From Niameybacter massiliensis (GTDB lineage Bacteria; Bacillota; Clostridia; Lachnospirales; Cellulosilyticaceae), in NCBI RefSeq assembly GCF_001282685.1, contig NZ_LN875035.1, positions 2,652,001 through 2,716,000 of the forward strand: a stretch of DNA of 64,000 nt, in the 5' to 3' direction. The position numbers and the translations under genes are program-made. Below, piece after piece: positions 1 to 64,000 of the stretch. Within the stretch, counting starts at the first letter, position 1. Each line of letters starts with the position of its first letter. The notes under the pieces were generated by a model. That model worked only from the letters and a program-made list of their open reading frames with translations, was not told where the DNA came from and made no database searches.

Positions 1-1
1 T

Positions 2-613
2 GGAGAACTTTTTATTATTCATCCATTTGAAATCACCTATTACCAAGCAGATTTAAAAAAGCCTTGGCACTACTGTTGGATTGGTTTTGAAATGCATTTA
101 CCTGCTCACTTCTACCTAGAAGATGATGTTCTAAGTGCACCTCATTTAGAACATATTTTTAGAGACATCAAAAATTGTGAAACCATTGATGCTGGTAGAG
201 AATTTTATGTATGTAGTAAGCTCTATGAGCTTCTTGTACAGCTCACTCTAGTTCATACCCAAAACAAAGATTCTTCTAAATCTTATATTGATAAAGCAAA
301 AAACTATATCATGGCTAATTATATGAAACCTATTACCATAGATGGCCTTGCTCAAAAGTTAGGACTTGAACGTAGTTACTTTAGTAATCTTTTCAAAAAG
401 CAAGTAGGCCAATCTCCACAGGCTTATCTAGTAGACTTCCGCTTAACCAAGGCCGCCGAACTTATTACTCTACATGATTATAAGCCTAGTGAAGCAGCAC
501 TGTGTGTTGGCTATAATGATCTTTTTAACTTTTCAAAAATGTTCAAAAAGAAATTCGGTGTCCCCCCTACTCAAATCAAAACACATATAGAAAGTAAAAA
601 ATGCACCTATTAA
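2..613 (+). CDS. AraC-family transcriptional regulator, 5' truncated
   Basis: The reading frame is open from base 2, so the true start lies outside the window. The first visible residues (GELFIIHPFEITYYQADL) fit the cupin-like sensor domain of AraC regulators, and a HYCWIGF motif follows. The last ~100 residues hold the two helix-turn-helix AraC DNA-binding domain: IDGLAQKLGLERSYFSNLFK is the first HTH, followed by the signature GYNDLFNFSKMFKKKFGVPP. Regulators of this build usually control carbohydrate genes. The convergent sulfatase is the only neighbour, so its target cannot be read from here. The stop codon lies inside a terminator hairpin. The family is certain and the ligand unknown. 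Confidence 0.9.
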   Translation, partial: GELFIIHPFEITYYQADLKKPWHYCWIGFEMHLPAHFYLEDDVLSAPHLEHIFRDIKNCETIDAGREFYVCSKLYELLVQLTLVHTQNKDSSKSYIDKAKNYIMANYMKPITIDGLAQKLGLERSYFSNLFKKQVGQSPQAYLVDFRLTKAAELITLHDYKPSEAALCVGYNDLFNFSKMFKKKFGVPPTQIKTHIESKKCTY

Positions 614-626
614 GGTGCATTTTTTA
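597..626. terminator. Bidirectional intrinsic terminator
   Basis: An 8-bp stem (601-608 with 613-620) and a 4-base loop are followed by a T-run on the plus strand and preceded by an A-run, which gives a T-run on the minus strand. It sits between the convergent AraC and sulfatase genes and overlaps the AraC stop codon. Confidence 0.85.
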
Positions 627-630
627 TTTT

Positions 631-1956
631 CTATTCAGCTGGTAAAATAGTTACTTCTTCTTCACCAGCTTGTTCCATCCTTGCTACAAGACGTTTTGCA
701 AGCTCTTTTCTTACTTCTACATAACGCTCATCTTTAACTAAGTTACAAAGTTCATGTGGATCTTCTTGTAAATCATATAAGAAGGCTTCGTAATATGTAT
801 CTGCTCCTGCTTCTTTCCAAGCATCACCTTTTGCCATCACAGAATATTTATAGCGATTTGTACGAATTGCTCTACCTATATGACTTTCACTAATTTGTAG
901 AAATACTTCTTGTTGCCAGTCTTCTTTATTTCCTTGTAGTAACTGACAAATTGAATGACCATGATAGTTTTTGGGTACTTCAATTCCTGCACAGTCTAAC
1001 ATCGTTGCTGGTAAGTCAATCAAGCTTACAAGTTCTTCAACGACGCCACCTTTTTCAAATCCAGGCCCATGTACAATAAGTGGGATATGTGTACATCCAT
1101 CATGGCAAGAACGTTTATATTCACCATTACGTGTTTTAAAGTGTGAACCATGGTCTGAAGTATAAATAATAATGGTATTCTCATAAATACCTTTTTCTTT
1201 TAAAGTTTCCACCAATCTTCCTACATTGTAGTCTAGGCTATGACAACATCCAAGATAATTTGGATATTGTGCTTCCCAATCCCCTTGTCCTAATGGTAAA
1301 TCACCCGGGTGTTCGAAGTCTTTAAAACGTTCAAGACTTCCATCTGGTCCCTCATATCGATCTCTATCATTTTGATGATGTGGTTCGATTTGTGATACAA
1401 ATAGGAAGAATGGTTTATCACTCTCTTTATTACGAATATAGTCTAAGGCATAGTTATTGATACAATCAGCACGATACCCTATAAACTCTACTTTTTTATC
1501 ATCTTTATCAAACACATATCCGTTGTAACCATGTGAAGTAAATTCTAGTACATCTGATGCCATCCAATAATCTTTATATCCACCTCTTCTATCTTCTGGA
1601 ATAGCTGTTGTTTCAAAATGTAAATCTGCCTTATTGTCACTTGCTAAATGCCATTTACCTACATAAGCTGTTTCATACCCTGCCTCATTAAAATAATCTG
1701 CAAGCATTTTTTTAGAGAAATCTGGTGCTATGGCATTAGTAAAGCATCCTGTAGATGTTGCATATTGTCCAAGTTGTAAACAAGATCTAGCCGGACCACA
1801 TACTGGCTGACATGTAAATGCATTATTAAATCGAGTTCCCTCTGCTGCTAACTTATCTAAGTTAGGGGTTACATCTAACTTCTGTCCGTAGCATCCTAAA
1901 GTATCCCATCTTTGTTGGTCTGAAAAATAAAAAATAATGTTCGGCTGTTTGTTCAT
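631..1956 (-). CDS. Type I sulfatase (formylglycine-dependent)
   Basis: Hydrolyses a sulfate ester; the substrate cannot be deduced. The N-terminus NIIFYFSDQQRWDTLGCYG carries the metal-binding Asp typical of the alkaline phosphatase/sulfatase fold. The signature CGPARS (Cys53-x-Pro-x-Arg) is the CxPxR motif whose Cys is converted to formylglycine by anSME. YVGKWHL and YTSDHGSHF are further conserved sulfatase motifs. At 441 residues it fits the short bacterial arylsulfatase class. There is no signal peptide, so it is probably cytoplasmic. A GAG Shine-Dalgarno lies just before the ATG. No sulfatase-maturating radical-SAM gene is in the window. The convergent AraC regulator may or may not be related. 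Confidence 0.9.
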   Translation of the reverse strand: MNKQPNIIFYFSDQQRWDTLGCYGQKLDVTPNLDKLAAEGTRFNNAFTCQPVCGPARSCLQLGQYATSTGCFTNAIAPDFSKKMLADYFNEAGYETAYVGKWHLASDNKADLHFETTAIPEDRRGGYKDYWMASDVLEFTSHGYNGYVFDKDDKKVEFIGYRADCINNYALDYIRNKESDKPFFLFVSQIEPHHQNDRDRYEGPDGSLERFKDFEHPGDLPLGQGDWEAQYPNYLGCCHSLDYNVGRLVETLKEKGIYENTIIIYTSDHGSHFKTRNGEYKRSCHDGCTHIPLIVHGPGFEKGGVVEELVSLIDLPATMLDCAGIEVPKNYHGHSICQLLQGNKEDWQQEVFLQISESHIGRAIRTNRYKYSVMAKGDAWKEAGADTYYEAFLYDLQEDPHELCNLVKDERYVEVRKELAKRLVARMEQAGEEEVTILPAE

Positions 1957-2117
1957 TTCTAACTCCTATTTTTATGTTAAATTTAAAAGTAAACTACTTT
2001 ATAATTATATAGTAAATTTTAGTATATAAACAAGTAAAAGTTATACTTTTTTATAAAATATAATCAATTTACATCTTATTTCTATCCTTATCTCATCTCA
2101 TATATTTTTCCTTGTAT

Positions 2118-2157
2118 AATAAAAAACAAGGAATAGCCTGTATTTTATAAGCTACTC
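2118..2157 (-). terminator. Probable weak terminator after the EAL/HDOD gene
   Basis: On the minus strand a 7-bp stem (2151-2157 with 2131-2137, one G-U pair) is followed by CTTGTTTTTT. It starts right at the stop codon of the gene at 2159. The rest of 1957-2117 is A+T-rich spacer with no gene that I can see. Confidence 0.4.
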
Positions 2158-2158
2158 C

Positions 2159-3373
2159 TCATTCAATTCTAAATACATTATTTGCATAGTCAATTGCTTC
2201 TAAATAAAACTTCAATATTAATTCTTTAGGTACTTTGTACTGTTTAGCAAATAGATCAACTTCATCCCACTTTGCCTCTTCGTAATATTTTGTCACATTA
2301 ATAATATTTTTTAATACTTCTTCTATTTCAACTGCATCAATTCGATTTTCAATAGTTTGATCAACCTTTTTAATAAAAGTCAAAATCTCTTCTTTATCTT
2401 TTTGTTCCATAACAGAAAACATACCTCTTATATAGGCTTCTTCCTTATATTTACCTAAACCTACTTGTGCACATATTTGCTCTGCAAGTATGCCTCTTAT
2501 TAAAGCAACTTGTATATGATGATCTTGATTTTTCATAGTAACATCTTGCATAAGAAGAAGAATAATCCACCTGCTAGTTTCTGTCATCCCTAATCTTACA
2601 AGTGCTTCTTTTATAGAATAAATCACTTTGCCCCTATAATAATTTACTGTATTTACCTTTTGCAACAGTCTTAAGATTAAATTCACATCTTTATTAATAA
2701 TAGATACTAAGTTATCATATGAAGGATTTTCTTTTTTTATTTCCTTCCATAAATTAATATAGCTATTTTCTGCTATATCTAACGTCTTCTTAGACAGCAT
2801 TAAAGGTTTTGAAAAATAATAACCTTGAAAAAGGCTATAGCCATCTCGCTTAGCTTGTTCATACTCTTCTTCCGTTTCTACCTTTTCTGCCAATAACACT
2901 TTATTTTTATATTTAATTGCGATTTCTCTACGTATCTTCTCCGTAGTCATTTTAAAATCAACCTTAATGATATCTACAAGTTTTATTAATGAATCGTATC
3001 CTGATTTTCCTATATAATCATCCATTGCTAAAAGATAATTTTTCTCTTTAAGCCTTTTTAATCGCTCTAAAAGTTCTTCATCAATTTCTACATCTTCTAA
3101 TATTTCTATAATCATCTCATTAGGATTGAGCAAAAAAGGTATGTCACTCATAATTACGTCTCTATCAAAATTAATAAATGCATATTTTCCTTTTGCAATA
3201 TTACTTATTCCAAATGTAAGCATAGCATTTGATATCAATTCACATGTATAATTTTTATTAGGACTGTTGGGGATAAAATAATTCTGCTCATTCTCTCTAT
3301 GTAATAATTCATATCCAAATATTCTATTATGTTTATTAAAAATGGATTGTCTTGCCATATATATACATCTCAT
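2159..3373 (-). CDS. EAL-HDOD (YuxH-type) signalling protein
   Basis: Two domains. Residues ~1-200 form a degenerate EAL phosphodiesterase domain: the start ARQSIFNKHNRIFGYELLHR, the mid motif AMDDYIG (equivalent of DDFG) and VETEEEYEQAKRDGYSLFQG. The catalytic EAL triplet is replaced by YEL and other metal ligands are missing, so c-di-GMP hydrolysis is unlikely. Residues ~205-400 form an HDOD domain (ISIKEALVRLGMTETSRWI). The YuxH family combines exactly these domains. ATG codons lie at residues 1 and 6; an AGGG six bases before the first supports it. It is a single-gene unit, and a role as a c-di-GMP effector or scaffold is inference from the family. Confidence 0.85.
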   Translation of the reverse strand: MRCIYMARQSIFNKHNRIFGYELLHRENEQNYFIPNSPNKNYTCELISNAMLTFGISNIAKGKYAFINFDRDVIMSDIPFLLNPNEMIIEILEDVEIDEELLERLKRLKEKNYLLAMDDYIGKSGYDSLIKLVDIIKVDFKMTTEKIRREIAIKYKNKVLLAEKVETEEEYEQAKRDGYSLFQGYYFSKPLMLSKKTLDIAENSYINLWKEIKKENPSYDNLVSIINKDVNLILRLLQKVNTVNYYRGKVIYSIKEALVRLGMTETSRWIILLLMQDVTMKNQDHHIQVALIRGILAEQICAQVGLGKYKEEAYIRGMFSVMEQKDKEEILTFIKKVDQTIENRIDAVEIEEVLKNIINVTKYYEEAKWDEVDLFAKQYKVPKELILKFYLEAIDYANNVFRIE

Positions 3374-3582
3374 ACGTTTCCCTACCTATATATAAATTGC
3401 TAAGTTACACAATTTCTACCTTTCTTTCTAGAATTATATTTTATCTACATTTAAATTTCAACATTATATACTATTATTATATATTTTTTATAACATTTCA
3501 GTTATTACATCTATTTTAATTAATATTCCATTAAGCTATCATATTCATTTGTCTTATATGATCTTAATGCATTTTTAGCATA

Positions 3583-3610
3583 CAAAAAAGGTAACTTTCA
3601 AGTTACCTTT
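3583..3610 (-). terminator. Intrinsic terminator
   Basis: A perfect 10-bp stem (3587-3596 with 3601-3610) and 4-base loop are followed on the minus strand by TTTTTT. It ends the LytTR gene transcript or the candidate small RNA. Confidence 0.75.
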
Positions 3611-3738
3611 CTATCTATACTATATCATTTAGGGGAGAGCTTAATAAATACACAGGGGAGATTTTTAATATTATTTATCAATTTTCAATTAATTTTATGT
3701 TGTAAGGGTTTGAGGTTTTTATAGTGTGTACTTATTAA
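3585..3738 (-). ncRNA. Candidate LytTR-controlled small RNA with two CUCCCCU motifs
   Basis: On the minus strand, LytTR-type direct repeats (3781-3814) are followed by a TATAAT -10 (3743-3748) and then ~150 nt ending in a strong hairpin with T-run (3583-3610). No ORF with a ribosome site is present. The transcript would carry CTCCCCT twice (complements of 3654-3660 and 3631-3637), complementary to a Shine-Dalgarno sequence. This resembles agr P3/RNAIII in layout. The transcript is inferred, not demonstrated; the segment could instead be the 3' UTR of the LytTR gene. The neighbouring stretch 3374-3580, upstream of the EAL/HDOD gene, shows nothing further. Confidence 0.4.
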
Positions 3739-3780
3739 GCATATTATAATTTTATCATTTATGCTTATATATACTAAATA

Positions 3781-3815
3781 AAATGTTGTAAATAATAATT
3801 TTTATGTTGTAAATA
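3781..3815 (-). promoter_or_regulatory. LytTR-type direct-repeat operator (pair 1)
   Basis: On the minus strand the 12-mer TATTTACAACAT occurs twice with an exact 21-bp period, the spacing of two LytTR monomers on one DNA face as in AgrA sites. A third half-site (CTTACAACATAA, complement of 3695-3706) lies further downstream. A TATAAT stands 35 bases after the second half-site. The site lies just beyond the stop codon of the LytTR regulator, which is the obvious candidate binder. Confidence 0.55.
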
Positions 3816-3831
3816 ATTTATTACTATCTAT

Positions 3832-4557
3832 TTACTGATGCTCTAATAGATAGGTAGTATACTCCTCTTTTAAGCTTTTAGTATAACTTGCACCTACTGG
3901 TATCCTGATATTATTTCTGCATACGATTTCTTTACTTTCTATCTTTTCTATATAGGAAACATTTACCAAAAATGATCTATGAACCCGTATAAATTGTCCT
4001 TTGCTTATTTGCTTCTCAATAGTGTCTAAAGTAGAGTAAAATCTATCTTCTTCCCCTTTTAAACTTTGAATACTAATCACACGGTTCATAACCTCAAAAT
4101 AGACTATATCCTCTATACTAATTACCCTTAATTCTCTACCTACTTTGTAATGAAATTTTTTGACTTTAAAATGTTTAACGATATCTCTTGCCTTAAGTAA
4201 TATTTCTTCAATTTTTTGATTCTGTACCTCTTCTTTTATAAGATAATGGAGGGGCATAACTTCTAAAGCATCAAATACATGCTCTTTACTTGATGTCAAA
4301 AAAACAATGGGTACTTCTGTACCTTGTTTTCGCAAACAATCAGCTATCTCTACTCCCGTCATCTTATCTATAAGTACGTCTAAAAAGAAAAGATCTACAT
4401 TCATACACAACTCTTCTATGTCAAACATTAACTGTTGACTGGTCATATATGTTTGTATACAAATGTTTATATCATATTTTTGAGCTATTCTATGTAACTT
4501 ATCACTTAATTCTTGCAAAAAAAACTTACTATCATCACATATACAAATATTAAACAT
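3832..4557 (-). CDS. LytTR-family response regulator (orphan)
   Basis: 241 residues. Residues 1-125 are a receiver domain: acidic pair DD at 8-9, phospho-acceptor Asp60 in LFFLDVLID, and IVFLTSSKEHVFDA. Residues ~138-238 are a LytTR DNA-binding domain (FHYKVGRELRVISIEDIVYF, GQFIRVHRSFLVNVSYIEKI). The AgrA/VirR family binds paired direct repeats 21 bp apart, and such pairs occur on both sides of this gene. No histidine kinase or peptide pheromone gene is nearby, so it is an orphan or is served by a distant kinase. Upstream on the minus strand lies TTGACA (4640-4645) within a dyad. Confidence 0.9.
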   Translation of the reverse strand: MFNICICDDSKFFLQELSDKLHRIAQKYDINICIQTYMTSQQLMFDIEELCMNVDLFFLDVLIDKMTGVEIADCLRKQGTEVPIVFLTSSKEHVFDALEVMPLHYLIKEEVQNQKIEEILLKARDIVKHFKVKKFHYKVGRELRVISIEDIVYFEVMNRVISIQSLKGEEDRFYSTLDTIEKQISKGQFIRVHRSFLVNVSYIEKIESKEIVCRNNIRIPVGASYTKSLKEEYTTYLLEHQ

Positions 4558-4607
4558 CCTATCACCTATACTTTTACTCTATTATTTATAATTACGATTA
4601 TTAGCTT

Positions 4608-4645
4608 AACTATAAAATGATTATACAATTTTATAGTTATGTCAA
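4608..4645 (-). promoter_or_regulatory. Promoter region of the LytTR gene with dyad
   Basis: AACTATAAAA at 4608-4617 is perfectly inverted at 4629-4638. On the minus strand TTGACA (4640-4645) precedes a TATAAT (4620-4625), but the spacer is only 14 bases, so the exact -10 is uncertain. The dyad may be an operator. Confidence 0.3.
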
Positions 4646-4700
4646 GATTTTTTCCCAAAATAATGCATTTTCCTTCATAATTTTTCAAAATGAGTAAAAT

Positions 4701-4733
4701 AAAACCGCCAACATATATTTTGCCAGCAGTTTT
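4701..4733 (-). terminator. Intrinsic terminator (minus strand)
   Basis: Read on the minus strand, a 12-bp stem (4722-4733 with 4701-4712) that uses several G-U pairs closes a 9-base loop and is followed by TTTTATTTTA. The wobble pairs make it a hairpin on this strand only. It lies 310 bases beyond the PHP gene, which suggests a separate transcript. Confidence 0.55.
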
Positions 4734-4823
4734 TAATAGATATTTTCATAATCGTCTTTTTAGCTTGCCCTTACAATTTTTAATAAATACATTCTAATAT
4801 ATTAGCATTTTATCTTATATTTT

Positions 4824-4937
4824 ATAATTTTAATATTTGTAGTTTATCATTTATATATGTCATAATTTTAATATTTTAAATTTGTCATCTATATATTTCA
4901 TAATTTTAATATTTATAGTTCGTCATTTATATCATTT
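4824..4937. repeat. Three tandem 38-bp repeats
   Basis: Units start at 4824, 4862 and 4900 with an exact 38-bp period. All begin ATAATTTTAATATTT and contain a TTATCATTTATATAT-like segment. They fill much of the 490-bp gap between the LytTR and PHP genes. Confidence 0.75.
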
Positions 4938-5008
4938 AGGATTTTTATTACAATGTATTTATTAAATTCATTATTATCATATCAGCTTTTATACTTTTAT
5001 TTCAGCAA

Positions 5009-5041
5009 AATGTCATAAACAATCACTTTTATGTTGTGAAT
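5009..5041 (-). promoter_or_regulatory. LytTR-type direct-repeat operator (pair 2)
   Basis: On the minus strand the half-sites AATTCACAACAT and TGTTTATGACAT are 21 bp apart, matching in sequence and period the pair at 3781-3815. A TATGAT -10 candidate follows 29 bases downstream. The site lies directly after the stop codon of the PHP gene. Confidence 0.45.
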
Positions 5042-5048
5042 TGCATTT

Positions 5049-5810
5049 TCAGTCATTATCTCTCATTATTGTTGCCGGTTTATAGCACTGCTCTTGTCTA
5101 ATTCCAAGTACCTCTATCATTTTTTCTACATAGCCTAATTCACATACTTCCTCTAACTTATGCCCATCGCACCCAAAAGATAGTTTCACCCCTTGCCTTA
5201 GTGCCTTTTGAACTAACTGCATATTGGGTTCATGCCATAACCCAGATACTTCTAGTGCAACCTGATACTTTTTACATAGTCCAATCATCTCATCTTCCCA
5301 TTCTACTAAAAATCTCGTTCTCCCCAAATCCTCATAAAATGGGAGTACTGTTGGATGTCCATAAATATCTACACGTTGTGTCTTAAATGTTTCTTCCACC
5401 ATTTTTAAGATTTGTTCCATATAGTGTTCACATAAACCTTTATTATAGTTTGGGACATAGTTATTATGATGCTTTGCACGATTTCCAAAATAGCTACTTA
5501 ACCATTCCTTTTCTCTATGTTCATTGAAGTAATAGTGTACACTTGCAATACAATAATCCAACTTATAGGCTAATCTATCTGGTAATCTAAAATCTTCACC
5601 TATATTAGCTTCTGCTCCTCTTAATACTTCATAACGTCCTAACGTATCTAAATAGCGTTCTACAGCCTCTAGTGTATTAATACCTCCACAAAAGATATGA
5701 TCTGATATTCCTAACTTATAGCCCTTTTCTTTTGCCTTTTGTATAACATACTCAATAGATGCTGAACCATCTGACAATGTAGTATGTGTATGTAAATTAT
5801 AAATTTGCAT
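5049..5810 (-). CDS. PHP-domain phosphoesterase (histidinol-phosphatase-like)
   Basis: 253 residues of the polymerase-and-histidinol-phosphatase fold. The metal-binding motif HTHTTLSDG (His7, His9) opens the protein. GISDHIF, the GAEAN glutamate, SVHYY, YGHPTVLPF and SFGCDGHK are the other PHP metal-site motifs. Such proteins are metal-dependent phosphatases. Histidinol phosphate is one option, but no histidine genes are near and the substrate is open. It is monocistronic, has no signal peptide and is probably cytoplasmic. Confidence 0.85.
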   Translation of the reverse strand: MQIYNLHTHTTLSDGSASIEYVIQKAKEKGYKLGISDHIFCGGINTLEAVERYLDTLGRYEVLRGAEANIGEDFRLPDRLAYKLDYCIASVHYYFNEHREKEWLSSYFGNRAKHHNNYVPNYNKGLCEHYMEQILKMVEETFKTQRVDIYGHPTVLPFYEDLGRTRFLVEWEDEMIGLCKKYQVALEVSGLWHEPNMQLVQKALRQGVKLSFGCDGHKLEEVCELGYVEKMIEVLGIRQEQCYKPATIMRDND

Positions 5811-5932
5811 TTTCTCATCCCCTAATCTCTATGTTTTTAAGTCATGTTATTAAATAGCTATATTCTACTTCTATAATAATTTATTTCAAAATATCATACA
5901 ATTCTTCCTGTTAAATAATTTAGAAACAAAAT

Positions 5933-5958
5933 AAAAGGAGTGTTTCCACACTCCTTTT
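5933..5958 (-). terminator. Intrinsic terminator
   Basis: An 11-bp stem with a 4-base loop is followed by TTTTATTTTG on the minus strand, directly after the zinc-ribbon gene. Confidence 0.85.
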
Positions 5959-5964
5959 ACACAC

Positions 5965-6129
5965 TTACTTAAATGTCCCACACATTCTACAAGTAAGAGA
6001 TTCTCTTTTGTTTTCGGTTTTACATTTTGGACAAACCCATATCTTACCATTAGCAGTAGTTGTATCGTTTGTAGTATTTACCCCTTGATTTGCTTTTTCT
6101 TTTTCTGCTTTTTGACGTTTGCCAAACAT
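5965..6129 (-). CDS. Small zinc-ribbon protein
   Basis: A 54-residue frame. GGGGA lies 8 bases before the ATG and a terminator follows the stop. The sequence begins MFGKRQKAEKEKANQG, then a Thr/Asn-rich linker, then a zinc ribbon VCPKCKTENKRESLTCRMCG with two CxxC knuckles (Cys33/36 and Cys47/50). Function unknown. The highly basic N-terminus suggests nucleic-acid or ribosome contact, which is inference. It is the only gene in the 5811-6226 gap. Confidence 0.8.
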   Translation of the reverse strand: MFGKRQKAEKEKANQGVNTTNDTTTANGKIWVCPKCKTENKRESLTCRMCGTFK

Positions 6130-6226
6130 AAAATTCCCCTTTCAAAATCAGTTGTTCAAGTTTTCCCTACATCTTTATTATATTAGCAGAACTTGTACTT
6201 TATTTATCAAATTCCTTTAATCTTTT

Positions 6227-7375
6227 CTACTTTAAAGAAATAATATATGTTACATCCATTTCATCAAATGGATTTTCTCCTTTTTTAGCTACTTTGCCAT
6301 GAGCCATAATCTTATCTCCTTCCGGACTCCATGCCATAGGAATATAGTATTCTCCTGAAGAAACTAATGATTTTTTATTTGTTTCTACTTCTATTAAATA
6401 AATTCCTTTATCTCCTTCTTCATTAGATATATAGGCAATATTTTTACCATCCTTAGACCACCTTGCACCGTATATACCTCCTTCAGCTAAAACTTGTCTA
6501 TTTTGTCCCTCTAAATCTATAAGTATGAGTTCATTTAAATATGTCTCTGAATTAAATGTAGTCATCAATATTTGCTGTTGATTGGGAGAAACTTTAAATT
6601 CTAATACTTCATCTGTTACTAATGTTTTCTTATCTTTTTTCTCTATATCATATACTCTTAATTTATTATTTTCTTCTGACCCACTCTTAATGGTTGTATA
6701 ATATATCTTATCTCCCACCTTCATTGGTTGTGGCATACTTAATCCATTTAATAAATCCTGCGTCCCCATTACACCACTTTCTACATCCTTAATCTTTGTA
6801 ATAGTTCCATTAATATTAATTACAGCAAAACCTCTAATACTACTACAAGGCATGATAATTTCTTCATCATTAATCCATTGTGCCTCACTTAAATCATAGG
6901 GATCCATATCAGCATCTAAAATTTCAAATGTTAGATTGCCATTCTCATCTATAATATATCCTGCGCCTTGTTCCTGATATTGATTTCTATAAAATATATG
7001 TTTACGATCTGGTGAAAAAATACCTCCATCTTGGAACTTTGATTGATCATGAATGCCTATTGATCCTTTTGTACGTAAATCATATAGAAACATATTTTTG
7101 ACTTTAAAATTTCCAACAGCCGTTTCAACTTCTTCTAACTTTTCATTTTCCTTGGTCATAAGTATTTTATCTTCATTTAGCCAATCATATCCTGTTATTC
7201 CTTCATAAATATCTACTTTAGAAGCTATAATATGAGGTGGCGTAATGGCCTTTGTATCTTTTATCACTTTAATAGGGGTTTGCTCTTTCTTTGCAGATGT
7301 ATATTGTACACATCCTATTGTAGCAACTGAAGTTGCAGCTAATAAACTTATTACTAAAAATTTTCTTTTTAACAT
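6227..7375 (-). CDS. Lipoprotein with a TolB/DPP-like beta-propeller
   Basis: 382 residues. A signal sequence of ~20 residues ends in a lipobox-like TIGC (Cys22), so it should be anchored outside the membrane. The rest consists of propeller-type repeats, seen as FSPDRKHIFYRN, KVSPNQQQILM, ARWSKDGKNIAYIS and AWSPEGDKIM, as in TolB and the DPP-IV N-domain. It follows a histidine kinase gene by 73 bases, in the same direction, with no terminator between. A role as a sensor accessory or cell-wall monitor of that kinase is inference. Confidence 0.75.
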   Translation of the reverse strand: MLKRKFLVISLLAATSVATIGCVQYTSAKKEQTPIKVIKDTKAITPPHIIASKVDIYEGITGYDWLNEDKILMTKENEKLEEVETAVGNFKVKNMFLYDLRTKGSIGIHDQSKFQDGGIFSPDRKHIFYRNQYQEQGAGYIIDENGNLTFEILDADMDPYDLSEAQWINDEEIIMPCSSIRGFAVININGTITKIKDVESGVMGTQDLLNGLSMPQPMKVGDKIYYTTIKSGSEENNKLRVYDIEKKDKKTLVTDEVLEFKVSPNQQQILMTTFNSETYLNELILIDLEGQNRQVLAEGGIYGARWSKDGKNIAYISNEEGDKGIYLIEVETNKKSLVSSGEYYIPMAWSPEGDKIMAHGKVAKKGENPFDEMDVTYIISLK

Positions 7376-7447
7376 TTTATATTTCCTCCATACTTTTTAT
7401 AACTCTACTATACCTTAATCATTTTTCAAAAGTATCTCTAGTTGTTT

Positions 7448-8917
7448 CTAAACTGTAAACTTTTCTACTTTTGGAAAAGTAATTAAAAATGTTGTCTCTA
7501 GCTCATCTAATAAAGCAATTGTTCCTTGTTGTTTTCTCACTAACTCCTGTACAAGGGCAAGCCCTAGTCCTGTCCCACCATACTCTTTAGAACGATCTTT
7601 ATTCACTGTATAAAATGGCTCAAAGATTTTATCTTTTTCTTCTTTAGCAATACCAATGCCTGTATCTCTTATTTCTATATAAACCCGTTGATCCTTTGTA
7701 TAAGAAGTAATAAATATTTTACCATCTATTCGATTATACTTAATCGCATTATCTATCAAATTAATGAATATATGTATCAGGTTTTGTTGATCTCCAAGCA
7801 TCCATCCATGCTCTAAGGATCTTATCAAACTTATATTAAACTTTTTAGCTTTCCCCTCCATCCTACTACACACGTCTTCTAATACCTCTTTTACGTCTAT
7901 ATGCTCAAAATGACATTCAAAATCGTATTGCTGCATTGAAGATAAATACAATATTTTTTCTACCATTTCATATAATCGCTGTGTTTCTTTTCCTATATTA
8001 ACCTTTGCATCCTCAAGCAGCTTATGATCATCTGTATATATATTTAATAAGTCTATATAGGTTTTTATTACGGTAAGAGGTGTTTTAAATTCATGTGTTA
8101 TATTTCCAATAAATGTTTTTTGTTGCTGTTCTAACATCTTAAGCTTATCTATAACATGTTTAAGCTGTTCCTTATCTTCTTGTATGTTTTTTATATTACG
8201 CTCAATTTCGTTGCTCATATAATAGATACCTTCACTTAATTCTCCTATTTCATCATTTCTTTTCAGAGGTACAGCATTATCATATTGACCTCTTTTAATT
8301 TTTAAGACCTCTTTTTTAATCTTAATAATATCTTTAGAAAATGTGTTAAAATAGGCATACGCGCTTATAAAACTTAATAGAAACACAACTGCTCCTACCT
8401 GAATAAACAGAGCTTTTATAGATTCATAGAATTCTATATAGCCTTTAAGTGAATAGTGAAATTGAATAACTCCTATTTGCCCATCTCCGTAGAGAGGCGC
8501 CATATAATTTATATAGCCTCCTACCATTTGATAAGCAATTTCATTGTTTAATGCATGAACAAGTAAAGATTCATTTTCCATTTCTACAGGATAAGAAACA
8601 GAGTGAGTTATTACATTGCCTTGCATATCATATATTGCCATTTCAATTCCACTTAATGAATGTAGATTTAAGATTATATTTTGTCCATTTTGTTGCAAAA
8701 ATTCTTGTTGATCTTCTAAGGGATTGAGAAGATTCATTTGTCTAATGTAGCTATTTGCCATTTTAGCTTGACTTGCCAAATAGACTTCATACTCTTTTAC
8801 TTGATTAGTATGTATACCTTTTAAAATAAGTACATCCAAAATCCCCATAGTAAATATTAAAAGTGTTAATAAAAAAATGCTAAACTTCACTTTTATACTA
8901 ATCTTCATCAATTTCAC
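7448..8917 (-). CDS. Membrane sensor histidine kinase
   Basis: 489 residues. A transmembrane helix at ~11-30, an extracytoplasmic sensor of ~130 residues, a second helix at ~170-190, and a HAMP linker (RGQYDNAVPLKRNDEIGELS) precede a HisKA box with the phospho-His in GNITHEFKTPLTVIKTYIDL. The catalytic domain has the N-box NLIHIFINLIDNAIKYN, and G boxes DTGIGI and GGTGLGLAL. Its start overlaps the response regulator stop by 20 bases. The lipoprotein downstream completes a three-gene unit. The ligand is unknown. Confidence 0.92.
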   Translation of the reverse strand: MKLMKISIKVKFSIFLLTLLIFTMGILDVLILKGIHTNQVKEYEVYLASQAKMANSYIRQMNLLNPLEDQQEFLQQNGQNIILNLHSLSGIEMAIYDMQGNVITHSVSYPVEMENESLLVHALNNEIAYQMVGGYINYMAPLYGDGQIGVIQFHYSLKGYIEFYESIKALFIQVGAVVFLLSFISAYAYFNTFSKDIIKIKKEVLKIKRGQYDNAVPLKRNDEIGELSEGIYYMSNEIERNIKNIQEDKEQLKHVIDKLKMLEQQQKTFIGNITHEFKTPLTVIKTYIDLLNIYTDDHKLLEDAKVNIGKETQRLYEMVEKILYLSSMQQYDFECHFEHIDVKEVLEDVCSRMEGKAKKFNISLIRSLEHGWMLGDQQNLIHIFINLIDNAIKYNRIDGKIFITSYTKDQRVYIEIRDTGIGIAKEEKDKIFEPFYTVNKDRSKEYGGTGLGLALVQELVRKQQGTIALLDELETTFLITFPKVEKFTV

Positions 8918-9587
8918 CTACAAATTTATAGCCTATTCTGTATACTGTTTGTATAAGATTCTCATACTCTTCACCTAATTTTTTTCTTATTCTTTGTATA
9001 TGAATATCTACTGTTCTTGTCCCTCCTATATACTCCATCCCCCAAACTCGGTCTAATAGTTCATCCCTTGTATACACACGTTCTCTATTCGACATCAAAA
9101 GAACTAAAAGCTCAAATTCCTTAGGTGTAAATTCTAATTCGTCTTCTTTTAAGATAACCTTCCTTTGATTAAGCCTAACTTGTAAATGCTTAACTCGCAT
9201 CTCTTCTTGTTTATCCGTTGCCTTATAAAGTCTTCTAATTAATGATTTTGTACGTGCTATAAGTTCTAAAATATCAAAAGGCTTTGTTATATAGTCATCT
9301 GCTCCTAGCTCTAAACCTTGTATTTTATCTACTACATCACTCTTTGCAGTTAGCATCATAATTCCTAGTTTTTCTTTATGCTCTATTTGCTTGCAGACCT
9401 CAAACCCATTCATAATAGGCATCATAATATCTATTATGACTATATGAGGTACAAAGCTTCTGACTTTATCTAATCCATCCTTTCCGTTATAAGCCACTTC
9501 TACTTTGTAGCCTTCTCGTTTGAAAGCATACGCTATAAGATCAGCAATATTTTTTTCATCTTCTACAATTAAAATCTTTTCCTCCAT
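8898..9587 (-). CDS. OmpR-family response regulator
   Basis: 229 residues. The receiver has the acidic pair ED at 10-11, phospho-acceptor Asp53 (IIDIMMP) and KPFD lysine. A winged-helix output domain ends in TRTVDIHIQRIRKKLGEEYE and VYRIGYKF. It is the partner of the overlapping kinase. GAGGATG lies before the ATG. It is separated from the ABC operon upstream by the hairpin at 9625-9658, so it probably has its own promoter in 9588-9624. Confidence 0.92.
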   Translation of the reverse strand: MEEKILIVEDEKNIADLIAYAFKREGYKVEVAYNGKDGLDKVRSFVPHIVIIDIMMPIMNGFEVCKQIEHKEKLGIMMLTAKSDVVDKIQGLELGADDYITKPFDILELIARTKSLIRRLYKATDKQEEMRVKHLQVRLNQRKVILKEDELEFTPKEFELLVLLMSNRERVYTRDELLDRVWGMEYIGGTRTVDIHIQRIRKKLGEEYENLIQTVYRIGYKFVGEIDED

Positions 9588-9624
9588 TGTAACATCCTCT
9601 TTTCTAGTATTTTAAATAATACTT

Positions 9625-9658
9625 AAAGCCTTATTCGGTACTATCCGAATAAGGCTTT
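9625..9658. terminator. Hairpin terminator after the ABC operon
   Basis: A perfect 14-bp stem (9625-9638 with 9645-9658) and 6-base loop. The T-run is good on the plus strand and weak on the minus strand, which is the direction of the ABC permease gene ending at 9697. Confidence 0.65.
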
Positions 9659-9696
9659 TTATGCTAATCACTGTATATTGTCTAAAAATTTAATTT

Positions 9697-11058
9697 TTAC
9701 TCTGTGCGAATCGCTGTAAGCGCAGATAAACTCATTGCACGTTTAGCCGGGAAGTAACCTGCTACTAACCCTATAACTGTTGAAAAAGTAAGGGCAGCTA
9801 GTGCTAGCCACGGAGGTATAATAGATATGGCACCTCCACCTTCACTTCCCATCATGGACATCATGCCACCTGCTACTTGTGCTCCAAATTTATTGATGAG
9901 AAAAGAGGTTATATAAGATACGGTTACACCAACGCCACCTCCAAGCGCTCCAATTAAAAGCGCCTCTACAAGAAATAGTTTTTTTATGTCCGTAAGCTTG
10001 GCACCAATAACTTTCATAACACCAATTTCTTTTGTTCTTTCATAAATAGACATCATCATGGTATTAGTAATTCCAATCGCTGCAACAAGAAGGGAAATAC
10101 CGCCTATGCCCCCGAGCATTACTTGAATACCACCAGAAATCTTTTTCATTTCATTTAAATATTCCATAGGACTAGATGTTCTAAATCCTAAATCTTTAAT
10201 GACTTGTTGTACCGTTTCAACTTGACTTTCACTAGCTACTTTCACACGTACACTTTGGTACTTATTTTTATCCTTATTATTTTCTTCCTGACCATTGTTA
10301 ACTTTTTTATTATATCTTTCTTGCTCTTCTTTTAACTTTTCAAATAGATTGAGGGGTACTAGGGCTATATAACTATTTTCCCAATCTTCCTCTTTAAAAA
10401 GTCCTAATACGGTTACACGTTCTTGTCTTGGTACTTCAATCTGATTACCATCCTGGTCTGACACGGGCTCGTTGGTATCATAACTATATTGCCCTAAATC
10501 AATTTTAACCTGGTCTTCCCCTAACTCAAATTCCTTTGCATCAGGCGGTTTATTCCAATTAATCTGTTGACCTGGTTTTACAAACTGGCGTGTAATTTCT
10601 CTTCCTAATACAATAGCCTTAGTATCTATTTTATCAAAAAGTTTTCCTTCTCCAACTTTATACCCTAGTATTTCCATTTCTTCTGCTGATAAGCCACGTA
10701 TTTCTATCTGGCTACTAGTACGGTACTTTCCAAACTTTAAGTAAGCATTGATACTTCTTGATGGTACTACCTTTTGTACACCTGGTATTGCTTCCATACT
10801 TTTTAGAGCCTTATCATCTAACTTAGGCGCTTTGGGGTCTGACCACGTATTAGGGGAAACCTCAATAACTGTAAGTGACTGCATTTCTTGCATTTGCTTT
10901 TTAAAATTTTCATCCATGGCAATACCTAATGATAACATCAAAATAATAGAAGTTGCTCCAATCACTACACCTAAGATGGTGAGAAAAGTACGGAGTTTAC
11001 GCCGCCATAAACTCCTAATACTCATCATTAATAAATCATTAATCCTCATCTTCTTCAC
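9697..11058 (-). CDS. MacB-like ABC transporter permease
   Basis: 453 residues. One transmembrane helix at ~20-42 (KLRTFLTILGVVIGATSIIL), a large extracytoplasmic MacB periplasmic-core domain, then three C-terminal helices of the FtsX fold (ISLLVAAIGITNTMMMSIYE with ERTKEIGVMKVIGA, the coupling region). It is last in the operon ATPase - CARDB protein - permease and overlaps the preceding gene by 20 bases. Family members export peptides, antibiotics or lipids, or act mechanically on the envelope. The insertion around 200-290 is rich in charged residues. Control by the CTTAAG-box regulator is inferred from the operon promoter. Confidence 0.9.
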   Translation of the reverse strand: MKKMRINDLLMMSIRSLWRRKLRTFLTILGVVIGATSIILMLSLGIAMDENFKKQMQEMQSLTVIEVSPNTWSDPKAPKLDDKALKSMEAIPGVQKVVPSRSINAYLKFGKYRTSSQIEIRGLSAEEMEILGYKVGEGKLFDKIDTKAIVLGREITRQFVKPGQQINWNKPPDAKEFELGEDQVKIDLGQYSYDTNEPVSDQDGNQIEVPRQERVTVLGLFKEEDWENSYIALVPLNLFEKLKEEQERYNKKVNNGQEENNKDKNKYQSVRVKVASESQVETVQQVIKDLGFRTSSPMEYLNEMKKISGGIQVMLGGIGGISLLVAAIGITNTMMMSIYERTKEIGVMKVIGAKLTDIKKLFLVEALLIGALGGGVGVTVSYITSFLINKFGAQVAGGMMSMMGSEGGGAISIIPPWLALAALTFSTVIGLVAGYFPAKRAMSLSALTAIRTE

Positions 11059-13402
11059 TCTCTAAGCGTTGTTTACGTTTTTTCATAACAATACCTGTTA
11101 TTCCCGCGGCACTTCCTATCCCTACCACTATTCCAAGTATAATAGGCCATTTAGCTTGTTTTTCTTCTTCTAAAGGTGGTAACATTTCATCCATTCCTCC
11201 TTCAGTATCAGTCATACTTGCTGTTACATCCATTTGGAATTCATATTCATAGTTTTGTACTTGTCCTGCTACATCTTCATACTCTATTTGAATCTTACCT
11301 GTTAAGTTTCCCTCTTGAAGTGGTGTAATGGTTGGCATGTAAGTTTTAGAGTTACCCTTTTCTAAAGAACCAATAATAAGCGTATTATCTTGTACCTCAA
11401 AGCCTTCTCCAACAGTTTTTACTCTTACATTACTAATATCTGTCTTTCCTGTATTATAAATTGTTGCAGAAACTTCTGTTGGTCTCCCTACTTCTGTAGA
11501 CTCTACTCTCACCTCAGCTACTTCTAGCTTAGTTACTTGTTCTACAGGTATACCAAACCTTTCTGTTGCTGTGATTGCTTCACCTTTATCATCTTCATAT
11601 TCCATCTCTAGAGTAATTTCATAAGTTTTAGGTTTAGCGCTTGGAAGTGTATATAGTCTAATTTTTTTCGTATCCATTTCTCCTGGAGAAAGCTGACTAA
11701 TAAAGAATGTATTACTTGCACCTACTGGTGTGAATACACTTCCTGTATCTTTTTCTCCCTGTTCTTTAACTGTTAAATTAGCTTTTAAGTTTTGTACTTT
11801 TTTATCACTGCTTGTATTTAAGAAACCAATCTCTAAATCAAACTCCTCACCTGCTCTTACAACAACTGGACTAGAACTATAATTGCCTACAATAACTTTA
11901 GGCTTACCTTTCCCTTTATTCCCCTCAGTTGTATCCTTTTCATTTTGAACAGATACTGTAGCATATTGCTTAATGCTTACTTCTTTTCCATTAAGTGTAT
12001 AATCAGCAGAAATTTCAACGGGATAAGTCCCTGTTGTTACACTTTGTGTAGCGACAAAATCTACAAGGTAGCTTTTTGACTGTCCTTTTGTTAATTTGGG
12101 TTCAATAAAAATACTTTTAGATTTTGATACGATACCTTCTCCGCTTTTAACTTCGATTTTAACATTCTTTGCCTCATCTGGTGCTGTGACTTTAAAGCCA
12201 ACATTAAAGGCCTCTCCTACCTTTTTAAGCCCATTGGGCTCTTTAGTTGTTAAAATTTCAATGGCTTTTTGTGATACACTACCTTTAGTACTTAAATAAA
12301 TATATTGGCTATTGGTTTTTGTCTCTCCTAAATCATCTATGTAGCTTAACTTCATTTCTACAGGCAAATTAAAACTGGTTGTATCGTTAACAATTAAACT
12401 CACCGGTATAGATTGTGTTTTATTACTCCCTATGTTTTCGATATATTTAACATTGCTTCCATCTGCTACAAATACCTTTTCATTTGGAACAATCTCTAAT
12501 TTTACATTTTTAGCTTCTACTTGCCCAACATTTTTAATATTTACTTGCACTGTTTTGGCTACATTAGCTTCAAATGCTGTACCATTATTCACAGAAACCT
12601 CTAGAGAAGGGGGTATAAAGTTACTATCTACTTTTAACTTAACTGTATGTACAGTCTCTCCTATTTTGACTTCCATCTCATGTATGCCTCTTGTAACCTT
12701 TTCATCAATATCTAATGTGATATAGTAATCTTTCTTGCTGCCCGGGTCCATAGCTGATAAATCAATTTTTTTCTTTTTTAAGGTAATTCCCTTGGCACTA
12801 TTAGAATCCTTAATTTTAAGGTCCATAGACCCTGCTTCTACGTAAGACTTAGAATCATTCTTTATCGTTAATGTAATCTGTTGTGTTTGCCCTGCTACTA
12901 CATTGAGCGTACTAGTAGAAAGACTTATGCCTTCCGATGCTTGTAGTGCTGCCTCTGCATTTTCAAGTACAATACTTGTTGTAGCCGTATCTGCTTTACC
13001 TTCAGCACTTGTATAGCCTACTTCTACCTCAACACTTTTGCCTTTTCCGTTATAAGTAAGGTCCATGACAACAATCGTCTTGCTACCTCCTTCATTTTCC
13101 ATAATCTGTACACCTTGTACGTCTACGCTGGATTTAGTGCTTCCTTCTAACTCTATGTAACGTATTGCTTTTCTAAGTTCATCTACATTTTGATCTGTAT
13201 CCACATTAATAAAAACATTAAAACGGTCACCCTTTTTCAATGACTTACTTACAGGTTTAGCTGACAAACTCATGCCACCTACTGCCCTAGCTCCTACATT
13301 TTCTATGGTTGCCGCCATTACTTGATAACTTGGTATACATCCACTTGCACAGACCACTAGACCTGCTAAGAATAAACTTGTAAATTTACGCTTGCTTTTC
13401 AT
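11039..13402 (-). CDS. Surface-anchored CARDB/S-layer-like protein of an ABC operon
   Basis: I start it at the ATG at 13402, preceded by GAGGG, rather than a possible ATG six codons earlier. The protein has ~787 residues. The N-terminus has a signal sequence with a possible lipobox (ASGC) or a signal peptidase I site after QVMA. Several ~110-residue beta-sandwich repeats of the CARDB/COG1361 kind follow (TLTIKNDSKSYVEAG, VNIKNVGQVEAKNVKLEI, ATIYNTGKTDISNVRVKT). A transmembrane helix (WPIILGIVVGIGSAAG) and a basic tail end the protein, so it spans the wall side anchored at the membrane. It lies between the ATPase and permease genes, overlapping both, so it is probably a structural part of the transporter. 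Confidence 0.8.
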   Translation of the reverse strand: MKSKRKFTSLFLAGLVVCASGCIPSYQVMAATIENVGARAVGGMSLSAKPVSKSLKKGDRFNVFINVDTDQNVDELRKAIRYIELEGSTKSSVDVQGVQIMENEGGSKTIVVMDLTYNGKGKSVEVEVGYTSAEGKADTATTSIVLENAEAALQASEGISLSTSTLNVVAGQTQQITLTIKNDSKSYVEAGSMDLKIKDSNSAKGITLKKKKIDLSAMDPGSKKDYYITLDIDEKVTRGIHEMEVKIGETVHTVKLKVDSNFIPPSLEVSVNNGTAFEANVAKTVQVNIKNVGQVEAKNVKLEIVPNEKVFVADGSNVKYIENIGSNKTQSIPVSLIVNDTTSFNLPVEMKLSYIDDLGETKTNSQYIYLSTKGSVSQKAIEILTTKEPNGLKKVGEAFNVGFKVTAPDEAKNVKIEVKSGEGIVSKSKSIFIEPKLTKGQSKSYLVDFVATQSVTTGTYPVEISADYTLNGKEVSIKQYATVSVQNEKDTTEGNKGKGKPKVIVGNYSSSPVVVRAGEEFDLEIGFLNTSSDKKVQNLKANLTVKEQGEKDTGSVFTPVGASNTFFISQLSPGEMDTKKIRLYTLPSAKPKTYEITLEMEYEDDKGEAITATERFGIPVEQVTKLEVAEVRVESTEVGRPTEVSATIYNTGKTDISNVRVKTVGEGFEVQDNTLIIGSLEKGNSKTYMPTITPLQEGNLTGKIQIEYEDVAGQVQNYEYEFQMDVTASMTDTEGGMDEMLPPLEEEKQAKWPIILGIVVGIGSAAGITGIVMKKRKQRLESEEDED

Positions 13403-14108
13403 AAATGATTTCCCTCTCATTCTCTTTTTTTATCTCTATTTTCCTTATTTCTCCATCAATCAAAGTAATAATACGGTCTGCATAGTCTGCTATTTCTGGG
13501 TCATGAGAAACAATGATTAATGTTTGATTATACTTTCTTGCCATATCTTTGATCATTTCCATAACTTCTATGGTTGTATGCGTATCTAAGTTTCCTGTTG
13601 GCTCATCCGCAAACAAGATAGTGGGGCGGTTTACAAAGGCGCGTGCAATACTTACACGTTGTTGTTGACCACCACTCATTTCTTTCGGTTTATGATGTAA
13701 CCTTTTATTTAGTCCTACAGCTTTTAGCATTGCTTCTGCCTGCTTATCCCTTTTTGCTTTTGGCATCCCTTGAAAAATAAGAGGCAAAGATACATTTTCT
13801 AGAGCTGTTAAAGAAGGTATTAAGTTATAAGACTGAAATACAAATCCAATGTACTTTTGTCTAAAAGTAGCAAGCTCTACTTCACTGAGTTTTTCTACTC
13901 TTGTTTTCTTAACTTTGATGGTACCGCTTGTAGGTTTCTCAAGTCCTGCTAGCATATTGAGAAGTGTTGACTTACCAGAACCAGATGTTCCAAACAAGCA
14001 GCATATTTCCCCTTCCTCTATTGTTAGATCAACAGACTTAAGGGCCACAATTTTTTCTTTTCCCATACGGTAGACTTTGCGTAAGCCTTCCACTTCTATA
14101 ATGGCCAT
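13386..14108 (-). CDS. ABC transporter ATPase (MacB/LolD type)
   Basis: 240 residues. Walker A GTSGSGKST, Q-loop FVFQSYNLIPSLTALENVSL, signature MSGGQQQRVSIARA, Walker B ILFADEPTGNLD and H-loop IVSHD are all intact. It powers the permease encoded two genes downstream. First gene of its operon; the promoter with four CTTAAG-like half-sites and a TATGCT -10 lies 36 bases upstream. Confidence 0.93.
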   Translation of the reverse strand: MAIIEVEGLRKVYRMGKEKIVALKSVDLTIEEGEICCLFGTSGSGKSTLLNMLAGLEKPTSGTIKVKKTRVEKLSEVELATFRQKYIGFVFQSYNLIPSLTALENVSLPLIFQGMPKAKRDKQAEAMLKAVGLNKRLHHKPKEMSGGQQQRVSIARAFVNRPTILFADEPTGNLDTHTTIEVMEMIKDMARKYNQTLIIVSHDPEIADYADRIITLIDGEIRKIEIKKENEREIIYEKQA

Positions 14109-14143
14109 CTATCGTTCTCCTTCCTATTTCTTTTCATACCTCT

Positions 14144-14197
14144 AGCATACAAAAAGAACCTTAAGGCATGCTTTAGGCAACCTTAAGGTTTCTTAAG
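14144..14197 (-). promoter_or_regulatory. Promoter of the ABC operon with four phased CTTAAG boxes
   Basis: On the minus strand half-sites CTTAAG, CTTAAG, CTAAAG and CTTAAG lie at 14192, 14182, 14171 and 14160 (10-11 bp apart), and the last is followed after 10 bases by TATGCT (14144-14149). Two half-sites 11 bp apart ending 10 bp before the -10 is the CiaR-type layout. The outer boxes also form AACCTTAAGG/CCTTAAGGTT followed by CTTTTT, so the same DNA may terminate the deacetylase transcript. Confidence 0.65.
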
Positions 14198-14218
14198 ATA
14201 AGTTGTGATTACTTACTT

Positions 14219-15154
14219 TTATTTAAATTGTACAGGTGTTGTTTCCTGTGTTATTGCTTTAAAACTAAATCCTTGCTCCCTCAGCCCTTTAACAATTTCA
14301 GGTAATGCTTCTACCGTTGTTCCTTTACCTGCTGCATCATGCATAAGAATATTAGCTTCTTTTTGATACTTTGCTTGAGATAATACAGAATCTACAATAA
14401 CATTTTTATCCTGTCTTGCCCGACTTGCATCTGTTGAATCCACATTCCAGTCGTAATAAATATAGCCCTTTTCCTTCACTTGACTGATAATTTTATCCAT
14501 AAGGCCTACGCCTCCATAACGATTGCTCACTGTATTATTTGACCCACCAGGAAAACGAATGATTTTTGATTCAATACCTGTTAGAGATTTTACATAGTCT
14601 GATACAGTCATTAAATCTTCAAAAAATGAATCCACACTCCTATATACTTGTGCATAATCATGAGTGGTGGTATGTAGTGCTAAAGTGTGCCCTTCATCTA
14701 CTATTCTTTTATATACTTCTTCATAATCCGTTTTTTTAGTTACAAAAAAAGTTGCTGAAATATTATTTAACTTTAAGAAATCTAATATTTTTATAGTATT
14801 TTGGCTTGGACCATCATCAAAAGTTAAATAAGCATATTTTTTATCACTCTCATCTTCATTCAGTAAACGTTCTACATCAATGCCTTGACTCTTGAGCAAT
14901 GTAACTTCTGCATTCAACTCTTGCATTTGTTTTGTAAGCTGTTGATTTTTTTCTTTAGCCTCTTCTAACTGAATACCTAGCATCTCTTTAGATGCTTCTA
15001 ATATAGATGCTTTTTCTTGTATGCTTTTTAATACTTCATTTTGCTCCTTGTTCTTTACATGAACCCATCCTGCTGTACTAAACAGCCCTATGGCACTGAT
15101 TAAAAAGATTATTGCTATAAAAATTTCTCTTCTCCTTCTTTTCCTACGTTTCAT
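14219..15154 (-). CDS. Polysaccharide deacetylase, membrane anchored (PgdA-like)
   Basis: 311 residues. A basic N-terminus and a transmembrane helix (10-30) place the enzyme outside the cell; residues 35-95 are a coiled coil. The NodB domain starts with TFDDGPS (111-117, catalytic Asp113 and metal Asp114), has the metal site HTTTHD (His161, His165), RFPGGSNN and the LMHDA motif. These enzymes remove N-acetyl groups from peptidoglycan or another polymer, which gives lysozyme or peptide resistance. It follows a small coiled-coil membrane protein by 28 bases behind a CTTAAG-box promoter, consistent with an envelope-stress response. Confidence 0.88.
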   Translation of the reverse strand: MKRRKRRRREIFIAIIFLISAIGLFSTAGWVHVKNKEQNEVLKSIQEKASILEASKEMLGIQLEEAKEKNQQLTKQMQELNAEVTLLKSQGIDVERLLNEDESDKKYAYLTFDDGPSQNTIKILDFLKLNNISATFFVTKKTDYEEVYKRIVDEGHTLALHTTTHDYAQVYRSVDSFFEDLMTVSDYVKSLTGIESKIIRFPGGSNNTVSNRYGGVGLMDKIISQVKEKGYIYYDWNVDSTDASRARQDKNVIVDSVLSQAKYQKEANILMHDAAGKGTTVEALPEIVKGLREQGFSFKAITQETTPVQFK

Positions 15155-15182
15155 TTTTCACCTCATTTTTCTATATTCTTAT

Positions 15183-15482
15183 TTATTTCATACTGTCCGG
15201 AATAATGATCGGTTGATAATTCCATAAGATAGCTGTTAATTCATCTATTTTCTTTTCAAGAACTTTGCCATCTTCTTGTACTAACTTGATTTCCTGTTCT
15301 ACCGTCATCTTATCCTTTTGTTTTTGTTCAATATTAGATTCTATCTTATCCATCTTTTTTGCTATCAAATAGCCATTGGTCATACTTACAATCATACAAA
15401 CAGTGGCGATTATAACTAAAACGCCACTAATTCCTTTATAGTTCAATCTTTTTTTCATTGATGCTTTTTTACGTCTAGTCAT
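15183..15482 (-). CDS. Small coiled-coil membrane protein (septum-initiator-like)
   Basis: 99 residues from the ATG at 15482, which has GAGGGA seven bases upstream; a GTG five codons earlier is less likely. A basic N-terminus (TRRKKASMKKRL), a transmembrane helix (GVLVIIATVCMIVSMTNGYL) and a coiled coil (KMDKIESNIEQKQKDKMTVE) give the layout of FtsL/DivIC-like proteins. There is no clear family signature. It is in one transcript with the deacetylase, whose own N-terminus also has a coiled coil, so the two may pair at the membrane; this is inference. Confidence 0.7.
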   Translation of the reverse strand: MTRRKKASMKKRLNYKGISGVLVIIATVCMIVSMTNGYLIAKKMDKIESNIEQKQKDKMTVEQEIKLVQEDGKVLEKKIDELTAILWNYQPIIIPDSMK

Positions 15483-15511
15483 AATTAATTCCCTCACTTT
15501 CTAGCAACTTA

Positions 15512-15565
15512 AGCATATAAAAATAACCTTAAGGCATGCTTTACGCAACCTTAAGGTTTCTTAAG
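15512..15565 (-). promoter_or_regulatory. Promoter of the deacetylase unit with phased CTTAAG boxes
   Basis: On the minus strand half-sites CTTAAG, CTTAAG, GTAAAG and CTTAAG lie at 15560, 15550, 15539 and 15528, then 10 bases, then TATGCT (15512-15517). It is nearly identical over 40 bases to the ABC operon promoter. Its inverted arms followed by ATTTTTA may also terminate the kinase gene, whose stop is at 15551. Confidence 0.65.
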
Positions 15566-17137
15566 ATAAGGCATTTGTATTCTAAATTCTGTATGGTAAG
15601 GTACTGTAGGTTTTGTAGCCAGTTGAATACTTCCATTATGAGCCTCTATAATACGTTTACTAATAGCAAGTCCCAGTCCTGAACCTTGCTTATTATTTCT
15701 TGAATCATCTCCTACTATAAATGGCTCAAATAAAGTACTTACCAAATGAGTCGGTATGCCTATTCCATCATCTGCTAAAATAATTTGAATATCTTTATCT
15801 TGCTTTTTAATGGTTACATATAGTGTTGTACCTATAGGATTATGCTTCATTGCATTAACCATTATATTTTCAAATACTCGCCTTAACTGAAGTGGATCAA
15901 TTTCACACATTAGTGGTTCATCTGGTATATCAATATCTAGCATAAAACCGGAAAGTTCTACTTCATCGTACTTTTCAGCTAAGTAAGCACGCATATATTC
16001 ACAGACATCCCATTTTTCTAGATTTAACTTAAACTCTGGATGCTCCAATTTACTATATTCATAGAAATTATTAATGAGCTGCGTCAAACCTGTAGCCTTA
16101 TGATAAATAGTTGTTAAATACTGTTCAAGTTGCTCTTCTTTGACAAGACCATCACAAATAGCTTTAGAATATCCTTGAATCACTGTAATAGGTGTCTTTA
16201 AATCATGAGATATATCTGCTAACATTTTCTGCTTTTCTTGTTCTAACTCTTGTCTTCTTGCTTCACTTTCACTAAGCTGTATAGACATTTCATTGAAGTT
16301 TTCACAGATTTCAACGAATTCATTAGGCCCTTGATAATCAATAATAACTTCTTTCTGACCATTAGAAAAACTTCCTATTGCTGTATTCAATAAATTAAGT
16401 GGTTTTTTTACTTTACGATTGAGCCAATATACAAACAAAATCACCATCAAAATATAAAATATAATAAAAATATAATTAACGCCTCTTATAATCGTATAAT
16501 AGCGATCAATATCTTCATCTCTTATACTTGGAGAAAAAATAAGTAGGGTATGTCCATCTTGATACGGATGCTTCCATACATCATACTCACTTGAAAAAGT
16601 ACCTGTTAAATACTCTAACTCTCGCTCAGTATACTTTGTTTTACTCTGAGGTTTACTACTTGTTATTACATTTAAATCTTCATCTAATAATACATAGCCT
16701 TTACTATCTTCATCATAAGCACTCTCATATGTCATTAGCAGTTTTTGTTTTCCTGATGTTGTTACATATTCATCTATCAGTACATAATCATTCCCCATAT
16801 AAGTTGGGATACAATCTATTTCCCCCTGTGTATATACGCCCATTGGCTTACTCTTATCACTTTGATAAACTGTTTTAAGATTTTGGTTTAAAATTTCAAT
16901 ATATCCACCTTTACCTAGAAACTTTTCAACTGTAACCTGACTGTAATCACCTTCTAAAACAGCTTGTTTATGAGTAATTAAATCGTCTACTTGTGGATAT
17001 TTAAAAATCTCATCTGCTTTCATATAGGCAATACTATACAAACTCCCTAGTACAAATGCAACAGTAAGTGAAAAGAATATATAATGCCAAATAAGCATAG
17101 TAAATAGACTGGATCGTTTTCTTTTATTTGCTTTCAA
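15551..17137 (-). CDS. Membrane sensor histidine kinase
   Basis: 528 residues. Transmembrane helix ~13-35, an extracytoplasmic region to ~215, second helix (NYIFIIFYILMVILFVYWLN), HAMP domain, HisKA box with phospho-His in ADISHDLKTPITVIQGYSKA, and an ATPase domain with the N-box FENIMVNAMKHN, ADDGIGI and GSGLGLAISK. It overlaps its response regulator by 14 bases. The extracytoplasmic domain is long enough for direct ligand sensing. Neighbouring deacetylase and ABC genes suggest that it detects cell-wall-active agents, which is inference. Confidence 0.92.
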   Translation of the reverse strand: MKANKRKRSSLFTMLIWHYIFFSLTVAFVLGSLYSIAYMKADEIFKYPQVDDLITHKQAVLEGDYSQVTVEKFLGKGGYIEILNQNLKTVYQSDKSKPMGVYTQGEIDCIPTYMGNDYVLIDEYVTTSGKQKLLMTYESAYDEDSKGYVLLDEDLNVITSSKPQSKTKYTERELEYLTGTFSSEYDVWKHPYQDGHTLLIFSPSIRDEDIDRYYTIIRGVNYIFIIFYILMVILFVYWLNRKVKKPLNLLNTAIGSFSNGQKEVIIDYQGPNEFVEICENFNEMSIQLSESEARRQELEQEKQKMLADISHDLKTPITVIQGYSKAICDGLVKEEQLEQYLTTIYHKATGLTQLINNFYEYSKLEHPEFKLNLEKWDVCEYMRAYLAEKYDEVELSGFMLDIDIPDEPLMCEIDPLQLRRVFENIMVNAMKHNPIGTTLYVTIKKQDKDIQIILADDGIGIPTHLVSTLFEPFIVGDDSRNNKQGSGLGLAISKRIIEAHNGSIQLATKPTVPYHTEFRIQMPYLKKP

Positions 17138-17825
17138 ATTTATAACCTAACCCCCTAACTGTTTTTATATACTTAGGGTTTTTAGAGTCTTGTTCTATTT
17201 TTTCTCTCAGCCTTGAAATATGTACCATCATTGTGTTGTCATCGTTTTCAAAGTATTCCCCATTAATTTTTTCATAAAGTTGTACCTTTGTATAAATACG
17301 CCCTGGTGATTTCATCAACAACTGAAGAATCTTATATTCTGTCGGTGTCAGAATGACTTCTTCACCTGATTTATAAAGTGTAAAGGTCTCTAAGTCTAAA
17401 GTTAATTCTCCTTGAACTAATGTATTTTCTTCTTGTTTAACTGCTTTTTCTGTATTTAAATCATAGAAACGACGTAAATTAGAACGCACCCTTGCAATGA
17501 TTTCTAATGGATTGAAAGGTTTAGTTAGATAATCATCCGCCCCAATATTAAGCCCTAAGATTTTATCACTATCTTGATTTTTGGCCGTTAAAATGATAAT
17601 AGGAATATTACTCATTTCTCGTATTTTTTTAGTTAATTCATAACCATTCATTCTAGGCATCATCAGATCTAAAAGAGCTAAATCTACAGCCTCTTTCTCT
17701 AATATCTCCATAGCCTCTACACCATCTTTGGCTGTAAGCACGCTAAAACCTTCATTTTCTAAATAAAGCTTTAAAAGCTGTATAATGTCCTCATCATCTT
17801 CTGCCACTAAAATTTTATAATGCAT
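17124..17825 (-). CDS. OmpR-family response regulator, probable CTTAAG-box binder
   Basis: 233 residues. Receiver with acidic residues EDD at 9-11, phospho-acceptor Asp53 (LLDLMMP) and the KPFN lysine. The winged-helix output ends in NTMMVHISRLREKIEQ and TVRGLGYKFE, as in VanR/CiaR-like regulators. Its own promoter and the two target-type promoters downstream carry the same TTAAG direct repeats, so it is probably autoregulated and drives the deacetylase and ABC units. The start has GAAGGAG upstream. Confidence 0.92.
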   Translation of the reverse strand: MHYKILVAEDDEDIIQLLKLYLENEGFSVLTAKDGVEAMEILEKEAVDLALLDLMMPRMNGYELTKKIREMSNIPIIILTAKNQDSDKILGLNIGADDYLTKPFNPLEIIARVRSNLRRFYDLNTEKAVKQEENTLVQGELTLDLETFTLYKSGEEVILTPTEYKILQLLMKSPGRIYTKVQLYEKINGEYFENDDNTMMVHISRLREKIEQDSKNPKYIKTVRGLGYKFESK

Positions 17826-17855
17826 AGGCTTCTCCTTCTTTCTTTTTGTATATCT

Positions 17856-17909
17856 ATTATACCCATTGTACCTAAATAAAGCCTATATGTAACCTTAAAA
17901 TTTCTTAAG
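17856..17909 (-). promoter_or_regulatory. Promoter of the two-component operon with a CTTAAG/TTTAAG pair
   Basis: On the minus strand CTTAAG (17904-17909) and TTTAAG (17894-17899) are 10 bp apart, followed by a -10 choice of TACAAT (17865-17870) or TATAAT (17856-17861). The box stands further upstream of the -10 than at the other two promoters. Confidence 0.5.
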
Positions 17910-17943
17910 GTTGCATATAGGTTTATAATCTATCAGTTTATAT

Positions 17944-18663
17944 CTAATGCATTTCGCCAAGAGGATATTGTGCTTCTAGGCCATCTTGATTAAAGGTTCC
18001 TAGATAGCATGTACCTGCTTTAATATATATGAGTTGTTCTTCTCCTATATAGTCAAATCGGTCTACATTCTCTGCTAAGACATGAAGGTGCCTTAACGTT
18101 GTATAGTACACAAGCCTTCCTATCTGATCTAAGCCTACAACTCCTTCAGGTACTACTTTAAAACTTGTAAGGTTAGGCATAGAAAGCCATTCTCCATGTA
18201 ATGTACAAATTCTCCCTGTTTTCACAAAGCAATGGACTTCTTCTTTATAAATAAAAAGTTGTTCGATTATATCCTCTACACCATAAAAGCAACAAGCCTG
18301 TTTACTTCTAAGATTATACGCTTTTACTTCTTTCCTATCCTCACTTACCACAAACAATTGTCCATGATGGACAAGAGCATTTGTTGATGCAAGAGGGGGC
18401 ATTGCCTTTGCGCTCACTTGTAGCTTCTCCATCTGAGTAAGCATACTTGTCATCTTTCCATCATAATCACTTACTTTATCTACAAGCACTTCAGCCTGTT
18501 TACCGGTTTGTCCTAGCTTCTCTATGTTTAAAGTTGTTTGTAAACTATCTATTAATCTTTCAAATTGGTCTGTAAAAGCTTCTAGGGCTTCACCTAAATC
18601 ATTACTTTCTTTTTTATTTTGGCTTATTTGCAATAATACCTTTTCTATTTGTGAAGATTCCAT
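17944..18663 (-). CDS. Uncharacterised helicase-partner protein
   Basis: 239 residues; I do not recognise the family. Residues 1-85 are helical and probably coiled coil (IEKVLLQISQNKKESNDLGE, LVDKVSDYDGKMTSMLTQME). The rest is made of short beta segments that read like propeller blades (HHGQLFVVSEDRKEVKAYNL, FIYKEEVHCFVKTGRICTLH). No signal peptide and no catalytic motif. Its ATG abuts the TAG stop of the helicase without a gap, so the two are translationally coupled and probably work together. Confidence 0.6.
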   Translation of the reverse strand: MESSQIEKVLLQISQNKKESNDLGEALEAFTDQFERLIDSLQTTLNIEKLGQTGKQAEVLVDKVSDYDGKMTSMLTQMEKLQVSAKAMPPLASTNALVHHGQLFVVSEDRKEVKAYNLRSKQACCFYGVEDIIEQLFIYKEEVHCFVKTGRICTLHGEWLSMPNLTSFKVVPEGVVGLDQIGRLVYYTTLRHLHVLAENVDRFDYIGEEQLIYIKAGTCYLGTFNQDGLEAQYPLGEMH

Positions 18664-21171
18664 CTAGCATCTCCTTTCTTTTTCACTCACTAATCCCTGC
18701 GTTAATACCTCTAAAGCTTCACTTATTTCCCATATAGCAAGAGTCTGATCCACTTGTTGCTCTCTTTGCTCCATAAGCTCTTGCTCACAGTAGTCAAGAC
18801 ATAATCTTTCTACCTTCTCTTTTAATGCACCATGCAAGTAAGGTTTTAAATCTCTATGGTAGCTAAAACTTGGCTGCTTTAAAACTTGACTTACAAAATA
18901 TTCATTTCCTTGTTCTAAGAGACAATGATAATACGCTTGTTTATTTCCTGCTAGCTTATAGCACCTTGTGGCTTCTTCAAAATACTCTTCACCTCTAAAA
19001 ATTGCTCCTGCTTCTTCATAGCATCCTGCTTCTTCATGTTGCTTAGCCTTACAAATTTTAATACGATGTGCTACACCTGGTACTTTCAAATGCTCATAGG
19101 CAATTATTGCACGATCATACTTACCTGCTTGTTCTAACTTTAATGCTGCTTCAAAGAACTCCATCAACGTAGATTCTTCTAACAAATTAAAGATATTTGC
19201 ATCAAAGCGTGTAGCATTTTGTGGAATGACACCCAATACAGTTTGGTATTGTCCCTGGCTCATCCCTTGATCAAGAAAACATATGTTTTCTTGAGAACGT
19301 GTAAGCGCTACATACAACATATTAAATAAGTAGCGATATAACTGGCTTTCTCCTAATGATTTTCTATCCTTAAGGTGTTCACCTATAACCTCCCACTTCT
19401 CTTTATAAGTACTTAAGAGATTTACACAAATAATATAACGATTTTCCAACCCCTTAATCTCACTGATAGTAAAGATATGCGTATAATTATTAAGTCGTCG
19501 CTGTAAATACTGTTTTTGCACCTCATTAGGAACAACAATATACGTATAAGCTTTTTTAATAGCCTCTTGTAAAAGCTTGATTTGTTCTTCCTCATCGCCT
19601 ATTAATGTATAGACATTGCCTTTCTCTTCTATCATGGCTTCTTCTTGTTCGCCATCATTACGCTTATCATAACCTAATAACTGCTGACGCACTAACCCAA
19701 TATGGTTGCCCATCTTCACAATTTCCTGCGGATTACGATAATTACGTCTTAAGCATACTTGGTTCTCATCTTCTTTATAACGTAAGTTATGTCTTTCTAA
19801 AAAATTTACTACTCTCCTTGTATCAAAATAAGTAGGGGTAATGGTTTGATGGTAATCTCCACTCATCAAGAAATTCTGAGTATAGCGTACTAAGTTTAAG
19901 AGCATATAGAATTCTAGTTCTGTTAAGTCTTGGACCTCATCAATAACAAGCCAATCAAAAGAAGCAAATTGTTTTCCATTTTTAATTACCTCACGTGCTA
20001 AGTCATTTTCATCACATAAATTGTTTGCCTTAAGCCACTTTGTATAATCGCCCGCTAATTTATAAAGGAATTTTTTCTCCTCTATAGAATAGGGGGAATA
20101 CTTTTCATCTAATTTTAAATAACTTGCTTCCTTGATAAGACCATCAGAAGTTTTTAACACTTCTAAGTCCCAAGTTATTCCTCCAAATCCTTTTAAAAGA
20201 CCTCTGATTTCTTTCCATACATCATAAGCTTCTTTACCTCTACATACATTTTTATAACCAGGATTTTGCATATAATTGGCATAAGCATTACGGTAAAAGT
20301 CTTGGGTGAATTTTTCAAAGTCTACAAGTTCTCTCTCTCCTATGTATTGTCTTAAAAAGACTTTAATAGGATAAAATGCTATAGCATCTTCTTGAAGTTC
20401 TTGCTCAATTTCATCTAATTCATTACGTTTAACATTATTATAAATTCTCTTAGCTGTATCTAAGAGCTGAGAAGAATAAGTGAAATAGCCTACCTTCAAA
20501 TCTGAATCTCCCTTTAAAAGTTGAATCAATTTATAGATACCAATGGTTGTTTTGCCACTTCCTGCACTTCCAAAAAGTAAAAAAGGTGCAAAAGGTTGAT
20601 TGACACAGTGTCTTTGTTCTTCATTTAAGTAGAAAATTCCCTGTAGATTGTCTACATCAATTAATTCTTCCACATTCATATATTTAAAAGGTCTTGTTAT
20701 ACTTTTCCCTAATTGATAATCCAATCGTTTTACTTGCCTTTTTACCACTTGTTCAACATTTTCTTCCAATTTAGCTTCAAGCTTACTACGTAATGTTTCT
20801 TCACTTTCCATCACTTCTTCTTCGTCAAGAGTAACTGTACTCTTAGCTCGGGCACTTAAAATCTGCTTGTCATGGGTACAAAATTCAAGAAGGACAAGGG
20901 CATCTTGCTCATCTTCTGGTAATCCTACTACATCCTTACCTTTCATAAAAAGTACACGATTCCCTGCTGACACCTTAAACTTCCACACCTCAGCAAGTTT
21001 AGTAGGTGCTTTTACCTTTTTTACACTATATTTATTTCCTACTAAATTTTTATCTTTGGTTGTATGCCATTCCCATACAAACTGCCCAATCTTATTCAGT
21101 ATAGCTGCCTTATTCGTTTCTGGCAGGCTACGTTCAAATCGAACATCCATCAATAACTTTTGTTTATCCAC
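18664..21171 (-). CDS. UvrD-like superfamily 1 helicase with an N-terminal RelE-like domain
   Basis: 835 residues. Residues ~5-108 resemble a ParE/RelE fold (LAEVWKFKVSAGNRVLFM, ALVLLEFCTHDKQILSAR). Walker A GSAGSGKTT is at 201-209, Walker B DWLVIDEVQDL at ~415, motif III MSGDYHQTI, motif IV RRNYRNP, motif V EIKGLENRYIICVNLL and motif VI LYVALTRSQENICFLD. The last ~160 residues are TPR-like (QAGKYDRAIIAYEHLKV). UvrD helicases move along single-stranded DNA in repair; the RelE-like front domain suggests an RNA or ribosome link or a regulatory role. The upstream FHA gene has its own terminator; the partner follows directly. Confidence 0.85.
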   Translation of the reverse strand: MDKQKLLMDVRFERSLPETNKAAILNKIGQFVWEWHTTKDKNLVGNKYSVKKVKAPTKLAEVWKFKVSAGNRVLFMKGKDVVGLPEDEQDALVLLEFCTHDKQILSARAKSTVTLDEEEVMESEETLRSKLEAKLEENVEQVVKRQVKRLDYQLGKSITRPFKYMNVEELIDVDNLQGIFYLNEEQRHCVNQPFAPFLLFGSAGSGKTTIGIYKLIQLLKGDSDLKVGYFTYSSQLLDTAKRIYNNVKRNELDEIEQELQEDAIAFYPIKVFLRQYIGERELVDFEKFTQDFYRNAYANYMQNPGYKNVCRGKEAYDVWKEIRGLLKGFGGITWDLEVLKTSDGLIKEASYLKLDEKYSPYSIEEKKFLYKLAGDYTKWLKANNLCDENDLAREVIKNGKQFASFDWLVIDEVQDLTELEFYMLLNLVRYTQNFLMSGDYHQTITPTYFDTRRVVNFLERHNLRYKEDENQVCLRRNYRNPQEIVKMGNHIGLVRQQLLGYDKRNDGEQEEAMIEEKGNVYTLIGDEEEQIKLLQEAIKKAYTYIVVPNEVQKQYLQRRLNNYTHIFTISEIKGLENRYIICVNLLSTYKEKWEVIGEHLKDRKSLGESQLYRYLFNMLYVALTRSQENICFLDQGMSQGQYQTVLGVIPQNATRFDANIFNLLEESTLMEFFEAALKLEQAGKYDRAIIAYEHLKVPGVAHRIKICKAKQHEEAGCYEEAGAIFRGEEYFEEATRCYKLAGNKQAYYHCLLEQGNEYFVSQVLKQPSFSYHRDLKPYLHGALKEKVERLCLDYCEQELMEQREQQVDQTLAIWEISEALEVLTQGLVSEKERRC

Positions 21172-21243
21172 CCTCTTCCCCCTTTCTATCTCATTTTATC
21201 ATTAGCTTTATTATACTACATCTCTTTTAAAGACATACTACCA

Positions 21244-21291
21244 AAATGTAAAGAAGCTGTTACACTTTGGTGTAACAGCTTCTTTACATTT
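21244..21291. terminator. Long perfect hairpin after the FHA gene
   Basis: A perfect 22-bp stem with a TTTG loop begins 3 bases after the FHA stop codon. The T-run is modest on the minus strand (ATTTTGG). Termination is the simplest reading. Confidence 0.7.
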
Positions 21292-21294
21292 ATA

Positions 21295-22257
21295 CTATTC
21301 AATTCTGATCCTATAAGAGCCTTGCCCAATACCAATCTTATCATGATTTTCTAACTTCATTTGACCTCGTACACGTTGATCATTTACGTAAGTCCCATTT
21401 GTCGAATTTAAATCTAGTATGTAAACTTGCCCATCCTTTTGATAAATCTTACAATGATTTCCTGATACTGTTAGATCATCTACAATAGTCCAGTGATGAT
21501 ACCCAGGATTACGCCCTATAGTTAAACTGTCTTCTAACCTAAAAGAATAATTTTCAAAAAGTTGACTGGTTTGCATCTTATAGAATTTAATAGTAAATAC
21601 TCTATCATTTTCTATATGAGCCGTCTCAAACCTTGGAATTTGTACGCCTACTGCTGCCACCGTAGCTCCTACCACCTGTGCTTTTGCTGCTGCTTCTGCT
21701 CTGGCTACTTCCTCGGCTCTTACTGCAGCTTCCGCTCTGGCTGCTTCCTCGGCTCTTACTGCAGCTTCCGCTCTGGCTGCTTCCTCGGCTCTTACTGCCG
21801 CTTCCGCTCTGGCTACTTCCTCGACTTTTGCTGCCGCTTCCGCTCTGGCTACTTCCTCGGCCCTTACTGCAGCTTCCGCTCTGGCTATTTCCTCGGCTCT
21901 GGCTGCCGCTTCCGCTCTGGCTACTTCCTCGGCTCTTACTGCAGCTTCCGCTCTGGCTGCTTCCTCGGCTCTTACTGCAGCTTCCTCTCTGGCTATTTCC
22001 TCGGCTCTGGCCTCCTCCTCCTGTACTGTTGGTTTTAGCTGTTGACCGGATTTTTGAGTTTTTGCTTGCTGCTTGGCTTCTAGTTTTTGTTGTTTTTTCT
22101 CGGCTTTTTTTTTATTTTTTAGTTCCTTTTTTGCATCACGTTTAGCTAACCCTTTCCACCAGATGGCTAAAAAACCAACGGCTACTAGGATAAATAAACT
22201 TGCACCTACAAGTGCATACTGCATTAAATCAACTGAAATATCTTTCACTTCTGTCAC
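21295..22257 (-). CDS. Membrane FHA-domain protein with Ala/Glu/Arg repeats
   Basis: 320 residues. A transmembrane helix (YALVGASLFILVAVGFLAIW, ~13-32), a Lys-rich stretch, about ten 12-residue repeats of the type AAVRAEEAARAE (~80-195), then an FHA domain at ~225-320 with GRNPGYHHWTI, SGNHCKIY and LDLNSTNGTYVN. FHA domains bind phosphothreonine, so a Ser/Thr kinase is expected elsewhere. The repeats should form a long charged helix holding the FHA head away from the membrane. It is divergent from the ECF operon. Confidence 0.88.
   Translation of the reverse strand: MTEVKDISVDLMQYALVGASLFILVAVGFLAIWWKGLAKRDAKKELKNKKKAEKKQQKLEAKQQAKTQKSGQQLKPTVQEEEARAEEIAREEAAVRAEEAARAEAAVRAEEVARAEAAARAEEIARAEAAVRAEEVARAEAAAKVEEVARAEAAVRAEEAARAEAAVRAEEAARAEAAVRAEEVARAEAAAKAQVVGATVAAVGVQIPRFETAHIENDRVFTIKFYKMQTSQLFENYSFRLEDSLTIGRNPGYHHWTIVDDLTVSGNHCKIYQKDGQVYILDLNSTNGTYVNDQRVRGQMKLENHDKIGIGQGSYRIRIE
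21670..22015. repeat. 36-bp coding repeats in the FHA gene
   Basis: About ten 36-bp units encode the 12-residue Ala/Glu/Arg repeat. Units differ by a few bases, so copy number may vary between strains. The long open frames on the opposite strand here are by-products of this composition. Confidence 0.85.
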
Positions 22258-22378
22258 CTTCTTTTATGTTGTGTTGTTCATTATATCATAATTTACTTCA
22301 ACTGTGTATAATTCTCCATTTTTACCTCATACTAAATTTGTTATATGAGTTTACTGTTTATGAAAGGGGGCTAGGCGT

Positions 22379-23197
22379 ATGAAAAGTGGCTTTACAAGTA
22401 TCCATCCCCTACTTTCTTTTTGCTATTTTTTCATATTTCTTGTTCTAAGTATGGTTGTCAAAAAACCATTATTTCTTTTTCTTTTGCTTATTCTCTGTAC
22501 TATTCTTCTCTATTTTTTAGATGGTTTAGTAACTCTAAAGCAAAATCTAAAATTTTATCTATTTATGGCAGGCGTTATTCTAATTTTAAATCCTCTTTTC
22601 TCTACAGAAGGAACAACTGTCTTATTTTATCTTAAAAATCGTAGTATTACTTTAGAAGGTGTTCTTGGTGGTATTACTTTTGCACTATCTTTGCTCAACA
22701 TCTTATTTATGTTTCTTGCTTATAACTTAATCATTACACCAAAAAAATTCTTATATTTATTTGGCAATATCATTCCTAAAACAGCCTTTATACTTACTAT
22801 TATCATGGGATTCATCCCACTTTTTACAAGACGTCTTCAGGAAATTATAGATGTTAGACAGATTCAAAAAACTACATGTCCCAATCGCTCAAAGCTTTCT
22901 TTAAAAGAACGTCTTATAGAAGCTATGACCACACTTAACACTCTTGTAAGTTGGACACTGGAAGAATCTTTGGATAATGCTGTTTCTATGCGTGCAAGAG
23001 GTTATGGCACGACTAAGCGTACCTCATCTACTATCTACCACTTGGATTCTCGTGATAGATACCTTATAGCTATAAGCCTCTTCATAGGATGTTTAAGCTT
23101 GATTTATTTTTCAAGTTGGCTTATATTTGCCAGCTTACCAATTTTAATAGAAATGAGGGAACGACTCAGATGGCACTTTATGAAATCCAACACTTAA
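22379..23197 (+). CDS. ecfT: ECF transporter transmembrane component EcfT
   Basis: 272 residues with five or more hydrophobic helices. The cytoplasmic coupling helices contain the family motif SMRARGYG (Ala-Arg-Gly), which contacts the ATPases. GAAAGGGGG precedes the ATG. It is the first gene of a four-gene unit that supplies an ATPase pair, an S component and a surface protein, so it probably serves a dedicated importer. The 3' end overlaps the ATPase gene by 28 bases. Confidence 0.88.
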   Translation: MKSGFTSIHPLLSFCYFFIFLVLSMVVKKPLFLFLLLILCTILLYFLDGLVTLKQNLKFYLFMAGVILILNPLFSTEGTTVLFYLKNRSITLEGVLGGITFALSLLNILFMFLAYNLIITPKKFLYLFGNIIPKTAFILTIIMGFIPLFTRRLQEIIDVRQIQKTTCPNRSKLSLKERLIEAMTTLNTLVSWTLEESLDNAVSMRARGYGTTKRTSSTIYHLDSRDRYLIAISLFIGCLSLIYFSSWLIFASLPILIEMRERLRWHFMKSNT

Positions 23198-24807
23198 ACT
23201 TCACCTATCCTAATCATAATGCTCCCACTCTAAAGGATGTAAATTTCTCTATTAATCATGGGGACTTTGTTCTTCTCTTTGGGCCCTCAGGATCAGGCAA
23301 AAGTACTTTACTCAGACACCTTAAGCAAGAAGTCAAACCTGTTGGTACTGAAGAGGGACACATCTTATTTGAAGGCCATCCTCTTTCTTCACTTTCTCCT
23401 CATGATGCAGCTAGTCGTATTGGCATGGTCTTTCAAAATCCTGACCAACAAATCGTCCTTTCTAGTGTCTATGAAGAACTTGCTTTTGGTATGGAGAATT
23501 TAGGTCTCTCCCCAAGCGAAATGCAACGTCGTATTGGTGAAATTAGTACCTTTTTAGGGATTAACCATTGGCTCTATAAAAATACTCATGAACTTTCTGG
23601 TGGGCAAAAACAACTTTTAAACTTAGCAAGTATTATGACCCTCTATCCAGATGTACTCCTTCTAGATGAGCCTACTTCACAACTTGACCCCATTACGACA
23701 CAAAATTTTCTTCATATTTTAAAGCGCCTTAATGAAGAATTTTCTATTACCATTATTATGACTGAACACCACTTAGAGGACGTATTCCCTCTTGTAAATA
23801 AGGTTTTTCTCTTAAAACAAGGTACGATTACTTATACAGGTACCCCAAAAGCTTCCCTTATACGCCTCTATGAAGAAAAATCACCTGAACTGTTAGAATA
23901 TATTCCAGCTATAAGTAAACTTTATCTGGACTTGGTACAAGACCCTTTAGAAACAAGTATCCCTCTAACACCTAAAGATGCTAGAGCATGGTTTAACCAT
24001 TTTGACTATCTTATAATGCCACCCTCTCTACAATCTAATGGGGTGCATTATAAGGAATATCCTTCTAGCCAAGAAGTTATTCTTAGCTGCAAAGACTTGT
24101 ATTTTCAATATACCAAGACAAGTCCTTTAGTTTTAGAACGTATCGATTTAGCTGTTCCTCGTGGGTGTTTCTTAGCGTTACTAGGAGGAAATGGCTCTGG
24201 TAAATCTACATTTTTGAAAGTATTAGCAGGAATTTATAAGCCCCTAAAAGGTAAGATTAAAACTTCTGCTCGGATAGGTTATTTACCGCAAAATCCTATA
24301 ACTTTATTCCATGAGCCCACTGTCAAACAGCAGCTCTTATCCACCTTGCAGTCCTCTTCCTCTAAGGAGGAAGAAGCCGAACTTGATAATCTTATTCACT
24401 TTCTTCAGCTAGAAACACTTCTAGAGCATCATCCTTATGATCTGAGTGGAGGACAGATGCAAAAGCTTGCACTAGCAACCGTACTGCTTACAAAGCCTAA
24501 TCTTTTACTACTAGATGAGCCTACTAAAGGATTGGACCCTGCAACTAAAGCTCAATTTGCTCAGTTACTTCAAACACTCCTAGCTCAAAATACTACACTG
24601 ATTATGGTGAGTCATGATTTAGAATTTGTTGCAAAATATGCTACCCTTACAACTTTAATGTTCAGCGGACACCTACTTTCTTTAACTACTACTCATGACT
24701 TCTTTACAAACAATGTATTTTACACGACAGCTATTCATCGTTCTGTAAAGGGTAGGCTACCTGATGCTATTACTTTAGAGGAGGTACAAACACTTGTCCA
24801 TTCGTAA
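23170..24807 (+). CDS. ECF transporter ATPase, two fused domains (EcfA-EcfA')
   Basis: 545 residues from the ATG at 23170, which has GAGGGA nine bases upstream; longer frames from 23089 lack a ribosome site. Domain 1: Walker A GPSGSGKST, LSGGQKQLLNLASIM, LLLDEPTSQLD. Domain 2 (from ~residue 300): GGNGSGKST, LSGGQMQKLALATVL, LLLDEPTKGLD and the H-loop VSHD. The two halves equal the usual separate EcfA1 and EcfA2 subunits. Fusion is known in some ECF systems. It energises uptake through EcfT. Confidence 0.92.
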   Translation: MALYEIQHLNFTYPNHNAPTLKDVNFSINHGDFVLLFGPSGSGKSTLLRHLKQEVKPVGTEEGHILFEGHPLSSLSPHDAASRIGMVFQNPDQQIVLSSVYEELAFGMENLGLSPSEMQRRIGEISTFLGINHWLYKNTHELSGGQKQLLNLASIMTLYPDVLLLDEPTSQLDPITTQNFLHILKRLNEEFSITIIMTEHHLEDVFPLVNKVFLLKQGTITYTGTPKASLIRLYEEKSPELLEYIPAISKLYLDLVQDPLETSIPLTPKDARAWFNHFDYLIMPPSLQSNGVHYKEYPSSQEVILSCKDLYFQYTKTSPLVLERIDLAVPRGCFLALLGGNGSGKSTFLKVLAGIYKPLKGKIKTSARIGYLPQNPITLFHEPTVKQQLLSTLQSSSSKEEEAELDNLIHFLQLETLLEHHPYDLSGGQMQKLALATVLLTKPNLLLLDEPTKGLDPATKAQFAQLLQTLLAQNTTLIMVSHDLEFVAKYATLTTLMFSGHLLSLTTTHDFFTNNVFYTTAIHRSVKGRLPDAITLEEVQTLVHS

Positions 24808-25480
24808 AATATTTATTTTCTTAGGTATCGTACTTGGTGATGCGCTCTTACTCACCTTATCTATACGCTATCCTAAGTACTTTTTCTTGCTTAGTAGTGC
24901 TATGATTTTACTAAGTATGTATCCTATTTTTCATCGTTTTGAAAAACGGTCTTTACAAGCAGAAGAGGTTATTTTAATTGCTGTCTTAAGTGCTCTAGGG
25001 GCAGTTGCTAGGATACCTTTTTCAGCTTTACCAAGTGTACAACCTACATCCTTTATTATTATTTTAACTGGTGTCATCTTTGGTGGTGAAACTGGCTTTT
25101 TAGTAGGTGCTCTAAGTGCCCTTGCCTCTAACTTAGTACTTGGACAAGGTCCTTGGACTTTGTGGCAAATGTTTGCTTGGAGTATGATGGGGTTAAGCAG
25201 TGGACTCTTTCATACCAGGCACTATACAAAAGCTTCTGTTAGTTTATATATTTTTGGCTTTATATGGGGATTCTTATTTGGTTGGATTATGAATATTTGG
25301 TCTGTTGTTTCCTTCTTTGATTGTCTAACCTTACCACTTCTTCTAACCTCCATGGCAACTTCCCTTTATTTTGACTTAGCGCATGCATTAAGTAATGTTA
25401 TCTTCTTGCTACTGTTTTCAAAATCTTGGTTTCAAATTCTTGGGCGTGTTCAAGTCAAATATGGACTACTCAAGTTGTAA
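24794..25480 (+). CDS. ECF substrate-binding S component
   Basis: 228 residues beginning at a TTG (24794) with GAGG nine bases upstream, overlapping the ATPase gene by 14 bases. About six membrane helices; ALGAVARIPFSALPSVQPTS and GPWTLWQMFAWSMMG are motifs of a family of energy-coupling-factor S components that includes cobalamin-related members. Substrate is inferred as a corrinoid or cobalamin precursor because the next gene is a transcobalamin-like DUF4430 protein. No cobalamin riboswitch is visible upstream. Confidence 0.8.
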   Translation: MSIRKIFIFLGIVLGDALLLTLSIRYPKYFFLLSSAMILLSMYPIFHRFEKRSLQAEEVILIAVLSALGAVARIPFSALPSVQPTSFIIILTGVIFGGETGFLVGALSALASNLVLGQGPWTLWQMFAWSMMGLSSGLFHTRHYTKASVSLYIFGFIWGFLFGWIMNIWSVVSFFDCLTLPLLLTSMATSLYFDLAHALSNVIFLLLFSKSWFQILGRVQVKYGLLKL

Positions 25481-25551
25481 CCTCCTGTCATTTTTTGCAT
25501 AAAATGTAAGTGTAATCTTATATGATATTTTATAGCAAAGGATGATATTTG

Positions 25552-26061
25552 ATGGATACAAAATCTTTAGCTCCTCTTGCAGTGGCTGCTGCTTATCTAT
25601 TTATGAATCAAAATCCTTCTAGCTTAGTTAGAAGTTCTGATGATACATCACGTGCTGCTGACCCAAGTCAGTCTATCACCTTTGAAGTACTTGGTCCTGG
25701 TGGTAAGACAGTCATGGCACCCCCTACTAAAGTTACTGTTACCAATACATCTACAGCTCTAACCGCTTCTGTGGATGGACTAAAAGCTAATAAGCTTGCT
25801 TTCCAAACAAGTGGAAGTGGCGCCGGCACATATGTTACTTCTATCGGTGGCCTTGCTCAACAAGCTAATGGTCCTTTAAGCGGTTGGCTCTACAAGGTAA
25901 ATAATGTTTTTCCAAATGAAGGTCCTGCTACTTATAAAGTTAAACCTGGTGATACTATTACTTGGGTTTATACAAACGATTTAGGTAAAGATGTAGGTGC
26001 ACCTTCTGTTATGTTTGAAAATCGTGCTCACAAAATGCCAATGAATAACATCAACTTTTAA
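25552..26061 (+). CDS. DUF4430 (transcobalamin C-terminal-like) protein
   Basis: 169 residues from the ATG at 25552, with AAAGGA nine bases upstream. The N-terminus has a short hydrophobic stretch (LAPLAVAAAYLFM) without basic residues, so export is uncertain. Residues ~75-155 match the DUF4430 fold: LSGWLYKVNNVFPNEGPATY and VKPGDTITWVYTNDLGKD. DUF4430 is homologous to the C-domain of intrinsic factor/transcobalamin. Linked to an ECF importer, it could present substrate to the S component. The operon ends at the hairpin just downstream. Confidence 0.8.
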   Translation: MDTKSLAPLAVAAAYLFMNQNPSSLVRSSDDTSRAADPSQSITFEVLGPGGKTVMAPPTKVTVTNTSTALTASVDGLKANKLAFQTSGSGAGTYVTSIGGLAQQANGPLSGWLYKVNNVFPNEGPATYKVKPGDTITWVYTNDLGKDVGAPSVMFENRAHKMPMNNINF

Positions 26062-26064
26062 ATA

Positions 26065-26113
26065 AAAGAGAGGCAACCCATTTTATTATTTTAAAAATGA
26101 GTTGCCTCTCTTT
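26065..26113. terminator. Bidirectional intrinsic terminator
   Basis: A 13-bp stem (26065-26077 with 26101-26113) with T-rich flanks on both sides lies between the convergent DUF4430 and CcdA-thioredoxin genes. Confidence 0.8.
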
Positions 26114-26135
26114 ATTCTATCCTCTTAATATTTTA

Positions 26136-27398
26136 CTATTGAACATCTTTATGATTCTCTTGTGTCTGCTTAATAACATTATCCATACTTTCTCTTGTCA
26201 TCATCCCCTGTACATAGCCCTCTACTGATCCATCTGGATTAATTAAGAACGTAGTTGGGAAAGCCGAGATACTATAATAATAAGCAAGTGCACCTTCTTC
26301 ATCCATTACTACTGGGAATGTATACCCATCTTTCTCTAAAAACTCAATGACTTCCTCTTTAGATTTTTCATTACCCATATTAGGAAAAGCTACTCCCAGT
26401 ACAATAACCTCTTCTTCGTTTAAACCATAATCTTTATAAATCTGCTCAATATCTGGCATTTCTGCTCTACATGGTGGACACCATGTTGCCCAGAAGTTCA
26501 TAAAGACTGTTTTGCCTTTATAGTCACTTAAAGTATGCGTATTTCCATATTGGTCTACTAATGTAAAGTCTGGTGCTTGAGGACGTTCCTCTTCTTGAGC
26601 AGGCTCCTCTGTTTGTACTTCATCTTTACTATTAGCTTGGTTTTGTTGCACTTTATTTTGCTCTGATACGGTACTATTTGCATTTGGTGCAACAAACTTA
26701 GGTGTTCTAATACCATTTACAAACAGTATAAATCCTACTATTAAAAGTAAGTAACCTCCTATTTTTTGAATCATACTCATTTTTAGCTTTACTCGATCTA
26801 ATAATTTCAACATCTTTTCTGAAAAAATTGCTAAAAGCATAAATGGAATGATAAACCCTAGAGTATACACACCTATTAGCATAAATCCTGTTCCTTGACT
26901 ACTACTTGTTGAAGCCATTACCAGCACTGATGCTAAAAGTGGCCCTATACAAGGCGTCCAACCAAAACTAAAAGTAAATCCTAGTAAATAAGCTGCTAGT
27001 GGATTCATTTCTTTAACTTGCATACGGAATTTACGTTCTTTTTGAAGAAATGGAATGTTTAGATCTCCTATATAAAAGAATCCCATTACAATGATGAATA
27101 AGCCACCACCAATTAAAAAGTAACGTTTATATTCATTTAAGAAACTTTTAAAAGCTCCAATCCCTACTCCAAGTATAAAGAAAGTCGTTGCAATACCTAG
27201 GACAAATAAGAGTGTATTACGTAAAAGTACTCTTTTTTGCGCTTTATGTGCCTCCTCATCTTCCAATATATTTATTTCACCATTTCCTGCACTTCTGGCA
27301 AGTACAGCTAAGTAGACAGGTAAAATGGGTAATACACATGGTGATAAGAAGGATAATATACCTTCTAAAAATACAACAACTACATTTAAGTTTTCCAT
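26136..27398 (-). CDS. CcdA-like membrane reductase fused to a thioredoxin (TlpA/ResA)
   Basis: 420 residues. Residues 1-~240 are a six-helix CcdA/DsbD-beta domain with its two reactive cysteines in LSPCVLPILP (Cys21) and GWTPCIGPL. A Gln/Glu-rich linker leads to a thioredoxin-like domain with FWATWCPPCRAEMPD near residue 308. The membrane part passes electrons from cytoplasmic thioredoxin to the external CPPC site, which reduces disulfides outside the cell. Fusion of both parts makes a self-contained unit. It stands alone, next to redox genes. Confidence 0.9.
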   Translation of the reverse strand: MENLNVVVVFLEGILSFLSPCVLPILPVYLAVLARSAGNGEINILEDEEAHKAQKRVLLRNTLLFVLGIATTFFILGVGIGAFKSFLNEYKRYFLIGGGLFIIVMGFFYIGDLNIPFLQKERKFRMQVKEMNPLAAYLLGFTFSFGWTPCIGPLLASVLVMASTSSSQGTGFMLIGVYTLGFIIPFMLLAIFSEKMLKLLDRVKLKMSMIQKIGGYLLLIVGFILFVNGIRTPKFVAPNANSTVSEQNKVQQNQANSKDEVQTEEPAQEEERPQAPDFTLVDQYGNTHTLSDYKGKTVFMNFWATWCPPCRAEMPDIEQIYKDYGLNEEEVIVLGVAFPNMGNEKSKEEVIEFLEKDGYTFPVVMDEEGALAYYYSISAFPTTFLINPDGSVEGYVQGMMTRESMDNVIKQTQENHKDVQ

Positions 27399-27512
27399 GA
27401 ATCCCTTCCTTTCTCTTCATTAATCTTTGATTTATTCTAAAATGAGTATAAGATATTTACATTAGACAAGCAATTAGGTACTTTTTTGTAACCGCCTTCT
27501 TACTACAAATAA

Positions 27513-27546
27513 ATAAGCCTAAAACTTACTAAGTAAGTCTAGGCTT
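27513..27546 (-). terminator. Terminator after the flavodoxin gene
   Basis: A 7-bp stem of AAGCCTA and its complement, extended by ACTTAC/GTAAGT with a small internal loop, followed on the minus strand by TTATTTATTTG. Confidence 0.65.
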
Positions 27547-27573
27547 TTTCTTATCACATTCTCTTATTTAAAA

Positions 27574-28008
27574 CTATATAGTATTGTAGGCAATTCTTCT
27601 ACCCATTTCTAAACATGCTTCTTTACCTTCATCATCTGGTTCACCATTAATAATAAGGCTATCTACTACTAAGTGAGCCCCTATTGTATCGCATGCTTCC
27701 TCCCAAGTTTGCATCCATTCACCATCTCCCCAACCATAGGAACCAAATAATGCAATTTTTTTATCCACTAGACTGTCTTTGCAATGCTCAAATAGAGGTG
27801 CAAATTCAATTTCTTCAAGTTCCTCTGCACCCATAGCTGGACATCCAAAAGCAACTACATCATATTCTTTAATAAGCTCTGCACCAAATTCCATTGGTTC
27901 ATATAAGGTTACTTGAGATCCCTCACTAACAGCACCTTCTGCTATTAATTTTGCCATTTCCTTTGTATTACCTGTTCCACTCCAATAAACGATTGCAATT
28001 TTATTCAT
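27574..28008 (-). CDS. Flavodoxin
   Basis: 144 residues from the ATG at 28008, which has an AAAGG/GGAA ribosome site; the longer frame would overlap the upstream gene and lacks one. The FMN phosphate loop is WSGTGNTKEMA (residues ~8-18), and FGSYGWGDGEWM is the third FMN loop. Flavodoxins replace ferredoxin under iron shortage. It follows the DUF3793 gene, whose promoter has a Fur-like box, consistent with iron control. Confidence 0.92.
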   Translation of the reverse strand: MNKIAIVYWSGTGNTKEMAKLIAEGAVSEGSQVTLYEPMEFGAELIKEYDVVAFGCPAMGAEELEEIEFAPLFEHCKDSLVDKKIALFGSYGWGDGEWMQTWEEACDTIGAHLVVDSLIINGEPDDEGKEACLEMGRRIAYNTI

Positions 28009-28033
28009 ACTTTCCAACCTTTCTATAACATTC

Positions 28034-28585
28034 TCAAGCACTTACAGTAAGCCGCTCTACTGAACGTCCTTCTTGTAATTTTCTCCGATAAATCTTCGTA
28101 CATCTTCTATATTTTTCAAAAGTTCTTTGTGCTTCTTGTTCATCAAAATAAACTTTCCAGTATCCTACACATTTACAATTCTTACCTTTGTTTTCAATGA
28201 AGCCTTTTACATCCTCTATTGGATACCCAAGAAACAATCCTATTTCATGTGGAAATTCCTCACAACTACAGAGTCTAGTTGCTAAATGCTTGATACACTC
28301 ATCTGTGCAATGATTTTGATAACCTTGATCTCTTAAAAAGCACTGTGCCTCTTCTCTTTTCATATCTAACTCCAATCTTTTAGGGCGATATACATATACC
28401 AAAGCACGGTCTTTCATCGTACGTAGTAATGTCATACTTACCCCTTTAGGGTTTAATACTTTATTCCATTGTTCAATTTGCTCTTTAACTTCACATTCCG
28501 AATCACATTTACAATTAAATAAGTTTCCTGTTTTCATGTCCGCAAGTGTTGGCGAACAATGTGTTACAAGTATTTCTTCTGACAT
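28034..28585 (-). CDS. DUF3793 family protein
   Basis: 183 residues, rich in cysteine. SPTLADMKTGNLFNCK, the VYVYRPKRL segment, and EEFPHEIGLFLGYPIEDVKG with GKNCKCVGYWKVY are the recognisable conserved blocks of this family. Such genes are common next to flavodoxin genes in Clostridia and appear linked to iron limitation; biochemical function unknown. Promoter TTGACA-17-TATCAT with a Fur-like box downstream. First gene of a two-gene unit with flavodoxin. Confidence 0.85.
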   Translation of the reverse strand: MSEEILVTHCSPTLADMKTGNLFNCKCDSECEVKEQIEQWNKVLNPKGVSMTLLRTMKDRALVYVYRPKRLELDMKREEAQCFLRDQGYQNHCTDECIKHLATRLCSCEEFPHEIGLFLGYPIEDVKGFIENKGKNCKCVGYWKVYFDEQEAQRTFEKYRRCTKIYRRKLQEGRSVERLTVSA

Positions 28586-28603
28586 TTTACCACCTCTTAA
28601 TTT

Positions 28604-28659
28604 TGATAACTATTTTCATTTATATTAAATATGATAATTCATCTCAATTAAAATGTCAA
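28604..28659 (-). promoter_or_regulatory. Promoter and Fur-like box of DUF3793-flavodoxin
   Basis: On the minus strand TTGACA (28654-28659), a 17-base spacer and TATCAT (28631-28636). Just downstream, 28604-28618 reads TGATAACTATTTTCA on the plus strand, 12 of 14 matches to the Fur 7-1-7 consensus. Confidence 0.7.
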
Positions 28660-28707
28660 TCATTTTGATATTTTTTCTCATTTAATAAAATAGAGTTTAT
28701 GTTTTTA

Positions 28708-28889
28708 TTCACAAAAAAGGAACAGTAGTCTATATCCACTCATATAGACTACTGTTCCTTTTTACAACTTGCTTTAATTATTTGCACAAATTTCTTGGAT
28801 AAGAAAGAGGGCAATCTTCCTCATCCTAACTTAGCGTTATTAATACTGGAGGTATTAATAATCTCAATATATTTTGCATATGTTTGTAC
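28708..28889 (-). ncRNA. Candidate Fur-controlled small RNA X (CCUCC loop)
   Basis: On the minus strand TTGAAA (28919-28924), 17 bases, TATTCT (28896-28901), then ~180 nt ending at a 22-bp terminator. Three hairpins: a 10-bp stem 28837-28846/28852-28861 whose loop holds CTCC inside ACCTCC; a 12-bp stem 28797-28808/28815-28826 with loop TTGCCC; and the terminator. No ORF with a ribosome site is present. A Fur-like box fills the spacer. The upstream 46 bases share a 22-bp block with the homologous locus at 31.6 kb. Hairpins and promoter are seen; the transcript is inferred. Confidence 0.6.
28714..28763. terminator. Strong terminator of small RNA X
   Basis: A perfect 22-bp stem (28714-28735 with 28742-28763), 6-base loop, followed by TTTTTTG on the minus strand; it also works for the plus strand. 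Confidence 0.85.
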
Positions 28890-28895
28890 ACCCTT

Positions 28896-28924
28896 AGAAT
28901 AGCATAATTGATAATAACTTTCAA
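28896..28924 (-). promoter_or_regulatory. Promoter of small RNA X with Fur-like box in the spacer
   Basis: TTGAAA-17-TATTCT. Box TGAAAGTTATTATCA (complement of 28909-28923) matches 12 of 14 Fur 7-1-7 positions and starts one base inside the -35, so bound repressor would block polymerase. Confidence 0.6.
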
Positions 28925-28949
28925 TATATTTATTGATATTATTTCTCAC

Positions 28950-30620
28950 TTAATCCTTTAATAGACTAAGAATCTCATCTAACTTCTTAGCACCAAAATA
29001 TACTTTTTCATCATTAATAATGATTGCTGGTACACTCATAATCTTATATTCATCTTTGATTGCTTTAAAGTTAGCTAGATCAATCATCTCTGCCTCTACA
29101 TATTCATTCTCTATTGCAATACGTTGTGCACTTACTACTACATCTGGACACAAGTGGCAAGATAACGATACACAAATCTTAATATTAGTTGGCTTATCTA
29201 ATGTTTTTATTACCTCTAATTGCTCTGATGTTATTGCCTGACCTTGTCCACCTAAATTATACAATGCTAGGATAAATGAATTGAGTTCATGTCCACCAGG
29301 TACTCCGTGGAACTTGACACCACTGTACTGGCCTTTTTCATTTAATAAGGCAACAATCGGATATTTATCTGCCTGGATAGCTTGCTCTACTTCACTATTT
29401 TCTCCACGTGCATATACTTTACATTCAATTTTTTCACCGAGCTCAGCTAAATCTAGTAAAAGATCTCTTAGCTCAATAGACTTTTGATTTTGCTCATCTA
29501 CAATGGTTATGAGTGTTACTTGTTTTTCCACACGTTTTAAAATCTCTTTTATTTGCTCACATAAGGCATCTGTTAATAACTGGCTTCTACGTTTAGATAT
29601 TTTTTCTATAGCATTAGAGTGATTGGCTCCATTTACCTGTACTTGATTTCCCTCTACCTCCTCTGTAACGATTCCTAGCTTTTCTTTGAGGCTGCTGATA
29701 TACTTCTCGGCAGATGTAGCAGCTATTGCACCATCTGCAACAGCTGTTACTATCTGACGTAATTGTTTTGGTCTTAAATCACCTGCAACATATACACCTG
29801 ATATTCTTGTTTTCATATGCTCATTCGTTTTTAAATAACCGTACTCATCTGTCTCTAACACGTCTTTAAACAAACCACTTTGAGGTGCATATCCAACAAA
29901 GACAAAGACTCCAAATGTACCATCCGTTTCATTTGCTTTATACATAAATCTTTCCTGCGTCTGGTTATTAATAAAATGTGCATAGTTTAAAAGCTCATCT
30001 CCACCAACTTCTGTAAGTTCTGTATTAAACATCACTTCTACTTTTGGATGTGCAAGTACTTTATCTGCTATAGACTTGGCACAAGTAAATTCTGGTTCTC
30101 TGGCAATGACCATAACCTTTTTTGCATACTTTGTTAAAAATATGGCTTCTTCTGCTGCTGCAAATCCTGCACCGATAACAAAAACCTCAAGCCCTTCAAA
30201 TAATTGACCATCACAGGTTGAACAATAGGCTACACCTCTACCTGTAAACTCAAATTCCCCTTTAAATCCCAATTTTCTAGGGCTGGCACCTGTAGCAATA
30301 ATGAGTGCATAAGCTTTAAGTTCTCCCTTGTCTGTAAGAATTACTTTCATATCACTATCAAGTTGAGTCTTAATTACTTCTGCATGCATGAAATGAACCT
30401 TGAAGTCCTGTGCTTGCTTACGCATCTCTTCCATCATATGTGGTCCTTTCCCACCTCTAATACCTGGATAATTAGCAACCTCATAAGTTTTATTTACTTG
30501 TCCACCCCATTCATCTTTTTCAATAATAAGTGTCTTTAATTTTGCTCTCCCCGCATAGATTGCTGCACTAAGTCCTGCTGGTCCACCTCCAACAATAATC
30601 AAATCATAATTTGTTTCCAT
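28950..30620 (-). CDS. AhpF-like thioredoxin-reductase/glutaredoxin fusion
   Basis: 556 residues. Residues 1-~310 are a TrxB-type FAD/NAD(P)H reductase: FAD site IIVGGGPAGLSAAIYAGRAK, redox pair CSTC (Cys133, Cys136), and GVYVAGDLRPKQLRQI. Residues ~350-556 hold two thioredoxin folds with a redox pair in SLSCHLC (Cys488, Cys491). Classical AhpF has the thioredoxin part first; here it is last. It should reduce the peroxiredoxin encoded upstream, passing NAD(P)H electrons to AhpC. It follows ahpC after a hairpin. Confidence 0.88.
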   Translation of the reverse strand: METNYDLIIVGGGPAGLSAAIYAGRAKLKTLIIEKDEWGGQVNKTYEVANYPGIRGGKGPHMMEEMRKQAQDFKVHFMHAEVIKTQLDSDMKVILTDKGELKAYALIIATGASPRKLGFKGEFEFTGRGVAYCSTCDGQLFEGLEVFVIGAGFAAAEEAIFLTKYAKKVMVIAREPEFTCAKSIADKVLAHPKVEVMFNTELTEVGGDELLNYAHFINNQTQERFMYKANETDGTFGVFVFVGYAPQSGLFKDVLETDEYGYLKTNEHMKTRISGVYVAGDLRPKQLRQIVTAVADGAIAATSAEKYISSLKEKLGIVTEEVEGNQVQVNGANHSNAIEKISKRRSQLLTDALCEQIKEILKRVEKQVTLITIVDEQNQKSIELRDLLLDLAELGEKIECKVYARGENSEVEQAIQADKYPIVALLNEKGQYSGVKFHGVPGGHELNSFILALYNLGGQGQAITSEQLEVIKTLDKPTNIKICVSLSCHLCPDVVVSAQRIAIENEYVEAEMIDLANFKAIKDEYKIMSVPAIIINDEKVYFGAKKLDEILSLLKD

Positions 30621-30693
30621 TTTCCTATCCTCCTTTTATCTATGTAATACTCTATATAACTTAATAGCATCTTTTATCTTATAGTGAAATAAG

Positions 30694-30717
30694 GGGGCTG
30701 TTTCATCTAACAGCCCC
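30694..30717 (-). terminator. Hairpin between ahpC and the AhpF-like gene
   Basis: A 9-bp GC-rich stem with a 6-base loop and only a weak T-run (CCTTATTT) on the minus strand. It may attenuate rather than stop read-through. Confidence 0.55.
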
Positions 30718-30741
30718 TCATCTATTTCTCATATTCTATTC

Positions 30742-31305
30742 TTATAGTTTACCTACTAAGTCTAAACTTGGTGTTAAAGTTTCAGCACCTGGTTGCCATT
30801 TAGCTGGACAAACTTGATCTCCATGTTCTGCAACAAATTGAGCTGCTTGTACTTTTCTTAATAATTCTTCTGCTTTTCTACCAATCCCTTTGTCATGGAT
30901 TTCATAAGCTTTGATTTGTCCTTCTGGATTAATTACAAATGAACCTCTTAAAGCTAATCCTTCTTCTTCAATAAGTACGCCAAATGCTCTTGCAAGTTTT
31001 GCTGTTGGGTCTGCTAACATTGGATATTGGATTTTTCCAATTGTTTCTGAAGCATCCGCCCATGCTTTATGCACAAAATGTGTATCTGTTGAAATAGAGT
31101 AAACTTCACATCCAATTTTTTTGAACTCTTCATAGTGATCTGCTAAATCCCCTAATTCTGTTGGACAAACAAATGTAAAATCTGCTGGGTAAAATACAAA
31201 TACTGACCATTGTCCTTTAATAGATTCTGATGTTACCTCTACGAACGCTCCATTGTGATAAGCTTGTACCTTAAAATCTTCAACCCTTGTATTAATTAAT
31301 GACAT
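30742..31305 (-). CDS. ahpC: Peroxiredoxin AhpC
   Basis: 187 residues. Peroxidatic Cys47 in FTFVCPTELGDL and resolving Cys166 in VCPAKWQPG, the typical 2-Cys arrangement; LRGSFVINPEGQI and PMLADPTAKLARAFGVL are further AhpC motifs. It reduces hydrogen peroxide and organic peroxides, with electrons from the AhpF-like enzyme encoded next. Promoter TTGACA-17-TATTAT; a Fur/PerR-type box follows the -10. Confidence 0.95.
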   Translation of the reverse strand: MSLINTRVEDFKVQAYHNGAFVEVTSESIKGQWSVFVFYPADFTFVCPTELGDLADHYEEFKKIGCEVYSISTDTHFVHKAWADASETIGKIQYPMLADPTAKLARAFGVLIEEEGLALRGSFVINPEGQIKAYEIHDKGIGRKAEELLRKVQAAQFVAEHGDQVCPAKWQPGAETLTPSLDLVGKL

Positions 31306-31349
31306 ATCTATTCTCCTTTATATTATAAATCTTGATATTTATTTCTTTT

Positions 31350-31405
31350 TGATATTAGTTATCATTTATATAACTAATAATAATTCTTATTTACTGTTTT
31401 GTCAA
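31350..31405 (-). promoter_or_regulatory. ahpC promoter with Fur/PerR-like box
   Basis: On the minus strand TTGACA (31400-31405), 17 bases, TATTAT (31377-31382). 31350-31364 reads TGATATTAGTTATCA, 12 of 14 matches to the Fur 7-1-7 consensus; PerR is an equally good binder for a peroxiredoxin gene. Confidence 0.65.
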
Positions 31406-31509
31406 GTATATTTTTATATTTTTCATTCACTTTATTTCTATTAGCATGCAGATAGAGTATAATACTTTTCCTGCTATGTTTTAGATCATTGAAAACATAA
31501 CTTTCTTAC

Positions 31510-31597
31510 AAAAAAAGGCGCTAGTTATAGCTAGCGCCTTTGATTACTAACAATGGAGGTTATTAGTAATGCGTATATAATGTATGTCATATGCGAT
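31510..31597 (-). ncRNA. Candidate Fur-controlled small RNA Y (ACCUCC loop)
   Basis: On the minus strand TTGATA (31627-31632), 17 bases, TATAAT (31604-31609), then ~90 nt ending in a strong terminator (31514-31541). A hairpin 31543-31550/31563-31570 presents TAACCTCCATTG in its loop, an anti-Shine-Dalgarno sequence. A Fur-like box lies in the promoter spacer at the same position as in small RNA X. No ORF is present. The terminator also serves the feo operon. It could alternatively be only the 3' UTR of that operon, but the promoter is nearly ideal. Confidence 0.65.
31514..31541 (-). terminator. Terminator of the feo operon and small RNA Y
   Basis: An 11-bp stem (31514-31524 with 31531-31541) with a 6-base loop, followed by TTTTTTTG on the minus strand. 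Confidence 0.9.
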
Positions 31598-31603
31598 ATA
31601 ATC

Positions 31604-31632
31604 ATTATACTATTTTTGAAAACAGTTATCAA
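31604..31632 (-). promoter_or_regulatory. Promoter of small RNA Y with Fur-like box
   Basis: TTGATA-17-TATAAT. The spacer holds TGATAACTGTTTTCA (complement of 31617-31631), 11 of 14 Fur matches and one base different from the box before DUF3793. Confidence 0.65.
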
Positions 31633-31657
31633 TAACTTTATTGATATTATTTCTCAC

Positions 31658-32020
31658 TTACCAGTCTAATAAAAACTTTTGTATATTTAAACAAACCTCA
31701 TCACTTATATAATGTTTGATACCCTCTGCATCTTTTTGGGCAACTTCTTCTGATACATTAATAACCTTAGCAAAAAAATGTTCAAGTAATACTTGCTTAT
31801 AATAAACCTTACGTGCTTTTTCTAAGCCTATCTTCGTTAGAGTAATACTTTTATTTTCTACGCAAATAAGCTTTTGTTCTTCTAATCTTTTTATCGCACG
31901 ACTTACACTGGCTCTTGTTACTTTAACTTTCTTAGCAATATCAACCGCTCGAATATGTTCATGTCTCATACTGATGATGTAAATAGCCTCTAAATACCTT
32001 TTATCTGCTTGATTCATCAT
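31658..32020 (-). CDS. DtxR-family metal-dependent regulator
   Basis: 120 residues from the ATG at 32020, which follows AAGGAG by five bases; a longer frame exists but has no ribosome site. The winged HTH is ADKRYLEAIYII with VTRASVSRAIKRLEEQKLI; the metal/dimer domain has DAEGIKHYISDEV with the ligand-type Glu and His. It lacks the SH3-like domain, as MntR does. Last gene of the feo operon; iron or manganese control of these genes is inferred. Confidence 0.85.
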   Translation of the reverse strand: MMNQADKRYLEAIYIISMRHEHIRAVDIAKKVKVTRASVSRAIKRLEEQKLICVENKSITLTKIGLEKARKVYYKQVLLEHFFAKVINVSEEVAQKDAEGIKHYISDEVCLNIQKFLLDW

Positions 32021-32030
32021 CTCTACTCCT

Positions 32031-32195
32031 TCATACTTTTCTCTTGGTATTACATGTTTTTCCCACTGGGCACTCCCTACATCCACAGCCACATCCTGTA
32101 GGTGCTCCTTTTTTATGTCTATTAATAAGTTTTACAACTATAACACATACAAGGCTAAATACACCTATTCCTATTATATAATCAATCATACTCAT
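32031..32195 (-). CDS. FeoB-associated Cys-rich membrane protein
   Basis: A 54-residue frame. One transmembrane helix (IDYIIGIGVFSLVCVIVVKL) is followed by a Cys-rich tail TGCGCGCRECPVGKTC with five cysteines, the pattern of the small FeoB-associated family. It starts one base after the stop of the Fur-like gene and overlaps nothing downstream. It probably handles ferrous iron at the FeoB channel, which is inference from the family and position. Confidence 0.85.
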   Translation of the reverse strand: MSMIDYIIGIGVFSLVCVIVVKLINRHKKGAPTGCGCGCRECPVGKTCNTKRKV

Positions 32196-32196
32196 T

Positions 32197-32613
32197 TCAC
32201 TTCTTTCTAGATTCTTTTTTTATAACGATAGATATACATTCATCTTTTAGGTAACCTCTATACTTAAGTGAATCTAAAAGCATCCAATACCACTCTGCTT
32301 TATCTAATTGTATAATTTGTTTTTCATCTACTAAGACAATTTGTGGACATATGTCTTCTTCTAAAGATTCTATAGAAACATGATATAAGTTTTTTCTATC
32401 AATAGCACCCAATTCCTCAAGAGTATTAACCATTCTATAAACTGTTGCAATACCAATAGTTGGATCTTTTTTAATTACTTTATAATGAATTTCTTTACAT
32501 GAACAACATTCATCTTCTAAAATGACATCTAATATAAACTTTCTTTGTGAAGTTAAACGATGTCCTTTCTCGCGTAATGCCTCTATGATACATTCTCGCT
32601 TTTCTTGTTTCAT
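32197..32613 (-). CDS. Fur-like regulator with degenerate metal domain
   Basis: 138 residues. The N-terminal winged helix is clear: GHRLTSQRKFILDVI and TIGIATVYRMVNTLEELGAI. The C-terminal half, however, lacks the HHHDH-type metal motif and the paired CxxC zinc sites of Fur, PerR and Zur, keeping only CCSC near residue 38. Its ATG shares one base with the feoB stop. It may have lost metal sensing or use another signal; a canonical Fur may exist elsewhere in the genome. Confidence 0.8.
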   Translation of the reverse strand: MKQEKRECIIEALREKGHRLTSQRKFILDVILEDECCSCKEIHYKVIKKDPTIGIATVYRMVNTLEELGAIDRKNLYHVSIESLEEDICPQIVLVDEKQIIQLDKAEWYWMLLDSLKYRGYLKDECISIVIKKESRKK

Positions 32614-34814
32614 TAGATCATAACACTTCCTATTACATTAACTAAAAGTGCAACAACATAAGCTGTTAGCATTTGTACGCCTATCGCTGCACCTGTAGCA
32701 CGCCAAGTTTTAAGTTCACGCTTCATTGCTCCTACAGCTGCAAAACAAGGCATACATAATAAGTTGAAGATCATATAGGCATATGCTCCTGCTTTAGTTG
32801 GAATATCCTTTTTTAACGTTGCCAATGCATTTTCATCATTACCTTCAAATAAAATTACTTCAGCATATAAGTCTGCTGCTCTCTCTGCATTGTAGATACC
32901 TTCTTCAAACCCTATTTCTTCCAACTTCTCTGGACTATACTGACCAAAGTAGCTTTCTAAATATTCTGGTGTGACATCTTCGTCATAAAGTTGAGACAGT
33001 GTCACAACAACCATCTCTTTTGCTATCCATCCTGTTGCAATTCCAACGGCCGGACGCCACTCACCAAATCCTAACGGCTTGAATATTGGAGCTACTGCGC
33101 TTCCTACTGAAGCTAAAAAACTTTCATCCATTTCACACATAATACTTTGATCTTCATTCTGAGCCTTATTTACACCGTTAAAAGAGTTAATATTAAAGTT
33201 TGATAATAACCAAATAAGAATAGTAGAAAGAAGAATAATGGTTCCTGCCTTTATTGCAAAGCCTTTAACCTTCTCCCATCCATGAATTCCAATACTTTTT
33301 AAAGTTGGGATACGATATTGAGGAAGCTCCATTACAAAATTAGATGTACCTGATTTATATACAAACTTATTCAGTAATAGTGAAACTACAATAGCAACGA
33401 TAATACTTAGCATATAGATTGAATACGTTACTAATGTTTTATTTTGGTCTGAAAAGAAAATAGAAACAAACATTGCAAAGATAGGAAGCTTTGCACCACA
33501 TGGCATAAAACCAGTAATCATTGTTGTAATCTTACGATCTTTTTCTGAGTCTAACGTCCTTGTTGCCATGATCGCAGGTACTCCACATCCAAACCCCATA
33601 AGAAGAGGTATAAAAGACCTTCCAGATAATCCAAATTTACGAAAAAGTCGATCCATCACAAAGGCAACTCTGGCCATATATCCACTGTCTTCTAAGAAAG
33701 AAATTAATATGTAAAGTACAAGTACAAGTGGAATAAAGCCTATAACTGCTCCAATCCCTCCCATAATGCCATCCATTACAAGAGAACTTGCCCATGGGGA
33801 TGCACTGACTACTAACCCCTCTACAACACCACTAATTGTCTCCCATATACTTTCGGCTAAACCAGCAAGCCATACACCCGGACTAGGTAAGCCTTCTATA
33901 AATAAGAAGTTTTCACTAAAAGTACAAGCGAATAATAAGTACATTACTCCAGCGAAAATAGGCAGTGCTAATATACGATTGGTAAGTATTTTATCTAATT
34001 TATCTGACTTTGTTTCTACGTGCCCAATAGACTTTCTTTTAACAGTTTGATGAACTACTTTTCCAATCCATTGATATCTAAGATCTGCGATTTTAGATTC
34101 TAAATCTAACGTTTCTTCTTGTTCAAGATCTTTGATAACAGCCTCTATTTGTGCTTTGTAAGCCTTATCTAGAGTCTGCGTTACAATCTCATCTCCTTCA
34201 AGGAGCTTGATTGCTGTCCATTCCCTTTCCCTCTCATCTAAATGGCTTAACAACATTTCTATATTATCAAGACCATGTGTTATTACTTCATCAAAAACAT
34301 CTAACCGTTTTATTAGCTGTGTCTGTTTTGCTACTTGCTTAGCAGCCTCTACAAGCTCATGAATACCTTTTCCACTTCTTGCTACAATGGGTATAATCGG
34401 TATACCTCCCCAAAGTTCACTAAGCTTCTTAAAGTCTATTTTGTCCCCCTTAGCTTCTACTTCGTCCATCATATTAATGGCCATTACCATTGGGATCTTT
34501 GTTTCTGCAATTTGTAAGCTTAAATATAAATTCCTTTCAACACTTGTTCCATCTACAATATTAATGACTACATCTGGCTTCTCCTTAACAATGTAGTCTC
34601 TCGCAATAATTTCTTCAGCTGAATATGGTGACAAAGAATATGTCCCTGGTAAATCTAAAATTGTAATACCTTTATCCTTCTTATATGTTCCTTGCTTTTT
34701 ATCTACTGTAACACCAGGCCAATTCCCAACATGTTGTTTAGCCCCCGTTAATTCATTAAAAAGTGTGGTCTTACCACAGTTTGGATTGCCTGCTAATGCA
34801 ATTGTTATTGCCAT
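32613..34814 (-). CDS. feoB: Ferrous iron transporter FeoB
   Basis: 733 residues. N-terminal G-protein: G1 GNPNCGKTTLF, G3 LDLPGTYSLSP, G4 AINMMDE; then the FeoB cytosolic domain and a membrane domain with two gate regions (FGCGVPAIMATRTLDSEKDR and MPCFAAVGAMKRE). It imports Fe2+ in anaerobes. Complete and of normal length. It lies in one operon behind two feoA genes. Confidence 0.96.
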   Translation of the reverse strand: MAITIALAGNPNCGKTTLFNELTGAKQHVGNWPGVTVDKKQGTYKKDKGITILDLPGTYSLSPYSAEEIIARDYIVKEKPDVVINIVDGTSVERNLYLSLQIAETKIPMVMAINMMDEVEAKGDKIDFKKLSELWGGIPIIPIVARSGKGIHELVEAAKQVAKQTQLIKRLDVFDEVITHGLDNIEMLLSHLDEREREWTAIKLLEGDEIVTQTLDKAYKAQIEAVIKDLEQEETLDLESKIADLRYQWIGKVVHQTVKRKSIGHVETKSDKLDKILTNRILALPIFAGVMYLLFACTFSENFLFIEGLPSPGVWLAGLAESIWETISGVVEGLVVSASPWASSLVMDGIMGGIGAVIGFIPLVLVLYILISFLEDSGYMARVAFVMDRLFRKFGLSGRSFIPLLMGFGCGVPAIMATRTLDSEKDRKITTMITGFMPCGAKLPIFAMFVSIFFSDQNKTLVTYSIYMLSIIVAIVVSLLLNKFVYKSGTSNFVMELPQYRIPTLKSIGIHGWEKVKGFAIKAGTIILLSTILIWLLSNFNINSFNGVNKAQNEDQSIMCEMDESFLASVGSAVAPIFKPLGFGEWRPAVGIATGWIAKEMVVVTLSQLYDEDVTPEYLESYFGQYSPEKLEEIGFEEGIYNAERAADLYAEVILFEGNDENALATLKKDIPTKAGAYAYMIFNLLCMPCFAAVGAMKRELKTWRATGAAIGVQMLTAYVVALLVNVIGSVMI

Positions 34815-34826
34815 CTCCCTATCCCC

Positions 34827-35045
34827 CTATTGAATTTCTATTTGTCTTGCTTCTTCTTTTCTTATACTCAGTTCATATCCACGTATGTTAACTTCTATTG
34901 GGTCACCTAGTGGTGCAACCTTAATAATCTTTATTGCTACTCCCGGTGTTACACCCATATCCATAAGTCTTCTTCTTATAGGTCCCTTTGTACCTAGCCC
35001 TATAACTACACCTTCTTCTCCAGGCTTAAGCTCTTTTAATGTCAT
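34827..35045 (-). CDS. feoA: FeoA domain protein
   Basis: 72 residues with the SH3-like FeoA fold: LKPGEEGVVIGLGTKGPIRR, LMDMGVTPGVAIKIIKVAPL and PIEVNIRGYELSIRKEEA. FeoA binds and supports FeoB. It is the second of two feoA genes and lies 12 bases upstream of feoB. Confidence 0.92.
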   Translation of the reverse strand: MTLKELKPGEEGVVIGLGTKGPIRRRLMDMGVTPGVAIKIIKVAPLGDPIEVNIRGYELSIRKEEARQIEIQ

Positions 35046-35056
35046 TTTTCTTCCTC

Positions 35057-35269
35057 CTATTCAACCATAATTTTTGACATAAGTCCTTTATTTAAAGCCA
35101 CTCTTACATCTTTGACTAATACTATCATTCCACTTTGATTTTCTCCTAGAATTTGTACCTGCTCACCCTTTATAAATCCTAGATTATTTAAATGTTTCCT
35201 TATTTCATCCTTTCCTATGAACCCTACTATGGTTCTAATCTCTCCCAAACTAGCTAATGCCAAGGGCAT
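35057..35269 (-). CDS. FeoA domain protein
   Basis: 70 residues, the first gene of the operon. MPLALASLGEIRTIVGFIGK, HLNNLGFIKGEQVQILGENQ and MIVLVKDVRVALNKGLMSKI are FeoA features. Paired feoA genes are common in Clostridia. A Fur-like box stands 16 bases upstream. Confidence 0.9.
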   Translation of the reverse strand: MPLALASLGEIRTIVGFIGKDEIRKHLNNLGFIKGEQVQILGENQSGMIVLVKDVRVALNKGLMSKIMVE

Positions 35270-35284
35270 AACACCACCTCTTTT

Positions 35285-35341
35285 TGATATTAATTTTCAA
35301 TTTCTTACTTTTATAGTAAGTCTAGACTAACCCGAAGTCAA
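35285..35341 (-). promoter_or_regulatory. feo promoter with Fur-like box
   Basis: On the minus strand TTGACT (35336-35341), 17 bases, TACTAT (35313-35318); 35285-35299 reads TGATATTAATTTTCA, 12 of 14 Fur matches. Confidence 0.75.
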
Positions 35342-35409
35342 TATACTAATTGATAAATTTTATCATTTATACTATTTTTATATTTTTTCAAACTTTAACA
35401 CGTTAATAC

Positions 35410-35453
35410 AAAAAGGAGAGATGAACTACTTAAGTAGTTCATCTCTCCTTTTT
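35410..35453. terminator. Perfect 44-base palindrome terminator
   Basis: Two 22-base arms without spacer form a hairpin after the rubrerythrin gene, with T-runs on both strands. It ends the rubrerythrin transcript on the minus strand. Confidence 0.85.
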
Positions 35454-35500
35454 ATAAGTATATCTTTTTATTAATCATTTTTATATGTAGGTGTATAGTA

Positions 35501-36019
35501 TTATAGCCCTATAATCGTATGCTTGCATAATGGACACGCTTCAAGCCTATCACTCGATTCAATTGAAAATCCACAATGACCGCATACCCATAAGTTAGAC
35601 TCAACTTCTTTTTTCTTTTCTTCTCCACTTTGAATACGTTGCATGATTTTTATATTTTCTCTTTCATGATTACGTTCAATACGCTTAACCTCTGTAAATA
35701 ATTTTGCTATTTCATGAAAACCTTCTTCTCTTGCTTGATCTGCAAATCTTACATACATATCTGTCCATTCTTCATGCTCACCTTGTGCCGCTATTTTCAT
35801 GTTTTCCATTGTATCTAAAGCTTCTCCATATAGCAATTTGAACCATAGCCTAGCATGTTCTTTTTCATTTTTTGCTAAACGCTCGAAAAATTCAGCAGCC
35901 TCATCAATACCTTCTTCTCTTGCACGTTCTGCAAAAAAGGTATAGCGATTTCTAGCCATTGATTCTCCTGCTAATGCAGCCTTTAAATTTTTTTCTGTTT
36001 GTGTACCTTTTAAATTCAT
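35501..36019 (-). CDS. Rubrerythrin
   Basis: 172 residues. A four-helix diiron domain with the two ExxH-type ligand sets (EKEHARLWFKLLYGE and ERNHERENIK) and a C-terminal rubredoxin domain with CGHC and CPLC for the Fe(Cys)4 centre. It reduces hydrogen peroxide in anaerobes. Promoter TTGACT-17-TAGACT with an A+T-rich TGATAATAAATATTA box. Monocistronic. Confidence 0.93.
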   Translation of the reverse strand: MNLKGTQTEKNLKAALAGESMARNRYTFFAERAREEGIDEAAEFFERLAKNEKEHARLWFKLLYGEALDTMENMKIAAQGEHEEWTDMYVRFADQAREEGFHEIAKLFTEVKRIERNHERENIKIMQRIQSGEEKKKEVESNLWVCGHCGFSIESSDRLEACPLCKHTIIGL

Positions 36020-36046
36020 AATACTTTCCTCCTATTTTATATTAAC

Positions 36047-36092
36047 TAATATTTATTATCACTAGTCTAACACCATATAAAAGTCTAGTCAA
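36047..36092 (-). promoter_or_regulatory. Rubrerythrin promoter with Fur/PerR-like box
   Basis: On the minus strand TTGACT (36087-36092), 17 bases, TAGACT (36064-36069). Immediately after, TGATAATAAATATTA resembles a PerR or Fur box. Confidence 0.45.
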
Positions 36093-36162
36093 TTTTATTC
36101 AAAACAATCTATTTAGTATATAAATCATTATTTTTTAGCAATATATGCTGAAAATAGTACAC

Positions 36163-36191
36163 TTGACGCACTATACAATGTATGCTATTCT
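36163..36191 (+). promoter_or_regulatory. Promoter of small RNA Z
   Basis: TTGACG (36163-36168), 17 bases, TATTCT (36186-36191); start expected near 36198. I see no regulator box in it. Confidence 0.6.
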
Positions 36192-36197
36192 GACGTT

Positions 36198-36378
36198 GTA
36201 AGACATTCCCCTGTCTTACCTACTTTTAACTAGAGGCTTATTCACATCTTACATATACTAATTACTTCCCTAATGCGTAGAGTACTCCCCAAACAAATAC
36301 TCTATAGCTTTCAAATATAAACATAGATGTGTATAAGCCTAAAAAAGCAGATTAGTCCCTCACTAATCTGCTTTTTTA
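36198..36378 (+). ncRNA. Candidate small RNA Z with four C-rich loops
   Basis: About 180 nt. Hairpin 1: GTAAGACA/TGTCTTAC (36198-36205, 36212-36219), loop TTCCCC. A long helix AGGCTTAT-T-CACATCT (36234-36249) pairs with 36325-36340, one mismatch, and encloses a single-stranded CTTCCC and hairpin TAGAGTA/TACTCTA (36278-36284, 36298-36304) with loop CTCCCC. The terminator 36347-36371, loop CCCTC, ends in TTTTTT. Four exposed anti-Shine-Dalgarno motifs and no ORF suggest a regulator of mRNA translation. Not recognised as a known family. Confidence 0.65.
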
Positions 36379-36439
36379 ATACCTTTTTGGTGCATATTAA
36401 AAGGATAGAGTCGTTGAATCTCCATCCTTTTATTTTTCT

Positions 36440-36781
36440 TTATTCCCCTAATACTGTACGTAATCGATATAATATACGTAAAAAAGTCTTATCTTTGATT
36501 GGTGTTTCCCAAAGTGTTGAAGCAAAATTTCTTTGACATACATAGAAACTTATAAGTACACGTAGTGTTTCATAATCAGCTTCAAAGATTAATTTTTCGT
36601 ATTCCCCCGTTGGGTCTACTTCTTGTAAAATCTTTAAATAATCTTTGTTCAATATACCACATTGATACACTTCGTCAACAAAAGATGTAATTTCATCATC
36701 TTGTTGTCTGTAACCTAAACTAATTACAGTTGAATCTTCAAAATACGGAATAAATTTAAATAGCACTTTACAGTTGTTCAT
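36440..36781 (-). CDS. Hypothetical protein (possibly DUF6508-like)
   Basis: 113 residues. No signal peptide or membrane helix. LVLISFYVCQRNFASTLW-type wording near the middle (actual segment LRVLISFYVCQRNFASTLWE) and IKDKTFLRILYRL at the end recall a small family of unknown function often labelled DUF6508; that assignment is tentative. Monocistronic. The upstream 214 bases are very A+T-rich with nothing else seen. Confidence 0.6.
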   Translation of the reverse strand: MNNCKVLFKFIPYFEDSTVISLGYRQQDDEITSFVDEVYQCGILNKDYLKILQEVDPTGEYEKLIFEADYETLRVLISFYVCQRNFASTLWETPIKDKTFLRILYRLRTVLGE

Positions 36782-36995
36782 AAATTAGTCCCCCTGATGG
36801 TTTTAAGATTTTTTAGCATGTTTACTAAAATTACACCTTTATAAATCAAAATATAAAATAATAATATAGATTATATCAGATAATTTTATAATTTTCATTA
36901 TAAAATTATAATATTTTTTCATCACTGTTTATGGTATTATTATCTAATTTTTTAATACTTTTAAGAATTTTATTTTCGTACAATTTGTACAATAT

Positions 36996-39473
36996 TTATT
37001 CACTTATTTCTACAACATAGTATACTTGTGCTATTTCTCCACCTATATTTGTTACTGTAAAGGTATATTCATATACACCAACCTCTAATGTGTAGGGCTG
37101 CAAATATAATGTATTCCCTATTCCAACTTCTTTTCCCTTATAGTCTCTCCAAACCATTTCTTCCTTATCTAAATGACCTTCTTGTATGTCATACACTTCC
37201 ACACTTATCTCAACAGGATCAGATCGTTTAAATTTATAGGTATCTTCTGGAACCGTTAATATCTCTGGTGCTTTATAAGCTACTTGAAAATGGGCGCTAT
37301 ACCCTATGCTCTCTCCCATACCATCTGATACCTTTACTGTTATATAAGAATACCAACTTCCAGGCATAGTATCTAAGTCTATTGTTAAACTTTCTTTAGT
37401 TGTATCTTCTATTAACAAGCGATGTTCGTATTCACTATCATACCAAACAGTATAATGAAGTGTATCTTGATCTAAGTCTTTTCCTCTCCAACTTATCATC
37501 TGTTCTCCTGATAATGTTTGCCCTGGTTCTATACTCCAAACGTCTACAGTAGGCTCATTTTCTGAGACTTCTCTTTCATAGAATACTTTATCTCTATCTA
37601 GTAGCCTCACTTTATGAGTTACAGGCGGGTATATTATATCTACTTCTACTTTTCCATTCTTTACATCAAAATCTCTCTTTTGTAAACATACTCCCGACTT
37701 ATCTAATATCTGTACTTGATAATTTCCGTTTTTTTGTGCCTCTAGCTCATTTAAAGCCTCTTGTTTGCTCCACCAGCATTCAGTGATAAACTCATTATTC
37801 TTATTTAAGTTACCTCTTATTTGTAAAACATTATAAGTTGGTTCTATCTTTCTTCCTTCTTCTATACCCGTAGCCCATTTCAATATCTGTGACAATGTAT
37901 TCAAAGTATGACAATTAGGACATTCTAAGTAGACATTGTCTTCATTTGCTAACTCTTTTTGTTTACACTTACTACATCTATAATCTTCTTCAGTCTCTTC
38001 TATATTAAACTTTGTATAGTTATCTTCCTTACTACAATAAGCTAGCCATTTATAATCTTGTAAATCAACTTCTCTATAGCAGCCTTCACAAGTCACCGCT
38101 AATTCTCCTATGGAACTTTCTAATATTTCATCTTCAGTAAACACATGGTAAAGTTGCTCCCATACTGCTGAAGTAATCCAGTAATCTTTTAGATCACTAC
38201 TTCCTGTCCCCATAAAGCTTGTAACAACTTCATTGAGATATGACATTTCTAAATTTTTATAGCTTAAATCTATAGGCCTTTGTCCTTGTTCAATAACTGT
38301 TCCTGTTGCTAGACTCCCTCTATCATTTCCACTAGTTATAAAACTTTTATAACTTGTAACACATATCTCTTCATCATGCCAATCATACCCATTCATTTCA
38401 TAGGGTGGTGGATTGACTTCCATATTAAAGCTGCCCTCCCAGTACTCATCACCTATTTCAAAGCAATGTGCCATTTCATGTGCCACAATCATTTCTATTT
38501 CTGGATTTTCCTCCATGGCAATGACTGCTGGTGCTCCCATTGTATAACCCTTATACTGTTGTTCTGGCCCTTGAGGGCTCCTTACAAAACCGATAATAAC
38601 ATCATATTCTTTTTCTTTTGTTTGAAGTTTATTTAATATATTCCATACATGATATAGCCCACTATCTGTGTATAGATCATAGCGTTTGTCTGAAAGATCT
38701 AATTCTTCTCTTATCTCATAAATTAAATCCTCTTCTCCTAGTGGATATACTTTCTTGGTAAAGTTCAAAGCCTCCTGCCATGTACCTTCTAACACCCTAA
38801 TTTCATCCCCAAATCGCCCTTTTATGGGTACTAATAATACCTTAAGCTTATTAGCCTCCTTAAAAAGAGTTTGCCTTATTGCAAAACTATCTCCAACGTG
38901 CACTTCAAAAGTATAATATCCTGCCTGCCACTTCCCCACTTCTTCCAATGTTTCTGGCATGAATTTTAATGTACTTTGTAAACCTTCTCCTTTAGGCGTT
39001 AGCCTTGTAATCTCTTCACCATCTCGTGCAATAATCATATATTGACTTTTTCCTGTTGGATCTATCTCTACTTCTTGTAGAAGTGGTACAAAGAACGCAG
39101 TTATTTTTCCTGCTACAAAAGAATCCATTAGATAAGCTCTGCCATTTTTTATACTTCTACCATAGCTTAGCCCTTGATTTATCTCTATATTATAAATAAG
39201 TCCATCAGCACTTACTTCATAATAGTGTTGTTTACCTTCTACCACCTGCTGCAAATTCTTCTTAACCTCTTTAAGAGTTTTATAATCTGCTTCATAACCA
39301 CTTATATCTACTTCTTCTGCCTCTTCCTCTTCAACTTGTAAATCAGCTACTGCCTCATCATTAAAATGTGTTATTACATAACCCATTCCACCTATGTATG
39401 TGAATAATTCAGCAACTACCAATACACTGGCTAATATAATAGCTATAATCCATCTCGCTACTCGTTTGTCCAT
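36996..39473 (-). CDS. Membrane-anchored zinc metalloprotease (M64-like) with zinc ribbon and Ig-like domains
   Basis: 825 residues. An N-terminal transmembrane helix (~8-30) faces the rest outward. Residues ~110-220 form a beta domain; HEMAHCFEIGDEYW near residue 330 is a zinc-protease site of the HExxHxxxxxD type as in peptidase family M64. Residues ~460-510 carry four CxxC knuckles (CEGC, CSKC, CPNC and a split Cys), i.e. zinc ribbons unusual in an exported protein. The last ~230 residues are immunoglobulin-like repeats. Substrate unknown; a wall or surface-protein role is inference. Confidence 0.75.
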   Translation of the reverse strand: MDKRVARWIIAIILASVLVVAELFTYIGGMGYVITHFNDEAVADLQVEEEEAEEVDISGYEADYKTLKEVKKNLQQVVEGKQHYYEVSADGLIYNIEINQGLSYGRSIKNGRAYLMDSFVAGKITAFFVPLLQEVEIDPTGKSQYMIIARDGEEITRLTPKGEGLQSTLKFMPETLEEVGKWQAGYYTFEVHVGDSFAIRQTLFKEANKLKVLLVPIKGRFGDEIRVLEGTWQEALNFTKKVYPLGEEDLIYEIREELDLSDKRYDLYTDSGLYHVWNILNKLQTKEKEYDVIIGFVRSPQGPEQQYKGYTMGAPAVIAMEENPEIEMIVAHEMAHCFEIGDEYWEGSFNMEVNPPPYEMNGYDWHDEEICVTSYKSFITSGNDRGSLATGTVIEQGQRPIDLSYKNLEMSYLNEVVTSFMGTGSSDLKDYWITSAVWEQLYHVFTEDEILESSIGELAVTCEGCYREVDLQDYKWLAYCSKEDNYTKFNIEETEEDYRCSKCKQKELANEDNVYLECPNCHTLNTLSQILKWATGIEEGRKIEPTYNVLQIRGNLNKNNEFITECWWSKQEALNELEAQKNGNYQVQILDKSGVCLQKRDFDVKNGKVEVDIIYPPVTHKVRLLDRDKVFYEREVSENEPTVDVWSIEPGQTLSGEQMISWRGKDLDQDTLHYTVWYDSEYEHRLLIEDTTKESLTIDLDTMPGSWYSYITVKVSDGMGESIGYSAHFQVAYKAPEILTVPEDTYKFKRSDPVEISVEVYDIQEGHLDKEEMVWRDYKGKEVGIGNTLYLQPYTLEVGVYEYTFTVTNIGGEIAQVYYVVEISE

Positions 39474-39597
39474 ATTGATTCCCTCCTATCTCACTACACT
39501 CACACCCTCTTATCTTTTTTATTTATAATTTACATTTCCTCTTTTTATAATTTATGCTTTGCTTCTAAAGAATAGCCTTATAAGACCTCATAAAACC

Positions 39598-39634
39598 ACA
39601 AAAGGATGCTACAAAAAAAGTAGCAGCCTTTTGT
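39598..39634 (-). terminator. Terminator after the MBL gene
   Basis: A 15-base stem with one mismatch (39598-39612 with 39620-39634) lies 5 bases beyond the stop; the T-run on the minus strand is GGTTTTATG. Confidence 0.6.
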
Positions 39635-39639
39635 TTATT

Positions 39640-40461
39640 TTATAAAATTAAATCTGTTCCTGTATGAATATACCCTATTTGTTCTCGCATTACTTGTCTT
39701 AGAATCTCATATCCTGTCTCACCTGTACAGTGACAAGTATAATACTGGTATCCTGTCTCCTTAAGTACTTTGCCTACTGCTTCTATTTGCTCGGTTGGCA
39801 TGCCTTTAAAACTTGTAGGATTAATAAAGTGAAATCCTCCTATCACATCATCTAATGCATCTTGAATTTGCTTTTCTGCTTCTCCAATAATATTAATGAT
39901 TCCACGGTGTGCACAACCTGCCACAAGTATATGTTGCTCTCCTAAGGATAAAATGAGATTTTGCTCATGAGTAAATGTATCTTGTGTATAACCTTTCTTA
40001 GCCTTAGACAGAAGTTTCTTATTACCTTCAGGTAAGTATCTACTCAACTTTGGGTCTGTAAATAAGAATAGCTCTTCATCTATACGTGTATTACCTTTTA
40101 ATAACTTAACTTGGGGATGATATTTAAGACGTACATCTAGACCAATATTTTTCTTAAATCCAAGTATATTTAAGAAATAAGGCTCAAAAGCACTTTCTTG
40201 TATATAAACTTTAGCTTGTTTATTCACTTCAAACAATGCCTCTAGTCCTCCCCCATGATCATTATGTCCATGTGAAATAATAACTGTATCTACTGCTTCA
40301 ATTTTAATATTTAGTGCCTTAGCATTTTCTATAAAAGTTGCATCTGGCCCTACATCAAATAAAATATGATGGTTAGGTGTCTCTATATATAAGCATAAAC
40401 CATGCTTACTCTCAAAACTTTCATCCAACGTTGTATTCTCTAACAATCCTACAACTCTCAT
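39640..40461 (-). CDS. MBL-fold metallohydrolase
   Basis: 273 residues of the metallo-beta-lactamase fold. VISHGHNDHGGGLEAL carries the HxHxDH zinc motif, and VAGCAHRGI the next His. The C-terminus has TCHCTGE. The closest described group is the 7,8-dihydropterin-6-yl-methyl-aminobenzene phosphate synthase-like hydrolases, whose substrate role is unsettled. It follows the XRE gene by 11 bases. Confidence 0.85.
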   Translation of the reverse strand: MRVVGLLENTTLDESFESKHGLCLYIETPNHHILFDVGPDATFIENAKALNIKIEAVDTVIISHGHNDHGGGLEALFEVNKQAKVYIQESAFEPYFLNILGFKKNIGLDVRLKYHPQVKLLKGNTRIDEELFLFTDPKLSRYLPEGNKKLLSKAKKGYTQDTFTHEQNLILSLGEQHILVAGCAHRGIINIIGEAEKQIQDALDDVIGGFHFINPTSFKGMPTEQIEAVGKVLKETGYQYYTCHCTGETGYEILRQVMREQIGYIHTGTDLIL

Positions 40462-40472
40462 CTCTTTCCCCC

Positions 40473-40676
40473 CTATTCATCAAATATAAATAGTGCTTCA
40501 ATCGGTGTCTCAACAACCCTTGAAATATCTATGGCTAATTTCAAAGAAGGATTATACTTACCTGCTTCTAATCGCATAATGGTTTCTCTTCTTACGCCTA
40601 CTTGATCTGCCAATTGCTCTTGAGTTAGCTCTTTGATTAGACGGTATTTCTTGAGCTCACAGCGAAACTCATTCAT
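40473..40676 (-). CDS. XRE-family HTH regulator
   Basis: 67 residues from the ATG at 40676, with AAGGAG seven bases upstream. A Cro/CI-type [23 protein letters not shown] and [20 protein letters not shown]. It overlaps the DUF3796 gene by 8 bases. Pairs of a small XRE regulator with a membrane DUF3796/DUF2178-type protein are common in Firmicutes. A dyad over the promoter at 41148-41184 is a likely operator. Confidence 0.88.
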
Positions 40677-41133
40677 TGCTATTCTCCTTCTTATCCCAAT
40701 AGTATAATAGTCCATAGGATAAATTTAATATTACTGCCCAATCCAAAGCTATTATTGTAATCAAAAAAGTATAAGCTGCTTTATACCCATATGGCTCTAT
40801 CCAATTAATACATCCAATTAAAGCTAAGAATATAATCATAATACCTATACGATAGGCTATACGTTCTGCTCGACGTTCATTTTCAATAAAACGTTCATCT
40901 CTTAATGTATTAGACATCTTTCCTTCAAAATAAAAGGCAAAGAAGCCAAAAAATACTAAAAATGCTAAGCTTCCACTCCAACCTATAAAAGAATATATGA
41001 TAGGTCCCATAAATCCGAGAAATCCTAACCATCCAAAATGTTTAGATATTGTACGTGTTTTTGCAATACTCCCTGTCTCATTTAAGCCAAATTTAACTTG
41101 TAAGCCTTCTTTCAAATTCTCTATGAATCTCAT
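40669..41133 (-). CDS. DUF3796-like membrane protein
   Basis: 154 residues from the ATG at 41133 with GGAGG five bases upstream. Four hydrophobic helices in two pairs: [49 protein letters not shown] and [19 protein letters not shown], with a charged segment between ([18 protein letters not shown]). Function unknown. It precedes the XRE gene and shares its promoter. Confidence 0.75.
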
Positions 41134-41147
41134 ATCCACCTCCAAAA

Positions 41148-41202
41148 GTGATATATTTGTCTCTTTATGTGACAATTATATCACCTTGATAGAATATTAC
41201 AA
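41148..41202 (-). promoter_or_regulatory. Promoter and dyad operator of DUF3796-XRE
   Basis: On the minus strand TTGTAA (41197-41202), 16 bases, TATAAT (41175-41180). An inverted repeat of 14-base arms (41148-41161 and 41171-41184, 13 of 14 paired) covers the -10 and start region, as expected for autorepression by the XRE protein. Confidence 0.6.
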
Positions 41203-41231
41203 TAATTTTCTAGACTTTTATTTTAATTTAT

Positions 41232-42029
41232 TTATTCAATAAGCATTTGGAGTTGACAATTATAAGCCTCTGTATTAAAGAAATCACTGAATAATTCTAT
41301 TTCTAGTAAACGCTTAACTTGTATATCATTTTTAATAACATATTCAAATAATTTCTTAGTCTGTTCTGCCTCATTGTCTTTACTATAAGTTAAAGTTAGA
41401 TATTTACCTCCAGGTATACATTTAATTTTTTCTGTAACCTTTACATTCTTTTGATCCTCTAATTCATTAAATACATACTTTGGTACAGCTTCTCCCTGCT
41501 CATTCATCTCATATAATATACCTCTTTCCATAGCAACCTCTATTTGTAATTCTTGAACTACCTTTTCTAATTCTGAGTAATAAAGGAGTTCTTTTAGACT
41601 TCCTACTTCTTTACAAGGTGCTACAACCACATAACGGGGTTCCATTTTTTGAATGCAAATCTCATCTTGTTTAAGTAGTCCTCTCGAATAGCGTACTGTT
41701 TCATTAAGTTCATCAATATATCCAATGATTTCATTCATCTTATCAATGGTCGTTTCTGCTTCTTGCTTTTTAACCTGTAAAAAGTCAAGAAGTTTATCTG
41801 TATTACAGTCTTTAAAAATCTCTTGTAGCTCAGCTATACTTGTTCCTAAAGCTCTCCCCCCTTTAATCACATCTATATAAATCAATTGATCAATTGAATA
41901 ATAACGATAGCCTGTTTGTTCATCTATAAAGCGAGGCTCTAATATTCCCATTTTATGATAATAACGTAACGCCTTTATGGTAATGTCCTTTAATTTTGCA
42001 ACTTCTCCTATTGAAAATAAATTTTGCAT
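41232..42029 (-). CDS. MerR-family regulator with effector domain
   Basis: 265 residues from the ATG at 42029, with AGGAAAGGA upstream; the longer frame to 42098 has none. The DNA-binding domain is FSIGEVAKLKDITIKALRYY with GYRYYSIDQLIYIDVI; a coiled coil follows and residues ~125-265 form a GyrI/SOUL-like ligand pocket (MEPRYVVVAP). This is the BmrR/Mta layout of multidrug-sensing activators. It is divergent from a GNAT gene whose promoter has the typical MerR 19-bp spacer. Confidence 0.88.
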   Translation of the reverse strand: MQNLFSIGEVAKLKDITIKALRYYHKMGILEPRFIDEQTGYRYYSIDQLIYIDVIKGGRALGTSIAELQEIFKDCNTDKLLDFLQVKKQEAETTIDKMNEIIGYIDELNETVRYSRGLLKQDEICIQKMEPRYVVVAPCKEVGSLKELLYYSELEKVVQELQIEVAMERGILYEMNEQGEAVPKYVFNELEDQKNVKVTEKIKCIPGGKYLTLTYSKDNEAEQTKKLFEYVIKNDIQVKRLLEIELFSDFFNTEAYNCQLQMLIE

Positions 42030-42046
42030 CTGAATTCCTTTCCTTA

Positions 42047-42077
42047 TTGACTCTCCCTTTAGGGGATACTTTATGCT
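42047..42077 (+). promoter_or_regulatory. MerR-type promoter of the GNAT gene
   Basis: TTGACT (42047-42052), a 19-base spacer with dyad CTCCC-TTTA-GGGGA, then TATGCT (42072-42077). The overlong spacer is the hallmark of promoters activated by MerR-family DNA distortion. Confidence 0.75.
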
Positions 42078-42129
42078 CATTATACACAATATTAACAAAT
42101 TCTATATGAATTTTGAAAGGATGATTAAA

Positions 42130-42762
42130 ATGGCAAACATAATCTATAGAGAATTAAGACCAACTGATTATGAACGTATCAAATCCCTCATTAATGAAGC
42201 TTTTGGCTTTGATGACTTTATAAAAGATAAGAAATTCTTAAACCAAGTTTTAAATATCTACTTACAAGATTGTATTATGGCAAGTACCTTTAGTAAGGTT
42301 GCTGTAAAAGACCATCAAGTTATTGGACTTATTTTGGGGCAAGCAAAAAGAGAGAAAAAACGTCTTATAAAATCTCATAACATTTTCTCTCTCTTATCTA
42401 GTATAGGAAAACTTCTTCTGACTAATAAAACAAATCGTCAGGCACTCAAACAGTTTGCCCATATTCAAACAGTCTATAAAGAACTTATAAAAGGCAAAGA
42501 AGATACCTTTGGTGGATGTATTCAACTTTTCATTGTAGCCAAAGAATCTAGAGGCCTTGGTATTGGTAAAACACTAATTGCCTATCTTCTTGGCTATATG
42601 AAACAAAAGCAAGTTTCTTCTCTTTATCTCTATACCGATACAAGATGTAATTATGGTTTTTATGATAGTCATAAATTCGTACGTCTTGCGCAAAAGAATA
42701 TAACCTTCAAAGGTTTCAAGGATATTTTAGGTGTTTATCTCTATGGGTATACATTACACTAG
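42130..42762 (+). CDS. GNAT-family N-acetyltransferase
   Basis: 210 residues from the ATG at 42130, with GAAAGG nine bases before. Acetyl-CoA loop IVAKESRGLGIGKTLIAYLL (R/Q-x-x-G-x-G/A) and SLYLYTDTRCNYGFYDSHKF are clear GNAT motifs. Substrate unknown. Its promoter is MerR-type, so it may respond to a small toxic compound. The 3' end overlaps the convergent oxidoreductase by 9 bases. Confidence 0.88.
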   Translation: MANIIYRELRPTDYERIKSLINEAFGFDDFIKDKKFLNQVLNIYLQDCIMASTFSKVAVKDHQVIGLILGQAKREKKRLIKSHNIFSLLSSIGKLLLTNKTNRQALKQFAHIQTVYKELIKGKEDTFGGCIQLFIVAKESRGLGIGKTLIAYLLGYMKQKQVSSLYLYTDTRCNYGFYDSHKFVRLAQKNITFKGFKDILGVYLYGYTLH

Positions 42763-43749
42763 TTCATCAGCTGGGTAATGTATACCCATCTGTTTTCTTG
42801 CTTCCTCCATAATCTCTACAACAATACGTGATTCTTCTAACCATTTATCTTGTTGCTGAATATTATTTGTTCTAATCATATCTACAAAATCCTGTATTTC
42901 ATCATAAAGATTATCTATAGTATCTTGCTGACTCAAACCTACTTTTTCACCTTTTCTTGGGTACAAACTCACCTTTTGACACTGGCTAATCTTTTCAATA
43001 CAAATAGTTCCCTCTTCTCCTTGAATTTCAGAAGGTAAATTAGAATTACTTATTTTAGAATATTGAATAGTTGCACTCATCGTTGGATAAGTAAAATTAA
43101 TATTTCCTTCTCCATCTACGCCTGATTCTAATTTAAAACCAGTAGCTTGAATATATTCTGGTTTTCCAAAGAGCCGCACCATAGGTGCAATGCAGTATAC
43201 ACCAATATCCACTAATGCGCCATTAGATAACTCTGGTCTAAAGGCATTTAATACATCTCCACTTCTATAAGCATCATAGCGAGATGAATACTGGCAAAAG
43301 CTTGCAACATATTTACGAACAGTACCTATCTTTTTTAAATTCTCTTCTATAATTTTAAAATTAGGTACATGAACATTTTTTATGGCTTCCATCAAAAATA
43401 CTTGATTTTTCTTAGCTGCTTGTATCATTGCATCTACTTCTTTTACATTAGATGCAAATGCTTTTTCACATATTACATGTTTACCATGATCCATCAACAA
43501 AATAGCTTGCTTAGCATGTAACGCATTAGGTGATGCAATATATACTGCATCAATTAAAGGACTTTGTGCCATTTCTTCTAAGTCTGTAAAAACATGTGGA
43601 ATCTGATACATAGTGGCAAAATCAGTTCCTCTATCTACTGTCCTTGAGTACACAGCAACAAGCTCTGTGCCTTCTACCTTTTTTAATCCTTCAATAAAGC
43701 GATCCGTAATAATATTAGTACCAACAATTGCAAAACGTATTTTCTTCAT
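42754..43749 (-). CDS. Gfo/Idh/MocA-family oxidoreductase
   Basis: 331 residues. NAD(P)-binding start IRFAIVGTNIITDRFIEGLK, then AVYSRTVDRGTDFA, EEMAQSPLIDAVYIASPNAL and HGKHVICEKAFASNVKEVDA (the EKP-type motif, here EKA). The C-domain has VDIGVYCIAPMVRLFG. Members oxidise sugars or inositols. No carbohydrate genes adjoin it, so the substrate is open. Confidence 0.88.
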   Translation of the reverse strand: MKKIRFAIVGTNIITDRFIEGLKKVEGTELVAVYSRTVDRGTDFATMYQIPHVFTDLEEMAQSPLIDAVYIASPNALHAKQAILLMDHGKHVICEKAFASNVKEVDAMIQAAKKNQVFLMEAIKNVHVPNFKIIEENLKKIGTVRKYVASFCQYSSRYDAYRSGDVLNAFRPELSNGALVDIGVYCIAPMVRLFGKPEYIQATGFKLESGVDGEGNINFTYPTMSATIQYSKISNSNLPSEIQGEEGTICIEKISQCQKVSLYPRKGEKVGLSQQDTIDNLYDEIQDFVDMIRTNNIQQQDKWLEESRIVVEIMEEARKQMGIHYPADELV

Positions 43750-43911
43750 AAGTACCTCCTCAAACTTTTTATTCTTTCTTCTATTATACCTAACTTTTTA
43801 TCTTTCGTCTGTGACAAGTCTAGGTAATTTCTAGACCTAAGTATTAGAAATATATTTTTTGCAAATATTATTAGTGTTTGATTCTATAAATCTATATTAA
43901 GGAGCCTAACT

Positions 43912-44175
43912 ATGACTAAATTAACTGATGAACTCAAAAAAGATATTCAAGGTATGAAAGCTCACCACGAACAAAAGAAAGAAGAACATCATGAACATCA
44001 TGAAGAAAAAGTTTTAGAACATGAACTTAAACATCAAATGCACAAAGAAGAACTTCATAAAGATCTTGAAGGCATGAAAGTAATTCACGAAGAACATAAG
44101 CTTGAAAGAGAAGAAAAACATGAAGCCAAAGAACTAGCTAAGGATTTAAAACATCAAATGAAACATGAAAAATAA
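43912..44175 (+). CDS. His/Glu/Lys-rich coiled-coil protein
   Basis: 87 residues, about one fifth His and over half charged. AAGGAG precedes the ATG. It consists of two imperfect ~38-residue repeats (KDIQGMKAHHEQKKEEHHEH and KDLEGMKVIHEEHKLEREEK), each ending in LKHQM. Predicted all-helical; no cysteine, no signal. Multiple HxxH/HH clusters suggest metal (Zn, Ni, Co) binding or buffering; this is inference. I do not recognise a family. Confidence 0.7.
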   Translation: MTKLTDELKKDIQGMKAHHEQKKEEHHEHHEEKVLEHELKHQMHKEELHKDLEGMKVIHEEHKLEREEKHEAKELAKDLKHQMKHEK

Positions 44176-44229
44176 AAAATAATAGTTTTATTTCCATCAA
44201 ATTGTATGTTAGAATTAAAAAAATAGCAA

Positions 44230-44325
44230 AAACCTGGGGAGCTCGTATGCGGGCTGAGAGGAAGTCATCAACTTCGACCCTTTAACCTGATTTGGATAAT
44301 GCCAACGTAGGGAATACAAGGTGAG
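44230..44325 (+). promoter_or_regulatory. TPP riboswitch (THI element)
   Basis: Conserved blocks GGGGAGCTC, GGGCTGAGAGGA, GACCCTTTAACCTGATTTGG and ATAATGCCAACGTAGGGAA are in the right order. A terminator follows, so thiamine pyrophosphate should shut off the thi operon by early termination. Confidence 0.97.
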
Positions 44326-44340
44326 TATAGAATATACAAC

Positions 44341-44376
44341 GCGCAACTTGTCTACGGGGAGGTTGCGCTATTTTTA
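44341..44376 (+). terminator. Riboswitch expression-platform terminator
   Basis: GCGCAAC (44341-44347) pairs with GTTGCGC (44362-44368), followed by TATTTTTATTT, 30 bases before thiC. Confidence 0.85.
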
Positions 44377-44409
44377 TTTCCAAAAATTCTAATAACTCAG
44401 GAGGTAAAA

Positions 44410-45714
44410 ATGTTATACACAACTCAAATGGATGCTGCAAGACGTGGCATAATCACAAAACAAATGGAGCATGTTGCTACATACGAACAAATGGATGTAG
44501 AAATCCTTCGCGACCTTGTTGCTCGTGGACAAGTCGCTATCCCAGCTAACAAAAATCATCATGCACTCACACCTTATGGAATCGGAAATAAGCTTAAAAC
44601 CAAAATTAATGTTAACCTTGGTACTTCTCGTGATTGCCTAGACTTAAATGTAGAGATGGAAAAAGTCATGACGGCTGTTCACCTCGGTGCTGAGTCTATT
44701 ATGGATTTAAGCTCTTATGGTGACACTGCTACTTTTAGAAAAAAACTTACTGCAGAATGTCCTGCTATTATTGGAACTGTTCCTATCTACGATGCTGTTG
44801 TCTACTACAATAAACCACTTAAAAACATTACCTCTGATGAGTGGATGAATATTGTGCGTATGCATGCCGAAGATGGTGTTGACTTTATGACTATTCACTG
44901 CGGTATTAACCGTGCAACTGCTCATAGTTTTAAACAAACTCATCGTCATACAAATATTGTTTCTCGTGGCGGTTCTATGATTTTTGCTTGGATGGAACTT
45001 ACAGGATGTGAAAATCCTTTTTATGAAAGATACGATGAACTTCTAGAGATCTGTGCTGAATACGATGTTACCTTAAGCCTTGGTGATGCTTGTAGACCTG
45101 GTAGTATTCATGATGCTGGAGATATTTCTCAAATCAAAGAACTCGTAACTCTCGGTGAACTTACTGAACGTGCATGGGCAAAAAATGTTCAAGTCATCAT
45201 TGAAGGGCCTGGGCATATGCCACTTAATCAAATCCAAGCTAATATGGAGATTCAACAAACCATTTGTAAAGGTGCACCTTTTTATGTATTAGGTCCTCTT
45301 GTTACAGATGTTGCACCTGGTTATGATCACATTACTGCTGCTATTGGTGGTGCCATTGCCGCAACCCATGGTGCTTCTTTCTTATGCTATGTAACCCCTG
45401 CCGAACACTTACGTCTCCCAACCTTAGAAGATGTACGTGAAGGTATTATTGCCTCTAAGATTGCTGCTCATGCTGCTGACGTTGCAAAAGGTATTCCTGG
45501 TGCTACTAACTGGGATTATGAAATGAGTGAAGCGCGTCGTAACTTAGACTGGGAAAAACAATTTGACCTTGCCATTGATCCAGAAAAAGCCCGCCGTTAT
45601 CGAGAAGAAAGTACACCTGAAAAAGAAGATACTTGCACAATGTGTGGCAAAATGTGCGCTATGCGTAATATTAATAAAATTCTCCGCGGTGAAGACGTAG
45701 ATATCATGGAATAA
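44410..45714 (+). CDS. thiC: Phosphomethylpyrimidine synthase ThiC
   Basis: 434 residues. Radical-SAM enzyme that rearranges aminoimidazole ribotide to HMP phosphate. The N-terminal [10 protein letters not shown], the MTIHCGINR and [11 protein letters not shown] blocks, and [12 protein letters not shown] are conserved; the C-terminal cluster motif CTMCGKMC (CxxCxxxxC class) binds 4Fe-4S. Shorter than the enterobacterial form, as usual for Clostridia. GGAGG stands before the ATG. First gene behind the TPP riboswitch. Confidence 0.97.
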
Positions 45715-45765
45715 TAGAATAAAAGATATGTCTAAAATTTATTTGTAAAAAAGGATAACAATAAA

Positions 45766-46269
45766 ATGAAAACTAAAAAACTAACTCTTGCAGGATTATT
45801 AATTGCCCTTGGTGTAATCTGTGCCACATTTTCTATCCCCATTGGTGCTGCAAAATGTTTCCCTGTTCAACATATGGTTAATGTTATTGCAGGTGTATTG
45901 CTCGGGCCTGTCTATAGCGTTGCAGTAGCCTTCTGTATTTCTCTAATTCGTGTACTATCAGGAACAGGTACCCTTCTAGCCTTCCCTGGTAGTATGTTAG
46001 GTGCCTTTTTATGTGGTATGCTCTTTAAAATGTATCCAAAACTATCTGTCGCCTACATTGGTGAAATCTTTGGAACAGGTGTTTTAGGTGCACTTGTTGC
46101 TTTTCCTGTGGCTACACTTATTATGGGAAAAGAAGCTGCCATGTTTGCTTATATTATGCCTTTCATGATTAGCTCTATGGTAGGTGCTACCATTTCTATT
46201 ATGATACTAAAAGTTTTGACGAGAACAAAAGTTTGGCAGGAGTGGTTTGTATGTTTACATCACTCCTAG
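45766..46269 (+). CDS. thiW: ThiW, thiazole-specific ECF S component
   Basis: 167 residues with about five helices. LTLAGLLIALGVICATFSIP, GAAKCFPVQHMVNVIAGVLL and GTLLAFPGSMLGAFLCGML are typical ThiW blocks. ThiW imports hydroxyethylthiazole with the shared ECF module; it sits beside thiM, the kinase for that substrate. It overlaps thiM by 19 bases. Confidence 0.93.
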   Translation: MKTKKLTLAGLLIALGVICATFSIPIGAAKCFPVQHMVNVIAGVLLGPVYSVAVAFCISLIRVLSGTGTLLAFPGSMLGAFLCGMLFKMYPKLSVAYIGEIFGTGVLGALVAFPVATLIMGKEAAMFAYIMPFMISSMVGATISIMILKVLTRTKVWQEWFVCLHHS

Positions 46270-47078
46270 AAAATGTGGTACAAACTCGTCCCCTTGTACA
46301 TTGTATCACTAATTATGTTTCCGCTAATGACTGCGCTAATCTACTCCTTGCTTTAGGTGCATCTCCTATTATGGCTGATGCACCTTCTGAAGTAGAAGAA
46401 ATTACAAGCCATGCTAAAGCCCTTGTTCTCAATATGGGGACTTTAAGCGAAACCAAGCTTACAAGTATGCTCCTGGCAGGGCAAAAAGCCAATCAATTAG
46501 GTATACCTGTTATTTTAGATCCTGTTGGTGTAGGCGCCTCTCATTTTAGGAAACAAGCTGCTCATCAACTTTTGAGTACAATCCACTTCAGTGTTATCCG
46601 TGGAAATGCTTCTGAAATAGAAACACTCCTTACAGACAAATCTATCTCTATAGGGATTGATGTTGCTTCACCCAAAACTGTAACGCCTTATACCATACAA
46701 GGCATTTTGCAACTCGCTACTGCTTTAAGCCACAAAACACGCTCTATTATTGCAGTAAGTGGAAAAACAGATTTAGTTACAAATGGCTATATGACTTATG
46801 CAGTGTTTAATGGCCATTCTGATCTTACCCGTATTACAGGAACGGGATGTATGCTTACTAGTCTTATAGGAGCCTACTGTGGTGCTAATCCTTCTCAACT
46901 TTTAGAGGCTACTGTAGCTGCTGTAGGTACCGTAGGGATTTCTAGTGAATTTGCTCATCAAAAATGTGAACTGTTACAAGGTGGCACAGGTACATTTCGT
47001 ACTCTACTCTTAGATGCAGTAAGCTTAATTACACCAATCCAACTTCAAGGAGGTTTACACTATGAAATTTACACCTAA
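46251..47078 (+). CDS. thiM: Hydroxyethylthiazole kinase ThiM
   Basis: 275 residues from the ATG at 46251, which has AGGAG eight bases upstream; a start at 46233 is less likely. PLVHCITNYVSANDCANLLL, ASPIMADAPSEVEEI, ILDPVGVGAS and the catalytic GTGCMLTSLIGAYCG are the ThiM signatures. Phosphorylates the thiazole that ThiW brings in. Overlaps thiE by 17 bases. Confidence 0.96.
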   Translation: MFTSLLENVVQTRPLVHCITNYVSANDCANLLLALGASPIMADAPSEVEEITSHAKALVLNMGTLSETKLTSMLLAGQKANQLGIPVILDPVGVGASHFRKQAAHQLLSTIHFSVIRGNASEIETLLTDKSISIGIDVASPKTVTPYTIQGILQLATALSHKTRSIIAVSGKTDLVTNGYMTYAVFNGHSDLTRITGTGCMLTSLIGAYCGANPSQLLEATVAAVGTVGISSEFAHQKCELLQGGTGTFRTLLLDAVSLITPIQLQGGLHYEIYT

Positions 47079-47703
47079 ATGTCTCACACTCTACGCCGTT
47101 ACAGATCGTAGTTGGCTAAATGGTCAAACACTTCTTTCACAAGTAGAACAAGCCCTAAAGGGTGGCGTAACTATGGTGCAACTTCGTGAGAAAACTTTAT
47201 CCCAAGATGCATTTTTAGCTGAGGCACGTCTTATGCGTAAACTCACTCGTAAATATAATGTCCCACTCATTATTAATGATAATATTGAAGTCGCCTTACT
47301 AAGTGAGGCTGACGGCGTACATATTGGTCAAAAAGATTGTAGCATCCAAGAAGCTCGTAAGTATCTTGGCATAGATAAAATTATAGGTGTAACAGCCAAA
47401 ACACCCAAGCAAGCTCGCCTTGCTACCGAAGCTGGTGCTACTTACCTTGGCTCTGGTGCTGTCTTCGGAAGTGGTACTAAGTTAGATGCTACGCCTTTAA
47501 GCTACAAGGCATTACAAGAAATTTGTCATTCAACTTCTTTACCTGTTGTAGCTATCGGTGGCATCACAGATGAAAATATTCTAAAACTTAAAGGTAGTGA
47601 TATTGCAGGTGCTGCCGTTGTTTCTGGCCTTTTTAAACAACCAGATATTTATCAATCTGCAAGACATCTTAAAGAACTTATAGAAAAGGAGATTGTCCGA
47701 TGA
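47062..47703 (+). CDS. thiE: Thiamine-phosphate synthase ThiE
   Basis: 213 residues, TIM barrel. VTMVQLREKTLS, PLIINDNIEVALLSEADGVH, GVTAKTPKQARLATEAGATY and PVVAIGGITDENI are conserved. Joins HMP-PP and thiazole phosphate into thiamine phosphate. Its stop overlaps the thiD start as ATGA. Confidence 0.97.
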   Translation: MKFTPKCLTLYAVTDRSWLNGQTLLSQVEQALKGGVTMVQLREKTLSQDAFLAEARLMRKLTRKYNVPLIINDNIEVALLSEADGVHIGQKDCSIQEARKYLGIDKIIGVTAKTPKQARLATEAGATYLGSGAVFGSGTKLDATPLSYKALQEICHSTSLPVVAIGGITDENILKLKGSDIAGAAVVSGLFKQPDIYQSARHLKELIEKEIVR

Positions 47704-48485
47704 AAACAGTACTGACAATTGCAGGCTCTGATTGTAGTGGTGGTGCAGGTATACAGGCAGATTTAAAAACGATGACTGCTCATAAAGTTTATGGTATGAG
47801 TGCGATTACAGCACTTACTGCTCAAAACACTCAAGGTGTAAGTGGCATTATGTCTGTATCTCCTGAGTTTCTAACTGAACAACTTAAACGTATCTTCGAA
47901 GATATTCCTCCTGTTGCAGTCAAAATTGGAATGATTGGTGATGCTTGCCTTACATATGCTATTGTAGATATTTTAAAAAAATATAAACCTGCCTATATCG
48001 TAGTAGACCCTGTTATGGTTGCTACAAGTGGTGCAACTCTAAGTTCAAATGAAACAAGAGATGCTATGCTACATCATCTACTTCCCCTTGCAACCCTTAT
48101 TACACCTAACTTATATGAACTTGCTAATCTTACTGAAACAACTACTATTAGAGATAAAGAAACCATGCTGGAAATTGCACGTACTTTAGCTCATCAAACA
48201 GGTACACATGTTCTTGCAAAAGGAGGTCACCTCACAGAAACTGCAAGTGACCTCCTCTATCTAGCAGATGATACTTTTACATGGTTCGATGGCAAACGCT
48301 ATCAATCTACTAATACACACGGTACAGGATGTACCCTTTCCTCCGCTATTGCTTCTAACTTAGCACTTGGCTATAGCCTTTCAGATAGTGTTAAGTTAGG
48401 CAAAGAATATGTAGCTGGTGCTATTGCAGATGGACTTAGCTTAGGACATGGTAATGGACCTTTAAACCACTGCTATCGACTGTAA
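47700..48485 (+). CDS. thiD: HMP/HMP-phosphate kinase ThiD
   Basis: 261 residues, ribokinase fold. TIAGSDCSGGAGIQADLKTM, AVKIGMIGD, VDPVMVATSG and the catalytic NTHGTGCTLSSAIASNLALG are intact. It makes HMP-PP for ThiE. Last gene of the thi operon. No terminator is seen between it and the large RNA that starts ~12 bases later. Confidence 0.97.
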   Translation: MKTVLTIAGSDCSGGAGIQADLKTMTAHKVYGMSAITALTAQNTQGVSGIMSVSPEFLTEQLKRIFEDIPPVAVKIGMIGDACLTYAIVDILKKYKPAYIVVDPVMVATSGATLSSNETRDAMLHHLLPLATLITPNLYELANLTETTTIRDKETMLEIARTLAHQTGTHVLAKGGHLTETASDLLYLADDTFTWFDGKRYQSTNTHGTGCTLSSAIASNLALGYSLSDSVKLGKEYVAGAIADGLSLGHGNGPLNHCYRL

Positions 48486-48496
48486 GTAATGAAGAC

Positions 48497-49139
48497 AAAT
48501 AAATATTGGTTAAGTGTGAGGGGGGTGCTTATATTTAGTCTACTTACATGAGTTGGCTAGGTAGATTCTCCTTCACTTTGTGGACTGCACCGGCGGAGAG
48601 ATTACTAAACTGCATGTAGCTTATATTCTAAGTCCATCCTCGAAAAAAGCTACATGGATGTCACCCACGCATCACCGCCCTTTTCTACTCAGAGAAGTAA
48701 GTTTTCACTTCCAGTGACACAACGCGTGGAACAAAAAAGAGGAAACATATCTTCATTAGAGAGAATACTTCCAAGTGCTTGATAATACTCCTTCGTAGTT
48801 TACTCTTTATCTCAACTTAGGAATAATTAGGCACTTTCATATGAAGGATGTTTAGAAAATAGATCATGTAGTTTAGCAACCGCTTTACCGGAAGCGTCTA
48901 TGATGTGATGGGCTGTAAGGTAAGTTATTGTATGGAAACTTTTCCGCAGGCTTTTTAGAGAGGTTTAGCGAATGGAATCAAACTGGTTTTAGAAAAATGT
49001 TTGAAGAAAAGTGAACTTCTTTTCTGAGTTTTGACCGTTAGTTTGATGGAATGAACTTAGCCTGTCTTAAAAGTCGAGGACTAGAAGTTGGAATACAATA
49101 AGCTTGCCTACATGCTTCACACTTAACCAAATATTTATT
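48497..49139 (+). ncRNA. Large structured RNA of ~640 nt (OLE/ROOL-size class)
   Basis: This gap has no ORF but many helices. The ends pair: 48498-48519 with 49117-49139 over 22 bp with one bulged base. Inner helices include 48613-48622/48647-48656 (10 bp), 48665-48670/48724-48729, 48592-48596/48675-48679 (crossing the previous one, a possible pseudoknot), 48773-48780/48829-48836, 48881-48885/48892-48896 and 48977-48984/49040-49047. G-U pairs hold on the plus strand only, fixing the orientation. A terminator follows. Known RNAs of this size in Firmicutes are OLE (~600 nt) and ROOL (~580 nt); I cannot decide between them or exclude a new class. No own promoter is clear, so it may be cut from the thi transcript. 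Confidence 0.75.
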
Positions 49140-49150
49140 CTATTCATTAT

Positions 49151-49180
49151 AAAAGGGCACTTCTATAGAAGCGCCCTTTT
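49151..49180. terminator. Bidirectional terminator
   Basis: AAAAGGGC/GCCCTTTT stem (49151-49158 with 49173-49180), T-rich on both sides, ends the large RNA on the plus strand and the rubrerythrin gene on the minus strand. Confidence 0.85.
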
Positions 49181-49188
49181 ATTTAAAT

Positions 49189-49791
49189 TTATTTCACACC
49201 TAAAATGCAATAAGGTGACATTTCATATCTTACAAAGTAGCCTTGTGGATGATCACATACTGGACATTTTACTGGTGCTGTAAATCCTTTATGAATATGT
49301 CCACAGTTAAGGCACATCCATTCAACTTCTTGATCTTCTTTAAAGAGTTTGCCTTGTTCCATCCAATCTGCAAATTTTAAGAATCTGCTTCCATGAATAT
49401 TTTCTATAGCTGCAATCTGAGTAAAAGATGCTGCTACTTTTGGAAATCCTTCTTCTGTTGCAATACGTGCAAACTCTGGATACACATTACTGTGTTCTTC
49501 TTGTTCATTATGTGCAGATGCACGTAAGATTTCGATCATACTTGCTGTTGGGTCAACTGGATAAGCCCCATCAATTGTAATATTTTCTCCAGCAAAATCT
49601 TTTAAATGATCCATAAATACCTTTGCATGGGCAAGTTCTTGGTCTGCTGTATACTCAAAGAGTGCCTTAACAACATGTAATTGTGCTTTGTGTGCTTGTA
49701 GTGCTGCAAAAATATAACGATTACGTGCTTGTGATTCTCCTGCAAAAGCACGCATTAAATTGATTTTAGTGGTACTTTGTTGTAATTCCAT
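49189..49791 (-). CDS. Rubrerythrin-family protein
   Basis: 200 residues from the second of two adjacent ATGs (six bases after GGAGG). Diiron helices with AGESQARNRYIFAALQA, DQELAHAKVFMDHLKDF, NEQEEHSNVYPEF and IENIHGSRFLKF; a C-terminal rubredoxin-like site CLNCGHI and CPVCDHPQGYF. It scavenges peroxide in anaerobes. It shares no operon. This is the second rubrerythrin of the window; its extension after the second Cys pair is longer than in the first. Confidence 0.92.
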   Translation of the reverse strand: MELQQSTTKINLMRAFAGESQARNRYIFAALQAHKAQLHVVKALFEYTADQELAHAKVFMDHLKDFAGENITIDGAYPVDPTASMIEILRASAHNEQEEHSNVYPEFARIATEEGFPKVAASFTQIAAIENIHGSRFLKFADWMEQGKLFKEDQEVEWMCLNCGHIHKGFTAPVKCPVCDHPQGYFVRYEMSPYCILGVK

Positions 49792-49867
49792 CATAGACCT
49801 CCATAAACACTTTTTTAATAGTATTTTCTTTTACCTATGATTTTATCCTATTATTTTGATATTGCTT

Positions 49868-50455
49868 TTAAATTTGCTTTTGCCATAAACCATGTTGGCT
49901 ACAGTAAGTATATAAAGTACCTCTTCCTTTTTTAAAGAACCTTACCTCTGGATTTTGTTCAGGATAAAGTTTCATAAGAAGTACTTTATCATAAGTTACA
50001 TAGGCTACAAAAGAAAGGTAATGCTCTTTTGTCATCTCATGTTTAAAAGTTACATATAAGTCATCTTCTATCATTTCTATTTCTGGTGTATGTGCCTCAT
50101 CACTTTCTTTTGCTGCTTGTAAAGGTTCTAATCTTTGCCCACAGCAATTAATAAGTACTTCGTTCGTACTTGTTATGACATTGCCACAAGTCGGACATGC
50201 ATAAAATTTTATACGTTTCATATTGCCTCCCATATTGGTGTTTTCTATTATTTCTCCAGATAGTATCTCTGTTACATTCACCTCAAGAATACTGGCTAAA
50301 TCTTTAATATATGCAATATCAGGACATCCTTGTCCACGTTCCCATTTAGAAATGGTTTTATCACTTACATTAAGCTTATTTGCCAGTTCCAACTGAGTCA
50401 TTTGCTTTTCTTTTCTACGTTTCATTATTAGTTGTCCTGTTTTGATACTATCCAT
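49868..50455 (-). CDS. HTH-desulfoferrodoxin fusion (superoxide reductase)
   Basis: 195 residues from the ATG at 50455 (AGAGGTG six bases before). Residues 1-65 are an XRE HTH (MTQLELANKLNVSDKTISKW). Residues 81-110 are a desulforedoxin-type Fe site: Cys87, Cys90 and the CysCys pair 104-105. Residues 120-195 are a superoxide-reductase domain with all five iron ligands: His122, His139, His145, Cys185 and His188 (YCSQHGLW). So both iron centres of desulfoferrodoxin follow a DNA-binding head. HTH-Dfx proteins have been described before. It probably couples superoxide reduction or sensing to gene control. Confidence 0.85.
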   Translation of the reverse strand: MDSIKTGQLIMKRRKEKQMTQLELANKLNVSDKTISKWERGQGCPDIAYIKDLASILEVNVTEILSGEIIENTNMGGNMKRIKFYACPTCGNVITSTNEVLINCCGQRLEPLQAAKESDEAHTPEIEMIEDDLYVTFKHEMTKEHYLSFVAYVTYDKVLLMKLYPEQNPEVRFFKKGRGTLYTYCSQHGLWQKQI

Positions 50456-50609
50456 CTCAATCACCTCTCTCACATTGTATGATGTTTATCATCTCTTCGC
50501 AATCTACGCTTCGTAGAGTATGTTTTATCCAGCAATAGTTTTCTTTCGGGCTCATCTCATCATGAAGTTGCTAGCTAGATACATATTATAAACTTTAAAT
50601 TCTCATAAT

Positions 50610-50655
50610 AAAAATCCTAGGACCTAAATTTAAAACCTTATGTCCTAGGATTTTT
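50610..50655 (-). terminator. Intrinsic terminator
   Basis: A 14-bp stem (50610-50623 with 50642-50655) followed by TTATTATG on the minus strand ends the transcript of the gene at 50693. The rest of 50456-50692 holds a small CTACG/CGTAG hairpin and no gene. Confidence 0.8.
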
Positions 50656-50692
50656 ATTATCTTTGATGTTTACTTAAATTAATAGCTTATTC

Positions 50693-51175
50693 TTACTCTT
50701 GTATTTCTACATTAGTTAATACAACATGTGTACTATGTTCTTTACTTTCTTTAATGGTTTTTTGAACTTCTGTAAATTCACTAATTAATCTTTCTAGGTC
50801 TACTTTATCTACATTATAATTTAAGAAAAGGCTTTCCATATCTCTAGAAACACCATTCATGATTCTTACAAGTTCTACGAAATTCATAAAATTTGTACTA
50901 CGTTGTGCATTCTTAAACTTCTCTATATCACGTCTAATAAATTCTACAACTTGTTCCTCATCAGAGAAAAGTCCCTCTGGTATTGGATAAGGTTTTATAC
51001 GTTGTAAGAAGTACTTATCTTTTGCATTCACGTTATAAGCATAAGAAACCTCTAAATGATTATCTAACTCAAACTTTACAAAATATAAAACACCACTTAC
51101 TTTTTCAATTTTAGTTGCCCCCAGTAATCTTAAGCGTGTCTCTATCATATTACCATTAGCCGCTGTTACATTCAT
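50693..51175 (-). CDS. Conserved hypothetical protein
   Basis: 160 residues from the ATG at 51175, with GAGGGGGT seven bases upstream. No signal peptide, helix or motif that I recognise. The N-half is beta-rich (SGVLYFVKFELDNHLEVSYA), the C-half helical (RDIEKFKNAQRSTNFMNFVE, LERLISEFTEVQKTIKES). It follows the antiporter gene by 19 bases in the same direction, so a regulatory subunit role is possible but unsupported. Confidence 0.65.
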   Translation of the reverse strand: MNVTAANGNMIETRLRLLGATKIEKVSGVLYFVKFELDNHLEVSYAYNVNAKDKYFLQRIKPYPIPEGLFSDEEQVVEFIRRDIEKFKNAQRSTNFMNFVELVRIMNGVSRDMESLFLNYNVDKVDLERLISEFTEVQKTIKESKEHSTHVVLTNVEIQE

Positions 51176-51194
51176 ATTTAATACCCCCTCTGCA

Positions 51195-52463
51195 TTATGC
51201 AAATCTTATAAGTAAATATATAGTTGAAATCACTACAGATAGAATCATAAGTGGAAATCCAACTTTCATATATTGACCGAAGCCAATAGGATGACCATTT
51301 TTCTTACCTATATTAGCAAGTACAACATTGGCTGATGCACCTATAAGTGTTCCATTACCACCAAAACATGCACCTAATGAAACTGCCCACCATAATGGTG
51401 TAATATCTACACCTTGTTGTCCCATTGTTAAAATAAGTGGAATAAGTGTTGCAACAAAAGGTATGTTATCAAGGAATGATGAAACTATAGCTGATAACCA
51501 TAATAGTAAAATCATCATCATTACTGGTTTACCTGCTGTAATACTAATAAGTGAATTTGCCAATGCGTGAATTAGTCCAACTTCTTCAAGTCCACCTACT
51601 AAAACGAATAGACCTGCAAAGAAAATAATGGTTGGCCACTCAATATGGCATATAACTTCTTCTACATCTTGTTTACCTATAAGAAGCATTAATGCTGCTC
51701 CTGATAAAGCTACAATGGCTGAACTTACACCAAGTTGATCATGAGTAATAAAACCAATTAAAACCAAAGCCATACCTACTAAGCTTTTAATAAGCAATGC
51801 TTTATCTTTAATAGCTTTTTTCTCATCAAGTTCCATTACTTCTTTTTTAAATTGTTCTTCTACACAAAGTTTTTTGCAATATACAAAATAAAGAATTGCT
51901 ACTGTCACAATGAGTACAACAAAAGCTGCTGGTGCTACATTCATAATGAAATCATTAAAACCAAGTCCTGCTGCACTACCAATCATAATGTTAGGTGGGT
52001 CTCCAATAAGTGTTGCTGTTCCCCCTATATTAGAAGCTAAAATCTCAGTAATTAAAAATGGTATTGGATTAAGCTGTAAAATTTGAGTAATGATTAGTGT
52101 CATAGGCCCAATTAAAAGTACAGTTGTTACATTATCAAGTAATCCTGATAGTACTGCGGTAATCACTGCAAAGCTTATAAGAATTTTCCATGCATCACCT
52201 TTTGCTTTCTTAGCTGTAAAAATTGCTAAGTACTCAAAAAGTCCTGAATTCTTAATAACCCCTACAAAGAGCATCATACCTATTAATACACCTATTGTAT
52301 TAAAATCTATATAGCCTACTACTTTATCTGATGGAATTACCTTGAAAAGAACCATCAACATGGCACCACCTATAGCCGCCACTGTTCTATCTATTTTTTC
52401 TGTCATAATAAGCGCCATAACTACTAAGAAAATAATAAGCGCCATTATTTGTGTCATATTCAT
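51195..52463 (-). CDS. ArsB/NhaD-superfamily ion transporter
   Basis: 422 residues from 52463 (GAGGGA six bases before). An ATG at 52523 with AGGAG four bases before would add a charged 20-residue leader and is the alternative start. Ten to twelve helices; VGVIKNSGLFEYLAIFTAKK, LSGLLDNVTTVLLIGPMTLI, SNIGGTATLIGDPPNIMIGS and SFLDNIPFVATLIPLI are the two inverted repeats with DN motifs of the ArsB/NhaD/P-protein group. Substrate could be Na+/H+, arsenite or a dicarboxylate; none is shown by context. Confidence 0.85.
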   Translation of the reverse strand: MNMTQIMALIIFLVVMALIMTEKIDRTVAAIGGAMLMVLFKVIPSDKVVGYIDFNTIGVLIGMMLFVGVIKNSGLFEYLAIFTAKKAKGDAWKILISFAVITAVLSGLLDNVTTVLLIGPMTLIITQILQLNPIPFLITEILASNIGGTATLIGDPPNIMIGSAAGLGFNDFIMNVAPAAFVVLIVTVAILYFVYCKKLCVEEQFKKEVMELDEKKAIKDKALLIKSLVGMALVLIGFITHDQLGVSSAIVALSGAALMLLIGKQDVEEVICHIEWPTIIFFAGLFVLVGGLEEVGLIHALANSLISITAGKPVMMMILLLWLSAIVSSFLDNIPFVATLIPLILTMGQQGVDITPLWWAVSLGACFGGNGTLIGASANVVLANIGKKNGHPIGFGQYMKVGFPLMILSVVISTIYLLIRFA

Positions 52464-52665
52464 CGCTAGTCCCTCTTTCTGTCCACGTGCTGTCTTTTCT
52501 CTCTTTTCTGAACCGACATTCATAATACTCCTTTTATAAAAACTTTGCAACACTTTTTTTATATTTCTTTATGTTAACTTTTTATCTAAGTTATTTCATT
52601 CATCTTTTCCCCAATTATATTTCCCTGGAAAACTTTATCGTTTGATATCTATTTAAAAATAAAAA

Positions 52666-52707
52666 AGTCCTATATAACTAGAGCTTATACTCTAGTCAAT
52701 AGGACTT
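52666..52707 (-). terminator. Terminator after the flotillin gene
   Basis: Stem of GTCCTAT/ATAGGAC extended by ACTAGAG/CTCTAGT, followed on the minus strand by TTTTTTATTTTT. Confidence 0.85.
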
Positions 52708-52725
52708 CTACATCGTTTAAAACAT

Positions 52726-54183
52726 TTATTCTTCTTTACTTTCGTCTGTAGCTACTTCTTTAACTGCTTCTTTAATCGTTTCTATAACTGTCTCATAGTC
52801 TACTTTATCATCTTTTTTATTCGTAAAGTTAGCTATAAGTTCTGGGATATTGATACCAGTCATTGCATTTAATGTCTCAAATCCACTCCCTGTAATATCA
52901 GTTACCCATTTTGCAACTTTAGAAGTTCCTTCACTACCACCATTGTCAATGATTGTCACTTTATCAATTTGTTCCATTGGTTTCGCTACTTCACTCATAA
53001 TTTGTGGTAATTTTTCAACTAACATTTGTACAACTGCAGCTTCTCCATACTTAGCCATTGCTTCTGCCAATCTTTCTTTTGCTTCTGCATCAGCAATACC
53101 TTTAGCTTTAATAATTTCAGCTTCTGCCTCTCCGGCTACTTTAATTGCATCCGCTTCTGCTTGTGCAATAAGACGTTTTGCATCTGCCTCAGCTTCTGCT
53201 TTAATTTTGATTGCTTCTGCTTGTGCTTGTGCTTCTTGAATAGCTTTCTCTTTAGCTGCTTGTGCCTCAATAATCTTTTTACGTTTTTCAGCTTCAGCTG
53301 GTTTATCCACTGTAGCAACAAGTTCTTTTTCAACACGCTTTGCTTCTTCTTCTGCTAATTTAGCTTTTTGTTGTTCTACCAATGATTTATTTTCAATTTC
53401 TTTTAAGGAGTAAGCAACGTCAGCATCAGCTTTTGCTTTATCTTGTTCTGCACGATAAGCCTCTGTTCTAAGCCTTTTATTTCTCTCAAATTCAGCAATT
53501 TCTGTATCTGCTGCAAGTTTTGCTTTTTGTCCCTCTCGCACAGATTCTGCTGTTCTAATTTCCGTATCTCTTTTTCTTTCTGCTTCAGCAATATCTGCAT
53601 CTGCTTGTGCCTGAGCAATTTGTGGTTTTGCTCTATTTTCTAGGTAACCACCTTGTGTAGAAATTTTGAGGATTGAATAAGAAATAAGTTCTAATCCCAT
53701 AGAATTTAATTCTTCTCTTATATTATCCTCAATACTTTGTTCAAATGAAGCTCTATCTTCATTAATCTGTTCTACTGTTAGTGTAGAAACAATGCCTCTT
53801 AACTTACCTTCTAAAATTTTCTCTACAATATTTTGGATATTTCCTACAGTATCATTAACTTTACCTGTACAAAAACGTTCTACCGCTTTTATAATAGCTT
53901 CTTTTTCATTACGTACTTTAACTACAGCTGTCCCAACAATATCTACAAAAATCCCTTGTTTAGATGGTGCTTCTGCTACATCTGTTGTCATTGAAATAGC
54001 TTCTAATGAAATGGTACAGCTCGTTTCGAAGAAAGGTATAACTAAACCACCTTTTCCGCTTAATACCCTTTGTTTAAAACCTGTAATAACCATAGCCTTA
54101 TCAGCCTTTACTTTTCTCCACATTAAGCAAATAAGCACTATCATAGTTGCTACTACAATTAAAACAATTAATCCTATTCCCAT
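52726..54183 (-). CDS. Flotillin-like SPFH protein
   Basis: 485 residues. N-terminal membrane helix (GLIVLIVVATMIVLICLMWR), an SPFH/band-7 domain at ~28-200 (VRNEKEAIIKAVERFCTGKV, ELNSMGLELISYSILKISTQ), then a long Ala/Glu/Lys coiled coil (~200-390) with many EAEA repeats, and a C-terminal tail. It organises membrane microdomains. In Bacillus the FloT gene often has an NfeD partner; none is next to this one. Monocistronic, with its own terminator. Confidence 0.92.
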   Translation of the reverse strand: MGIGLIVLIVVATMIVLICLMWRKVKADKAMVITGFKQRVLSGKGGLVIPFFETSCTISLEAISMTTDVAEAPSKQGIFVDIVGTAVVKVRNEKEAIIKAVERFCTGKVNDTVGNIQNIVEKILEGKLRGIVSTLTVEQINEDRASFEQSIEDNIREELNSMGLELISYSILKISTQGGYLENRAKPQIAQAQADADIAEAERKRDTEIRTAESVREGQKAKLAADTEIAEFERNKRLRTEAYRAEQDKAKADADVAYSLKEIENKSLVEQQKAKLAEEEAKRVEKELVATVDKPAEAEKRKKIIEAQAAKEKAIQEAQAQAEAIKIKAEAEADAKRLIAQAEADAIKVAGEAEAEIIKAKGIADAEAKERLAEAMAKYGEAAVVQMLVEKLPQIMSEVAKPMEQIDKVTIIDNGGSEGTSKVAKWVTDITGSGFETLNAMTGINIPELIANFTNKKDDKVDYETVIETIKEAVKEVATDESKEE

Positions 54184-54290
54184 ATTATTGCCCCCTTTTA
54201 CAATTTGTAGTTCTTCCCTTTTACTACATTCTGAATCATTTAAAATCTACAAACTATGTTATAATTTTAACCTATAATTAAAGTATACAA

Positions 54291-54318
54291 AAAAGAGTTT
54301 GCAAAAGCAAACTCTTTT
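54291..54318. terminator. Bidirectional terminator overlapping the sigH stop
   Basis: A perfect 12-bp stem with an AAAA loop; TTTTTTG follows on the minus strand. The last codons of sigH lie in the stem. Confidence 0.85.
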
Positions 54319-54925
54319 AATTAAAATTTTCACTTAATTTTCTTTTAATACGTTGTAAGGCATTATCAATAGATTTAACAGATTTACCCATACGTTCTGC
54401 TATCTCATGATAATTTTGCCCCTGTGTGTGTGCATTCAGTACTTCCCATTCAAAATCACTGAGACTTTCTTTCATATACCTTCTAAGACGTTTCAAATCT
54501 TCTTCGTGAATCATCATGTCTTCAGGATTATGACTAATATTATCCTTAAGTATATCCATTAAAGTAATACCATCATCATCCTCACCAGCAACAGGTAAAT
54601 TAAGAGAAATACTTGTATTTAGTGGCATATGCTTTTGCCTTGTAGCAGTTTTGAAGGCTGTACTAATCTGTCTTGTAATACATAAGGTCGCAAAAGATTT
54701 AAAGCTTGCATCCTTGTCTGGATTATAGTCGCATATTGCTTTAAACAAGCCAATCATACCTTCTTGGATAAGATCTTCAACATCTGCACCTACAAAGTAA
54801 TTGGACTTAATCTTCTTCCTTACAAATGTTTTGTAACGTTGTACAAGTATTTCTATGCATCCCCTATCCCCTCTTTGATAGGCTGCAATGAGTTCTTCAT
54901 CCGTTAAAACTTCGGCTGTTTTCAC
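54317..54925 (-). CDS. sigH: RNA polymerase sigma factor SigH (Spo0H-like)
   Basis: 202 residues. Region 2: VEDLIQEGMIGLFKAICDY and CITRQISTAFKTATRQKHMP; region 4: LSDFEWEVLNAHTQGQNYHE and KSVKSIDNALQRIKRKL. The Firmicute order of sigH next to rlmB, mrnC and cysS is preserved. It directs the start of sporulation and stationary-phase genes. Confidence 0.92.
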   Translation of the reverse strand: MKTAEVLTDEELIAAYQRGDRGCIEILVQRYKTFVRKKIKSNYFVGADVEDLIQEGMIGLFKAICDYNPDKDASFKSFATLCITRQISTAFKTATRQKHMPLNTSISLNLPVAGEDDDGITLMDILKDNISHNPEDMMIHEEDLKRLRRYMKESLSDFEWEVLNAHTQGQNYHEIAERMGKSVKSIDNALQRIKRKLSENFN

Positions 54926-55051
54926 GAGTAAATCCTCCTTAGTCTATCTCCCCTACGCATTATTCTGCTGTATACTGATTGATCACCTAGCTATCTATCC
55001 TGATAACTGAATAACACGCTATTGGGTCTATATATATTTATTCTATTTGGC

Positions 55052-56221
55052 TTAGAAATGACGTTGTCTAACAACTTCATAAGCTAAAATACTAGCTGCA
55101 ACTGAAGCATTAAGTGATGTTACTTTTCCATACATTGGAATACGTACAACAAAGTCACATTTATTTTTAACATTTCTAGAAACACCTTCACCTTCGCTAC
55201 CAATAACAATACCGATAGGCCCTCTTAAGTTATCTGTATAGATAATTTCTCCATCCATATCTGCACATGCAACCCAGATACCTTTTGCTTTAAGATCTTC
55301 AATTGTCTGAGCAATATTTGCTACTTTTGCTACTTTTGTATATTCGATAGCACCTGCTGATGCTTTAGATACTGTAGATGTAAGACCTACTGCACGACGT
55401 TTTGAAATAATAATACCGTGTACACCTGCATTATGTGCTGAACGAATAATAGCACCTAAATTATGTGGGTCTTGAATATTTTCTAAGATTAAAATAAATG
55501 GATCTTCACCTTTTGCCTTTGCATCATTTAAGATTTCATCAATTTCAACATATTTATGCGCACTTGCATAAGCTACAACACCTTGATGTCTTTCACCATT
55601 TGATAATTCATCAAGTCTTGATTTTTCAACTTCTTGAATCACAATGCCGCGTGCTTTAGCATCACCAATAATCTTTTTGATTGAACCTTCAACTTGACCA
55701 CTTTGGATAAGGATTTTCTCAATATCACGACCTGATTTAAGTACTTCAATCACAGAGTTTCTACCAAATAAGATATTTTCATCTACTGATGTTTCAAATT
55801 GTTCGCCTTCTACTGGCATAGGTTTACGATTTGTAAATTTTTTATTATAAGGTTTTTTACCTTGTGGCGCATCACTTGGTTTTCTATTTGGTTTTGGGTT
55901 AGTACCTTGTGGTGCATCACTTGGTTTTCTATTTGGCTTTGGATTATTACCTTGTAGTGCATCATTTGGTTTTCTATTTGGTTTTGGGTTAGTACCTTGT
56001 GGTGTATCACTTGGTTTTCTATTTGGTTTTGGATTATTGCCTTGTGGTGCATCGTTTGGTTTTCTATTTGGTTTTGGATTATTGCCTTGTGGTGCATCGT
56101 TTGGTTTTCTATTTGGTTTTGGATTATTACCTTGTGGCTTATTAGTTTTTTTGTAATAAGGCTTTTTATTTTCTCTTGGAGCTTCATTCGTTCTGTCTGT
56201 TTGATTTTGGTCTAAATTCAT
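55052..56221 (-). CDS. rlmB: 23S rRNA 2'-O-methyltransferase RlmB (TrmH family) with repeat tail
   Basis: 389 residues. The last ~245 form a normal RlmB: substrate-binding NILFGRNSVIEVLKSGRDIE, SPOUT domain with ILENIQDPHNLGAIIRSAHN, GIVIGSEGEGVSRNVK and MYGKVTSLNASVAASILAYE, the three TrmH motifs with the knot. The first ~135 residues are a low-complexity extension of 15-residue repeats (KPNRKPNDAPQGNNP) rich in Pro, Asn and Lys. Such an extension is basic and disordered, fit for RNA contact. Adjacent to mrnC and sigH in the usual order. Confidence 0.92.
   Translation of the reverse strand: MNLDQNQTDRTNEAPRENKKPYYKKTNKPQGNNPKPNRKPNDAPQGNNPKPNRKPNDAPQGNNPKPNRKPSDTPQGTNPKPNRKPNDALQGNNPKPNRKPSDAPQGTNPKPNRKPSDAPQGKKPYNKKFTNRKPMPVEGEQFETSVDENILFGRNSVIEVLKSGRDIEKILIQSGQVEGSIKKIIGDAKARGIVIQEVEKSRLDELSNGERHQGVVAYASAHKYVEIDEILNDAKAKGEDPFILILENIQDPHNLGAIIRSAHNAGVHGIIISKRRAVGLTSTVSKASAGAIEYTKVAKVANIAQTIEDLKAKGIWVACADMDGEIIYTDNLRGPIGIVIGSEGEGVSRNVKNKCDFVVRIPMYGKVTSLNASVAASILAYEVVRQRHF
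55860..56140. repeat. 45-bp coding repeats in rlmB
   Basis: Six near-identical 45-bp units encode the 15-residue Pro/Asn/Lys repeat. Variants (SDAPQGTNP, NDALQGNNP) alternate, indicating past duplications of pairs. Confidence 0.85.
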
Positions 56222-56226
56222 TCTAT

Positions 56227-57804
56227 TTAATTCTCCTTTTTCTTTTTGAGTTCTTGTAAGTCTTGTTTTGAAATTCCGCCTGTAAGGAAGATAACAATTA
56301 CATAAATAATTGCACCTACACCTACCGCACCTAATGTCATAATAGCATTTTGAATTTTTGATGTGGCATCTAAAATATTGCCAAGTAATGCATAACTAAA
56401 GTATGCTGCAATACCCATTACAGCTGCTGCTATAAGTGGTTTTACAATAACTAACATTGTATTTAATTTAAATCCAGTCAATTTCTTAACCGCTAAAAAG
56501 TTATAAAGTGTAAATGTTGCATAGCCTGCAATTGAAGAAAGTGGTGCACCTAATATACCTAAACTTCCTACTAAAACAATATTAAGAACTGCTTTTACAA
56601 CTGCTGCTACACCTAAGGCTTGTACAGGAATCCATACCTTCCCAAGCCCTTGTAATACACCTGTCATTGCTTGCCCTAGCATAATAAATGGGATACTAAA
56701 AGCTGAAAGACGTAAGATTGGACCACCTTGAATAGATTCAGGGAATAAGAATCCCATTACTGGTTCTGCAAGGACCGCTAAACCTATAGCTGCTGGTAAA
56801 GAAATAAGTAAACCGAATCTTGATCCAAGTTCCATTTTATCTTGCATTTCTTTATGATCTTTTCTTGCCACCGCTTCTGCAATAGCTGGAACTACACTTG
56901 TTACTAATGCCATACCAAAGGCAAGTGGTAAATTAACAAGAGTTAATGTATTTGTAAGCTGTCCAAATAAATCAGCTGCAATAGTCTGATCCATTCCTCC
57001 ACTTACAAGTCTTGCTGTTACAATTGCAGAATCTAAGAAATTCATTACAGAGTTAACTGCTGCACCAATAGAAATTGGAATAGCAAGTACAAGTACAACT
57101 TTTGCTACACTTTTAAAAGTTGTTGAAACTGCCGCTTGTTTTTGTGTAGCCATTTCTTCATAAATGGCTTTTTTATGTTTTAGATAGAAGAGTGCTAAAA
57201 CAAGTGCACCACATACGCCACCTACAACTGAACCAAATGACGCACCACCTGCTGCATACCCCACATTTGGCATGAAGAAATACGCAAGCCCAAGTCCTGC
57301 AACTACACGACCAAAGTTTTCTAATACTTGTGAAATAGCTGTTGGAGCCATATTTTGCATACCTTGGAAATATCCACGATATACACCCATAATACAAACA
57401 AAGATCGGACTTAATGCTAAGCCCCATAATGAATAAATTGTTTGTTCTTCCCATTTAAAAGCACCAATTAAAAGAGGTGCTCCTAAGAAGAATAATGCAG
57501 ATAAAGTAAGCCCTAAAATAATCATAAAACTCATAGTATGTTTAAAGATTAAATGTGCTTCTTTATATTGTCCCATTACTCTTTTCTCGGCAACTAGCTT
57601 TGAAAGCGTCGCTGGAATAGCCACAATAGCAATAGATGTTAGGAATGTATAAATTGGATATCCATAACCATAGTAACCCATTCCTACGTTTCCAATAAGT
57701 GAACCGAGTGGTATTCTGAAAAAGGCACTTAATACTTTTGCAATGAGTGCTGCAACAGATAAGATAAGTGCTCCTTTTACAAACTTTCCTGTACCTTTTG
57801 ACAT
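56227..57804 (-). CDS. MOP-superfamily polysaccharide flippase (SpoVB/MurJ-like)
   Basis: 525 residues with ~14 helices. LSVAALIAKVLSAFFRIPLG, GMGYYGYGYPIYTFLTSIAI, ATLSKLVAEKRVMGQYKEAH and GVYRGYFQGMQNMAPTAISQ are the conserved blocks of the SpoVB/Wzx/MurJ clan, with the last near the loop typical of the lipid-flip site. It may move peptidoglycan or spore-cortex precursors. It separates mrnC from rlmB, which normally adjoin, and is 5 bases from rlmB. Confidence 0.88.
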   Translation of the reverse strand: MSKGTGKFVKGALILSVAALIAKVLSAFFRIPLGSLIGNVGMGYYGYGYPIYTFLTSIAIVAIPATLSKLVAEKRVMGQYKEAHLIFKHTMSFMIILGLTLSALFFLGAPLLIGAFKWEEQTIYSLWGLALSPIFVCIMGVYRGYFQGMQNMAPTAISQVLENFGRVVAGLGLAYFFMPNVGYAAGGASFGSVVGGVCGALVLALFYLKHKKAIYEEMATQKQAAVSTTFKSVAKVVLVLAIPISIGAAVNSVMNFLDSAIVTARLVSGGMDQTIAADLFGQLTNTLTLVNLPLAFGMALVTSVVPAIAEAVARKDHKEMQDKMELGSRFGLLISLPAAIGLAVLAEPVMGFLFPESIQGGPILRLSAFSIPFIMLGQAMTGVLQGLGKVWIPVQALGVAAVVKAVLNIVLVGSLGILGAPLSSIAGYATFTLYNFLAVKKLTGFKLNTMLVIVKPLIAAAVMGIAAYFSYALLGNILDATSKIQNAIMTLGAVGVGAIIYVIVIFLTGGISKQDLQELKKKKEN

Positions 57805-57824
57805 AATTTTCTCCTTCGTATCAT

Positions 57825-58247
57825 TTAGAGGGATTGAAACCCATATTCTATGATTTCTTGTATACGATCTATTTTACCTTCAATATATAAATAACCTATG
57901 AGCGCTTCTAAGCCTGTAGCATGGCGATACTCTGTAATATCAGCATTTTTAGGCGCTGATATACTTTTCGCGTTACGTCCACGCTTTAAGACTTGTAATT
58001 CTTCCTCTGTAAGTTTATCTTCTACAAGATGATATAGCTTTGCTTGGGCGCCTGCTCTTACAAGTTCCCTTGACGCTTTATGCATTTTATTAACAGGCAT
58101 ATTCCCCTTCGCTAATACATGTGTACGAACAAAAAGTTCGTACACACCATCTCCTATATAAGCTAAGGCAAGTGGTGAATAGGTATTTGCTTTATGCGCA
58201 TTCATTTTTGTGACACTATTCAAAACTTCATTAATGTTAGTATTCAT
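57825..58247 (-). CDS. mrnC: Mini-ribonuclease 3 (MrnC)
   Basis: 140 residues: an RNase III catalytic domain without the dsRNA-binding domain. PLALAYIGDGVYELFVRTHV and RGRNAKSISAPKNADITEYR, with ATGLEALIGYLYIEGKIDRI, hold the acidic metal residues. It matures 23S rRNA. It follows cysS by 11 bases. Confidence 0.93.
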   Translation of the reverse strand: MNTNINEVLNSVTKMNAHKANTYSPLALAYIGDGVYELFVRTHVLAKGNMPVNKMHKASRELVRAGAQAKLYHLVEDKLTEEELQVLKRGRNAKSISAPKNADITEYRHATGLEALIGYLYIEGKIDRIQEIIEYGFQSL

Positions 58248-58258
58248 ATTCTTGTGCT

Positions 58259-59677
58259 TTATATACGTTTAAAACGTACTCCTTCTCTAGTATCTTCAAT
58301 AAGCACACCTTGCTCTTTGAGCCAGTCACGAATACGGTCTGCCTCAGCAAAGTCTCTTGCTTTTTTAGCTGCTTTACGATCTTCAATATATTGTTGAATG
58401 TCTTCATCTGATAAAGCATGTTCTTTTTGTTCTTCTGCTTCATAAAGAAGGCCTAAGATGTTATTGAGTTTCATAAACTCATCGTATACTCCTTGTGTAA
58501 AGGCTTGTGTTGCACCTTCTTTTGCATAAGTGTTTGCAAATTTAACAAGCTCAAAGATAATACTGATTGCATCGGCTGTATTAAAGTCATCTTCCATTGC
58601 TGCATGGAATTTTTCTTCAAATGTAGCCAGTTCTTTTAAAAGTTCTTGTTCTTTTACTGTTAGTGTTTCCTCTTTTGCGTGACTTAAAGCAAATTCTAAG
58701 TTATCTTTACAATTTTTTATACGAGTCAAGCCATTTTGAGCAGCTTCCATAAGTTCATTGCTATAGTTAAGGGGACTTCTATAGTGTGCACTTAGCATAA
58801 AGAAACGTACTGTATCATAGCCATAAGCTTCCCCTACATCTCTTAAAACTTTAAAATTCCCAAGAGATTTACTCATTTTATGATTATCGATATTAAGGAA
58901 GCTATTATGCATCCAATAGTTAGCAAAAGTTGCTCCATTTGCTGCTTCACTTTGTGCAACTTCATTTTCATGGTGCGGGAAAACAAGATCTTCTCCACCT
59001 GCATGAATATCAATTGTATCTCCTAAGAACTTTTTGCACATGGCAGAACACTCAATATGCCATCCTGGACGTCCTTCGCTCCATGGACTCTCCCAATAAG
59101 GTTCTCCATCTTTTTTAGGTTTCCAAAGTACAAAGTCCATATGGTTTTTCTTTTCGTCGCCTAGAGTTACACGTTCACTTGCACCTGCTTCTAAGTCATC
59201 TAACACTTTTTTAGAAAGCTTTCCATATCCATCAAAAGCTTTGGTATCAAAGTATACACTTCCATTTACCTCATATGCAAAACCTTTTTCAATAAGTGTT
59301 TCGATCATTTTAATGATCCCATCCATCTCTTCTGTTACACGTGGATGATGTGTTGCTGGTTTAACATTTAAATTTTTAGCATCTTTTAGTGTCTCACTAA
59401 TATACTCTTCAACTAACTCTGTTGTTGTACGACCTTCTTCATTTGCTTTTTTGATAATTTTATCATCTACATCAGTAAAGTTTTGAATGAAATTCACATC
59501 ATAGCCTACTGCTTCAAAATATCTTCTAACTGTATCAAAAACGATATATGGTCTTGCATTACCTATATGGATTAAATTATATACTGTTGGACCACACACG
59601 TACATACGCACTTTTCCTGATTCTATTGGATTAAAGATTTCTTTTTGTTTAGTAAGTGTGTTATAAATTTTAATCAT
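58259..59677 (-). CDS. cysS: Cysteinyl-tRNA synthetase
   Basis: 472 residues, class I. YVCGPTVYNLIHIGNARPYI holds the HIGN signature, KMSKSLGNF the KMSKS loop, the zinc site uses CGPT and HIECSAMCKKF. Complete. The T-box upstream of cysE should control it together with cysE. Confidence 0.97.
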   Translation of the reverse strand: MIKIYNTLTKQKEIFNPIESGKVRMYVCGPTVYNLIHIGNARPYIVFDTVRRYFEAVGYDVNFIQNFTDVDDKIIKKANEEGRTTTELVEEYISETLKDAKNLNVKPATHHPRVTEEMDGIIKMIETLIEKGFAYEVNGSVYFDTKAFDGYGKLSKKVLDDLEAGASERVTLGDEKKNHMDFVLWKPKKDGEPYWESPWSEGRPGWHIECSAMCKKFLGDTIDIHAGGEDLVFPHHENEVAQSEAANGATFANYWMHNSFLNIDNHKMSKSLGNFKVLRDVGEAYGYDTVRFFMLSAHYRSPLNYSNELMEAAQNGLTRIKNCKDNLEFALSHAKEETLTVKEQELLKELATFEEKFHAAMEDDFNTADAISIIFELVKFANTYAKEGATQAFTQGVYDEFMKLNNILGLLYEAEEQKEHALSDEDIQQYIEDRKAAKKARDFAEADRIRDWLKEQGVLIEDTREGVRFKRI

Positions 59678-59698
59678 ATTTACCTCTCCTTAGTGTAT

Positions 59699-60451
59699 TT
59701 ATTGTCTATATGTTTCACAAGCTTCTTTGTTTGGACAATTTGGCTCGGTACACTGGTGTGTTTTTAGGGCAGCCTCTTTGCATTTTTCATCCTTGAGTTT
59801 ATGAAGTTCTACTATCGTATCTTCTAACACTTGTATTTTATCTTGTAAAGCATCAACATTTTGACGCATTTTACACATTTCCATTTGAATTGGGTCTGGC
59901 ATCTTCACTTGATCTAGTTGTGAACAAGGATTTACCCGTTGTCCCGCAATTCTTACAATCTTACCTGGAATCCCTACTACAGTACAATCCTCTGGAATTT
60001 CTTGCAAAACAACAGCATTTGCTGCTATACGAGAATTATCCCCAACTTTAAAAGGTCCTAATACTTTGGCCCCTGTACTAATCATCACATTATTTCCAAT
60101 GGTTGGATGACGCTTACCATGGTCCTTACCAGTCCCACCTAAAGTAACACCATGATAGATTGTTACATTATCTCCAATTTCACAAGTTTCGCCAATTACA
60201 ACACCCATACCATGATCAATAAAAAGCCCTTTACCAATGGTTGCCCCTGGATGAATTTCTATTCCTGTCAAACCTCTTGCTAACTGAGATAACAATCTAG
60301 CTAAAAAGTACCATTTCTTTTTGTATAAATAGTGCCCTACCTTATGAAATAGCAATGCATAAAAACTTGGATATAAAAAAACCTCTGCTGTGCTTTTGAT
60401 GGCGGGGTCACGTTCTTTAATCACTTGAATTTGTTCTCTGATATAACCCAT
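59699..60451 (-). CDS. cysE: Serine O-acetyltransferase CysE
   Basis: 250 residues from the ATG at 60451 (GAGGAGG six bases before). The hexapeptide-repeat beta-helix is GIEIHPGATIGKGLFIDHGM, VVIGETCEIGDNVTIYHGVT, GGTGKDHGKRHPTIGNNVMI and GAKVLGPFKVGDNSRIAANA. A Cys-rich C-terminal tail (CKEAALKTHQCTEPNCPNKE) of ~60 residues follows a coiled coil. It makes O-acetylserine for cysteine. First gene behind a T-box. Confidence 0.95.
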   Translation of the reverse strand: MGYIREQIQVIKERDPAIKSTAEVFLYPSFYALLFHKVGHYLYKKKWYFLARLLSQLARGLTGIEIHPGATIGKGLFIDHGMGVVIGETCEIGDNVTIYHGVTLGGTGKDHGKRHPTIGNNVMISTGAKVLGPFKVGDNSRIAANAVVLQEIPEDCTVVGIPGKIVRIAGQRVNPCSQLDQVKMPDPIQMEMCKMRQNVDALQDKIQVLEDTIVELHKLKDEKCKEAALKTHQCTEPNCPNKEACETYRQ

Positions 60452-60477
60452 ATGATTCCTCCTCAAAAAATACAATA

Positions 60478-60715
60478 AAAAAACTCACCTCTATTTCAGA
60501 GGCGAGTTATCGCGGTTCCACTCTGATTAAAGCTCTTCTTCTATATAGAAAAGCTCTATCTTAATTGCCTTAACGCGGCCTCTACGACCTATGCTACTCT
60601 TATTCACATAGATAGCTCCAGAATGCACTTCATTCAATTTCTTAGAACTCACTTCCAGCCTATGGCGAGTCTCTCTTGGCTAATCCATTAAATTACTCTT
60701 TCTTTCATTGCTTAT
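60478..60715 (-). promoter_or_regulatory. T-box riboswitch (tRNA-Cys) of cysE-cysS
   Basis: On the minus strand the T-box sequence TGGAACCGCG (complement of 60511-60520) precedes a terminator (AACTCGCCTCTG pairing with AGAGGTGAGTT, 60482-60508) ending in TTTTTTT. A Stem I specifier candidate TGC in GAAGTGCATTC fits Cys. The remaining 60716-60986 is A+T-rich spacer with no further feature seen. Confidence 0.92.
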
Positions 60716-60986
60716 TTCTCTATTCCATCTAAAATTGCACATTATTCCTTATTATAATCTATTAGTCACGTAGTTTCAACTGCTATCTTTATTTATTATA
60801 TTAGACGATACGATTTATGTGCTTATTTTTCTATTCAAATATGTGTATTAGAATTATATTTAGTATGCTCAAAATATACTTAACTAACTTGTCTTTTTTC
60901 TTCTTTTGTAATTGGATACTCCTATATTTTGTCCATACTATTTATCTATTCTATCGACATCTATAAGAATTATCTTAAATTCATAT

Positions 60987-61835
60987 CTAGTAAGATGTAA
61001 GTACTTGATTATTTTCCATTACAATTGGTGGCAACTCACTACCATCTCCATAAAGATCAGGTCTAGCAAGTAAATATTCTACTACTTCTTTTCTTGTTTT
61101 ACATACAGTGGCTTGATAAGGTGCTGGTGGACCATATTTTTCAATCAGTACTAATTCATTTCCTGTATCAATAAGTACAGCAGCATGTCCTACTAATCTT
61201 TTATTTTCATATGGGTCATGTAAGTATAATGTAATTAAGGAAATATTACTCTTATCATCAAAAACAAGTTCTCTTTCTATATAAGCTTCCTGAATTTTAG
61301 CAACATGCATATCTAGAGTACTATCTTCTTCTAACTGAACAGGATTAAATAATGTAACAAATTCCTTTCTTTCCTCTTTAGACATTGCAAATTGGTCCAT
61401 TGTATCAATAGCATCTAAATCAAACATTAGATAAGCATCTTCTTCTATTTGCTTTTGGGTATTAACGAAGTCTTTATATAATAAATAAGCAGATAATCTA
61501 CAGTTTGCTTCCCAATAATCTCTTCCATCCTCTGTTTGCTTTGTTGTCACTAAAATATTATTATAATCAACTACACCTTCCTTCATAGGTTGATACCCTT
61601 CAGTCAAAGCCCCTGGATTTTCTACTCGACTATTAAAATCATTAACCCACTCCATATAAGTTTTTACATTTTCTTGGTCTATTTTTGATTGTATTAAAAG
61701 TTTTTCTATTTGTTGCTTGGTTTCTTCATCTTTAAGATTTGTATATAAAAGTCCTTCTTGTATATTAGGTTTAGCACATCCTACAAGTAGCCCTCCTAAC
61801 AGAACCATACAACTTAGCCTTTTTAAACATTTCAT
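60987..61835 (-). CDS. DUF4300 lipoprotein
   Basis: 282 residues. The signal sequence MKCLKRLSCMVLLGGLLVGC ends in a lipobox LVGC (Cys20). LLYTNLKDEETKQQIEKLLI near the start and AVLIDTGNELVLIEKYGPPA with PYQATVCKTRKEVVEYLLAR toward the end match the DUF4300 family. Function unknown; a papain-like fold is conceivable from the His-Ala-Val and Glu residues but not shown. Confidence 0.85.
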   Translation of the reverse strand: MKCLKRLSCMVLLGGLLVGCAKPNIQEGLLYTNLKDEETKQQIEKLLIQSKIDQENVKTYMEWVNDFNSRVENPGALTEGYQPMKEGVVDYNNILVTTKQTEDGRDYWEANCRLSAYLLYKDFVNTQKQIEEDAYLMFDLDAIDTMDQFAMSKEERKEFVTLFNPVQLEEDSTLDMHVAKIQEAYIERELVFDDKSNISLITLYLHDPYENKRLVGHAAVLIDTGNELVLIEKYGPPAPYQATVCKTRKEVVEYLLARPDLYGDGSELPPIVMENNQVLTSY

Positions 61836-61935
61836 ATTCGCGTCTCATCCTCTCTCTATAAGTTATATCTTATTAGACATTTAAATGTTGCAAAGAGTTT
61901 CATGATTGTACATGAACTTTTTTCCATAATAATTA

Positions 61936-61983
61936 AAACCTCTAAACTCAATCCTTATATTAAAGGGTATAGTTTAGAGGTTT
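61936..61983 (-). terminator. Terminator after ispF
   Basis: A 13-bp stem (61936-61948 with 61971-61983) followed by TAATTATTATG on the minus strand. Confidence 0.7.
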
Positions 61984-61999
61984 CTTCTTATACATTCTA

Positions 62000-62473
62000 T
62001 TATTTATCTAGTAAGACAATCGCTTGACTGGCAATACCTTGTTCTGTTCCTGTAAAACCTAAACCTTCTTCCGTTGTAGCCTTTACATTAATTTGGTCTA
62101 TATTAATTTGAAGTGCTGATGCAATATTTTCTCTCATAGTCATGATATGTGGTGCCATTTTAGGTTTTTGTGCAATAATTGTCGCATCAATATTATGAAT
62201 CACTGCGCCTTCCTTATCTAGAAGCCCCTTAACATGTTCTAATAATTTAATGCTTGATATTCCTTTATATTTTGGGTCTGTATCCGGAAAATGTTTTCCA
62301 ATATCTCCACCGGCGATGGCTCCTAATAACCCATCCATAATAGCATGTACAAGTACATCTGCATCAGAATGACCAAGGAGCCCTAATGTATGCGGTATCT
62401 CTACTCCTCCTAAAATCAACTTACGCTCTTCTACTAATTTGTGTACATCATATCCCATTCCGATTCTTAACAT
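62000..62473 (-). CDS. ispF: 2-C-methyl-D-erythritol 2,4-cyclodiphosphate synthase IspF
   Basis: 157 residues. [20 protein letters not shown] (metal Asp and His), [37 protein letters not shown] and [19 protein letters not shown]. It serves the non-mevalonate isoprenoid pathway. Complete and solitary, with its usual partner ispD not in the window. Confidence 0.97.
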
Positions 62474-62571
62474 GTTTATTCCTCTTTTCTTTCAAATTTT
62501 ATCTTATATACGCTGTAGTATAAACTATTTTTAGGTTCATTATAGCATATTTAAAATCTCCTATAAATTAT

Positions 62572-62602
62572 TGAAACTTTTGCTACACTATAAGGGTCTA
62601 AT
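62572..62602 (+). promoter_or_regulatory. ECF sigma (sigma-V-type) promoter
   Basis: TGAAAC (62572-62577) followed ~17 bases later by GGTCTAA. This resembles the sigma-V consensus TGAAAC-N16-CGTCTAA, consistent with autoregulation of the sigma gene 45 bases downstream. Confidence 0.6.
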
Positions 62603-62646
62603 CCATGTAGCAAACAAATAGAAATCCAGCGCTGGAAGGTAACACT

Positions 62647-63120
62647 ATGGAAACAGAAATTGTGAATTACATTCTCTCTAATAAAGAGAAACATTATCGT
62701 ATTGCATATAGCTACGTCAAAAATAAAGACGATGCTCTAGATATCGTTCAAGATGCTATTTTAAAAGCTCTCAAATATCAACATACATTACGAGAACCTC
62801 ATTATCTAAATACTTGGTTTATTAAAATACTTATTAATACTTGTAAAACCCATCTCAAAAAGCAGCAACGCTACATAGATGTGGAAGATGACATTTTAGA
62901 AATTTTAGATGAACCCTATTTAGATACCTATAGGTCTTTTGAACTTGAAGATGCTCTAGACCATCTTTCTTATAATGAAAAAACAATTATCCTTCTCCGT
63001 TACTTTGAACAATTTGAACTCAAAGAAGTCTCAACGGTTATGGATCAAAATCTTAGTACAGTTAAATCAACCTTATATCGAGCATTAAAAAAATTAAAAG
63101 TTCTATTAGAAAAAGTATAA
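62647..63120 (+). CDS. ECF RNA polymerase sigma factor (SigV-like)
   Basis: 157 residues. Region 2: HYRIAYSYVKNKDDALDIVQ, AILKALKYQHTLREPHYLNT; region 4: LSYNEKTIILLRYFEQFELK and LSTVKSTLYRALKKLKVLL. The next gene encodes an RsiV-like anti-sigma factor 15 bases downstream. In Bacillus sigma-V responds to lysozyme. AAGGT precedes the ATG. Confidence 0.92.
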   Translation: METEIVNYILSNKEKHYRIAYSYVKNKDDALDIVQDAILKALKYQHTLREPHYLNTWFIKILINTCKTHLKKQQRYIDVEDDILEILDEPYLDTYRSFELEDALDHLSYNEKTIILLRYFEQFELKEVSTVMDQNLSTVKSTLYRALKKLKVLLEKV

Positions 63121-63135
63121 AGAAGGTGAATGCAT

Positions 63136-64000
63136 ATGATTAAGAAAATGATACATGAAAATCTTGAAAAAATTGAAATTCCAGAAGAGTTAGATCAAGT
63201 TGTATATAAAGCAATTCAAAGAGGCTCTGCCTCAAATGAAAGGGTGATTAAAATGAGAAAATGGAGTCGAAATCTACTCACATCAGTAGCCGCACTCACT
63301 ATTGGTTTTGTTGGCATATGTAATATCAGTCCTACTTTTGCAGATACCATCAGCACAATCCCTGGTTTAGGTGTATTAGTAAAAGTTATAACATTTGATC
63401 AAATCAAATACCAAGAAGATACTTATGAAGCTACTTTAAATACACCTATTGTAGAAGGCTTAAATAACGGTGCATTACAAGAGGCCCTTAATAATAAATA
63501 TATTGAAGAAAATAAGGCGCTCTTTGAACAATTTGAAAAAGATGTTGCCCATATGAAAACCTATCCTGAAGGTGGACACCTGGGTATAGATACAGGCTAT
63601 CAAATTAAAACAGATAATGAACAAATTCTTTCTATTGGCCGTTATGTAGTAAACACTGCAGCTTCTTCTTCAACTACAATGACCTATGACACTATCGATA
63701 AACAAAACGAAATACTCATTACACTTCCTAGTCTCTTTAAAGATTCTAGCTATATAGAGCTTATTAGTGAAAATATTAAAGAACAAATGCGTACACGTAT
63801 GGCACAAGATAATAGTCTCATCTATTGGATAGAAGGTGATCTTGATGCAATTGATGGTTTTAATAAAATTAGTGCGAATCAAAACTTCTACATTACAACT
63901 GAAGGCAAACTTATGATTTCCTTTGATAAATACGAAGTTGGACCAGGGGCCATGGGTATTCAAGAGTTTGAGATTCCAACAACAGTTCTCCAAAATATTT
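63136..64000 (+). CDS. RsiV-like anti-sigma factor, 3' truncated by the window
   Basis: 288 residues visible; no stop before the window end. AGAAGG lies before the ATG at 63136. Cytoplasmic N-domain (residues ~1-42), a transmembrane helix (SVAALTIGFVGICNISPTFA), then an extracellular DUF4163/DUF3298-type domain ending with YEVGPGAMGIQEFEIPTT, the RsiV hallmark. RsiV binds lysozyme and is cleaved to free sigma-V. The remaining C-terminus lies outside the window. Confidence 0.9.
   Translation, partial: MIKKMIHENLEKIEIPEELDQVVYKAIQRGSASNERVIKMRKWSRNLLTSVAALTIGFVGICNISPTFADTISTIPGLGVLVKVITFDQIKYQEDTYEATLNTPIVEGLNNGALQEALNNKYIEENKALFEQFEKDVAHMKTYPEGGHLGIDTGYQIKTDNEQILSIGRYVVNTAASSSTTMTYDTIDKQNEILITLPSLFKDSSYIELISENIKEQMRTRMAQDNSLIYWIEGDLDAIDGFNKISANQNFYITTEGKLMISFDKYEVGPGAMGIQEFEIPTTVLQNI

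Follow-up and report, generated by a model that had tools for sequence, protein, structure and literature searches.

A deleted copy of a dispersed hairpin-pair repeat, probably REPIN/BIME-like mobile DNA, behind the thi operon of Niameybacter massiliensis

The window analysed here is a stretch of 64,000 nucleotides from contig NZ_LN875035.1 of Niameybacter massiliensis (GCF_001282685.1; positions 2,652,001 to 2,716,000, forward strand). It contains a thi operon with a TPP riboswitch at its head, and the element described below starts 12 nt past thiD, the final gene of this operon. A terminator-like hairpin follows the element directly, and a converging rubrerythrin gene lies beyond it. The features, in coordinates of the window and with the basis of each assignment in brackets, are listed here; R1 is the covariance model of the hairpin family.

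44225-44330, plus strand: TPP riboswitch upstream of thiC (Rfam search of the window)
47700..48485, plus strand: thiD, the gene 5' of the element (PF08543, E 1.7e-90)
48498..49139, plus strand: repeat element, deleted copy, 642 nt (own-genome BLAST, alignment and boundary analysis)
48498..48519, plus strand: 5' end arm AATAAATATTGGTTAAGTGTGA, partner of the 3' end arm (sequence, fold, 5' ends of other complete copies)
48520..48576, minus strand: what is left of the 5' hairpin, namely its outer left arm (BLAST pieces; R1 minus-strand matches in other copies)
48577..48903, no strand given: middle domain, varying among copies (BLAST and alignment of copies)
48904..49121, plus strand: 3' hairpin, intact, arms of ~110 nt, 218 nt in total (arm alignment; core common to 23 aligned copies)
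48947..49082, plus strand: core of the 3' hairpin matching R1 (CTTAG/CTTAG duplex, TTTTAG, tip of TGTTTGA, stem and GAGTT)
49117..49139, plus strand: 3' end arm TCACACTTAACCAAATATTTATT, less variable in the family than the 5' end (copy search of the genome)
49149..49182, plus strand: terminator-like hairpin directly 3' of the element and outside it (sequence; self-complementary, matched on both strands)
60495-60717, minus strand: T-box leader (Rfam search of the window)

A preliminary description of this DNA had proposed a large, structured, non-coding stretch of about 640 nt with 22 bp of complementary ends, and these basic properties were confirmed. No ORF of 60 aa or longer overlaps 48498-49139, and the end arms (48498-48519 and 49117-49139) form 22 pairs with one 1-nt bulge. 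The fold of 48490-49145 had a free energy of -202 kcal/mol (z -8.9), which was equalled by 0 of 20 shuffled sequences. The Rfam 15 search gave no match in the element at the gathering score, and no intron, RNase P or tmRNA was found among the 13 weak matches obtained at E up to 5.

The element was then compared with the genome from which it comes (4.57 Mb, 11 contigs). BLAST detected 57 pieces, which together with their flanks represent 29 places, some of them mere fragments. Both ends are present in 18 copies of 332-956 bp, and two pairs of complete copies at separate sites are nearly identical (98.2% over 956 and 99.2% over 753). The full plan runs from the end AATAAATATTT through a 5' hairpin of ~260 nt, a variable middle and the 3' hairpin to the end AAATATTTATT. 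The 5' hairpin occurs in two versions, A and B, which are unlike in sequence and stand on the same 3' hairpin and ends (own copies L009-L027); this is module exchange. The 3' end arm has 19 genomic copies within 3 mismatches, not counting three other matches that are 5' end arms, and the reversed control gave none. The window element is almost certainly a copy of a dispersed repeat that belongs to the hairpin family characterized below.

The copy in the window is of type A, and as compared with the 956-nt copies it lacks two stretches, 314 nt together. The first, ~196 nt of the 5' hairpin, is lost at the junction 48568-48576, where the BLAST query pieces 6-87 and 79-330 overlap by 9 nt in the window copy but are separated by 187 nt in the full copy C11:1180982-1181940. 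The second, ~118 nt of the middle, is lost at the junction 48801-48819, and only the 3' hairpin is retained intact. Its arm alignment contains 73 Watson-Crick pairs, 6 GU, 2 AC and 20 other mismatches, and a 7-bp stem replaces the GCGNAGC tip found elsewhere in the family. The idea of a ~640-nt RNA as the full unit has therefore to be given up, since this is a deleted copy of units that reach 956 bp. That a large RNA outside the catalogued families lies here holds for its structure and for the absence of an Rfam family, but not for a single RNA gene, given 29 dispersed places. The proposal that G-U pairs fix the plus strand also fails for the element as a whole: a full copy folds alike on both strands (-329 versus -322 kcal/mol), and its unbiased arm alignment gives GU 12 : AC 14. 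The polarity resides in each hairpin.

For the distribution of the family, the tip of the 5' hairpin on the minus strand, TGTTTGAGCGTAGCGAGTT, was used as a probe. Its complement with at most one mismatch was found in 8 of the 146 order genomes, and the exact pattern TGTYTGAGCGNAGCGAGTT in 19 of the 245 genomes sampled from the class Clostridia and in 13 of the 299 sampled from the phylum, where each count includes the own genome and the samples overlap; the reversed controls gave 0 in all three. Across the genomes of the class, the tip TGTYTGA-GCGNAGC-GAGTT is set on quite unlike stems. Long imperfect hairpins surround it, and in the relatives of the window the same loop letters recur, namely CTTAG opposite CTTAG, TTTTAG, TGTTTGA and GAGTT. 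Many genomes have several copies. The genome G198, for example, has 12 exact tip matches, and the 9 copies fetched from it have in common a 167-nt unit whose ends are sharp and whose flanks are mostly unrelated, while the repeated unit of G371 is ~290 nt long. Some tip matches are located at contig ends, as expected since repeats break assemblies. The ends and the middle of the element are not conserved between genera. The hairpin family spans Clostridia and neighbouring classes, with the GCGNAGC tip as a rule on covarying stems.

A distant-mode search of plasmids and phages with the window element gave no match. A pattern of the core sequence hit one stretch in genome contigs and two in viral contigs, which were taken as chance. 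The tip pattern occurred in 87 stretches of viral contigs, several of which are near-identical phage loci with both neighbours in common; viral loci were excluded from the polarity tests of 38 hairpins and from the siting counts, and were kept among the 133 hairpins of the neighbour survey described below. An Rfam search of 15 further sources, most of them with family hairpins, detected only a PreQ1 riboswitch (L016 5222-5266, minus strand), away from the hairpins. No description of the motif letters or of large Clostridia hairpin repeats was found in open-licence full texts. The family may be among the candidate structured RNAs that PMC8040213 lists for human microbiomes. In one locus (L124, G371 contig 66), a hairpin is interrupted by ~135 nt, and ~15 nt of its sequence stand on either side of the break, which resembles the insertion of another small element with duplication.

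The preliminary description had advised building a new covariance model if Rfam gave no match. The model R1 was made from 14 training hairpins, mainly of relatives; the own genome contributed two, one solitary and the other a type-A 5' hairpin, and 3' hairpins of the type seen in the window were absent from the set. It nevertheless matched 48947-49082 on the plus strand with 46.7 bits (E 7.7e-5 when searched over the whole genome and 1.4e-8 over the local stretch), and it provides a means to annotate the hairpin family. The own genome has at least 51 R1 hairpins and is one of the 9 family genomes, out of 24, with R1 matches; the counts per genome are lower bounds, with at most ~150 candidates scored in each. 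In other copies of the element, intact 5' hairpins match R1 on the minus strand and the 3' hairpin on the plus strand. This (-,+) arrangement was seen in 18 of 18 pairs at the fetched loci of the own genome, one with a weak partner (E 0.0079). For pairs within 1.1 kb among the matches listed in other genomes, 20 were (-,+), three were on the same strand and none was (+,-); 15 of these 20 come from G002 and possibly go back to one shared ancestor. Genomes outside the class Clostridia, G416 and G652, also contain (-,+) pairs. Solitary hairpins exist besides the pairs.

Base-pair covariation was examined in an alignment, A2, of 14 hairpins with 29 pairs in four helices. From a source set of 36 hairpins, it takes 13 of the 17 order-level ones and one more; L051, L052, L075 and L095 were too different or interrupted, and the other 19, from other Clostridia, stayed outside. 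The proportion of paired cells was 87.3% versus 68.9% in shuffled alignments, the cells with double changes numbered 75 versus 23.8, the pairs with a double change 19 versus 12.9, and the covariation score was 0.490 versus 0.166, with 0 of 500 shuffles reaching any of these values; the structure was obtained by RNAalifold on the same alignment and hence leans towards itself. The number of further pair types was reached by 2 of 500 shuffles. Slid controls gave at most 50.1% paired cells, a score of at most 0.175 and at most 26 double-change cells. The A2 hairpins thus have the covarying base pairs expected of a functional RNA.

The two strands of a hairpin are not equivalent. The tip strand folded better than its complement in 14 of 14 hairpins of A2 and in 34 of 38 distinct hairpins, and it was still better in 33 of 38 when the tip was swapped for a neutral loop. 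In an unbiased arm alignment without the tip, GU pairs outnumbered AC pairs by 68 to 30, with GU leading in 22 hairpins and AC in five. Because the tip strand folds better and GU exceeds AC, each hairpin tends to function as one particular folded strand. Covariation and polarity are equally compatible with RNA and with single-stranded DNA. The GCGNAGC tip, which we take to be the known extra-stable DNA mini-hairpin, gives a hint towards DNA. For single-stranded DNA, rather than RNA, as the working form of the hairpin, the chance appears to be even.

The siting of the copies was determined with ORFs of 90 aa or longer for 28 of the 29 own places (L031 was omitted). Twelve copies lie in convergent gaps, 16 in tandem gaps (8 sense and 8 antisense) and none in a divergent gap, as compared with 13 convergent, 69 tandem and 13 divergent among 95 ordinary gaps of at least 40 bp in the own-genome stretches. 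Of 94 hairpins at further loci, a few of them own, 24 lay in convergent, 31 in tandem (16 versus 15, no sense bias) and 4 in divergent gaps; another 22 stood at a locus edge, and 13 fell inside an ORF, a class that depends on crude ORF calling at 90 aa or longer. The copies sit at gene 3' ends in either orientation. When the flanks were read by eye, several copies were found directly after, not before, a terminator-like hairpin. By eye, the strands of the own BLAST pieces and the GC skew showed no bias of orientation with respect to replication.

The element is not tied to the thi operon: the window copy is one of 29 own places, and hairpins were present at 2 of 16 thiD loci of the family within the stretches examined, namely the window's and that of G002. 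In G002, a hairpin pair (L279 2411-2862) lies in a thiE-thiD gap of 658 nt. In the same genus, this gap is 26 nt in G019 (L278), the two genes overlap in G016 (L281), and in G009 and G023 an ORF stands beside thiD at 133 nt and 11 nt, respectively. The window copy after thiD and the G002 pair between thiE and thiD occupy different operon places in two genera, and therefore they are not one inherited insertion. The element is likely to be a non-autonomous mobile DNA. For the 18 complete copies, no consistent target-site duplication was found at offsets of -4 to +5 and lengths of 2-10, apart from isolated flank duplications, e.g. 6 nt in one copy. Direct repeats between the own flanks were not in excess (permutation p 0.33), and no palindromic target was detected (inverted flanks, p 0.78).

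A mobilising enzyme was sought by comparing 24 of the 25 tip-match genomes (G283, 61% complete, was omitted) with 44 of 226 genomes of the class that are tip-negative in the sense of having no exact tip match. IS200-type (Y1) transposases were found in 17 of 24 hairpin-bearing and in 30 of 44 tip-negative genomes, showing no association, and G198 had no Y1 match despite its 12 exact tip matches. The own genome encodes a single Y1 protein of 297 aa; its locus is among the 18 Y1 loci chosen, none of which has a hairpin beside it. A RAYT as the mobilising enzyme is thus unsupported. Within 1.2 kb of the 133 hairpins, phage sets aside, no neighbour protein recurred at more than 3 loci.

Among known systems, the closest in working is that of the REPINs and BIMEs. 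The basic unit of a REPIN is described in PMC6006769 as two hairpins in inverted orientation, extragenic and in many copies; the REP sequences that compose it measure 21-65 nt, have GTAG/GTGG at the foot and go with a cognate tyrosine transposase. According to PMC3733652, such repeats sit mostly between convergent and unidirectional genes. The present element is likewise an extragenic, multi-copy, non-autonomous doublet of inverted hairpins (18 of 18 own pairs, and 20 of 23 elsewhere among the matches listed), depleted from divergent gaps (0 of 28 own copies). Its GCGNAGC tip also resembles the GCGAAGC-like tips of some enterobacterial REPs, for which Table 1 of PMC2817692 gives GCGaaGCGC or GCGgAGCGC (GCGAAGC-like in the Citrobacter row). 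The differences are equally clear. The hairpins here are ~165-290 nt long with conserved internal loops (~167 nt in G198, ~290 nt in G371, 218 nt for the 3' hairpin of the window), in units of up to 956 bp. The foot was tested in the own genome and in G198, because feet elsewhere are insufficiently sharp; GTAG/GTGG was found within 6 nt outside either end in 0 of 18 own complete copies, and within 6 nt 5' of the foot in 0 of 9 G198 units. At none of the 18 chosen Y1 loci does the family hairpin flank a cognate RAYT (TnpAREP) gene. Because of the size, the foot and the missing cognate RAYT, the element was not filed as a REPIN/BIME member.

Two other groups of repeats have some likeness. CGTC-tagged palindromic repeats are extragenic and reported in PMC3733652 without a dedicated transposase, but they are short REPs of 20-40 bp. 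The stem-loop families of a genome survey, Bcr1 of B. anthracis, Clop-1 of C. perfringens and Clot-1 of C. tetani (PMC2267715), are foldable intergenic repeats with listed model sizes of 167, 93 and 74, respectively, and the hairpin family may be identical to Clop-1 or Clot-1.

Taken together, the window element is probably a deleted copy of a dispersed, non-coding, non-autonomous REPIN/BIME-like mobile DNA that is recognised as a folded single strand. We infer the single-strand mechanism, by analogy with REPINs, from the polarity of the hairpins, their arrangement in inverted pairs and the absence of a target duplication. The element would spread as single-stranded DNA, in which the unpaired strand would fold into polar hairpins; an enzyme acting in trans might recognise the hairpin tip and internal loops, and the unit would be copied to another extragenic site without target duplication. 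The inverted pair would ensure one correctly folded hairpin whichever strand is single. The absence of a replication-strand bias by eye counts against this mechanism, because lagging-strand transposition predicts such a bias. We suggest only tentatively an undescribed mobile system, in which an enzyme that is neither IS200-type nor a reverse transcriptase reads a ~120-nt covarying single-stranded hairpin by its internal loops and GNA tip, and spreads (-,+) pairs in Clostridia.

The most serious competitor is that the hairpins are functional RNAs, in 3'-UTRs or stand-alone, binding protein or protecting mRNA, which were copied because they are useful, with the inverted pair serving two convergent genes. 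The strong covariation, the conserved internal loops and the excess of GU over AC would all suit an RNA, and so would the siting at gene 3' ends with enrichment in convergent gaps and the place of the window copy between the thiD stop and the terminator-like hairpin. However, neither the own tandem copies nor those at other loci are biased to the sense strand, several copies follow a terminator-like hairpin directly, and no Rfam relative reaches the gathering score. We consider this explanation rather doubtful. An ordinary TIR MITE, in which a cut-and-paste (DDE) transposase reads the short AT-rich ends and the hairpins are passengers, is less probable still. The element does end in terminal inverted repeats, and these complementary ends are conserved in the complete copies, but the 18 copies and their flanks lack the consistent duplication that such transposition leaves. 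Moreover, the ends are not the conserved part: the full copy gave only tip matches of 38-45 bp, in 2 of 58 other genomes, and none of 8 further own hairpin loci, one of which is a fragment counted before, had the 3' end around it. All 19 copies of the 3' end sit at known places, and no additional, possibly autonomous element sharing this end was found among them.

A retroposed RNA served by a reverse transcriptase in trans would agree with polarity and covariation through an RNA intermediate, but RVT_1 does not track the hairpins (10 of 24 hairpin-bearing versus 29 of 44 tip-negative genomes) and had no match in the own genome (98% complete) despite two copy pairs 98-99% identical, so that this hypothesis is unsupported and very improbable. 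OLE (RF01071), ROOL or another catalogued large RNA, an identity raised in the preliminary description, can be practically dismissed: we take OLE and ROOL to be alike to the element in length range and complementary ends, and the likeness stops at these two features, as the element is a dispersed repeat without a covariance-model match at the gathering score, and neither RNA appears among the weak matches nearby at E up to 5.

Most of what is known of REP and REPIN sequences concerns short repeats linked to a single transposase, and the hairpins of the REPIN/BIME-like element described here are several times larger. Clostridia-wide covarying hairpins with fixed internal loops, arranged in (-,+) pairs and with no visible partner gene, suggest another route of multiplication for bacterial non-coding DNA, and their strand polarity yields a testable claim on a folded single-strand intermediate. 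For annotation, 'ornate RNAs' inferred from single windows may be copies of dispersed repeats.

Two observations on individual genomes are added. Of the 47 R1 hairpins (31 loci) in contig 1 of G002 (4.71 Mb, dnaA at 352), the 46 listed are all placed within 0.18-0.74 Mb or 3.19-4.49 Mb, and no listed hairpin is located in 0.745-3.185 Mb, the half far from the origin, for which the random chance is ~1.5e-10 with the interval picked post hoc. Confinement near the origin as a general rule was dropped; the own copies reach 0.94 Mb on contig 11, where the skew is uniformly negative. In G078 (L062 3808-5981), two very long hairpins in the (-,+) arrangement stand ~1 kb apart and enclose most of a 371-aa ORF.
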